From Candidatus Azambacteria bacterium (GTDB taxonomy: Bacteria > Patescibacteriota > Minisyncoccia > UBA10092): a DNA stretch of 32,655 nucleotides. The DNA lies in assembly GCA_030646675.1 (NCBI GenBank), contig JAUSKX010000027.1, positions 1-32,655 on the forward strand. Direction: 5' to 3'. Within the stretch, counting starts at the first letter, position 1; each line of letters opens with the position of its first letter. The notes beneath the pieces were generated by a model that made no database searches, had not been told where the DNA came from, and saw only the letters and a program-made list of their open reading frames with translations. Below, piece after piece: positions 1-32,655 of this stretch. Made by a program: the position numbers and the translations under genes.

Positions 1-2
1 TG

Positions 3-464
3 AAAAAAGCCATAAAATATGGGACTCTGATTCCCGCGATTATTTAGTTGGTATTCATTTTTATTATTTTGGGCGTTTAGGGCCAATTGACTTCATCTGA
101 CTCGATATCCGGGTTCTCTCAAGTTCTTAATTCCAGCTTCATTATGTTTGTCGGGTCATTATTAGGGCTTTTAGCCGTCACCGAAGCGGCGTTGAGTTTT
201 GGGGTCTATTTTAGGGAAACTCTTTGGTATGATCTAAAATTAAATAAAAATATATCCTGGGTTTTAACCGGATTGGCGCCATTATCCCTTTTTCTTTTTG
301 GCGCCAGAGATATTATTCCGGTGATTGATATTGTCGGAGCACTGTTTTTCGGGTTTCAAGCAGTGGTGATTTTAATGATTCATAAAAAATTAAAAAATTC
401 CGAAAATGTTCTTTACTATATTATCGGAGTAATGGTAATTTTAGGCGCCATCTTGTCCCTGTAG
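3..464 (+). pseudogene. Amino-acid permease-like C-terminal fragment with two in-frame TAG codons
   Basis: The frame starting at base 3 reads as a continuous membrane transporter, but TAG codons stand at 45-47 and 78-80. Past them it stays open to a TAG at 462-464. The intact part, from a possible TTG start at 87, has 125 residues with about four hydrophobic segments. The upstream residues (KKAIKYGTLIPAII) resemble the region before a membrane helix in aromatic/neutral amino-acid permeases of the APC superfamily; this family guess rests on pattern only. The window begins inside the gene, so the N-terminal part is not seen. TAG ends several intact genes here (ileS, leuS, the M16 peptidase), so reassignment of TAG is unlikely. 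The last stop lies inside the acceptor stem of the following tRNA. Either a decayed gene or a truncated product from 87 is possible. Confidence 0.5.
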
Positions 465-526
465 CTTAACGGATAAAGCGCAGCCCTCCGAAGGCTGAAA
501 TCGAGGTTCAATTCCCCGCAGGGGCA
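455..526 (+). tRNA. tRNA-Arg (anticodon CCG)
   Basis: A 72-nt cloverleaf can be folded by eye. The acceptor arms are GTCCCTG (455-461) and CAGGGGC (519-525) with discriminator A526. The anticodon stem is CAGCC/GGCTG around loop CTCCGAA, giving anticodon CCG at 488-490. The T arm has loop TTCAATT and one A-C mismatch in its stem. No CCA is encoded, so it must be added after transcription. The 5' end overlaps the stop codon of the preceding permease frame by 10 nt. Confidence 0.9.
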
Positions 527-549
527 TAACACGTTAAAATACAAACAAT

Positions 550-1167
550 ATGTTTATTAAATTCATCAATAAAATAATCAGGGTTTTGGTTATTGGCGAT
601 GTCATGTTTTTTTCCGCCTTTGGATTGATAGGTCCTATCTTTGCTATTTTTGTAACTAACCAAATTGCCGGAGCTACCGTTGCCACAGTCGGCTTTGCGA
701 CTACTATAAACTTATTAACCAGGGCCCTTTTGCAAATGCCCGTGGCAAGATATATAGACCGTCATAAAGGAGAGAAAGATGATTTCAAGTTTATGATTGC
801 CGGTTCGACATTGGTAAGTATCGTGCCATTTATTTATTTATTTATAAACACGCCAATGCATCTTTTTATGGCTCAAGTTGTTTTGGGGGTTGGCGGCGCG
901 TTAGCTAATCCGGGCTGGTTTGCCATTTTTACCCGCCATATTGATAAGGGCAAAGAAGGAACCGAGTGGACGCTTGAAAATGTCAGCGTTGGTTTGGCGG
1001 CGGCCGGAACGGCCGCCATAGGAGGAGTTTTGGCTCAAAATTTTGGTTTTCAAAATTTGTTTTTAATCGTCGGCGTTTTATCCCTTTTGGGTTTAATTAT
1101 TCAAATTTCACTATATAGCACCGTGATTGAAATGGACCATCATCACGATGGCGCTTGCAATGAGTGA
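550..1167 (+). CDS. Half-size MFS-like membrane transporter
   Basis: The 205-residue protein has about six hydrophobic segments, half of the usual twelve of a major facilitator. The segment RYIDRHKGEKDD after the second helix resembles the MFS motif A loop between helices 2 and 3, so this corresponds to the N-terminal half of the fold. The C-terminus is short and His-rich (DHHHDGACNE), which might bind metal, but that is speculation. It starts with ATG 24 nt after the tRNA and ends just before a hairpin terminator. The substrate cannot be told from sequence. A functional half transporter would have to dimerise; otherwise this is a shortened relic. Confidence 0.7.
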   Translation: MFIKFINKIIRVLVIGDVMFFSAFGLIGPIFAIFVTNQIAGATVATVGFATTINLLTRALLQMPVARYIDRHKGEKDDFKFMIAGSTLVSIVPFIYLFINTPMHLFMAQVVLGVGGALANPGWFAIFTRHIDKGKEGTEWTLENVSVGLAAAGTAAIGGVLAQNFGFQNLFLIVGVLSLLGLIIQISLYSTVIEMDHHHDGACNE

Positions 1168-1172
1168 TATTT

Positions 1173-1202
1173 AAAATAACCCCGTCTTGGCGGGGTTATT
1201 TT
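1173..1202. terminator. Bidirectional hairpin terminator
   Basis: A perfect 12-bp stem (1173-1184 with 1191-1202) and a 6-nt loop, A-rich on the left and T-rich on the right, lies between the convergent MFS and rplT genes. It overlaps the end of rplT and can serve both strands. Confidence 0.85.
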
Positions 1203-1540
1203 ATTTTATCTACGATTGATTTAAAAACTTCCGGGTGTTCGCGGGCAATTTGCGACATGACTTTTCTGTCCAGTTCTATGTTCGCCTTTTTTAAGCCATT
1301 GATAAACTTACTGTAATTCAAGCCGTATTGCCTGACAGCGGCGTTGAGTTGAATTTGCCACAGAGCGCGCGCAGTTCTTTTCTTAACGCGGCGGTCGCGG
1401 TATGCGTGTGTCCACGCGTGAAGCAGGGCTTCTTTGGCGGCGCGCACTTTTGACTTGCGGCCCCATTTATAGCCTTTAGTATATTTTAGCGTTTTTTCTC
1501 TTCTTTTTACCGAAATTGTTCCTCTTTTTACTCTTGGCAT
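1196..1540 (-). CDS. rplT: 50S ribosomal protein L20
   Basis: The 114-residue basic protein matches L20 in length and pattern: MPRVKRGT at the N-terminus, KGYKWGRKSKVRAAKEA, and the C-terminal LNRK-like part LDRKVMSQIA. L20 binds 23S rRNA early in large-subunit assembly and in many bacteria represses its own operon. It is the last gene of infC-rpmI-rplT and lies 3 nt after rpmI. Its stop codon is inside the terminator hairpin at 1173-1202. Confidence 0.97.
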   Translation of the reverse strand: MPRVKRGTISVKRREKTLKYTKGYKWGRKSKVRAAKEALLHAWTHAYRDRRVKKRTARALWQIQLNAAVRQYGLNYSKFINGLKKANIELDRKVMSQIAREHPEVFKSIVDKIK

Positions 1541-1543
1541 AGT

Positions 1544-1744
1544 TTATTTATTGTATGGCAAAAATTGTTTAACCGCTTTAATATCTCGGCTCGCTATGAG
1601 CGATTCTTGGCGCTTGGAACGGCGCTGTTGACCCGTAGCCTTTGTGTTGAAATGAGACTGGTTTGTGGCCCGCCTTGTTATTTTACCCCTGCCGGATATT
1701 TTTAAACGGCTCAATATTGACTTGTTTGTTTTTAACTTTGCCAT
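1544..1744 (-). CDS. rpmI: 50S ribosomal protein L35
   Basis: The 66-residue basic protein has the L35 hallmarks: an N-terminal MAKLKTNKSILSRLKISGRGKI pattern (L35 usually has MPKMKT..KR...TG.GKI), then a Q-RR-S-KR stretch and a C-terminal VKQFLPY. It is placed between infC and rplT with spacings of 3 nt on each side, the conserved order for this operon. L35 is a late-assembling protein of the large subunit. Confidence 0.95.
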   Translation of the reverse strand: MAKLKTNKSILSRLKISGRGKITRRATNQSHFNTKATGQQRRSKRQESLIASRDIKAVKQFLPYNK

Positions 1745-1747
1745 ATT

Positions 1748-2260
1748 TTATTTAACTATCGTCACATTCCATCCTTTTGGCTGTTTTTTTAATTCGGAAA
1801 TAATTTTTACGGGAACACTTATTAATTTCAAAAAGTCCTCAATCTTTTGTTTTCCCAAATCGGAAAATGTTTTTTGATACTTGGCGCGTCCTTTAAGAAC
1901 CAACTCCACTTGCACTTTCAAGCCTTCTTCGAGGAACTCGTCCGCTTTCCCGGCTTTGACCTTTAAATCGTTTACGCCGGCATTCAGGCCGAGCCGTACT
2001 ATTTTTAGCGATTCTTTTTTTTGTTTTGCTTTTTGCTTACGTTCTTCTTTCTCTTCTCTGTAGGCAAATTTGCCGTAGTCCATAATTCGGGCCACAGGCG
2101 GCTTGGCCAGGGGAGCGAACTCTATTAAATCGAGCCCTTTTTCCTTGGCCAGTTTCAACGCCTCATCACGGCTCATCACTCCGATTTGCTGCCCATCCGC
2201 ATCCGCTACGCGCAGTTCCGGAGCCGTTATTTGATTATTTATTTTGAATTTCTTAAGCAA
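1748..2260 (-). CDS. infC: Translation initiation factor IF-3
   Basis: The 170-residue protein spans both IF-3 domains. The N-terminal domain (about 1-75) has INNQITAPELRVADADGQQ and the LAKPPVARIMDYGKFAY linker region. The C-terminal domain (about 85-170) includes the VKVQVELVLKGR-like segment. IF-3 binds the 30S subunit, prevents premature 50S joining and checks the start codon. The start is TTG (2258-2260), because no upstream ATG fits and the family begins a few residues before INNQI. Non-AUG starts are known in infC genes, where IF-3 discriminates against them and so regulates itself. The -10 box ends only about 8 nt before this start, so the mRNA may be leaderless or nearly so. Confidence 0.96.
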   Translation of the reverse strand: MLKKFKINNQITAPELRVADADGQQIGVMSRDEALKLAKEKGLDLIEFAPLAKPPVARIMDYGKFAYREEKEERKQKAKQKKESLKIVRLGLNAGVNDLKVKAGKADEFLEEGLKVQVELVLKGRAKYQKTFSDLGKQKIEDFLKLISVPVKIISELKKQPKGWNVTIVK

Positions 2261-2267
2261 TAGGGGG

Positions 2268-2296
2268 AATATAACCGTTTAAGGCAAAATTGTCAA
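2268..2296 (-). promoter_or_regulatory. Sigma-70-type promoter of infC-rpmI-rplT
   Basis: On the minus strand there is TTGACA (2296-2291), a 17-nt spacer and TATATT (2273-2268). This near-consensus promoter sits between the tmRNA 3' end and infC. Transcription would start around 2260-2262, practically at the infC TTG codon. Confidence 0.8.
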
Positions 2297-2300
2297 TTTA

Positions 2301-2656
2301 TGGAGATGGCGAGAGTTGAACTCGCATCTAGAATTTTTTGATTAAATATTTCTACAGGCGTATGTTGCTTAATTTTTTCAGAAAATTCTCTCAAAACAAC
2401 CGAAAAAAGAAAGTTCTGTTTCTTCTTAATTTCCGCCCGAGGCGAAGAATTCCGCGGGTTAAAGCCCAATGGTTGACACCGGTATCGCCCTATTGGACGT
2501 TAAGCGACCGATGCTGCTTAGGCTAAAGCGAAAGCAGGAGTAAAATTTGTTTCGGCAGTTATTATTTGCCTTGTCTCGGGGATTATTTTTCGAGGTTACG
2601 AGACATCCTCGGCCTGCGTATTTAATTTTAAAATCCTATCGAAGCCCTTCACCCCC
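2301..2656 (-). ncRNA. ssrA: tmRNA (transfer-messenger RNA), tag AETNFTPAFALA
   Basis: The 5' acceptor GGGGGTG (2656-2650) pairs with CATCTCC (2308-2302) allowing two G-U pairs, with discriminator A at 2301. The T arm has stem GCGAG/CTCGC and loop TTCAACT. The typical 5' segment CTTCGATAGG follows the acceptor. The tag frame at 2556-2518 follows TAACT: GCC resume codon, 12 codons giving AETNFTPAFALA, then TAA. The ALA end is the usual protease-recognition tail. No CCA is encoded. tmRNA and SmpB rescue stalled ribosomes. Its 5' end overlaps the last 8 nt of smpB, so it may be processed from a joint transcript. Confidence 0.93.
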
Positions 2657-3098
2657 TAATTTTTAACTCGCGTTCTATATTTCTTTCTGACTCTCTTTTT
2701 GAAATAGATTCTCTCTTATCGTATTTTTTCTTACCGCGGACGACGGCGAATTCCAGCTTGACTCTACGGCCTTTATTATACACTTTTAGAGCTACCAATG
2801 TCAAGCCTTTTTGTTTTATTTTTCCTATTAAAGACGCGATTTCTTCTTTGCGTAATAATAATTTTCTTGAACGTGAAGGGTCGTAATCGGCGGGTTGATT
2901 TTTTGGCTGATAGGGCGCGACTGTCGCGCCTATCAAATATAATTCGCCGTCGTGAATATTGATATAGGAACCGGCGAGGTTCATCCGGCCGTTTTTTATT
3001 TATTTCACCTCGGGACCGGACAAGACAATTCCCGCCTCGTATGTTTCGAGGATTTCATAATCGAAATGGACTTTTCTGTTTTCGGCAAATGTAGCCAT
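2649..3098 (-). pseudogene. smpB: SsrA-binding protein SmpB, interrupted by an in-frame TAA
   Basis: Reading from ATG at 3098, the frame gives [20 protein letters not shown] and continues as SmpB to GPEVK. Codon 33 (3002-3000) is then TAA, where the family usually has Ser (EVKS). Past it the same frame runs through IKNGRMNLAGSY to the normal SmpB C-terminus (DPSRSRKLLLRKEEI, GKKKYDKRES) and stops at 2649. The total would be 149 residues, the usual SmpB length. One C-to-A change (TCA to TAA) explains the break. The piece from ATG 2984 (111 residues) remains open and could be made by reinitiation, but it lacks the first beta strands. The gene abuts tmRNA, its partner in trans-translation. A sequencing error or strain variant is possible. 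Confidence 0.88.
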
Positions 3099-3101
3099 AC
3101 C

Positions 3102-3161
3102 AGGTAGTAGAAATTCGACAAATTTTACTTATGCCGCCAGGCAGTCGAATTTTCACTACCT
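3102..3161. repeat. 18-bp inverted repeat between smpB and argS
   Basis: Arms 3102-3119 and 3144-3161 match at 16 of 18 positions, separated by 24 nt. The repeat lies in the divergent intergenic region 4 nt upstream of the smpB ATG. It may be a palindromic insertion element or an operator; nothing here decides. Confidence 0.6.
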
Positions 3162-3224
3162 AGCATAATTTTATTCTATCAGCAGTTTCATTTTTATCAA
3201 AATTCGGTTATTATATGAGAAATA

Positions 3225-4904
3225 ATGAAAGAAGCGCTCAAAATCCTGATTGCAGGTGCAATAAGCGAATCAGCCCCCGATTTTAAGGGGAATATTTTGG
3301 TTGAAATCCCGGAAAAGAAAGAAAATGGCGATTACGCTACCAATGTTGCTTTTATTTTGTCTAAAATTGTTCACAGGCCGCCGCAAGAAATCGCCGAAAA
3401 TCTGGCTGTCGAATTAGTAAAACAAAAAAGTTCGGACTTTTTCAAGATAGAAGCTAAAAACGGATTTATAAATTTTTTCTTGTCGGAAGAACATCTATAT
3501 ATAGAGCTAAGCGAAATTCTGAAGAAAAAGAAAAAATATGGATGCGCGAGTAATCCTTCTTCGCTAAAGCTACGAAGGACAAATGAAATACATTTGGATT
3601 TTATTTCCGCCAATCCGACGGGACCGTTAACTATGGGCAACGGCCGTGGCGGTTTTTACGGTGACGCGCTGGCCAATATTTTGGAGACGCGGGGGAATAA
3701 AGTTTTTCGCGAATATTATGTTAACGACAGAGGCGAACAGATTTTGACTTTGGGGAGGTCGGTTAAATTGGCTCAAGGAGGTTCATCGATTTCCCAAACC
3801 ATCCCGGCTAACGCCTCCTCGGTTTCGGAAATCGATGAAGAAAATCTCTATAAAGGGGAATATATTAATAAACTGGCGGAAAAAATCGGCAAGAAATTGA
3901 ACGAATCCGAGGCCGGGCAAAAAGCCGCGGCGCTGATTTTGAAAACATATATCAAGCCGGCGCTCAAAAAATCCGGAATAAAGTTTGACGCCTGGTTTTC
4001 CGAAAAATCGCTATACCCTTCTTCGCCAAGGCTACGAAGGGCGAGTAAATATGAAGAAATTATGCGGGAATTGATGGAGAAAGATTTAATTTATGAAAAA
4101 GACGGAGCGACATGGTTTAAGACGACGCAATTTGGCGATAGCGAAGACAGGGTTTTAATCAAAAAAACCGGCGATGAAACATATTTTATGTCGGACATCC
4201 TGTATCATTTTGATAAAATAAAAACCAGAAAATTTAGCAAGGCGATTGATATCTGGGGCGCCGACCATCACGGCTACGCGCCGCGCCTTATAGCGGCGCT
4301 CAAGGCGCTTGATATTCCGGAAGATAAATTGGAAATTATTACTATGCAGCTGGTGCGTCTGATTAAGAACGGCAAGGAATTTAAGATTTCCAAGCGCGCC
4401 GGAAATTTTATAACTCTCGAAGAATTAATTAACGAAGTCGGTCTTGATGCCGCGAGATTTTTCTTTTTGCTCTATTCGCCGAATACGCACATGGATTTTG
4501 ATATTGCCCTTGCCAAAGAACGCTCGCAGAAAAATCCCGTTTATTACGTCCAGTACGCGCACGCTAGGATAACTTCGATTTTACAAAAAGCCCACCCTAC
4601 GGGTGGTCACCCGAAGGGTGAAAAATTCAAATTATTGAAAGAGAAAGAAGAATTAAATTTGATAAAAAAATTAGCGGAATTTCCGGAAATTCTAAACGAT
4701 ATTTCCAAAAATTATGAAGTGCATCGATTGCCGCGATACGCGATGGAATTGGCGGGGGAGTTTCATAATTTCTACGAGAAACACCGGGTAATAAACGAAG
4801 ACAAAAATTTAACCGCCGCCCGGCTGTCTTTAATCGCGGCGACCAAAATAATTCTGGCCAACGCGCTAGGCTTGCTCGGCATAAGCGCTCCTGATAAGAT
4901 GTAA
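3225..4904 (+). CDS. argS: Arginyl-tRNA synthetase
   Basis: The 559-residue class I synthetase charges tRNA-Arg with arginine. It shows an N-terminal Add1-like domain, the signature SANPTGPLTMGNGRGG around residue 128 (the HIGH position reads TMGN), the VNDRGEQ segment, WGADHHGY, the KISKRAGN (KMSKS-like) loop and a C-terminal DALR domain beginning near YYVQYAHARI. The first His of HIGH is replaced by Thr and the second by Asn. The protein carries several short inserts encoded by palindromic DNA elements (3554-3579, 3783-3838, 4016-4041, 4591-4620) that are not part of the conserved fold. It is followed by ileS after 5 nt. The tRNA-Arg at 455 is one of its substrates. Confidence 0.95.
   Translation: MKEALKILIAGAISESAPDFKGNILVEIPEKKENGDYATNVAFILSKIVHRPPQEIAENLAVELVKQKSSDFFKIEAKNGFINFFLSEEHLYIELSEILKKKKKYGCASNPSSLKLRRTNEIHLDFISANPTGPLTMGNGRGGFYGDALANILETRGNKVFREYYVNDRGEQILTLGRSVKLAQGGSSISQTIPANASSVSEIDEENLYKGEYINKLAEKIGKKLNESEAGQKAAALILKTYIKPALKKSGIKFDAWFSEKSLYPSSPRLRRASKYEEIMRELMEKDLIYEKDGATWFKTTQFGDSEDRVLIKKTGDETYFMSDILYHFDKIKTRKFSKAIDIWGADHHGYAPRLIAALKALDIPEDKLEIITMQLVRLIKNGKEFKISKRAGNFITLEELINEVGLDAARFFFLLYSPNTHMDFDIALAKERSQKNPVYYVQYAHARITSILQKAHPTGGHPKGEKFKLLKEKEELNLIKKLAEFPEILNDISKNYEVHRLPRYAMELAGEFHNFYEKHRVINEDKNLTAARLSLIAATKIILANALGLLGISAPDKM
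3554..3579. repeat. In-frame palindromic element in argS (copy A)
   Basis: A 26-nt imperfect palindrome with arms TCCTTC and GAAGGA encodes NPSSLKLRRT. It matches copies at 4016-4041 (argS) and 7395-7420 (ileS), with consensus ends CCTTCTTCGC and GCTACGAAGG. Confidence 0.75.
3783..3838. repeat. In-frame palindromic element in argS shared with the fibre gene
   Basis: Arms 3783-3800 and 3821-3838 pair at 17 of 18 positions. The inner 46 nt (3788-3833) are identical to 29165-29210 at 40 positions; all six differences are in the centre. It encodes ISQTIP-SSVSEI in both genes. Confidence 0.85.
4016..4041. repeat. In-frame palindromic element in argS (copy B)
   Basis: A 26-nt palindrome with arms CCCTTC and GAAGGG encodes PSSPRLRRA, nearly the same peptide as the copy at 3554. 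Confidence 0.75.
4591..4620. repeat. In-frame double hairpin element in argS
   Basis: Two adjacent small palindromes (CACCC-CGGGTG, then CACCCGAAGGGTG) encode HPTGGHPKG. The same double pattern with other arm bases is found in the fibre gene at 24136-24163. Confidence 0.7.
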
Positions 4905-4909
4905 AAATT

Positions 4910-7795
4910 ATGGAATTATTTAGCCCCAAAACAGAAGAAAAAATTTTAAAATTCTGGAAGAATAACGGAATTTTTGAGAAACTCGTAAAGAAAAATAAAG
5001 GCAAAAAACGCTGGTCTTTTTTGGACGGGCCCATTACGGCCAATAATCCCATGGGCGTTCATCATGCTTGGGGAAGAACATATAAAGATTTATTCCAAAG
5101 ATATAAGGCCATGCGGGGTTTTGACCAAAGGTTTCAAAATGGATTTGATTGCCAGGGGCTTTGGGTGGAAGTTGAAGTGGAAAAAGAATTGAACTTTAAA
5201 TCAAAAAAAGACATTGAAAAATACGGAATTGCCGAATTCGTGGAAAAATGCAAAGAGCGCGTCAGAAAATATTCGGAAATTCAAACAAAACAATCAATCA
5301 GACTGGGCCAGTGGATGGATTGGAAAAACAGCTATTATACAATGTCCGACGAGAATAATTATGCTATCTGGCACTTTCTAAAAAAATGCAAAGAAAAGGG
5401 ATTACTTTATAAAGGAATAGATGTTGTTCCCTGGTGCTGGCGTTGCGGCACGGCTATTTCCCAGCATGAAATGTTGACCGAAGATTACAAAGAAGTCACT
5501 CATGATTCGGTTTATATAAAATATCCTATAGAGGGTAAAAAGAATGCCTATCTTTTGGTTTGGACAACGACTCCTTGGACTATTCCGGGGAATGTGGCCG
5601 TGGCAATCGACCCCGATAAAATTTACGCGGAAGCAACGGGAGAGGTTAAGGGCGAAACATATTACATTATAAAGACGGCGGCGGAAAAATTAAATCTCAA
5701 AGTAACTAAAACTTTTTTGGGGAAAGAATTAGTCGGCTTAAATTACAAGTCGCCTTTTGACGATTTACCGGTCGTTGAAAAAGCTCTGGCCGGCTATGTT
5801 CACAAAATTATTGCCGCCGATTCCCGTATTTTACCCGTTAGCGAGACGGAGGGAACGGGTCTGGTTCATATAGCGCCGGGCCAAGGTGTCGAAGACCGCC
5901 AGTTGGGCAAAAAAGAAAAACTTCCGGTTATTAATTTGATTGATGACGCGGCCGTCTATTTAGAGGGTTTAGGGCAATTTAGCGGGGAGAACGCGAAAAA
6001 ACATCCGGAAATAATTATTGATTATTTAAAAAATGCAGGTTTTCTTTTTGACGTTTTAAAATATACCCATCGTTATCCAATCTGCTGGAGATGCAAAACC
6101 GAGCTGGTGTGGAAAGTCGCCGATGAATGGTATATATCAATGGATAAATTAAGAAAGCCGTTGATAGAAGTGGCGAAAAAGATAAATTGGATTCCTTCGT
6201 TTGGATTAGAGAGAGAGATTGATTGGCTGAAAAACATGTCCGATTGGTTGATTTCCAAAAAGAGATATTGGGGACTGGCCTTGCCGATTTTTGAATGCCG
6301 ATGCGGAAATTTTGAAGTTATCGGTTCTAAAGAAGAGCTAAAAAAGAAAGCGATTGAAGGATGGGAAAAATTTGAAGGCCATACTCCTCATCGGCCGTGG
6401 ATTGATAATGTCAAAATAAAATGTTCGAAGTGCGGTCAAAAAGCTTCGCGTATTTCGGATGTCGGCAATCCCTGGCTGGACGCGGGCATCGTGCCTTATT
6501 CAACTATGGGATATTTTGAAGACAAAAAATTCTGGCGTAAATGGTTTCCGGCCGGATTAATTTGCGAGTCTTTTCCCGGCCAGTTTAAAAATTGGTTTTA
6601 TTCTTTAATTGTAATGAGCGCGGTTTTGGAAAAAGTTTCGCCGATGAAAACTGTTTTTGGCTATGCTTCCGTTCGCGACGAAAAGGGAGAAGAAATGCAT
6701 AAGTCAAAGGGAAACGCCATTTGGTTTGATGAAGCGGTGGAAAAAATAGGCGTTGATGTGATGCGCTGGATGTATGCCAAACAAAATCCCGCGGACAATT
6801 TGAAATTCGGCTATGGAACCGCGAAAGAATCCGAAAGAAAATTAATGAATCTTTGGAACAGTTTCACTTTTTTCAAAACCTACTCTTCAAAAATTGAAAA
6901 TTTAAAATTTAAAATTGAAAATTCCAGCTTGCTAGACAAGTGGGTTCTATCGCGTCTGAATAGTTTGATGGAAAAGATTACTAAAAATATGGATAAGTAC
7001 AATCCGGCTTTTTCCGCTAGAGCCATTGAAGATTTTTTTATCAACGACCTTTCTTTATGGTACATTCGGCGTTCAAGAGGAAGATTTCAAAAGCCGAAAA
7101 CAGAAAAAGAAAAAGAAATGGCAAACGAAACTCTTTATTATGTTTTGCTTAATTTATCAAAAATTATTTCTCCGTTTATTCCATTTTTAGCCGAGGAAAT
7201 TTATTTATTTTTGAAAACAAAAACAATGCCGGAGTCCGTTCATCTTTGCGATTGGCCAAAATCAGGCAAAAAATTTATTAATCCAAAACTGGAGGAGCAA
7301 ATGGATTTTGTTAAAGAAGCGGCGGCGAAGGGGCTAGCATTGCGGGCGGAAGCGGGAATTAAAGTGAGGCAACCGCTCGCTTCGCTAAAGATTCCCCTCC
7401 TTCGCCAAGGCTTCGGAGGGCAAGCAAATTTAAAAGAATTATTAGAACTAATAAAAGACGAGGTGAATGTTAAAGAAGTTATTTTTGGAGATAAGTTTGA
7501 GCTGGATACAAAAATAACGGCCGAACTAAAGGAAGAGGGGCAAATTAGAGAATTGGCGCGGACTATTCAAGAGATGAGGCGCGATGGCGGCCTGGTTCCG
7601 GCGGACTCCATAAAAATTTATTTGAAACTGGAAGGCGAGTTGAAAAACGCGGCAAGCCGTTCCCAAAAAACTTTATGCGCGCTAACCGGCGCCGGGGCGG
7701 TTGAATTTGTCGGCGCCGCCAAAGACGGTTTGTTAGTCGATAAGCATTTTAAAATTGACAATAAAGATACATGGGTCGGAATTATCAAACTTTAG
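4910..7795 (+). CDS. ileS: Isoleucyl-tRNA synthetase
   Basis: The 961-residue class I synthetase has the HIGH-region ANNPMGVHHAWGRTY, NGFDCQGLWVEVEVEKEL, the editing-domain segment VWTTTPWTIPGN, two zinc-type pairs (CWRCGTA and CWRCKTE), further CxC/CxxC pairs near 465 and 505, and the KMSKS loop as MHKSKGN. The C-terminal anticodon-binding part resembles the eukaryote/archaea-like IleRS type, from memory of the family. It attaches Ile to tRNA-Ile. It starts 5 nt after argS and overlaps recO by 25 nt, so the three are probably one transcript. A palindromic insert encodes LLRQGFGGQ (7395-7420), and an AT-rich repeat at 6889-6924 encodes KIENLKFKIEN. Confidence 0.92.
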   Translation: MELFSPKTEEKILKFWKNNGIFEKLVKKNKGKKRWSFLDGPITANNPMGVHHAWGRTYKDLFQRYKAMRGFDQRFQNGFDCQGLWVEVEVEKELNFKSKKDIEKYGIAEFVEKCKERVRKYSEIQTKQSIRLGQWMDWKNSYYTMSDENNYAIWHFLKKCKEKGLLYKGIDVVPWCWRCGTAISQHEMLTEDYKEVTHDSVYIKYPIEGKKNAYLLVWTTTPWTIPGNVAVAIDPDKIYAEATGEVKGETYYIIKTAAEKLNLKVTKTFLGKELVGLNYKSPFDDLPVVEKALAGYVHKIIAADSRILPVSETEGTGLVHIAPGQGVEDRQLGKKEKLPVINLIDDAAVYLEGLGQFSGENAKKHPEIIIDYLKNAGFLFDVLKYTHRYPICWRCKTELVWKVADEWYISMDKLRKPLIEVAKKINWIPSFGLEREIDWLKNMSDWLISKKRYWGLALPIFECRCGNFEVIGSKEELKKKAIEGWEKFEGHTPHRPWIDNVKIKCSKCGQKASRISDVGNPWLDAGIVPYSTMGYFEDKKFWRKWFPAGLICESFPGQFKNWFYSLIVMSAVLEKVSPMKTVFGYASVRDEKGEEMHKSKGNAIWFDEAVEKIGVDVMRWMYAKQNPADNLKFGYGTAKESERKLMNLWNSFTFFKTYSSKIENLKFKIENSSLLDKWVLSRLNSLMEKITKNMDKYNPAFSARAIEDFFINDLSLWYIRRSRGRFQKPKTEKEKEMANETLYYVLLNLSKIISPFIPFLAEEIYLFLKTKTMPESVHLCDWPKSGKKFINPKLEEQMDFVKEAAAKGLALRAEAGIKVRQPLASLKIPLLRQGFGGQANLKELLELIKDEVNVKEVIFGDKFELDTKITAELKEEGQIRELARTIQEMRRDGGLVPADSIKIYLKLEGELKNAASRSQKTLCALTGAGAVEFVGAAKDGLLVDKHFKIDNKDTWVGIIKL
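7395..7420. repeat. In-frame palindromic element in ileS (copy C)
   Basis: A 26-nt palindrome, CCCTCC...GGAGGG, homologous to the argS elements at 3554 and 4016. It is read in another frame, giving LLRQGFGGQ where the argS copies give PSSxxLRR. The same DNA with different peptides shows the DNA element is what is repeated. Confidence 0.8.
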
Positions 7796-8283
7796 CGTTT
7801 GTTTTGAAGCGGGAAGATATTTTTGAAGCCGACCGGCTCTATCATTTATATACGGAAGATTTCGGAAAAATTAGAGTTATTGCCGGCGGCGTCAGAAAAA
7901 ACGGAGCCAAACTTACGGGTCATTTGGAACCCTTCAATTTGATTTGGGTGGAATTAATGGCCAAAAAAGGCGGCGATTTATTTATCACAACCGCTTTGTC
8001 GGAGACGAATATATTGGGCGGGAACGCTCCTCCTAATCAAATCGCGCTTTTTACGAAAATGTCGGATTTTATTTTGAGAATGATAAAAGGGCAGGAAAAA
8101 GACGAGCCGATGTGGAATTTTATTATAGAAAGTTTTTGGGCGGCCAAAAATTTGGAGAACCTGCCTGCGCAGGCAGGCGCATCCGACAAATTTTTAGGAG
8201 AATTCAAATCGGGCATTACAAAACTTATGGGCTTTGGCGCCTCTTATGAAGAGGCGAAGTATTATCTTGGCGATTTTTCATGA
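7771..8283 (+). CDS. recO: DNA repair protein RecO (short form)
   Basis: The 170-residue protein matches the RecO N-terminal OB fold: LAFVLKREDIFEADRLYHLY followed by TEDFGKIRVIAGGVRK and LTGHLEPF. RecO loads RecA onto SSB-coated DNA with RecR and mediates strand annealing. It is shorter than the usual 230-250 residues and lacks the zinc-finger cysteines of the typical C-terminal part. It overlaps the end of ileS by 25 nt, suggesting translational coupling. A perfect palindrome at 8160-8177 encodes LPAQAGA. Confidence 0.85.
   Translation: MGRNYQTLAFVLKREDIFEADRLYHLYTEDFGKIRVIAGGVRKNGAKLTGHLEPFNLIWVELMAKKGGDLFITTALSETNILGGNAPPNQIALFTKMSDFILRMIKGQEKDEPMWNFIIESFWAAKNLENLPAQAGASDKFLGEFKSGITKLMGFGASYEEAKYYLGDFS
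8160..8177. repeat. In-frame perfect palindrome in recO
   Basis: CCTGCCTGCGCAGGCAGG is an 18-nt perfect palindrome encoding PAQAG, a peptide that from memory recurs in many unrelated CPR proteins. Confidence 0.75.
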
Positions 8284-8320
8284 TGACAATAAAATGTTAT
8301 GATTATGCCGCAACATTTTC

Positions 8321-10105
8321 ATGGTTCAAATAGATTCACCTAAAGCCCCGCCGGAACTTTCGCAACCGTCGCTACCCCAAGCGGTTCGTTTTTTCAATCC
8401 CAAACAAAAGAAAATTCTTGCCGCTTCAAGCGTCGTGTTTCTTGTTATTCTAGTTTTAAGCAGTTTGGCCTTTTATTTTTGGCTGACATCGTTTAAGAAT
8501 TCTTTGGTTGATTTCAATATTTCCGGACCGACCCAATCGTTTTCCGGAGAAACGGTAACTTTTGTTGTTTCTTATTGGAATAATACCAAGCAAATTCTTC
8601 AAAACGCTTCTTTAACTGTGCGCATACCTCAAGACGCGGTTATTGATGGCGGCAAAACTATCCAGAATTTTGATTTGGGAAGCATCGGCATTGGTGGCGG
8701 CGGCAAAAAAACGATTGAGGTAGCGCTTATTGGGCCGGATAAAAGCGTTCAAAAATTGGAAGCCATTTTAAGTTATAAGCCTCAAAACACCGCTTCAAAT
8801 TTTGAAAATGAAGCTTCCAAAGAGGTGGCGATTAACGGTTCGGCTTTGAGCGTTGATTTGAAAGTGCCGGAAATGGTATTGCCAAACACAAAAAATGCGT
8901 ATGCGATTCATTATAAAAACAACACGGCTCAAGTTTTCAGAAATGTTTCGATTGAAGCGATATACCCCGATGGATTCAGTTTGGCTTCTTCGGACAGGGC
9001 GACGGCAAAGGGCGATAATACATGGGAGCTTGGCGACTTAAATCCCGCCGAGGAGGGAAATATCGCGATTTTGGGGATTTTGAAAAATACCCAGAGCGTC
9101 AATTTTGAAGTTGCCATCGGAGTGATTGAAAACGGAAAATTTTACAAATTCAGCCAAAGCTCGTCTCAAATAGGTTTGGTCGCTCCGCCTCTTGAAATGG
9201 ATATTTCGGTTAACAATCAATCAACTTCGGCGGTCAACCCGGGGGAAAATTTGCAATTTAAAATTCATTATAGAAACGGTTCCGGCGCCGCTCTTTCCGA
9301 TGTTGTTTTGAAGGCCGCCCTTAGCGGTTTGATGTATGATTTTTCCACTCTTAGGACAACGGGAAATTTTGACGGAACGGACGGGACAATCACTTGGAAC
9401 GGCGGCAATTTGGCGGATTTTAGGAGCTTGCCGCCCAACGCATCCGGCGATGTTGAGTTTCAAATAAATGTAAAATCGCGCTATGTGATGAGAACTTTCA
9501 GAGACAAGAATTTTTTGCTTCAGGTAGCGGCGGAAATGGAAACGCCGACTGTGCCTTCGTCCCTGGCAGTCAAATCATTGTCGGCGGCAAGCGACATTTC
9601 CATAAAAGTTAACACCAAAGCGGAATTAAAAACGGTCGGTTATTATTTTGACGCGACACTAAAAAATTCCGGGCCATTACCGCCAAAGGTTAACCAAACG
9701 ACAACCTATGCGGTTCATTGGCAACTTACCAATTATTCCAATGATGTTGACGGCGTTACGGTTAAAGCGGTTTTACCGGAAGGGGTAAGCTGGCTTGATA
9801 AAAAAGCCGGCGCCGGAGGCGCCACTCTGGAATATAACGATAGAACAAACGAATTAACATGGAATGTCGGAAAATTGGCGGCAGGAACGGGAGTTTTACT
9901 TGATACATACGAAGCAATTTTTCAAGTAGGCTTGACGCCTTCTATAAACAAGGTAAATATGGTTGTGCCTATTTTGGGCGAGTCAACTTTAACCGGTAAA
10001 GACGCCTTTACCGGCAATGATATTTTAACAACCGCGCCGATTCTCAAAACCGACTTGCCCGACGACCCCGGTGTGGGCATCCTAAAAAGCCGCATCCAGC
10101 CATGA
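8321..10105 (+). CDS. Membrane-anchored DUF11-like repeat protein
   Basis: The 594-residue protein has a cytoplasmic N-terminus of about 32 residues, one transmembrane segment (about 33-56, AASSVVFLVILVLSSLAFYF) and a long extracytoplasmic part. That part holds four or so Ig-like repeats of the DUF11/conserved-repeat type. They share patterns such as VSYWNNTKQ, IHYKNNTAQ, IHYRNGSGA and WQLTNYSNDVDGV, each followed by a VxIP/VLPEGV-like strand and a GxL segment. No enzyme motif is seen. It is likely a cell-envelope or adhesion structural protein. It is 37 nt after recO, without a clear Shine-Dalgarno sequence. Start is the ATG at 8321; the first residues are Pro-rich. Confidence 0.7.
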   Translation: MVQIDSPKAPPELSQPSLPQAVRFFNPKQKKILAASSVVFLVILVLSSLAFYFWLTSFKNSLVDFNISGPTQSFSGETVTFVVSYWNNTKQILQNASLTVRIPQDAVIDGGKTIQNFDLGSIGIGGGGKKTIEVALIGPDKSVQKLEAILSYKPQNTASNFENEASKEVAINGSALSVDLKVPEMVLPNTKNAYAIHYKNNTAQVFRNVSIEAIYPDGFSLASSDRATAKGDNTWELGDLNPAEEGNIAILGILKNTQSVNFEVAIGVIENGKFYKFSQSSSQIGLVAPPLEMDISVNNQSTSAVNPGENLQFKIHYRNGSGAALSDVVLKAALSGLMYDFSTLRTTGNFDGTDGTITWNGGNLADFRSLPPNASGDVEFQINVKSRYVMRTFRDKNFLLQVAAEMETPTVPSSLAVKSLSAASDISIKVNTKAELKTVGYYFDATLKNSGPLPPKVNQTTTYAVHWQLTNYSNDVDGVTVKAVLPEGVSWLDKKAGAGGATLEYNDRTNELTWNVGKLAAGTGVLLDTYEAIFQVGLTPSINKVNMVVPILGESTLTGKDAFTGNDILTTAPILKTDLPDDPGVGILKSRIQP

Positions 10106-10108
10106 TGG

Positions 10109-10139
10109 TTGACACAAAGTTTATCTTAAGATAACCTTT
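10109..10139 (+). promoter_or_regulatory. Toxin-antitoxin promoter with palindromic operator
   Basis: TTGACA (10109-10114), a 17-nt spacer and TAACCT (10132-10137) stand before the antitoxin ATG at 10146. A 24-nt palindrome (10116-10139, core TTATCTTAAGATAA, one mismatched pair) lies on the spacer and the -10 box. This is the expected place for autorepression by a Phd-type antitoxin. Confidence 0.7.
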
Positions 10140-10145
10140 AATCAT

Positions 10146-10367
10146 ATGGAAAACGCAATAGTGGGATTAAAAGAATTAAGAGAAAATATGGAAAAATACG
10201 CCTCTCTCATTAAAAGAGGCAGGTCCTTTATAGTTGTAAAAAGGTCAAAGCCATTGTTTAAAATTTCCTCCGTTGATGAGGATGACGGATTATGGGAAAC
10301 AGTTATCGATTTTACCAGGCTTAGAAAAGGCGGTATTTCCGCGGAAGAATTGCTTAGTAGACTTTAA
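10146..10367 (+). CDS. Phd/YefM-like antitoxin
   Basis: The 73-residue protein begins with MENAIVGLKELRENMEKYAS and RGRSFIVVKRSKPLFKI, the N-terminal DNA-binding pattern of Phd/YefM antitoxins (xVxxLRxNlxxyl...G..vvV..rgkPvavi). The C-terminal tail (residues 45-73, charged) would wrap the toxin. The gene ends 2 nt before the RelE-type toxin, the standard order, and is preceded by a promoter with a palindrome. The pair sits directly upstream of the DGR and may stabilise the locus, which is inference. Confidence 0.82.
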   Translation: MENAIVGLKELRENMEKYASLIKRGRSFIVVKRSKPLFKISSVDEDDGLWETVIDFTRLRKGGISAEELLSRL

Positions 10368-10369
10368 TT

Positions 10370-10609
10370 ATGGATAAAATTGATAAGGCGTTAAATCAAT
10401 TAATATTCAAAGAAAAAGAACGGATAAGAAATGTTATTAAAGCGCTCCAATTGGGGCGTTTTAATAATCTGGATATTAAAAAATTAAAAGGATTTAGGGA
10501 TATTTTTCGAGTACGAAAAGGAGAACTTAGAATTGTTTATCAATTATTAGGCAAAAATATCATTATTCTAAAAATAGATAGAAGAAAAGAAGATACGTAT
10601 AAGTTTTAG
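10370..10609 (+). CDS. RelE/ParE-superfamily toxin
   Basis: The 79-residue protein has the RelE pattern: an N-terminal helical part, KKLKGFRDIFRVRKGELRIVYQLLGKNIIILKIDRRKEDTY. The central K-L-x-G...R-V-R-x-G-x-R-I-V-Y motif and the terminal IDxRxExxY typify RelE/ParE proteins, which cut mRNA on the ribosome or inhibit gyrase. The N-terminus is shorter than usual (about 85-95 residues). Which activity applies cannot be told. Confidence 0.82.
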   Translation: MDKIDKALNQLIFKEKERIRNVIKALQLGRFNNLDIKKLKGFRDIFRVRKGELRIVYQLLGKNIIILKIDRRKEDTYKF

Positions 10610-10612
10610 TGA

Positions 10613-10646
10613 GTTTGTTATAAATGCTATAGCATGCATAACAAAC
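10613..10646. repeat. ATGCTATAGCAT palindrome, copy 1 (upstream of the DGR)
   Basis: A 34-nt palindrome: outer arms GTTTGTTAT/ATAACAAAC, a 2-nt mismatch (AA against GC) and the perfect core ATGCTATAGCAT. It lies 4 nt after the toxin stop and 43 nt before the -35 box of the DGR target gene. The left 22 nt are identical to copy 2 before the PaaX/Cas2-like gene. There is no T-run, so it is not an ordinary terminator. Confidence 0.85.
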
Positions 10647-10689
10647 AGGGGCTCAAATAAGCTATATTATGGCATAAATAGCATCGCTA

Positions 10690-10719
10690 TTGACAAATGC
10701 CATTATCTTATGGTATACT
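10690..10719 (+). promoter_or_regulatory. Promoter of the DGR target gene
   Basis: TTGACA (10690-10695), an 18-nt spacer and TATACT (10714-10719) with TGG directly before the -10 box (extended -10). This is one of the strongest promoter matches in the window. A small inverted repeat (AATAGC/GCTATT, 10677-10691) touches the -35 box. Confidence 0.75.
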
Positions 10720-10725
10720 TTGGGC

Positions 10726-10829
10726 ATAAGCATTAGTCCTTTTTATATATTAAAACTCCGCAATTACGCGGCCCCATAACCTCGGGCAGAGGGAAGTTTT
10801 CCGACTAGAAGCCGGAGAAGGAGGATATT
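10726..10829 (+). promoter_or_regulatory. 5' leader and strong ribosome binding site of the DGR target
   Basis: The roughly 100-nt leader is GC-rich at its end. It has a small hairpin (CCGC/GCGG around 10758-10771), a second (GGAA/TTCC around 10792-10803) and a possible long pair ACTCCG/CGGAG that ends beside the ribosome binding site. AAGGAGG (10818-10824) lies 5 nt from the ATG, far stronger than for most genes here. No known riboswitch class is recognised. Confidence 0.4.
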
Positions 10830-11387
10830 ATGAAGTACAATGAGATGACTTTTGGACAGATGGAAGCAGTAATCAACAAACTGGGCGGATACGAAGAGAC
10901 ATTGCGATTCCTGCGTGGCGAACTGGTGGTTTCAGAATCGGCTAAAAAAATCGACACAGTCAACCCCTACACTCTTACCATCAACTACACCCGCAGCATT
11001 GAAGACGGAATCAAAGCCGGAAAGTACGACTGGACAAACAGCGATATTACATCCAGCCATTTCCCGAGCAGCGAAGTCGGGACCAAGGAGGTTTCTGTAG
11101 AACTCGTCCATTTCGGAAAAGACATGACAATCGAAGAAGTTCTCTCCGAACTGGACAAGGCGGGCATGCGTCCCACCACTCTCAAAGAACTTCTCGTTCT
11201 CGGAGAAAAGTACCCCGACCTTCAGAGGGAATTTCCAATCATTGCTCTTGCTTCTGTCTGGCAGAATCCGCGTGGCGTCCGCCGCTGCGCGTATCTCGTC
11301 AGGTTCGGCTCCCGGCGCGACCTGGACTGGCGCTGGGTTGGCCGCAGGTGGCTTGGTCTCTGCCGGTTCGCGGCTGTCCGCAAGTAG
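10830..11387 (+). CDS. DGR target protein with C-terminal variable region
   Basis: The 185-residue protein ends in the variable repeat: its last 44 residues are encoded by 11253-11383 plus the final Lys codon. The conserved part before it (EEVLSELDKAGMRPTTLKEL, then LVLGEKYPDLQREFPIIALA) resembles, from memory, a C-type-lectin-like target family seen with CPR DGRs. Between fixed residues (SVWQNP, RFAAVRK) many positions differ from the template. No signal peptide or membrane segment is seen, so the ligand and location are unknown. The variable part is unusually rich in Arg, Trp and Leu. ATG at 10830 is supported by AAGGAGG 5 nt upstream. Codon choice (many CCC, CTC, GGA, CGC) differs from its AT-richer neighbours. 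Confidence 0.88.
   Translation: MKYNEMTFGQMEAVINKLGGYEETLRFLRGELVVSESAKKIDTVNPYTLTINYTRSIEDGIKAGKYDWTNSDITSSHFPSSEVGTKEVSVELVHFGKDMTIEEVLSELDKAGMRPTTLKELLVLGEKYPDLQREFPIIALASVWQNPRGVRRCAYLVRFGSRRDLDWRWVGRRWLGLCRFAAVRK
11252..11383 (+). repeat. DGR variable repeat (VR)
   Basis: The 132 nt align without gaps to the template at 11719-11850. There are 26 differences: 25 are at template A (to C, G or T) and one is T to G (11796 against 11329). Of 35 template adenines 25 are changed; of 97 other bases one is changed. The last 21 nt before the final CAA (11361-11381) contain no A and are identical in both, as expected for the initiation of mutagenic homing site. Confidence 0.95.
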
Positions 11388-11394
11388 GGAACTT

Positions 11395-11433
11395 GGAATC
11401 TTGAATCCTCGGCTCTTTTGGATTCTTGATTCC
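11395..11433 (+). repeat. Hairpin just downstream of the VR
   Basis: GGAATC-TT-GAATCC (11395-11408) faces GGATTC-TT-GATTCC (11420-11433): two 6-bp stems around a TT/TT internal loop, with an 11-nt terminal loop. It begins 12 nt after the VR. In the Bordetella phage DGR a hairpin shortly after the VR promotes target recognition, so a similar role is possible. Confidence 0.65.
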
Positions 11434-11438
11434 TTCAA

Positions 11439-11475
11439 AAAAGGGCGGTTATTAACCGCCCTTTTAAATTTTTTA
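11439..11475 (+). terminator. Terminator of the DGR target gene
   Basis: A perfect 12-bp stem (11439-11450 with 11454-11465), 3-nt loop, is followed by a T-rich tract (AAATTTTTTAT). It separates the target transcript from the template RNA region. Confidence 0.85.
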
Positions 11476-11628
11476 TATTTTGATAAAATATATTTAGATA
11501 GTAGATTTATAAAAGCTCGCGGTTACGGCTTCGGGCGATCGAATTCTAAAATTAATAATTCAGAGAATGGCATCGGGCACGCCTTATGCCAGAGTTGGTT
11601 ATTAATTTTTAAAAAATAAAGATACTTG

Positions 11629-11713
11629 GCGCGCGATATTAAGGGGAGAGATCCCGAATAAAATTCAATCCCGAGAGCATTCAAAGGATGGTGGAACAGG
11701 CGATATCGCGCGC
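11629..11713 (+). ncRNA. Structured leader of the template RNA
   Basis: GCGCGCGATAT (11629-11639) is the exact reverse complement of 11703-11713, giving an 11-bp GC-rich stem that ends 5 nt before the TR. Inside is a smaller hairpin (GGGA-GAGA-TCCC near 11643-11655). The stretch 11476-11718 has no credible gene and is best read as the 5' part of the template RNA. Its promoter is not clear; an AT-rich segment near 11475-11505 is a candidate. Confidence 0.6.
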
Positions 11714-11718
11714 AATGG

Positions 11719-11850
11719 TTCTGTCTGGCAGAATCCGAATGGCAACCGCAACTACGCGTATCTCAACAGGAACGGCTCCAAGCGCAACCTGAACTTGAAC
11801 TGGATTGACAACAGGTGGAATGGTAACTGCCGGTTCGCGGCTGTCCGCAA
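11719..11850 (+). repeat. DGR template repeat (TR)
   Basis: The 132-nt template is on the same strand as the VR, 467 nt downstream, and rich in AAC and AAT codons when read in the VR frame (13 of them, plus one AAG). AAY codons are typical of DGR templates because changing both As gives many amino acids and no stop codon. It is not part of a gene: in the VR frame it continues into the terminator. The RNA would be copied by the reverse transcriptase at 12250. Confidence 0.95.
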
Positions 11851-11862
11851 TTTTCTTTATTT

Positions 11863-11888
11863 CCCCGTAAAATACGGGGTTTTATTTT
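11863..11888. terminator. Terminator between TR and avd
   Basis: CCCCGTA-AAA-TACGGGG (11863-11879), a 7-bp stem, is followed by TTTTATTTT on the plus strand. It can end the template RNA; on the minus strand it follows the avd stop and may also act there. Confidence 0.75.
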
Positions 11889-12193
11889 GTCGACTGTCTC
11901 ATCCATCCCCCTAGCATTTGTCCTATTTCGCTTAAATGTTCTGAAAGAATGATGTATTTTTTGTTATCCAAAGATTTTATTTCCCAGGCGATTTGGAGAA
12001 AGAATTTAAGCAAATCAAATTTGCCGCTGGCTTTCCGCAAGTAAATGATTTTCTCCGGCTTGCTCAAATAACTTGCGATGAAAAATAACTCTACCGTATC
12101 TAAAAATAAAGAATCAATTTTTGCGCCGAGCGTATGGCGGGATTTCTTATGAAAGTGATTTCTGAATTCATCCCAAATCTTGTATACTGCCAA
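11882..12193 (-). CDS. avd: DGR accessory variability determinant (Avd-like four-helix protein)
   Basis: The 103-residue protein has the Avd/four-helix-bundle pattern: HKKSRHTLGAKIDSLFLDTVELF, SYLSKPEKIIYLRKASGKFDLLK, then AWEIKSLDNKKYIILSEHLSEIG and the end QMLGGWMRQ. In Bordetella phage BPP-1 Avd is a basic pentamer that binds the reverse transcriptase and template RNA and is needed for mutagenic homing. The gene is antisense to the TR and RT, convergent with the TR and divergent from RT. The start is uncertain: TTG at 12193 is the only usual codon. In-frame residues upstream (SIIQKFLAVYK) look homologous to the family but have no ATG, because the frame meets a 9-C tract and then a TAA. Confidence 0.88.
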   Translation of the reverse strand: MAVYKIWDEFRNHFHKKSRHTLGAKIDSLFLDTVELFFIASYLSKPEKIIYLRKASGKFDLLKFFLQIAWEIKSLDNKKYIILSEHLSEIGQMLGGWMRQSTK

Positions 12194-12224
12194 AAACTTT
12201 TGGATTATAGAAATAGAACCCGTT

Positions 12225-12233
12225 GGGGGGGGG
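12225..12233 (+). repeat. 9-G homopolymer between avd and RT
   Basis: A run of nine G lies 16 nt upstream of the RT ATG (12250). It is also within the possible upstream part of the avd frame (as C9) and of a TTG-started RT frame (12223). One base more would join the avd frame to an ATG at 12270 on the minus strand. Confidence 0.7.
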
Positions 12234-12249
12234 TAATAGAAAAATTATT

Positions 12250-13245
12250 ATGAAAATTCAATTGCGTCATAATTTTGAATCTATTATTAGTATTGATAAT
12301 TTGTTGGAAGCGTGGAAAGAATTTATAAGAGGAAAAAGAAACAAAAAGGACGTCCAAGAATTTTCATTGTGTCTGATGGATGATATTATCACGCTTCATC
12401 AAGAACTCGCCAGTGGAATATACCGTCACGGCAGTTATCAAGCGTTTAACATATCCGACCCTAAACCAAGGAATATCCATAAAGCCAGCGTGAGAGACCG
12501 GCTTTTGCACCACGCCATTTATCGTATACTTTATCCCTTTTTCGATAAGACATTTATTGCAGATTCATATTCTTGCCGAAAAAATAAAGGCACACATAAA
12601 GCGATTAACAGATTCAAATATTTTGCCGCCAGAGTTTCAAAGAATAATACAAAAACATGCTGGGTCTTAAAATGCGATATCAAGAAATTCTTTGCGAATA
12701 TCAACCATGAAGTTTTATTGAACATTTTAGAGCAGTATATATCAGACAAGGATATTTTATGGCTTTTGGATAAAGTTATTTCAAGTTTTCATTCTGTTTG
12801 TCCAGGCGTCGGCCTGCCACTAGGCAATCTAACCTCCCAGCTCTTTGTTAATATCTATATGAACGAATTTGACCAATTTGTTAAGCATAAATTAAAGATT
12901 AGATATTATATAAGATATGCCGATGATTTTGTGGTTTTGTCGGATAATAGAAAAGAGCTTGAGGATTTAGTTTTTCCAATCAGCGAATTTCTTTCTGAAA
13001 AACTTAAATTGCAACTGCATCCGAACAAGGTTTCCATCGAAACTCTGAATTCAGGAGTTGATTTTCTGGGATGGGTTAATTTTCCAGAACACAGAATATT
13101 AAGAACCGCCGCCAAAAGAAGAATGTTCAGAAGAATAGAAGAATCTCCCACGCCTGAAACATTGAATTCTTATTTGGGGTTATTGAGGCATGGAAACACA
13201 TACAGATTGCAGAAAGAACTTTATGCACGCAAAAGTTTCCTATAG
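12250..13245 (+). CDS. DGR reverse transcriptase
   Basis: The 331-residue protein (ATG 12250) carries RT motifs in order: VRDRLLHHAI (about 81-90), SYSCRKNKGTHKA (106-118), the first catalytic Asp in LKCDIKKFFANI (D143), GLPLGNLTSQLFVNIYMNEFD (188-208), the YADD box (223-226, D225 and D226), a LQLHPNK segment (254-260) and FLGW (272-275). The GxPxGNLTSQ form is typical of DGR and related RTs. No maturase, integrase or RNase H domain follows, so it is not a group II intron protein. It would copy the TR RNA with errors at A and send the cDNA to the VR. A TTG at 12223 would add nine residues through the G tract, but ATG is preferred. The gene ends in a 16-bp hairpin. Confidence 0.93.
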   Translation: MKIQLRHNFESIISIDNLLEAWKEFIRGKRNKKDVQEFSLCLMDDIITLHQELASGIYRHGSYQAFNISDPKPRNIHKASVRDRLLHHAIYRILYPFFDKTFIADSYSCRKNKGTHKAINRFKYFAARVSKNNTKTCWVLKCDIKKFFANINHEVLLNILEQYISDKDILWLLDKVISSFHSVCPGVGLPLGNLTSQLFVNIYMNEFDQFVKHKLKIRYYIRYADDFVVLSDNRKELEDLVFPISEFLSEKLKLQLHPNKVSIETLNSGVDFLGWVNFPEHRILRTAAKRRMFRRIEESPTPETLNSYLGLLRHGNTYRLQKELYARKSFL

Positions 13246-13259
13246 GAAGTTTTTGCGTG
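13226..13259 (+). terminator. Hairpin across the RT stop codon
   Basis: Arms 13226-13241 and 13244-13259 pair over 16 bp with two G-U pairs and a 2-nt loop. The TAG stop (13243-13245) lies in it. A T-rich stretch follows at 13270, so it may act as terminator and marks the right end of the DGR. Confidence 0.5.
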
Positions 13260-13317
13260 AAATAAAAGACTTTTTTCATTTGCGTTATTTTTTTTGATAA
13301 TCTATATTTAAGTAAAC

Positions 13318-14640
13318 ATGGCAAAACCGAAGGCAGAAAATAAATCGGATTTAATGGAGAAAATTGTTTCGCTTTGCAAAAGGCGGGGATTTGTTTTTCC
13401 CGGTTCGGAAATTTACGGCGGACTGCAGGGGTTTTATGATTTTGGGCCGCTGGGAGTTGAAATGAAAAATAATTTAAAACGGCTATGGTGGGATTGGATG
13501 ACCAGAGAGCATGATAATATTGTCGGCATCGACGGTGCGATTATCACCAACCCCAAAGTTTGGGAGGCGAGCGGTCATCTCAAAAACTTTGTTGACCCGC
13601 TGGTTGAATGTAAAAAATGCCATCATCGGTTCAAGGCGGATGATATAAACGCCGAATGTCCTGATTGCGGTGGCAATTTGACCGAGCCCAAGGTTTTTAA
13701 TATTTTGGTTCCGACTCAACTGGGTGTAATTGAAGAGGAAAAAACTAGCGCCTATTTAAGGGGCGAGGCGTGCCAAACAATCTATCTGGACTACAAAAGC
13801 GTTTTGGACACGACCAGATTGAAAATTCCCTTCGGCATCTGTCAAATCGGCAAAGCATTTCGCAACGAAGTTACTCCCGGAAATTTTTTATTCAGGCAAA
13901 GAGAGTTTGAACAGTGGGATTTGCAATGGTTTTGCCGCCCCGAAGAAATGGAGAAATGGTTTGAATATTGGAAAAGCGAAAGAATGGCTTGGTATAAAAG
14001 TATTTTTACCCATCCGGAAAATCTTGGTTTTTACCAGCATGAAAAGTTGGCGCACTATGCCAAAAAAGCCTTTGATATTGAATATACCGCTTCGCCGGTG
14101 GGCAAAGAAATGGAGGGCATCCATTGGCGCGGAGATTGGGACTTATCCAGACACGCGGAATTTTCAGGCCAAGATTTGAGTTATGCTGATTTGGAAACCG
14201 GCGAAAAATTTATTCCCAATATTGTTGAAACTTCCGGCGGCGTGGACCGCGCTTTCTTGTTTTTATTGTTGGATGCTTATTGTGAAGAAAAAGACCCCGC
14301 CAAGGATGGGGCAAGCCGCGTTGTTTTGAAATTGAATCCGAAAATAGCGCCGTACAAAATTGCCGTTTTCCCGCTTTTGGCGAATAAACCGGAGCTTGTT
14401 AAAATGGCTAAAGACATTTATGATTCTTTGAAAACACAATTTATGGCGGCTTGGGACGACAGGGGCAATATCGGCAAACGGTATTATGCCCAAGACGAAA
14501 TCGGGACACCCTTTTGCGTTACGGTTGATTTTGATTCGCTTGAAGACAAAAAAGTTACTGTCCGCGAACGCGACAGCATGAAACAGGAAAGAGTGGAAAT
14601 AAATGAATTAGCGGAGTATATTAAAAAACAACTTAATTAA
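13318..14640 (+). CDS. glyS: Glycyl-tRNA synthetase (dimeric class II type)
   Basis: The 440-residue protein is the alpha2-type GlyRS. It has the N-terminal RRGFVFPGSEIYGG and YDFGPLG, a zinc-binding set (CKKCHHRF ... CPDCGG), class II motif 2 as FRNEVTPGNFLFRQREFEQ, motif 3 near ETSGGVDRAFLFLL, and a C-terminal anticodon-binding domain (APYKIAVFPLL). It charges tRNA-Gly. The gene starts 58 nt after the RT hairpin and is followed by an M16 peptidase after 6 nt. It appears intact, so the DGR sits between housekeeping genes without damaging them. Confidence 0.95.
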   Translation: MAKPKAENKSDLMEKIVSLCKRRGFVFPGSEIYGGLQGFYDFGPLGVEMKNNLKRLWWDWMTREHDNIVGIDGAIITNPKVWEASGHLKNFVDPLVECKKCHHRFKADDINAECPDCGGNLTEPKVFNILVPTQLGVIEEEKTSAYLRGEACQTIYLDYKSVLDTTRLKIPFGICQIGKAFRNEVTPGNFLFRQREFEQWDLQWFCRPEEMEKWFEYWKSERMAWYKSIFTHPENLGFYQHEKLAHYAKKAFDIEYTASPVGKEMEGIHWRGDWDLSRHAEFSGQDLSYADLETGEKFIPNIVETSGGVDRAFLFLLLDAYCEEKDPAKDGASRVVLKLNPKIAPYKIAVFPLLANKPELVKMAKDIYDSLKTQFMAAWDDRGNIGKRYYAQDEIGTPFCVTVDFDSLEDKKVTVRERDSMKQERVEINELAEYIKKQLN

Positions 14641-14646
14641 AATCTC

Positions 14647-15912
14647 GTGCACAAAAAAATAACATTACCGAACGGTTTGAGAATTTTAACTATGCCGATG
14701 GCTCACACCAAGACGGCGACTGTTTTGGTGCTTGTCGCGGCCGGTTCGAAATACGAAGAAAAAAACATAAACGGTATTTCCCATTTTTTGGAGCACATGA
14801 CTTTCAAGGGCACCAAGAAAAGACCGACGCCGCTTGATATTGCCGAGCCGCTTGACCGCGTCGGCGGCAATTACAACGCTTTTACCGGCCAGGAATATAC
14901 CGGTTATTACGCCAAGGCCGACGGCAAACATCTGGACCTGCTTTTGAATATAATTTCCGACATTACCCTGAATCCCAATTTCGCTCAAAAAGAAATCAAC
15001 AAAGAAAGGGGCGTGATTATCGAAGAAATAAATATGTACGAAGATATGCCGTCAAGAAAAGTCGGGGATGTCTGGGAAGAATTGTTATATGGCGACCAAC
15101 CCGCGGGACGGTCAACCGCCGGCCAAAAAGAAATAATAGCCAGGCTTGAGCGAAAAGATTTTTCAAAATATCATAAGGAGCACTATGTCGCTCCTAAAAT
15201 TGTCGTTGCCGTTTCCGGGATGTTCAAATCCGAAGAAGTTATTGAAAAAATCAAAGCGCTTTTCGGGACAATCAGTGATTTTAAGGGAAAAGAAAAAATT
15301 GCGGTGAAAGAATCGCAAGAAAAGCCGGAGGTCAAACTGGTTTATAAAAAAACCGACCAGACCCATATTATTTTAGGAGGCCGGGCCTACAATATATTTG
15401 ACGACAGGCATTACGCGGCGGAAGTTTTAGCCACTATTCTCGGAGGGGGGATGTCTTCGCGTCTTTTCGCGTTGTTGCGCGACAAGATGGGAGCGGCCTA
15501 TTACGTGCGGACTTCCGCGGACGAATCTACCGACGCCGGTTATCTGGCGACAAGCGCCGGAATTGATAACCGCCGCGTAGAAGAAATAATCGGGGCAATA
15601 CTGGAAGAATACAAAAAAATTAAAAAAATTAAAGTTGGCGAATCGGAGCTAAGCAAGGCCAAGGAGCATATAGAGGGCGGCCTGACATTAAGCATTGAAA
15701 CATCCGACGAATTAGCCAGTTTTTATTGTTTTCAAGAAATTCTAAAAAAAGAAATCTTGGAACCGGAAGAATTTGTTAAAAAAATTAACGCCGTTACCGC
15801 CGATGATGTTTTGGAAGCGGCCAGAGATATTTTCCAGCCGGAAAAATTGAATTTAGCGCTCGTCGGCCCTTTTAAGGATAAGAAGCTATTTGCCGATTTG
15901 CTCAAAGTATAG
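14647..15912 (+). CDS. M16-family (insulinase-like) zinc peptidase
   Basis: The 421-residue protein has the inverted zinc motif HFLEH (H46, E49, H50) and the third ligand E127 in ERGVIIEEINMYED, the spacing expected of M16 processing-peptidase-like enzymes. The C-terminal half has the second M16 domain (ATILGGGMSSRLF, LRDKMGAAYYVRT). It is one chain holding the two-domain half of the clam shell, so it likely dimerises. No signal peptide is seen, so it is probably cytoplasmic. The start codon is GTG (14647), giving MHKKITLPNGLRI, which fits the family N-terminus. Confidence 0.92.
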   Translation: MHKKITLPNGLRILTMPMAHTKTATVLVLVAAGSKYEEKNINGISHFLEHMTFKGTKKRPTPLDIAEPLDRVGGNYNAFTGQEYTGYYAKADGKHLDLLLNIISDITLNPNFAQKEINKERGVIIEEINMYEDMPSRKVGDVWEELLYGDQPAGRSTAGQKEIIARLERKDFSKYHKEHYVAPKIVVAVSGMFKSEEVIEKIKALFGTISDFKGKEKIAVKESQEKPEVKLVYKKTDQTHIILGGRAYNIFDDRHYAAEVLATILGGGMSSRLFALLRDKMGAAYYVRTSADESTDAGYLATSAGIDNRRVEEIIGAILEEYKKIKKIKVGESELSKAKEHIEGGLTLSIETSDELASFYCFQEILKKEILEPEEFVKKINAVTADDVLEAARDIFQPEKLNLALVGPFKDKKLFADLLKV

Positions 15913-15931
15913 TATATTCAAGCCATAATCT

Positions 15932-16960
15932 ATGGCTACGAATAATGGAACAATAATAGAAATTTCTCCCAAAACAATATTTTGGGCGCTTGGTATTGTA
16001 ATTTTGACGGTTTTAGCCTATATGGTGCGCGATGTTATCGCGATTTTGATTTTCGCCATCATCATCGCTTCGGCGCTTGAGCCGGTTCTGGAGTTTTCCC
16101 AAAGGAAAAAAATACCAAGACTTTTATCGCTGATTGTTATTTATATTTTATTTGTCGTATTTTTCGCCGCTTTGGTTTATATTCTTCTGCCTTTGTTGCT
16201 CGACCAGTTTCGCGACTTCTCGCAAAACTATCCGGTTTATTTCGGCAAGATAGAAGAGGCGGCCGGAACGATAACATTCTTGCCGGGCCTTTCCGGAAAT
16301 ATTCACGAATTGTTAGTGCAATTAACCGGGCAAATACCAAGTTTCACTTCTCTGCTTTCTTATGCCTCGTCGATTGTTGGCGGTATCGCCTCTCTTGTAG
16401 TGGTCTTAGCTGTGTCGTTTTATTTGTCTTGGTCGCGAGGCGCTTTGGACGATTTCCTAAGGTCGGTTTTGCCGCCGCGATTTGAAACATATATCCATGA
16501 ATTATGGCTCCGCGCTCAGAAAAAAATGGGCCGCTGGCTGCAAGCCCAGATTCTTTTGAGTCTTATAATGGCGACAATGGTGGGTGTCGGCCTGTGGATT
16601 TTGGGTGTAAAATACGCATTCCTTATTGCTATAGTTGTAGGTATTCTGGAAATAGTGCCCTATGTCGGCCCGATAATTTCCGGAGGGTTGGCGACAATTT
16701 TGGCTTTGTCGCAATCAACAATGCTCGGACTCTGGACATTAATCTTTTTTGTCGCGGCGCACCAATTGGAGAATCACATATTGGTTCCTTTGCTTATAAA
16801 AAAATTGGTCGGTCTTAATCCCGTCGCCATTATTCTCGCTATTTTGGTCGGCGCGAAACTGGGAGGTATTTTCGGTGTTATATTGGCCGTGCCTCTGGCG
16901 GCCGTTGTAGATGAATTTTTTGACGATTTGGCAAAACGCAAATCAGCCCCCGTTCAATGA
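15932..16960 (+). CDS. AI-2E-family membrane permease
   Basis: The 342-residue protein has about eight hydrophobic segments and the family patterns VRDVIAILIFAIIIASALEPVLEF near the N-terminus, LQAQILLSLIMATMVGVGLW, and a C-terminal VGLNPVAIILAILVGAKLGGIFG followed by VPLAAV. Members of this family (YdiK/TqsA/PerM) are proposed exporters of small molecules, and some are Na+/H+ antiporters; the substrate here is unknown. Its end overlaps the next gene by 4 nt (ATGA). Confidence 0.9.
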   Translation: MATNNGTIIEISPKTIFWALGIVILTVLAYMVRDVIAILIFAIIIASALEPVLEFSQRKKIPRLLSLIVIYILFVVFFAALVYILLPLLLDQFRDFSQNYPVYFGKIEEAAGTITFLPGLSGNIHELLVQLTGQIPSFTSLLSYASSIVGGIASLVVVLAVSFYLSWSRGALDDFLRSVLPPRFETYIHELWLRAQKKMGRWLQAQILLSLIMATMVGVGLWILGVKYAFLIAIVVGILEIVPYVGPIISGGLATILALSQSTMLGLWTLIFFVAAHQLENHILVPLLIKKLVGLNPVAIILAILVGAKLGGIFGVILAVPLAAVVDEFFDDLAKRKSAPVQ

Positions 16961-17376
16961 AAAAATTCCCGTCTTTTTTATTTTTGGGAGGCGCCATTGT
17001 TGCCTTGAGTTATTTGGCGGATTTTTATCTTAATCTGGGATTATTGACTGGGTGGTGGGTTGCTAATATTTTTCATTTTTTTGGCGGCATATACGCTTTT
17101 TTCTTTATAAGAGCCTTTTATTATTTGACGGAGAAGTACCACAAAACAATAACGGCTTTTTGGTTTGAAATGGTTATTTTTGCCGGGGGCGCGTTAATAT
17201 TGGGAGTGTTCTGGGAATGGTATGAGTTTGTTTTTTATTATAAATTCGGAACTTTTGCAATATCTCAATGGAGTGTTACAACTTATATGGACACTATATA
17301 CGATTTGATGTTTGATTTAGTTGGCGCTACATTTGCAGGCGCCTATCTATTTATAAGAAATGGAAAAAACAAATAA
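16957..17376 (+). CDS. Small integral membrane protein, YjdF/DUF2238-like
   Basis: The 139-residue protein has four hydrophobic segments. GVFWEWYEFVF and the helix with TYMDTIYDLMFDLVGATFA resemble the E-W-E...D..D...D..G pattern of YjdF/DUF2238 membrane proteins. The acidic residues in membrane helices suggest transport or metal binding, but no function is established. It overlaps the AI-2E gene by 4 nt and metG by 17 nt, so it is part of a coupled transcript. Confidence 0.55.
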   Translation: MKKFPSFLFLGGAIVALSYLADFYLNLGLLTGWWVANIFHFFGGIYAFFFIRAFYYLTEKYHKTITAFWFEMVIFAGGALILGVFWEWYEFVFYYKFGTFAISQWSVTTYMDTIYDLMFDLVGATFAGAYLFIRNGKNK

Positions 17377-18826
17377 AAAATTTTACATAACAACTTCCAT
17401 ACCATATGTTAACGCGCCGCCGCACATAGGGCACGCGCTGGAGTTTATCCAAGCCGATGTTTTGGCCCGCTCTCAAAGGGCGGCGGGCAAGGATGTTTTT
17501 TTCTTAACCGGCGCCGACGAGCATGGCGTTAAGATAGCCAGGGCGGCCGAAGAAGCCAAAAAAACGACAAAAAAATTTGTTGATGAAAACACGGACAAAA
17601 TAAAAAAGCTTATTAAGATTTTAAATATTTCCAATGACGATTTTATCCGCACAACCGACAAAAAACGCCATTGGCCGGGCGCCCAAAAACTTTGGCTCAA
17701 TCTTGCTAAGGCGGGCGATATATACAAAAAGAAATACAGGGGGCTTTACTGCGCCGGCCATGAGGCCTTTGTTACCGATAAAGACCTTGTTAACGGTGTT
17801 TGCGCGCTCCACAAAACCAAGCCGGAAATTATCGAAGAAGAGAATTATTTTTTCCGTTTGTCCAAGTATTCAAAGAAAATAGAAACGTTTATAAAAAGCG
17901 GCAAACTGAAAGTGTCGCCGGTTTCGCGGCGGAATGAAATTTTGTCTTTGCTTAAAGAAGGTTTGGAAGATATAAGCTTCTCAAGACCGGCCAAAAGTTT
18001 GAGTTGGGGCGTGCCGGTGCCAAACGATTCCGAACACACAATGTATGTTTGGTGCGATGCCTTGTCGAATTATATTACCGCCATTGATTATGCCGATAGC
18101 GACAATTTAAAATTTAAAATTAAAAATTTAAAATTTCAGCACTGGTGGCCGGCCGATGTTCATGTTATCGGTAAAGACATTTTGCGGTTTCATGCCGCTA
18201 TTTGGCCGGGGATGCTTCTATCGGCGAAATTGCCGCTGCCCAAAACAATTTTTGTTCACGGATTTATAACTTCGGGCGGCGAAAAAATGTCCAAGACCGT
18301 CGGCAATGTAATCGACCCGCTTGAAGTTGCCGCGAAATACGGCGTTGACGCTTTAAGATATTATTTGCTTCGGGAAATTCCGTCCGGAGAAGACGGTGAT
18401 TTCACTTTTGAAAAATTTGAAGAGAGATATAAAGCCGACCTGGCAAAGGGCATCGGTAATCTGGCGGCGAGAGTTTTAACATTGGCGCAAAAGGGAAAAG
18501 TAAAAGCGTTTAAGAACATGGCATTTGCTTCGGAAATCGCCAAAGTAAAAAAAGATTCTGCGCAGTCCGTTTTGGAATTCAAATTCAACGAGGCGTTGGA
18601 AAAAATTTGGCGGCTTATCGCTTTAGGCGATAAATATATTGATGTTCAAAAACCTTGGGCGCTGGAAAGCGATTCAAAGAAATTTAAGGAAATAATCGGG
18701 CATCTTTTATTTTTGATTTCGGGTATTGGCGAATTGCTTATTCCATTTATGCCGGAAACGGCGGTTCAAATCGCCAAACATATCTCAAAAAGCAAAAGTG
18801 TGGTTTTATTTCCCCGGCTTAAATAA
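17360..18826 (+). CDS. metG: Methionyl-tRNA synthetase
   Basis: The 488-residue class I synthetase has the HIGH box intact (NAPPHIGHALEF), LTGADEHG, a connective segment with YCAGHEAFV and GVCALH, VWCDALSNYI, and the KMSKS loop as KMSKTVGN. The C-terminal anticodon-binding helices end at KPWAL. No C-terminal tRNA-binding (EMAP-like) domain is attached. It makes Met-tRNA for initiation and elongation. An AT-rich repeat at 18104-18136 adds NLKFKIKNLKF in frame. tatD follows directly, its ATG 2 nt after the stop. Confidence 0.95.
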   Translation: MEKTNKKFYITTSIPYVNAPPHIGHALEFIQADVLARSQRAAGKDVFFLTGADEHGVKIARAAEEAKKTTKKFVDENTDKIKKLIKILNISNDDFIRTTDKKRHWPGAQKLWLNLAKAGDIYKKKYRGLYCAGHEAFVTDKDLVNGVCALHKTKPEIIEEENYFFRLSKYSKKIETFIKSGKLKVSPVSRRNEILSLLKEGLEDISFSRPAKSLSWGVPVPNDSEHTMYVWCDALSNYITAIDYADSDNLKFKIKNLKFQHWWPADVHVIGKDILRFHAAIWPGMLLSAKLPLPKTIFVHGFITSGGEKMSKTVGNVIDPLEVAAKYGVDALRYYLLREIPSGEDGDFTFEKFEERYKADLAKGIGNLAARVLTLAQKGKVKAFKNMAFASEIAKVKKDSAQSVLEFKFNEALEKIWRLIALGDKYIDVQKPWALESDSKKFKEIIGHLLFLISGIGELLIPFMPETAVQIAKHISKSKSVVLFPRLK

Positions 18827-18827
18827 A

Positions 18828-19610
18828 ATGCTATTTGATTCTCACGCGCATCTGTCTCACGAGCTTTTCGCTCAGTCTCGCGAAGAAATAATCAAGAAAC
18901 TTTGTGTTCTTGGAATTAAAGTCGTGAATATCGGCGTTGGTTCAGAAGAGTTTGAAAAGACTGTTGCTCTTGCGGAAAAGAATCCAAAACAAATATGGGC
19001 GGCTATCGGTTTTCATCCTGATGACGCGAAAGTAACGGATGAAGATTTTGTAAAATTAAAAGATTTTGCCGTGAATAAAAATGTTGTCGCGATAGGAGAA
19101 TGCGGGCTGGATTACTACCGTAATCTTGAAAATCAAAATTTACAAAAAGAAGTTTTTATAAAACAAATTGAGTTGGCGCAGGAATTAAAAAAACCATTAA
19201 TAATTCATTGCCGTCCGACTATGGGAACATCCAATGCCTATGAGGACGCTATTGAAATATTAAAATTTAAACATTTAAACATTTCAAGTGGCAATGGTGT
19301 CGCGCATTTCTTTTCTGGGACCGTAGAGATGGCCAAGAAATTTTTGGATTTGGGATTTTATATTTCATTTGCCGGTCCGATAACATTTGCCGAAGAATAT
19401 AAAGAAGTTGTTGAGTATGTCCCAAACGACAAAATTTTGGCCGAAACAGATTCGCCTTTTGCCGCGCCGTTTCCTTATCGCGGCAAGCGCAACGAGCCGG
19501 CGTTTGTGGAGTTCGTGGTTCGCCAAATAGCTCTTTGGAAGGGTTTGAGTTTTGAGGAAGCGGCGCGGCTTACAACCGAAAACGCGGAAAAACTTTTTCA
19601 GTTGCCGTAA
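18828..19610 (+). CDS. tatD: TatD-family metal-dependent deoxyribonuclease
   Basis: The 260-residue protein begins MLFDSHAHLS, with the metal pair HxH. It continues with GFHPDD, GECGLDYYR (Glu ligand), IIHCRP, VAHFFSG and LAETDSPF (Asp ligand), the complete TatD set on a TIM barrel. TatD enzymes are 3'-5' exonucleases acting in DNA repair. Although the frame is open further upstream (to 18726), the ATG at 18828 is the right start because the barrel begins there and metG ends at 18826. The neighbourhood metG-tatD is common in bacteria. Confidence 0.94.
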   Translation: MLFDSHAHLSHELFAQSREEIIKKLCVLGIKVVNIGVGSEEFEKTVALAEKNPKQIWAAIGFHPDDAKVTDEDFVKLKDFAVNKNVVAIGECGLDYYRNLENQNLQKEVFIKQIELAQELKKPLIIHCRPTMGTSNAYEDAIEILKFKHLNISSGNGVAHFFSGTVEMAKKFLDLGFYISFAGPITFAEEYKEVVEYVPNDKILAETDSPFAAPFPYRGKRNEPAFVEFVVRQIALWKGLSFEEAARLTTENAEKLFQLP

Positions 19611-19637
19611 TGCCTCGTTGGTGATTAAATTATATAA

Positions 19638-22046
19638 ATGGAATACGACCATAAAAAAATAGAAGCCGAATGGCAAAAAATATGGGAAAAGAATGAGAAA
19701 CTTTGGGCAGCCGAAGATTTTTCTAAAAAGCCAAAACAGTATATTTTGGTTGAATTTCCCTATCCTTCGGGCGAAGGGCTTCATGTCGGCCACGTGAGAA
19801 GCTATTCGGCGTTAGACGCTTTTGCGCGGAAAAAAAGGATGGAGGGAAACAATGTTTTGTATCCTATCGGCTGGGATGCTTTCGGCCTGCCGACGGAAAA
19901 CTATGCCATAAAAAATGGCATCCATCCCCGGGAAGCGACGGATAAAAATATCAAAAACTATAAAAGACAAATTAAATCGCTGGGCTTGTCTTTTGACTGG
20001 AAAAGGGAAATAGATACAACCGACCCCGCTTATTATAAATGGACCCAGTGGATATTTTTGAAATTTTTCGAAAAAGGATTGGCATATCAAGTTGAAATGC
20101 CTATCAATTGGTGTCCTCAATGTAAAATAGGGCTGGCAAATGAAGAGGCCGTCGGCGGCGTTTGCGAACGGTGCGGCGCGCCGGCCGAAAAACGCAATGT
20201 AAAGCAATGGCTTTTAAAAATAACCGCTTACGCCGACCGGCTTATTGATGATTTGAATGAAGTTGATTATTTGGAAAAAATTAAAACTCAGCAAATTAAT
20301 TGGATAGGCAGAAGCTATGGAACAAATGTTGATTTTAAAATCAAATCAAACAGCCAAAAAATATCGGTATTCACAACCCGGATTGACACTATTTTCGGGG
20401 TAACGGCCCTGGTTTTGGCTCCGGAAAATAAAATCTTGCAAGATTTTAAAGAAAATATAGCCAACTGGCCGGAAGTCGAAAATTACATAATAGCATCGGC
20501 AAAAAAGTCAGACCTTGAAAGAACTACTGAGCAAAAAGAACGGATAGGCGTCGAAATTAAAGGAATAAAAGTTATTAATCCTTTAAACCAGGAAGAAATT
20601 GCCGTGTGGGTTGCCGATTATGTCATTGCCACTTACGGCGGCGGAGCGGTAATGATGGTTCCGGCTCATGACAGACGCGATTGGGATTTTGCCAAAAACT
20701 ATAGCATAGCCATTAAAGAAGTTGTCGGCGGGGGCGATATTTCAAAGGAGCCGTATGTTGAATACGGCCGTCTTGTCAATTCCGAGGGGTTTAATGGCTT
20801 GGATTCCCAGGAGGCGATTGAAAAAATAACCCAATGGCTGGCAGATAATACATTAGGCGGCAAGGCCGTAAACTATAAACTGCGCGACTGGATATTTTCC
20901 CGCCAGCATTATTGGGGCGAGCCCATTCCGATAATTCACTGTGATAAATGCGGCACAGTTCCCGTCCCGGAAAGCGAATTGCCGGTTGAATTGCCTTATG
21001 TCGAAAAATATCAGCCGACAGGCACGGGTGAATCACCGCTGGCGGCAATTAAAGAATGGGTGAATGTTAAATGCCCGAATTGCCAAGGGCAGGCAAAACG
21101 CGAAACCGATACAATGCCAAATTGGGCCGGGTCTTCTTGGTATTTTTTGCGCTATATCGACCCCAAAAATAACAATATCTTTGCCGATGGCAAAAAATTA
21201 AAATATTGGCTGATGGTGGACTTATACAATGGGGGAATGGAGCACACGACTCTTCATCTTTTGTATTCCCGCTTTTGGCATAAATTTTTATACGATTTGA
21301 AACTGGTCCCGACTTCGGAACCCTATGCCAGGCGGCAGTCGCACGGAATAGTTCTGGCTGAAGACAATCAGAAAATGAGCAAGAGCCGCGGCAATGTTAT
21401 CAACCCTGATAACATCATTGAAACTTACGGCGCCGATTCCTTGAGAATCTATGAAATGTTCATGGGACCGTTTGACCAAACTATCAGCTGGAATACCAAT
21501 GGACTGGTTGGATGCTATAGGTTTTTAAATCGGGTCTGGGATATTTTTCACCGGCCGGAAAAGTTTGGCTCGACGGTTCAAGATGCCGAAATCAAAATCA
21601 ATCAATTGATAAAAAGGATTGGTGAAGATTTGGAGGCGATGAAATTTAATACCGCCGTTGCCGCTTTTATGGAGTTCATAAATTTTTGGTCCGAAGACGC
21701 AAAGACGCTTTCCAAAAAAGATTCCGAAACATTTTTGAAATTATTAGCCCCTTTCGCTCCGCACATATGCGAGGAGCTTTGGCTGGGTTTGGATAACAAA
21801 ATGTCAATTCATCTTGAAACATGGCCGGCATATAATCTTGAACTTCTTGAAAAAGGGGACTACGAACTGATTATCCAAATTAACGGCAAAGTACGCGATA
21901 AGATAATGGTCTCGAAAAAGCTGGAACGCTCGGAAATCGAGAAATTGACAATGGCTCGCGACGCCGTCAAAAAACATATTAGCGGCAAGGAAATAAAAAA
22001 GATAATATTTGTCCCGAACCGTCTCATAAACATTGTCGTTTCTTAG
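19638..22046 (+). CDS. leuS: Leucyl-tRNA synthetase
   Basis: The 802-residue protein has the HIGH box in EGLHVGHVRSY, GWDAFGLPTENYAIK, zinc pairs (CPQCK ... CERCG and CDKCG ... CPNCQG), editing-domain parts (TTRIDTIFGVT, GGGAVMMVPAHDRRD), LRDWIFSRQHYWGEPIP and the KMSKS loop as KMSKSRGNVINPD. The C-terminal domain (INGKVRDK) is present. It charges tRNA-Leu and edits mischarged tRNA. The spacing to tatD is 27 nt. This is the fifth aminoacyl-tRNA synthetase in the window. Confidence 0.96.
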   Translation: MEYDHKKIEAEWQKIWEKNEKLWAAEDFSKKPKQYILVEFPYPSGEGLHVGHVRSYSALDAFARKKRMEGNNVLYPIGWDAFGLPTENYAIKNGIHPREATDKNIKNYKRQIKSLGLSFDWKREIDTTDPAYYKWTQWIFLKFFEKGLAYQVEMPINWCPQCKIGLANEEAVGGVCERCGAPAEKRNVKQWLLKITAYADRLIDDLNEVDYLEKIKTQQINWIGRSYGTNVDFKIKSNSQKISVFTTRIDTIFGVTALVLAPENKILQDFKENIANWPEVENYIIASAKKSDLERTTEQKERIGVEIKGIKVINPLNQEEIAVWVADYVIATYGGGAVMMVPAHDRRDWDFAKNYSIAIKEVVGGGDISKEPYVEYGRLVNSEGFNGLDSQEAIEKITQWLADNTLGGKAVNYKLRDWIFSRQHYWGEPIPIIHCDKCGTVPVPESELPVELPYVEKYQPTGTGESPLAAIKEWVNVKCPNCQGQAKRETDTMPNWAGSSWYFLRYIDPKNNNIFADGKKLKYWLMVDLYNGGMEHTTLHLLYSRFWHKFLYDLKLVPTSEPYARRQSHGIVLAEDNQKMSKSRGNVINPDNIIETYGADSLRIYEMFMGPFDQTISWNTNGLVGCYRFLNRVWDIFHRPEKFGSTVQDAEIKINQLIKRIGEDLEAMKFNTAVAAFMEFINFWSEDAKTLSKKDSETFLKLLAPFAPHICEELWLGLDNKMSIHLETWPAYNLELLEKGDYELIIQINGKVRDKIMVSKKLERSEIEKLTMARDAVKKHISGKEIKKIIFVPNRLINIVVS

Positions 22047-22092
22047 TTCATATCGCGTTTTTTCCGCTTTTGATAGCCAATAAATATCTTCG

Positions 22093-22126
22093 GTTTGTTA
22101 TAAATGCTATAGCACGCAGAATAAAC
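22093..22126. repeat. ATGCTATAGCAT palindrome family, copy 2 (degenerate right arm)
   Basis: The left 22 nt equal those of copy 1 (10613). The right arm has decayed (CACGCAGAATAAAC). It ends 16 nt upstream of the PaaX/Cas2-like ATG, so it could be its operator. Confidence 0.8.
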
Positions 22127-22142
22127 TTTAATAAAAATATTT

Positions 22143-22694
22143 ATGAAGAAAAGCAAAATTGGCAAGGATTTCTTAAAGTATTTGGCTTTGGGCGGTTTGG
22201 TAACCGTAGCCATGCTCTCTCCCATAAATGGACACAAAGTGGCCAAAGATCTGGTGAAGCACGTTAAATATAAGCTTAAACAGCTTAAAAATAACGCCTA
22301 TTATCTTAAAAAACGAGGCCACATCGAGTTTGTTAAAGAGAATAGCAACGAGATTGTAGTTAGAATCACGGATGGCGGTAGAAAATATCTAAAAACATTT
22401 GATATAGACAATATGGCCCTGAACAGGCCCGAGCGCTGGGACGGGAAGTGGCGGCTGGTGATTTTTGATGTGCCGGAAAAGCATAAAAATGCGCGCGAAG
22501 CGTTAAGAAGAAAACTGAAAGATCTTTGTTTTTTTCGATTACAAGACAGCGCGTGGGTAACTCCGCATCCCTGCGATGACGAGATCAGATTTTTGAGAGA
22601 AATTTTTAATATTTCTTTTAACGTTGATGTTTTTACCATAAGTGACTTGAAACATCACGAGATCAAACTGAAGAAACATTTCAATATCGCTTGA
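22143..22694 (+). CDS. PaaX-like regulator with Cas2-like domain
   Basis: The 183-residue protein has a hydrophobic N-terminal stretch (FLKYLALGGLVTVAMLSP), a winged-helix-like part (about 30-85) and a C-terminal Cas2-like ferredoxin fold: KWRLVIFDVPEKHK (about 101-114), LRRKLKDLCFFRLQDSAWV and PHPCDDEI. This matches the PaaX/Cas2-like transcriptional regulators common in CPR genomes, often mis-named Cas2. No CRISPR repeats or cas genes are in the window, so a CRISPR role is not supported. A large palindrome lies just upstream and two more follow, suggesting that it binds them and regulates itself. It is transcribed away from leuS as a lone gene. Confidence 0.75.
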   Translation: MKKSKIGKDFLKYLALGGLVTVAMLSPINGHKVAKDLVKHVKYKLKQLKNNAYYLKKRGHIEFVKENSNEIVVRITDGGRKYLKTFDIDNMALNRPERWDGKWRLVIFDVPEKHKNAREALRRKLKDLCFFRLQDSAWVTPHPCDDEIRFLREIFNISFNVDVFTISDLKHHEIKLKKHFNIA

Positions 22695-22871
22695 AGGGGA
22701 GTGATTCAGAAATTCAGCCATGGTAGCCATCTTTCGGGCGGTTTTCGGTAGTCGAAAATCCATAAAACAGCCGAATGATGCTAGTGGTAAACTCGATAAA
22801 AATAAATTCCTACCGGTGAGATTATTAAAATCAGAAATCAGAATTTCTTTATATTGTCGCGCGATAATTTT

Positions 22872-22915
22872 CTCCATTTTGTTATAAATGCTATAGCATT
22901 TATAACAAAATGGAG
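22872..22915. repeat. ATGCTATAGCAT palindrome, copy 3 (perfect, 44 nt)
   Basis: A perfect 22-bp inverted repeat with no spacer, outer ends CTCCATTTTG/CAAAATGGAG. It has the same TTTGTTAT-like arms and core as the other copies. Confidence 0.9.
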
Positions 22916-23076
22916 GTATGGGAATCGAGTAAGTTATGGGCGCTTGGTTAATTATAGATATCCAACATCCAGCAAGAGATATGCCGGATGTCTTCAATAC
23001 AAATATTGCGGGCCATTTAGCAACCCTAAAAATTATTGGTTCCGGCATTCGTAGTTTTAAGCCGTTCATACAGCGG

Positions 23077-23116
23077 CCAGTTTGTTATGGATGCTATAGC
23101 ATGGATAACAAACTGG
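23077..23116. repeat. ATGCTATAGCAT palindrome, copy 4
   Basis: A 40-nt palindrome with outer arms CCAGTTTGTTAT/ATAACAAACTGG, a 2-nt GG/GG mismatch on each side, and the perfect core. The mismatch is at the same place as in copy 1. Confidence 0.88.
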
Positions 23117-23133
23117 GAAAACAGTTAAGCGCG

Positions 23134-23193
23134 AATAGCGGCAATAACAACACTAATAGCGACAATAATGACGCCAATAGCGATAACAACACT
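23134..23193 (+). repeat. Short tandem repeat, unit about 21 nt
   Basis: Three imperfect units start with AATAGCG and contain AATAACAACACT-like sequence (23134-23154, 23155-23175, 23176-23193). If translated in one frame they give Asn/Ser/Asp-rich peptides, but no gene is supported. Confidence 0.6.
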
Positions 23194-23418
23194 AGCAGCA
23201 TATGTCGAGTGTAAATATTAGGAATGGATATTAAGCATAAATATCAATCAATAGGTTTCCGACTCCTATTACTCCTATTGATACGCGCCTTCCGGAAAGT
23301 TTGGCTACGGCAAATAAAGGATATAACCGTAATAGAGCAAGAACTGCATATCGCGGAATATTGGCTTTGTAAAAACAAAAATCAAAAAGTACGCCCGTAT
23401 TGCAATTCCATTTAAACG

Positions 23419-23447
23419 AGCCCCGCCATGGCGGGGCTAGTTTTATT
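23419..23447 (+). terminator. Rho-independent terminator
   Basis: AGCCCCGCC (23419-23427) pairs with GGCGGGGCT (23430-23438), 9 bp and a 2-nt loop, followed by AGTTTTATT. It ends an unidentified transcript from the intergenic region and insulates the fibre gene. Confidence 0.8.
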
Positions 23448-23481
23448 CGTATTTATAGCCAAAAAACGAAGAACGATTTGG

Positions 23482-23534
23482 TATAATTTAACCAATGCTC
23501 TGATATCCAATCAACATTGATTGGATATCAGAGC
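23482..23534 (+). promoter_or_regulatory. Extended -10 promoter and 18-bp inverted repeat at the fibre gene start
   Basis: TTTGGTATAAT gives an extended -10 (TATAAT 23482-23487). Directly after it, GCTCTGATATCCAATCAA (23497-23514) is repeated inverted at 23517-23534 with a 2-nt centre. Transcripts would begin with this hairpin, whose right arm contains the TTG start. It may be an operator or an mRNA hairpin that hides the start. Confidence 0.65.
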
Positions 23535-26500
23535 AAGAACAAATTTGTGCTTAATTTACCCGAAGAAATAAAAAATACCAAACAGAATTCGCGATATATT
23601 CCGCTAGCCGAAGCCGGGGAAATTTTGGGCACTTCGCGCGACTATCTGAACGTGCTTGTCAGGCGCGGAAAACTCCGCGCCGTAAAACTCGGCCGAAACT
23701 GGTTCACAACGGACGAATGGATTTCGGAATATAAAGCGCCCGCGGGCAAATTGGAACAAGAAGAAAAAGCCGAGCTGGCATCTTTGCGCGACGCTTCGCT
23801 GGCTGAAAGATTGGAGCGCGTGGAATCCCGATTCGAAAATATTTCAACTTTTAGAGATAAAGAAATATCTAAAAAAATTTATTCCGTTGTTTCTTCCCAA
23901 GAAATTAAACTGCCATCCAGAAAATTAGAACCGGAAGAGAAAACAAAGATTCTGGAATCGGTAAAAGAAAGAATCCAAACAATCGATTCCAATAATTTCC
24001 ACAATGTCTCCAAGAAATTGGGAATCAGGAAATCTCTAGAGAGCTGGTCGGCGAAGAAACTCTCCATCGCTTCAGCGCTGGCAGGCCTTGTTTTAATTGT
24101 ATCTCTCGGAATGGCGGCGGGTGTTTTCAATTTTTCCCCCTTCGGGGGATCCCCCGTAGGGGGACAATTTTCCCGCATAGCGGGACAAGCTAACATCTTC
24201 AGCAACTTCCCCAATGACGTTTCTCAATTTACGAACTGGCTGGCAAATGGAATCAACAAATCCATTTCTATTTTCAATCCATCCCAAACGGATTTAACAA
24301 TCGAAGAACTGGAATCGGGAAAATCCAAAATTGCGGTTCAGGAAGAAACTTTAAATTCAATCAATTCTCTTGCTCAAGCCGAGGCGTTGGATAGCCAAGC
24401 GATTGAGGAATATCAAAATATCGCTTCGGGCGAAACCGGAACAGGCGGTCAGACCGTATCAATCTCTGGCAGTAACTTTTCTCTTTTAGAGAATCGCCTG
24501 TCTCTAATCGAAACAAATCTGCGAGACCAGTCGGAACTTTTCAATTCCGAGTTGTCCGTTCAGAAAAAAACAATTCTGGGCACTCTCGGGGCTTTATTCG
24601 GCATTGCCAAAATGGTTCCCGAACATCCCGGTTCCACCATTGTCGTTCAAGGCCAGCCGGCTACTCTAACCACATACTCCGTCTCTCCCCAGGTCCAATC
24701 GGGATTTGACCGCCTTTCCGCCACCTATCTCTCTGTAGCCAATGACGCCACTATCAATGGTTCTCTGACGGTTAAGTCGGGAGGAAACTTCAATTCTCTT
24801 GGAGTTTCAGGAAACACATCCCTAAATACACTTTCAGTTTCCGGTCTTTCTTCCTTAACCACTCTTAATATTTCCGGCGATTCCACTTTGAATAATCTCA
24901 CGTTATCCGGAACTTTAGACGCCAGCGCCAGCAGTGTTATTTTCGCCAACGCCTCAACCACCAATCTGACGGTTTCGGGTAACACTTGGATTACCAACGG
25001 AACAATAACAAATGGAACCATCACCAACGGAACGATTACCAACGCCTCAACAACATATGCCACTTTGCCGACATTTTGGGGGACGAATGGAACAATAACA
25101 AACGCTTCAACAACATACGCCACTCTTCCAAACTTCTGGTCCACTAACGGAACCATCACTAACGCTTCAACCACCTATCTGACGGTCGGCAGTAACTTTT
25201 GGGGAGATGCCGGCTTAGTTTCTACCGCCATCCAGACTCCGCTAATTTGGAACAACGGAACTCTAACCGCTTCCACCACCGGCGCCAACCCGATTATTTT
25301 CGCGACTAATTCTTTGGAAAGAATGAGAATTGACGCCAACGGCTACGTTGCTATTGCGACCACAACAATGCCAGTTGGCTTCGGATTTAATATCGCCACT
25401 TCCACTTTCACTTATGGCAACCAATTTATTTCCGGCGGTCTCGGCGTTGGCATTGCCACAACAACCAACGGCGTTCTTCAAACTTCGGGAGATGCTTCAA
25501 TTGGCGGCAATCTTTATGTTTCCGGAAATTCTACGATCGCCAGCAATTTAACCGTTATCGGCGCTTCTTCCGCCAACACCTTAACTATCAATTCTTCCAT
25601 CAATTCTAATTTGGTTCCCGACCAGAACGCGGCGAGAGACCTCGGTTCAACTTCAATGTATTGGAAAAACGCGTATATCAGCACTCTTACCGTAAACAGC
25701 ATTTCCGCCGCTTCAACCACTATCGGCGGCACCCAGTCGGACACTTTTACCATAAATTCAGACAATGCCACTGCCGACAACGAAACCGAAACTTTAATCT
25801 TTTTCCGCGGCCAAATTCAGCCCAATGCTTTATTAACCTGGAACTCCGCCACCTCTTCCAAGAGATTTGAATTTAACCAATCGCTGTATATTAACAACGG
25901 TTCGGCTTCCACCACCAATCCGACTTTTACGATTCAAAGCATCGCCAACCAAACCGCCAACGCTTTGCAAATAATTGATAATAATTCCAGCGCGTATTTC
26001 ACGGTTAACCCGACGGGAAGTAAAACCACGATGGTCAACGCTTCAACTACCTATGCCACTCTGACAAATTTCTGGGGAACGACGGGGAATGTCGCTAATC
26101 TGACTGTTACCAATGCTTCCACCACCAACCTTTCCATCTCCGGCAATCTCTGGGGAGCCGGCAGCATACTTTTGTCCGACGGCTTACTGGGTTCTCCCTC
26201 CCTTTCTTTTACCAACGACACCGACTCCGGCCTTTATCGGGTTAGTGATAACAAAATGAGTTTTGTCACTGGCTCCGCCGTCGCTTTAACCATCGATTCT
26301 CAGCAATACGTCGGCATTGGAGCCGTTACCAGCCCTCAAGCAACGATTGATATCGGCACCAACGATATCTACAACAACACGATTGTTGACACTGCCATCA
26401 TCAGGCACAACACCACGGGAACCGCCGCCAATGGATTGGGAACAGCCCTTTCTTTCTGGGGTGAGGCGGTTGAAGGAACCAGCCAACAGCTGGCCAGAAT

Positions 26501-29387
26501 CGCCGGAGTGGTTGAACAGGCCACCACTACCTCGGCGACATTCGGTTCCTATCTTTCGTTCTGGACGACAGGTTCAGGAGGCATACAGGAAAAAATGCGC
26601 CTCACCTCAACCGGCGGCTTGGCTTTGGCAACCACCACAATGCCGTCAGGTTACGGATTTAATGTCGCCACATCTACAAATATCTACGGCAATCTTACCG
26701 TCTCCGGCAACGGAACCATAACCAATGCTTCTTCTACTTACTCAACAGTTTCCGATACTGCTTGGATTAACAATTTGGTCGCCACCAACGCCACTACCAC
26801 GACATTCAGAGCTTCAGGTCTGGCAACATTCGGAGGAAATGTGGGGATTGGGACGACAAGTCCGGGGGCACCGTTAGTGGTGGCAAATACCAGTCAAGCA
26901 TCACAGGCGTGGATAGTAAATAGTACTAACGGGAGGGGCATGTCGTTGAATGGCGACTATCCAGGGTTTGGTGTTAATTCCTATTATGATGGGGGTGCTG
27001 CCTGGAAAGCATTTAATAGTGAATACACCGGCATCTTTCAATTCAATCCGCTTAATGGGAACTGGCAATTCTTTACTGGCAATAATCCAGGTGCTAATCA
27101 AAACATGACGATAACTTTGCCAGTTGTCATCCAACAGGGTGGAAGTGTCGGCATCGGTGGAAACATAAACAACGATGGCACTTTAACAGGGGCAAAGTTA
27201 GTGGTTCAAAGTACCGGCAACGTCGGCATCGGGACGACGAGTCCGAATAATCTTCTGACTATTTCAGGGGCAACCACGCCCTCTCTTGGTTTTACAGTTG
27301 CTAATGGTCTTGGTTGGACAATGGGAATTGATACCGCGGATTCAAACAAGTTTAAAATTGCTTCTTCCACCGCTGTCGGAACAAACACAAGGTTGACAAT
27401 AGATAATTCGGGCAACGTCGGCATCGGGACGACGAATCCGGCAGGTCTTTTAACTCTTCGTACGGCAACAGCACAATCATTGGCTAACTCATTTTCAAGT
27501 TTGCGACTTGAATTACAGACAGCCAGCACTTCCCCTGGCGGCACGGGGCCACAATTAACTTTTGCGCAAAGTTATCATTCAGGTGCTCCAGCTGAAATGG
27601 CAGTAACGGGTGCAATTCGCGGATATAAAACCGGAAATGATTTGGGCTATGGTGGTGGGCTTCAATTGCTTTATCAACCTGATAATGTGGGCTTTGGGAT
27701 GCTTCCCGCCGTCACTTTAACAGGCGGAGGCAACGTTATTGTTAATGGTACTAGCGATACCACATCAAAGTTTTCAGTTTTCGGTGGTGCTAATGTACAT
27801 GCTGGACGCTTCTACGGAAATTCCACTGCAAGTCAAAGTTTGGGCATAAATATTGATGCGGGTACTAATTCAGCAGATTATGCGTTGTATATTAGAAATC
27901 AAGCGGCGTCAGCTGATTATTTGTATGTTAGAGGCGACGGCAACGTCGGCATCGGGACGACGACGCCAAAAGCCCCTTTGCAAATAGGTGGACAGTTATC
28001 CTTTCCGACAGATGGAACCGATGCCGTAATAGCAGATAACCTTTATTACTCTTCCGGGTGGAAGCATATAGCCAATTCTCTTGGTTCAATGGTTTATCAA
28101 CAGGACGGCAGTATTACTCTGTACACGTCAGCAACGGGAGCGGCTGATTCTGCCGCAACATTGGTGTCTGTTATGAGTACGACTGCGGCAGGAAACGTCG
28201 GCATCGGGACGACGGCGCCGGACGGGAAATTACACGTTTTTTCAGGATCAGCAGGGACAGTAACTGCTGATGCTAACGCTGATGACCTTACTGTGGAAAA
28301 TTCCGGTGCGGGCGGAATATCTATTCTGACTCCAGGTGCTTCAGATGGTAATTTATTTTTTGGCAATGAAAGCGAAAATGCCACAGCGCGTATCACTAGA
28401 GAAGCCACTACCGGCGATTTAAAGTTTAGTTTTCAGTCGGGGGTTGGAATATTTAGGTTCCAACAAGACGGCAAGCTCGGCATCGGGACGACGGCTCCTA
28501 CAGCAGGAATAGAACTTGACGTAGAAGGACAAGCAGAATGCGATGGAGCAGGATGTTGGACGGTTGAATCAGACATGGCGTATAAAAAAGACATAATAGA
28601 TTTGAATTATGGTTTAAGCGAGGTTCTACAAATGACCCCAAGAAGATACACCCTTAGAGAAACTAATGAAAATAGTTTTGGATTAATCGCGCAAGAACTT
28701 GAAACAATAATCCCTGAATTAGTTAGAGGAGAAGAGGGTCATAAAAACATAGGATATGACGGACTTGCTCCGATTTTGGTTAATGCGATGAAGGAGTTGG
28801 CATCAACCACAGTATCTTTGCAGAATCAAATTAACGCGTTAGTCGCATCATCAACTTTAACCGCGGCTAATGGAACATTCGCTCTTTCCACTATGAACTC
28901 CGACCTGAACCTCAACGGCTTTGCGATTTTGAATGTTAAGAGCATCACCGGATTTAATAATCTTTGGTCCATAGATTCCGAGGGCAATATTATCGCTAAA
29001 AGCGTTCAAACCCAGGCGTTGACCGTCGGCGGCGGCGCTGCCTCCGGCATCACGGTTTATGACCGCCAAACTTCGGCTCCAAAATGTATATATATAGAAG
29101 GAGGGGCGATTATGGCTTCGGATGGCGCCTGTGGCAGCACAATTAACGCCGGAGTTATCGCGCCGATTTCCCAAACCATCCCGGTTGCTACCTCCTCGGT
29201 TTCGGAAATCAATACGGCGACCTCAACTCCAGAGATAATAATTCCGCCGGCAGAGACGGCGACAAGTACGCCGGAAATACTGCCGACCGAAACGGCAACC
29301 TCAACCGAGCCGATTATTATTGACACGGCAACCACTACACCGGACATAATAATTCCACCGGTGGAAACGGCGACAACAACGCCATGA
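23517..29387 (+). CDS. Giant surface fibre protein: HTH, one TM, repeats, S74 chaperone domain
   Basis: The 1956-residue protein has, in order: an excisionase/MerR-like helix-turn-helix (about 27-73, YIPLAEAGEILGTSRDYLNV then RRGKLRAVKLGRNWF), a charged helical stretch (78-180), one TM segment (about 181-204), and a very long Thr/Ser/Asn/Gly-rich repeat part. That part has NGTITNASTTYATL units (about 490-560) and GNVGIGTTSP units (about 1107-1660). A peptidase S74/endosialidase chaperone domain (about 1684-1770) begins ESDMAYKKDI, with Ser1685 and Lys1690/1691 as candidate self-cleavage residues, and has FGLIAQELE and NIGYDGLAPILVNAMKEL. A further 186 residues end in a Thr/Pro tail. S74 domains trimerise tail spikes and fibres and cut themselves off. 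Start TTG 23517; GTG 23547 is an alternative. Confidence 0.85.
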   Translation: MIGYQSKNKFVLNLPEEIKNTKQNSRYIPLAEAGEILGTSRDYLNVLVRRGKLRAVKLGRNWFTTDEWISEYKAPAGKLEQEEKAELASLRDASLAERLERVESRFENISTFRDKEISKKIYSVVSSQEIKLPSRKLEPEEKTKILESVKERIQTIDSNNFHNVSKKLGIRKSLESWSAKKLSIASALAGLVLIVSLGMAAGVFNFSPFGGSPVGGQFSRIAGQANIFSNFPNDVSQFTNWLANGINKSISIFNPSQTDLTIEELESGKSKIAVQEETLNSINSLAQAEALDSQAIEEYQNIASGETGTGGQTVSISGSNFSLLENRLSLIETNLRDQSELFNSELSVQKKTILGTLGALFGIAKMVPEHPGSTIVVQGQPATLTTYSVSPQVQSGFDRLSATYLSVANDATINGSLTVKSGGNFNSLGVSGNTSLNTLSVSGLSSLTTLNISGDSTLNNLTLSGTLDASASSVIFANASTTNLTVSGNTWITNGTITNGTITNGTITNASTTYATLPTFWGTNGTITNASTTYATLPNFWSTNGTITNASTTYLTVGSNFWGDAGLVSTAIQTPLIWNNGTLTASTTGANPIIFATNSLERMRIDANGYVAIATTTMPVGFGFNIATSTFTYGNQFISGGLGVGIATTTNGVLQTSGDASIGGNLYVSGNSTIASNLTVIGASSANTLTINSSINSNLVPDQNAARDLGSTSMYWKNAYISTLTVNSISAASTTIGGTQSDTFTINSDNATADNETETLIFFRGQIQPNALLTWNSATSSKRFEFNQSLYINNGSASTTNPTFTIQSIANQTANALQIIDNNSSAYFTVNPTGSKTTMVNASTTYATLTNFWGTTGNVANLTVTNASTTNLSISGNLWGAGSILLSDGLLGSPSLSFTNDTDSGLYRVSDNKMSFVTGSAVALTIDSQQYVGIGAVTSPQATIDIGTNDIYNNTIVDTAIIRHNTTGTAANGLGTALSFWGEAVEGTSQQLARIAGVVEQATTTSATFGSYLSFWTTGSGGIQEKMRLTSTGGLALATTTMPSGYGFNVATSTNIYGNLTVSGNGTITNASSTYSTVSDTAWINNLVATNATTTTFRASGLATFGGNVGIGTTSPGAPLVVANTSQASQAWIVNSTNGRGMSLNGDYPGFGVNSYYDGGAAWKAFNSEYTGIFQFNPLNGNWQFFTGNNPGANQNMTITLPVVIQQGGSVGIGGNINNDGTLTGAKLVVQSTGNVGIGTTSPNNLLTISGATTPSLGFTVANGLGWTMGIDTADSNKFKIASSTAVGTNTRLTIDNSGNVGIGTTNPAGLLTLRTATAQSLANSFSSLRLELQTASTSPGGTGPQLTFAQSYHSGAPAEMAVTGAIRGYKTGNDLGYGGGLQLLYQPDNVGFGMLPAVTLTGGGNVIVNGTSDTTSKFSVFGGANVHAGRFYGNSTASQSLGINIDAGTNSADYALYIRNQAASADYLYVRGDGNVGIGTTTPKAPLQIGGQLSFPTDGTDAVIADNLYYSSGWKHIANSLGSMVYQQDGSITLYTSATGAADSAATLVSVMSTTAAGNVGIGTTAPDGKLHVFSGSAGTVTADANADDLTVENSGAGGISILTPGASDGNLFFGNESENATARITREATTGDLKFSFQSGVGIFRFQQDGKLGIGTTAPTAGIELDVEGQAECDGAGCWTVESDMAYKKDIIDLNYGLSEVLQMTPRRYTLRETNENSFGLIAQELETIIPELVRGEEGHKNIGYDGLAPILVNAMKELASTTVSLQNQINALVASSTLTAANGTFALSTMNSDLNLNGFAILNVKSITGFNNLWSIDSEGNIIAKSVQTQALTVGGGAASGITVYDRQTSAPKCIYIEGGAIMASDGACGSTINAGVIAPISQTIPVATSSVSEINTATSTPEIIIPPAETATSTPEILPTETATSTEPIIIDTATTTPDIIIPPVETATTTP
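24136..24163. repeat. In-frame double hairpin element in the fibre gene
   Basis: CCCCCTTCGGGGG followed by CCCCCGTAGGGGG encodes PFGGSPVGG just after the TM segment. It is the same layout as 4591-4620 in argS. A smaller TCCCGC/GCGGGA palindrome follows within about 10 nt. Confidence 0.7.
26835..28494 (+). repeat. GNVGIGTT-encoding repeats in the fibre gene
   Basis: Six copies of a 25-nt unit, with core GGCATCGGGACGACG in five, are at 26835-26859 (diverged), 27216-27240, 27411-27435, 27939-27963, 28191-28215 and 28470-28494. The copies are much closer in DNA than the sequence between them. They encode (G)NVGIGTT, a turn unit common in phage-fibre-like S74 proteins. Confidence 0.85.
29165..29210. 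repeat. 46-nt palindromic element shared with argS
   Basis: It is identical to 3788-3833 at 40 of 46 positions, with the six differences at the centre, and encodes ISQTIP-SSVSEI in both. It stands before the Thr/Pro-rich C-terminal tail of the fibre protein. Confidence 0.85.
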
Positions 29388-29426
29388 AAAAAATAAAAAT
29401 CCCATCCGAAGACAGAATTTTTAATG

Positions 29427-29504
29427 TGGAGTCAAGGGGAATTGGACCCCTCAATCCGAGCGTCGACCACAGATTGCCTCACCAGAGGTGGCCCCTTAAA
29501 CTCC
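29427..29504 (-). ncRNA. tRNA-like structured element (not a canonical tRNA)
   Basis: On the minus strand a 78-nt element shows a possible acceptor (GGAGTTT against TGACTCC, one mismatch), discriminator A, and a T arm AGGGG/CCCCT with loop TCCAATT (T55 replaced by C). A D-like segment contains GG. The anticodon arm is abnormal: CAATCTG pairs with CGGATTG over 7 bp (one G-U) and leaves an 11-nt loop with GTCGAC. Alternatively AAGGGG and CCCCTT extend the outer stem to a long hairpin. It may be a tRNA relic or another small RNA. No CCA is encoded. Confidence 0.4.
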
Positions 29505-29596
29505 ACATTGATAATATTATCAAGAATACGGACAAAAAGAAAATCCGAGAAAAAATCTCGGACTTTCAGAGCCACAATTTGCAATCTGTGGTCGAC
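29462..29596. repeat. 16-nt inverted repeat pair downstream of the fibre gene
   Basis: GTCGACCACAGATTGC (29462-29477) recurs as its exact reverse complement at 29581-29596. The left arm is in the odd arm of the tRNA-like element. The 103 nt between them hold the second half of that element and a hairpin. Confidence 0.75.
29531..29562 (-). terminator. Minus-strand terminator
   Basis: TCCGAGA/TCTCGGA (29544-29550 and 29556-29562) forms a 7-bp hairpin; on the minus strand it is followed by TTTTCTTTTT. It would stop minus-strand transcripts entering the tRNA-like element from the right. Confidence 0.5.
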
Positions 29597-29668
29597 TTAC
29601 CGCCAGTATATCACATTAACAGGTCGTGTCAATAGTTAATTTGTGGATAACTTTTAGCGAAAAATAAC

Positions 29669-30991
29669 ATGTTAAATATAGAAAATTTTTTACAAAAAAT
29701 CTCCGAAAAAATCGCCCAATTTCGTATCACGCTTACCCGTGAGGTGGCCAAATTTTCCAAAACTCGTGAGATTTCAACCCCCCAAAGTGATGAGATTTCC
29801 CGTGAGGTAATGAGAAGCAAGAGCCTTAGTCCCGATCCGTCCCTTTGCCCTTACTGCAACTCCAAAGAATTTGTTAAACGTGGCTTGCGAAAAAAGAAAC
29901 TGGAAACCGTCCAGCTGTATCTTTGCGGCGCCTGCAAAAGAACCTTCACTTCGCAATTCATAAAAGGCAGGCACTTTCCAATGAACTTGGTTATTGAAGG
30001 CCTGAATTATTATAACTTGGGGTTCGGGCTGGAGGAGACCTGTAATTTACTTAATCAAAAGTTCGGGGTCAGGCCGGAAGCATCGACACTTTCAAATTGG
30101 ACATCTCAATATTCGGAATTATGCAGATATTCGCGCCTGCGGCCTTTTGCGGTAAAAATGTTCAAGCCGGAAGACACGGTGGAGACCACAAGCATGGCTC
30201 ATCGCCAAATCTACCGTTTTCGCTACCATCGCGCCAAAATGAAAATTCTTTTGGAGGACTACAAGCACCGCAACTTCGGCCCGCTCAAGGAATATCTGGA
30301 AGCCGTGTCGAGCGAAACCCCGCACCAGTATTTCCAGGACGGCCTGCGTATTTCGGAAATAAAAACCAAGTTCGACAAGGCGCAGATGATTATAAGGAGC
30401 AAAACGAATTACGCCAACGCGCTGGCAAAGTTTGTTTTGCAGTCGGTGAAGGAAAACAAATTCCGGCATGAGGCGCTTCAGAGGTTTTTTATCGCCAACG
30501 ACTCGGTAACCGTGGCCTCCGAAGTTCCGGTGTATATAAAGAAGGAAGATATCGAGCATATGGAAAATACTCTTGGTTTTAAGATTTTGGATGAAGAAAT
30601 TCGGGTAAAGGGACAAAAGGAAAATGGGGAAAAGGGACGAGTGCCAAAGGCAACTTCAAATTCGGCACTGGACGGCCTGCCCCGTCTGCTGACGGGGCAT
30701 ATCGACCTGGTTCAAGTTCGCAACGGAATGATTCACATTCTGGATTACAAGCCGAACGCGGCCAAGGAAAAACCGATTGAACAGCTGACTTGGTACGCTC
30801 TCGCCCTGTCGCGGCTCACCGGCTTGCGGCTGTACGAGTTCAAGTGCGGGTGGTTCGATGACAAGGATTATTTTGAATTTTATCCGCTTCACGTGGTTTA
30901 TAAAATGAAAGACAGAAAAAAGAAAAAAGTGAGGTTCAAGAGCGGAGATTCAGTTGAAATCCCGGAAAATAATGAAATAAAAGTTGTATGA
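29669..30991 (+). CDS. Zinc-ribbon/HTH protein fused to a PD-(D/E)XK nuclease-like domain
   Basis: The 440-residue protein has a zinc ribbon (C60, C63, C86, C89: CPYCNSKEF and CGACKRTFT), of the type at the N-terminus of IS1-like InsA transposase parts. A helix-turn-helix follows (about 107-147, NYYNLGFGLEETCNLL, PEASTLSNWTSQY). The C-terminal region has a RecB/Cas4-like PD-(D/E)XK pattern: GHIDLV (D346), ILDYKP (D359, K361) and QLTWYALALS (Q372). Such folds cut or bind DNA. No DDE transposase residues are seen, and no insertion-sequence ends were found. It lies 4 nt upstream of a four-helix-bundle gene in an overlap-type junction. Its role (defence, mobile element or repair) cannot be told. 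The start at 29669 is an ATG; a consensus DnaA box (TGTGGATAA, 29642-29650) stands before it. Confidence 0.7.
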   Translation: MLNIENFLQKISEKIAQFRITLTREVAKFSKTREISTPQSDEISREVMRSKSLSPDPSLCPYCNSKEFVKRGLRKKKLETVQLYLCGACKRTFTSQFIKGRHFPMNLVIEGLNYYNLGFGLEETCNLLNQKFGVRPEASTLSNWTSQYSELCRYSRLRPFAVKMFKPEDTVETTSMAHRQIYRFRYHRAKMKILLEDYKHRNFGPLKEYLEAVSSETPHQYFQDGLRISEIKTKFDKAQMIIRSKTNYANALAKFVLQSVKENKFRHEALQRFFIANDSVTVASEVPVYIKKEDIEHMENTLGFKILDEEIRVKGQKENGEKGRVPKATSNSALDGLPRLLTGHIDLVQVRNGMIHILDYKPNAAKEKPIEQLTWYALALSRLTGLRLYEFKCGWFDDKDYFEFYPLHVVYKMKDRKKKKVRFKSGDSVEIPENNEIKVV

Positions 30992-31401
30992 CATACAAAT
31001 TTTCGGTGAAAAAACCTGTCCATAGCTTTAGGGATTTAGAAGTTTACCAGAAAACAATGGAGGCGTCGGTTATCGTTGTCAAAAACCTGAAAGCGAAATT
31101 AACCCAGTTGAGATACCCGTTTGTGGAAGGAATGACGCAGTGCTCAATGTCTGTCCCTCTATATATAGGAGAGGCGCACTCCATCAGGTTTGGAGACCAT
31201 CCGCGGGGGATTCTTCTTTTGGAAAATGCCATGGCCGGCTGCAACAAGATGATTATTTATCTGGAGCAGGCGCGGGGGATTTACGGCAGTAAATTGGATT
31301 TCGATTTGATTGACGACTTAATCAAGAAATACGCCGAAACCCGGACAAAAATTTTCCGCCTGGAAAAAGCGTGGCAGAAATTCACTCCTCCGCAGCAATG
31401 A
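30988..31401 (+). CDS. Four-helix-bundle protein (S23/Avd-like superfamily)
   Basis: The 137-residue protein has FRDLEVYQKTMEASVIVVKNLK near the N-terminus, the hallmark first helix of the four-helix proteins related to the 23S rRNA intervening-sequence protein, then three further amphipathic helices. It overlaps the nuclease-like gene by 4 nt (ATGA), so they are coupled and may act together. The superfamily also contains Avd. No catalytic residues are expected; such proteins usually bind nucleic acids or partner proteins. Confidence 0.65.
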   Translation: MTYKFSVKKPVHSFRDLEVYQKTMEASVIVVKNLKAKLTQLRYPFVEGMTQCSMSVPLYIGEAHSIRFGDHPRGILLLENAMAGCNKMIIYLEQARGIYGSKLDFDLIDDLIKKYAETRTKIFRLEKAWQKFTPPQQ

Positions 31402-31442
31402 TAATTTTAAATTTTAAATTATAAATTTTAAATCAAATCAAA

Positions 31443-31820
31443 ATGATTGAATTTTCAAATAAATATAATTTAGAAGAAAGAACATCCAAATTTGGGGAAA
31501 ATATTATTGATTTTTGCAGGAAAATAACGCAGGATGTTGTTACAAGGCCAATTACTAGCCAATTGATTCGTTCCGCAACTAGCATAGGTGCCAATTATAT
31601 GGAAGCCAATGGTGCTAGTTCAAAGAAAGATTTTAGAAATAAAATTTATATATGCAAGAAGGAGTCAAGGGAAACGAAGTACTGGCTTCAAATGATTGCT
31701 AAAGCAGATTCAGAAGCAAAAGAAAAGGCAAGAATTTTGTGGAAAGAAGCTCACGAATTAACACTTATATTTTCAAAAATTTTATTGACCATAGAGAAGA
31801 AGGGAAATTTTAAAAGCTAA
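31443..31820 (+). CDS. Four-helix-bundle protein of the 23S rRNA intervening-sequence type
   Basis: The 125-residue protein has the classic pattern of TIGR02436: LEERTSKFGENIIDFCRKI, QLIRSATSIGANYMEA, KDFRNKIYICKKESRETKYWL. Members were found in 23S rRNA intervening sequences of spirochaetes but occur free in many genomes. It is flanked on both sides by AT-rich repeats (31402-31442 and 31821-31912). It is the second four-helix protein in a row. No rRNA is in the window. Confidence 0.85.
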   Translation: MIEFSNKYNLEERTSKFGENIIDFCRKITQDVVTRPITSQLIRSATSIGANYMEANGASSKKDFRNKIYICKKESRETKYWLQMIAKADSEAKEKARILWKEAHELTLIFSKILLTIEKKGNFKS

Positions 31821-31916
31821 ATTTTAAGTTTTAAATGAATTGTTTAATTTAAAAATTTAATAAATTAGATTTCAATTAAAATTTAAAATTTATAATTTAA
31901 AATTAGAAATAAAGCC

Positions 31917-32655
31917 ATGGACATAAACATCAGACAAGAAACGGAAAAATTTCAGGATGCGCGACCGAAAGTGCGAGAGGTCGCCTTTCACACGGTTCCT
32001 CCGAGAGCGCTTCACTACTGGTCGGCTATAGGCCGCTGGGCGCTGATTATTTTCGCGGGCCTGGTCCCTATTTTCTTTTTGCCTTTTACCGATTTGCCCG
32101 TCGCCGCCAATAAAGAAATTTTGGTTTTCGCGCTGATTCTAATTTCTTTTTTCGCGCTTTTGGGAAAAATTTTGGTTGAAGGCCGCATTCGCTATCCCGG
32201 GCATCTTTTGACAATCGCTCTTGTTGTTTTGATTGTTGTTTGGGGCGTGTCGGCGTTTTTGTCTTTCAATCAGTATGCCAGTTTAATCGGTTACTGGGCG
32301 GCTCCGGACAGCTTTTTCGCTATTTTGCTTTTTTCCGTTTTAACGTATTCAATCGCGGCGACATTCAATCGCAAAGATATCATTGTTTCGCTCCTTGTTT
32401 TTTTGGCATCACTTTCTATTTTGGGGCTTTTTGAACTGTTTCAGCTTGCCAAGGTTTTTATTCTGCCTTTTGAGTTTGCCAAGAACGCCGGTTTTAATCC
32501 GATTGGCTCAATTAACGAACTTGGAGCGCTGCTGGCTTTCGGGCTGGTTCTTGCGGCCGGGCTAATATCCAGTTCCGAGTCGCCACTTCTGAAACGATTT
32601 TTGAGCTTGGCCGCCATCATATTTATTGTAAATCTTGTTATTATTGATTTTTGGG
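31917..32655 (+). CDS. O-antigen ligase-like polytopic membrane protein, 5' part
   Basis: The frame starts at ATG 31917 and runs off the window with 246 codons and no stop. After about 45 charged residues there are at least six hydrophobic segments, with loops such as RIRYPGHLL and GYWAAPDSFF. The segment FNPIGSINELGALLAFGLVLA resembles the periplasmic-facing part of O-antigen ligase/Wzy-like proteins in CPR, often followed by TPRs. The catalytic loop is beyond the window. It would act on cell-surface polysaccharide, but that is inference. Confidence 0.55.
   Translation, partial: MDINIRQETEKFQDARPKVREVAFHTVPPRALHYWSAIGRWALIIFAGLVPIFFLPFTDLPVAANKEILVFALILISFFALLGKILVEGRIRYPGHLLTIALVVLIVVWGVSAFLSFNQYASLIGYWAAPDSFFAILLFSVLTYSIAATFNRKDIIVSLLVFLASLSILGLFELFQLAKVFILPFEFAKNAGFNPIGSINELGALLAFGLVLAAGLISSSESPLLKRFLSLAAIIFIVNLVIIDFW

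Follow-up and report, generated by a model that had tools for sequence, protein, structure and literature searches.

A patescibacterial surface fibre with a membrane-tethered, probable DNA-binding head and operator-like sites at its own gene

Introduction

RodZ combines a cytoplasmic helix-turn-helix (HTH) domain with a transmembrane (TM) segment and an outside part, and it is a precedent for an HTH that serves as a cytoskeletal membrane anchor. Transmembrane transcription regulators (TTRs), among them ToxR, CadC, TcpP, and VtrA, are a known class (Demey et al. 2023, PMC10269533). The winged HTH (wHTH) domains of BldC, Xis, and RdfS belong to small soluble proteins, and BldC controls a regulon (PMC5859096, PMC11963761).

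Here we describe a gene from a window of 32,655 nucleotides (the whole stretch of DNA that was analysed) of Candidatus Azambacteria, whose product resembles each of these systems in part. Like TTRs, it has a cytoplasmic DNA-binding domain, one TM segment, and an extracytoplasmic domain in a single polypeptide, and thus the DNA-binding domain and at least one TM segment in one protein that mark a TTR. Unlike TTRs, its family has an excisionase/BldC-type HTH in one to three copies and an ectodomain that is a fibre of 1000-6000 aa, while the only target site found is the family member's own gene. With BldC, Xis, and RdfS the family has in common the HTH fold; its repeated short sites may point to cooperative binding, which in BldC-like regulators is to direct repeats, and BldC is the closest studied DNA-binding mode (PMC5859096). 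The repeats described here differ from theirs, however, in lying 12 bp apart and being mostly inverted, and the protein is membrane-anchored. As in S74 (endosialidase-type) phage fibres, an S74 domain with a Ser-Lys dyad lies near the C terminus of a repetitive fibre, but the gene is cellular, in a conserved chromosomal order after leuS, and its product has an N-terminal HTH and TM segment as well as a further conserved module after S74. The arrangement of cytoplasmic HTH, TM segment, and outside part also recalls RodZ, although the HTH is of a different type (Pfam finds HTH_17 only) and operator-like sites lie at its own gene. The main text of the TTR survey (PMC10269533) mentions neither "Patescibacteria" nor "candidate phyla", and a literature search, largely of journals open without subscription, returned no description of a patescibacterial HTH fibre family. 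The family is apparently a variant of the TTRs whose HTH type differs, whose ectodomain is a giant fibre, and whose operator seems to be private.

Results

Gene, start codon, and locus

The window ORF (23517-29387, forward strand, as are its -10 box, its start codons, and the protein segments given below) encodes 1956 aa within an open frame of 1966 aa that has no internal stop. Its TTG at 23517 is an unlikely start codon because it lies inside a perfect inverted repeat (23496-23535), and the GTG at 23547..23549 is a likelier one. A start after the HTH was considered and rejected, given that the HTH is kept from either codon and that in most relatives an ATG stands a few residues ahead of it. 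The -10 box TATAAT was read directly at 23482..23487, where it occurs in the extended form TTTGGTATAAT; TTTGnTATAAT is also present in five Azambacteria relatives (L041, L042, L043, L044, and L046).

The fibre locus is chromosomal and follows leuS. Its assignment to a prophage, or as a phage tail fibre gene, was rejected: phage genes are absent beside it, its neighbours encode tRNA synthetases, TatD, a PaaX-like protein, and a TPR protein, and the gene order is kept in Azambacteria. Around the PaaX-like gene (22143-22694) lie three related palindromes that have GTTTGTTATAAATGCTATAGCA as their basis (22093-22126, 22872-22915, and 23077-23116) and are possibly its own operators. Elsewhere in the window, a diversity-generating retroelement occupies 10830-13245. 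In it, ORF 10830-11387 carries the variable repeat (11249-11383) at its 3' end, and a template repeat (11716-11850) and a reverse transcriptase (12223-13245) follow; 25 of the 27 differences between the repeats fall on template A.

The HTH head

The earlier note on this DNA had placed an excisionase-like HTH at the N terminus, and the predicted fold bears this out. Neither of the outcomes that the note had named as counting against it was obtained, a start beyond the HTH or an HTH predicted without its fold. The domain is a MerR/Xis/BldC-like wHTH at residues 26-72 (23592..23732). Pfam HTH_17 matched residues 31-62 with an E-value of 0.0012 and 19.5 bits, below its curated cut-off of 27, and the NCBIfam excisionase model TIGR01764 gave 2e-5 and 24.8 bits against a cut-off of 28.8. 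Two relatives (L044 and L046) exceeded the curated cut-off, and the first HTH of one relative, at 1.2e-9, lay above it. In an AlphaFold2 model made with an alignment of the N terminus, residues 20-60 had a pLDDT of 93-95 and folded as helix-helix-wing-helix, that is, with the two helices, wing, and helix of excisionase/HTH_17 domains. The nearest solved folds in Foldseek were Pukovnik Xis (4j2n, rmsd 1.2), BldC with DNA (6amk, rmsd 1.6), MerR with DNA, and RdfS. For Xis and BldC, roughly 50 residues superposed with an rmsd of 1.2-1.8; E-values were weak because the domain is small. A PDB sequence search with the HTH profile found nothing significant. Within the N-terminal region, conservation is highest in the HTH: identity to three relatives is 79-83% there and 30-42% in the linker, as would be expected of a DNA reader. 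The HTH is very probably a working DNA-binding domain whose target is its own gene.

Membrane segment and ectodomain

A single TM segment at residues 181-204 (24057..24128) had likewise been proposed, and the protein has one hydropathy peak (182-200), flanked by six K/R residues inside and none outside, which places the N terminus in the cytoplasm. The same N-inside orientation was obtained for 89 of 108 family proteins, all TM calls being hydropathy-based. Close to the membrane, residues 130-146 (23904..23954) carry the motif IKLPSRKLEPEEKTKIL, whose pattern recurs in L041, L042, L044, and L046 and at the C terminus of most of eight soluble HTH paralogues. These paralogues (L033-L040, 150-209 aa) share the HTH, and most of them have at the C terminus an ILPIRKM motif that resembles the one beside the membrane in the fibre protein. 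The conserved LPxRK motif may bind a partner that the membrane and soluble proteins share.

Outside the membrane, a fibre ectodomain (24129..28568) is built of Ser/Thr/Asn/Gly-rich repeats such as GNVGIGTT and NASTTYATLP (45% STNG, 3% K/R). It leads to an S74 intramolecular chaperone domain at residues 1685-1737 (28569..28727), which matched PF13884 with an E-value of 3.5e-9 and 37.3 bits against a cut-off of 22, and in which the Ser-Lys dyad is kept; Ser1685 and Lys1690 are invariant across six aligned S74 domains. An outside part of about 1750 residues with an S74 domain was thus correctly anticipated. The statement that 186 residues follow S74 was right in that S74 is not at the end, but 219 residues follow the Pfam domain, and the figure is about 186 only if the C-terminal helix of S74 is counted with it. 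The AlphaFold2 model of the S74 and C-terminal part (pLDDT 48) was too poor for use.

After S74 comes a module (SDLNLNGFAILN...LWSID...CIYIE...DGACG; 28827..29201, about residues 1771-1895) that is common to L042, L044, and L046 and weaker in L048, L057, and L161; L042 carries it even though Pfam finds no S74 there. The protein closes with a Thr/Pro-rich tail (29202..29384), and its last residues, ATTTP, are identical in L042, L044, and L046. Among other relatives, the L041 frame contains an intein/Hint-like domain at residues 1130-1436 (PF14890, E-value 2e-19), and by eye inteins or Hint-like domains are also seen in the C-terminal part of L053 and after S74 in L116.

Recurrence of the architecture

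A contig scan with the single protein found no relative, whereas a scan with alignment A1 did, and the named close relatives were Candidatus Azambacteria. The N terminus was matched in 29 of 54 related genomes, and the HTH profile gave matches in 213 of the 385 genomes searched in the class and, phylum-wide, in 72 of 287. We fetched 120 genes, of which 108 combined a TM segment with 150 bp or more of sequence upstream. About 100 homologues have one to three HTHs at the extreme N terminus, one TM segment, and ectodomains of up to more than 6000 aa, so that the order of HTH, TM segment, and fibre does recur in other genomes; small HTH-TM proteins with short ectodomains exist too. S74 was found in 118 of 385 genomes. 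Comparison of the HTH and S74 matches placed the two in one frame in G000, G002, G003, G302, G220, G158, and G086 with the class-wide HTH search, and in G112 with the phylum-wide one. The HTH-TM module is therefore general, and fibres end in several ways, S74 being one of them. Full C termini are known for few members because many contigs stop inside the fibre gene. One frame of 4602 aa (L094, on G086:C3) holds two HTHs and three S74 domains. A contig labelled Aenigmatarchaeota (L244) has a related HTH with ATCCGATA sites upstream, which reflects either transfer or mis-binning.

Operator-like sites of class A

Upstream of class A members (YSQEYLSL) we found the arrangement TATCCGATA-N3-TATCGGATA. 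In a de novo k-mer count, ATCCGATA was enriched without prior choice, occurring upstream of 35% of 104 membrane-HTH genes versus 3.9% of 336 control upstreams from the same loci, many of which are not true promoters, a weakness of this comparison taken alone. A genome-wide test with the core ATCCGATANNNTATCGG is free of that weakness. The core occurred in 26 of 385 genomes (about 300 Mb), mostly at one place each, and in 22 of the 26 it lay 25-333 bp ahead of the HTH of an HTH-TM gene; one of these (G149) has a second site within that gene. The four exceptions lacked the outer bases or stood in other contexts, and the reversed core gave one match. Furthermore, class A 9-mers of the form TATC[CG]GATA numbered 125 against 6.2 expected, with a 12-bp spacing in 25 pairs that were mostly inverted and in some cases direct (L121, L138, L144). 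The class A site was present in 56/72 versus 5/48 (Fisher 8e-14, a value that ignores genome relatedness, related genomes not being independent), and about 22% of class A genes are without ATCCGATA within 250 bp.

In 22 of 37 genes with a strong -10 box, the strongest such box preceded the operator by 0-45 bp; in nine the strongest -10 was downstream of the site, and the sign of regulation may consequently vary. A DnaA-box-like sequence, TTATCCACA, was also frequent upstream (27% versus 3.6% of controls) but, since it occurs 7-36 times in complete genomes, was discarded as a specific signal. In some families (L051, L114, L116, L131, and L141), 160-230 bp separate the operator from the start downstream of it, and a GC-rich hairpin lies in this interval, which suggests a second control layer; part of this group has the element GGAATGCA.

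The window operator and other HTH classes

The window belongs to class B, and its putative operator is the perfect inverted repeat TGCTCTGATATCCAATCAA-CA-TTGATTGGATATCAGAGCA (23496..23535; 19-bp arms, 100%); the -10 box ends about 8 bp before it. The sequence TGATATCNNATCA is confined in its genome (G000) to the two arms of this repeat, and aligned 39-bp counterparts precede the fibre genes of three relatives. The class B operator rests on this one palindrome and its alignment to few relatives, the strong statistics being those of class A. An Rfam search of the upstream region gave only sub-threshold chance matches.

Sites change with the class of HTH. For motifs that, like that of class E, were picked after viewing the sequences, the class B form GAT[CT]TGATA was found in 4/6 versus 0/114 and the class C (YTPEYLN) form TTGATATCAA in 4/4 versus 0/116; class F upstream regions had no clear site. 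In seven family genomes GATCTGATANC had nine matches, four of them at fibre promoters. As a control within the same genomes, the soluble paralogues have a site of their own, TATCGY-N4-RCGAT, upstream in 6/8 versus 0/112, and 6 of its 10 places in family genomes are at the paralogue gene. In the window genome it adjoins that gene (C23:3045-3061), while the fibre gene has the 23496-23535 repeat instead.

Discussion

From the architecture and its recurrence, the HTH fold, the inside orientation, the operator-like sites at own promoters, and the correspondence of site to HTH class, all obtained by computation, we infer with reasonable confidence that the window protein joins a transcriptional autoregulator, tethered to the membrane, to its own surface fibre. 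It would probably act as a repressor. The cytoplasmic excisionase/BldC-like wHTH would bind a dedicated operator (23496-23535) between the -10 box and its own start codon, and fibre synthesis would most likely be lowered once enough fibre heads sit at the membrane. As synthesis starts with the HTH and continues through a very long fibre, such a loop would measure nascent or membrane-inserted fibre, and in a very small cell the promoter would always be close to the membrane. The operator begins where a bound protein would block transcription, as it does in 22 of 37 genes with a strong -10 box, and the simplest interpretation is that the protein represses its own gene from the membrane. The outside state of the fibre (free, host-bound, or S74-cleaved) might also alter DNA binding, and such contact signalling is possible by analogy with transmembrane regulators.

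The tether need not be the active state. A free cytoplasmic HTH fragment, whether nascent, unsecreted, or cut off after S74 cleavage or fibre loss, could do the binding, so that the membrane-bound form would be the off state. The retained Ser-Lys dyad of S74 and the HTH and LPxRK motif common to the soluble paralogues are compatible with regulation by release, but membrane-bound regulators are known that work without it (PMC10269533), and we regard it as a less likely alternative. It is rather unlikely that the HTH serves as a DNA tether that keeps the fibre locus near the membrane, coupling transcription and translation to insertion so that the giant protein is made at its place of insertion, with any effect on transcription rate secondary. 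The site does occur mostly once per genome and at the gene itself, the proteins reach more than 6000 aa, and a report on Vibrio T3SS2 describes a locus captured at the membrane by transmembrane regulators (PMC9977878); however, soluble paralogues and small HTH-TM proteins carry HTHs of the same family, and the operator is often in a repressor position.

The remaining explanations separate the sites from the fibre HTH. Binding by this HTH is deduced, and the same genomes contain soluble paralogues, such that another soluble regulator might read the sites. Yet the type of site varies with the class of HTH encoded next to it, and the soluble paralogue has its own, different site, which makes this quite improbable. 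The earlier note had offered two readings, signalling from contact to DNA or an HTH turned into an anchor. Class-specific operator-like sites at own genes now give good support to the DNA side, and a pure anchor is disfavoured because operator-like sites adjoin the HTH's own gene about once per genome and change with HTH class. Despite the precedent of RodZ, a protein-protein anchor that has lost DNA binding is very unlikely in view of the dedicated sites at its own promoter and of Pfam, which gives an excisionase-type HTH_17 and no RodZ-type domain. Finally, the palindromes lie within the predicted transcript, and any DNA palindrome can also fold as RNA. That they are 5' UTR hairpins unrelated to the HTH is nevertheless extremely unlikely: direct as well as inverted 9-mers have the same 12-bp spacing (L121, L138, and L144), sites match the HTH class, and no Rfam family scored above threshold at the window site.

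As a probable membrane-tethered autoregulator, the protein has a DNA-binding head that appears to recognise one short site per genome, in the control region of its own gene, and the fibre thus probably adjusts its own production from the membrane. A broader proposal is that Patescibacteria have a phylum-wide sensory family in which giant host-contact fibres are transcription factors, each reading a single private operator and linking the expression of its own gene to its state outside the cell, by way of S74 cleavage or host binding; we consider this conceivable but doubtful. Little is known of the way in which these tiny, probably host-dependent bacteria sense other cells and attach to them, and a fibre that is its own regulator would be a compact, testable link of surface to gene. 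One operator per genome would offer a clean case for control of DNA by a membrane-bound protein, and the pairs of HTH class and operator would form a naturally occurring series with which to study specificity in a small DNA-binding domain.
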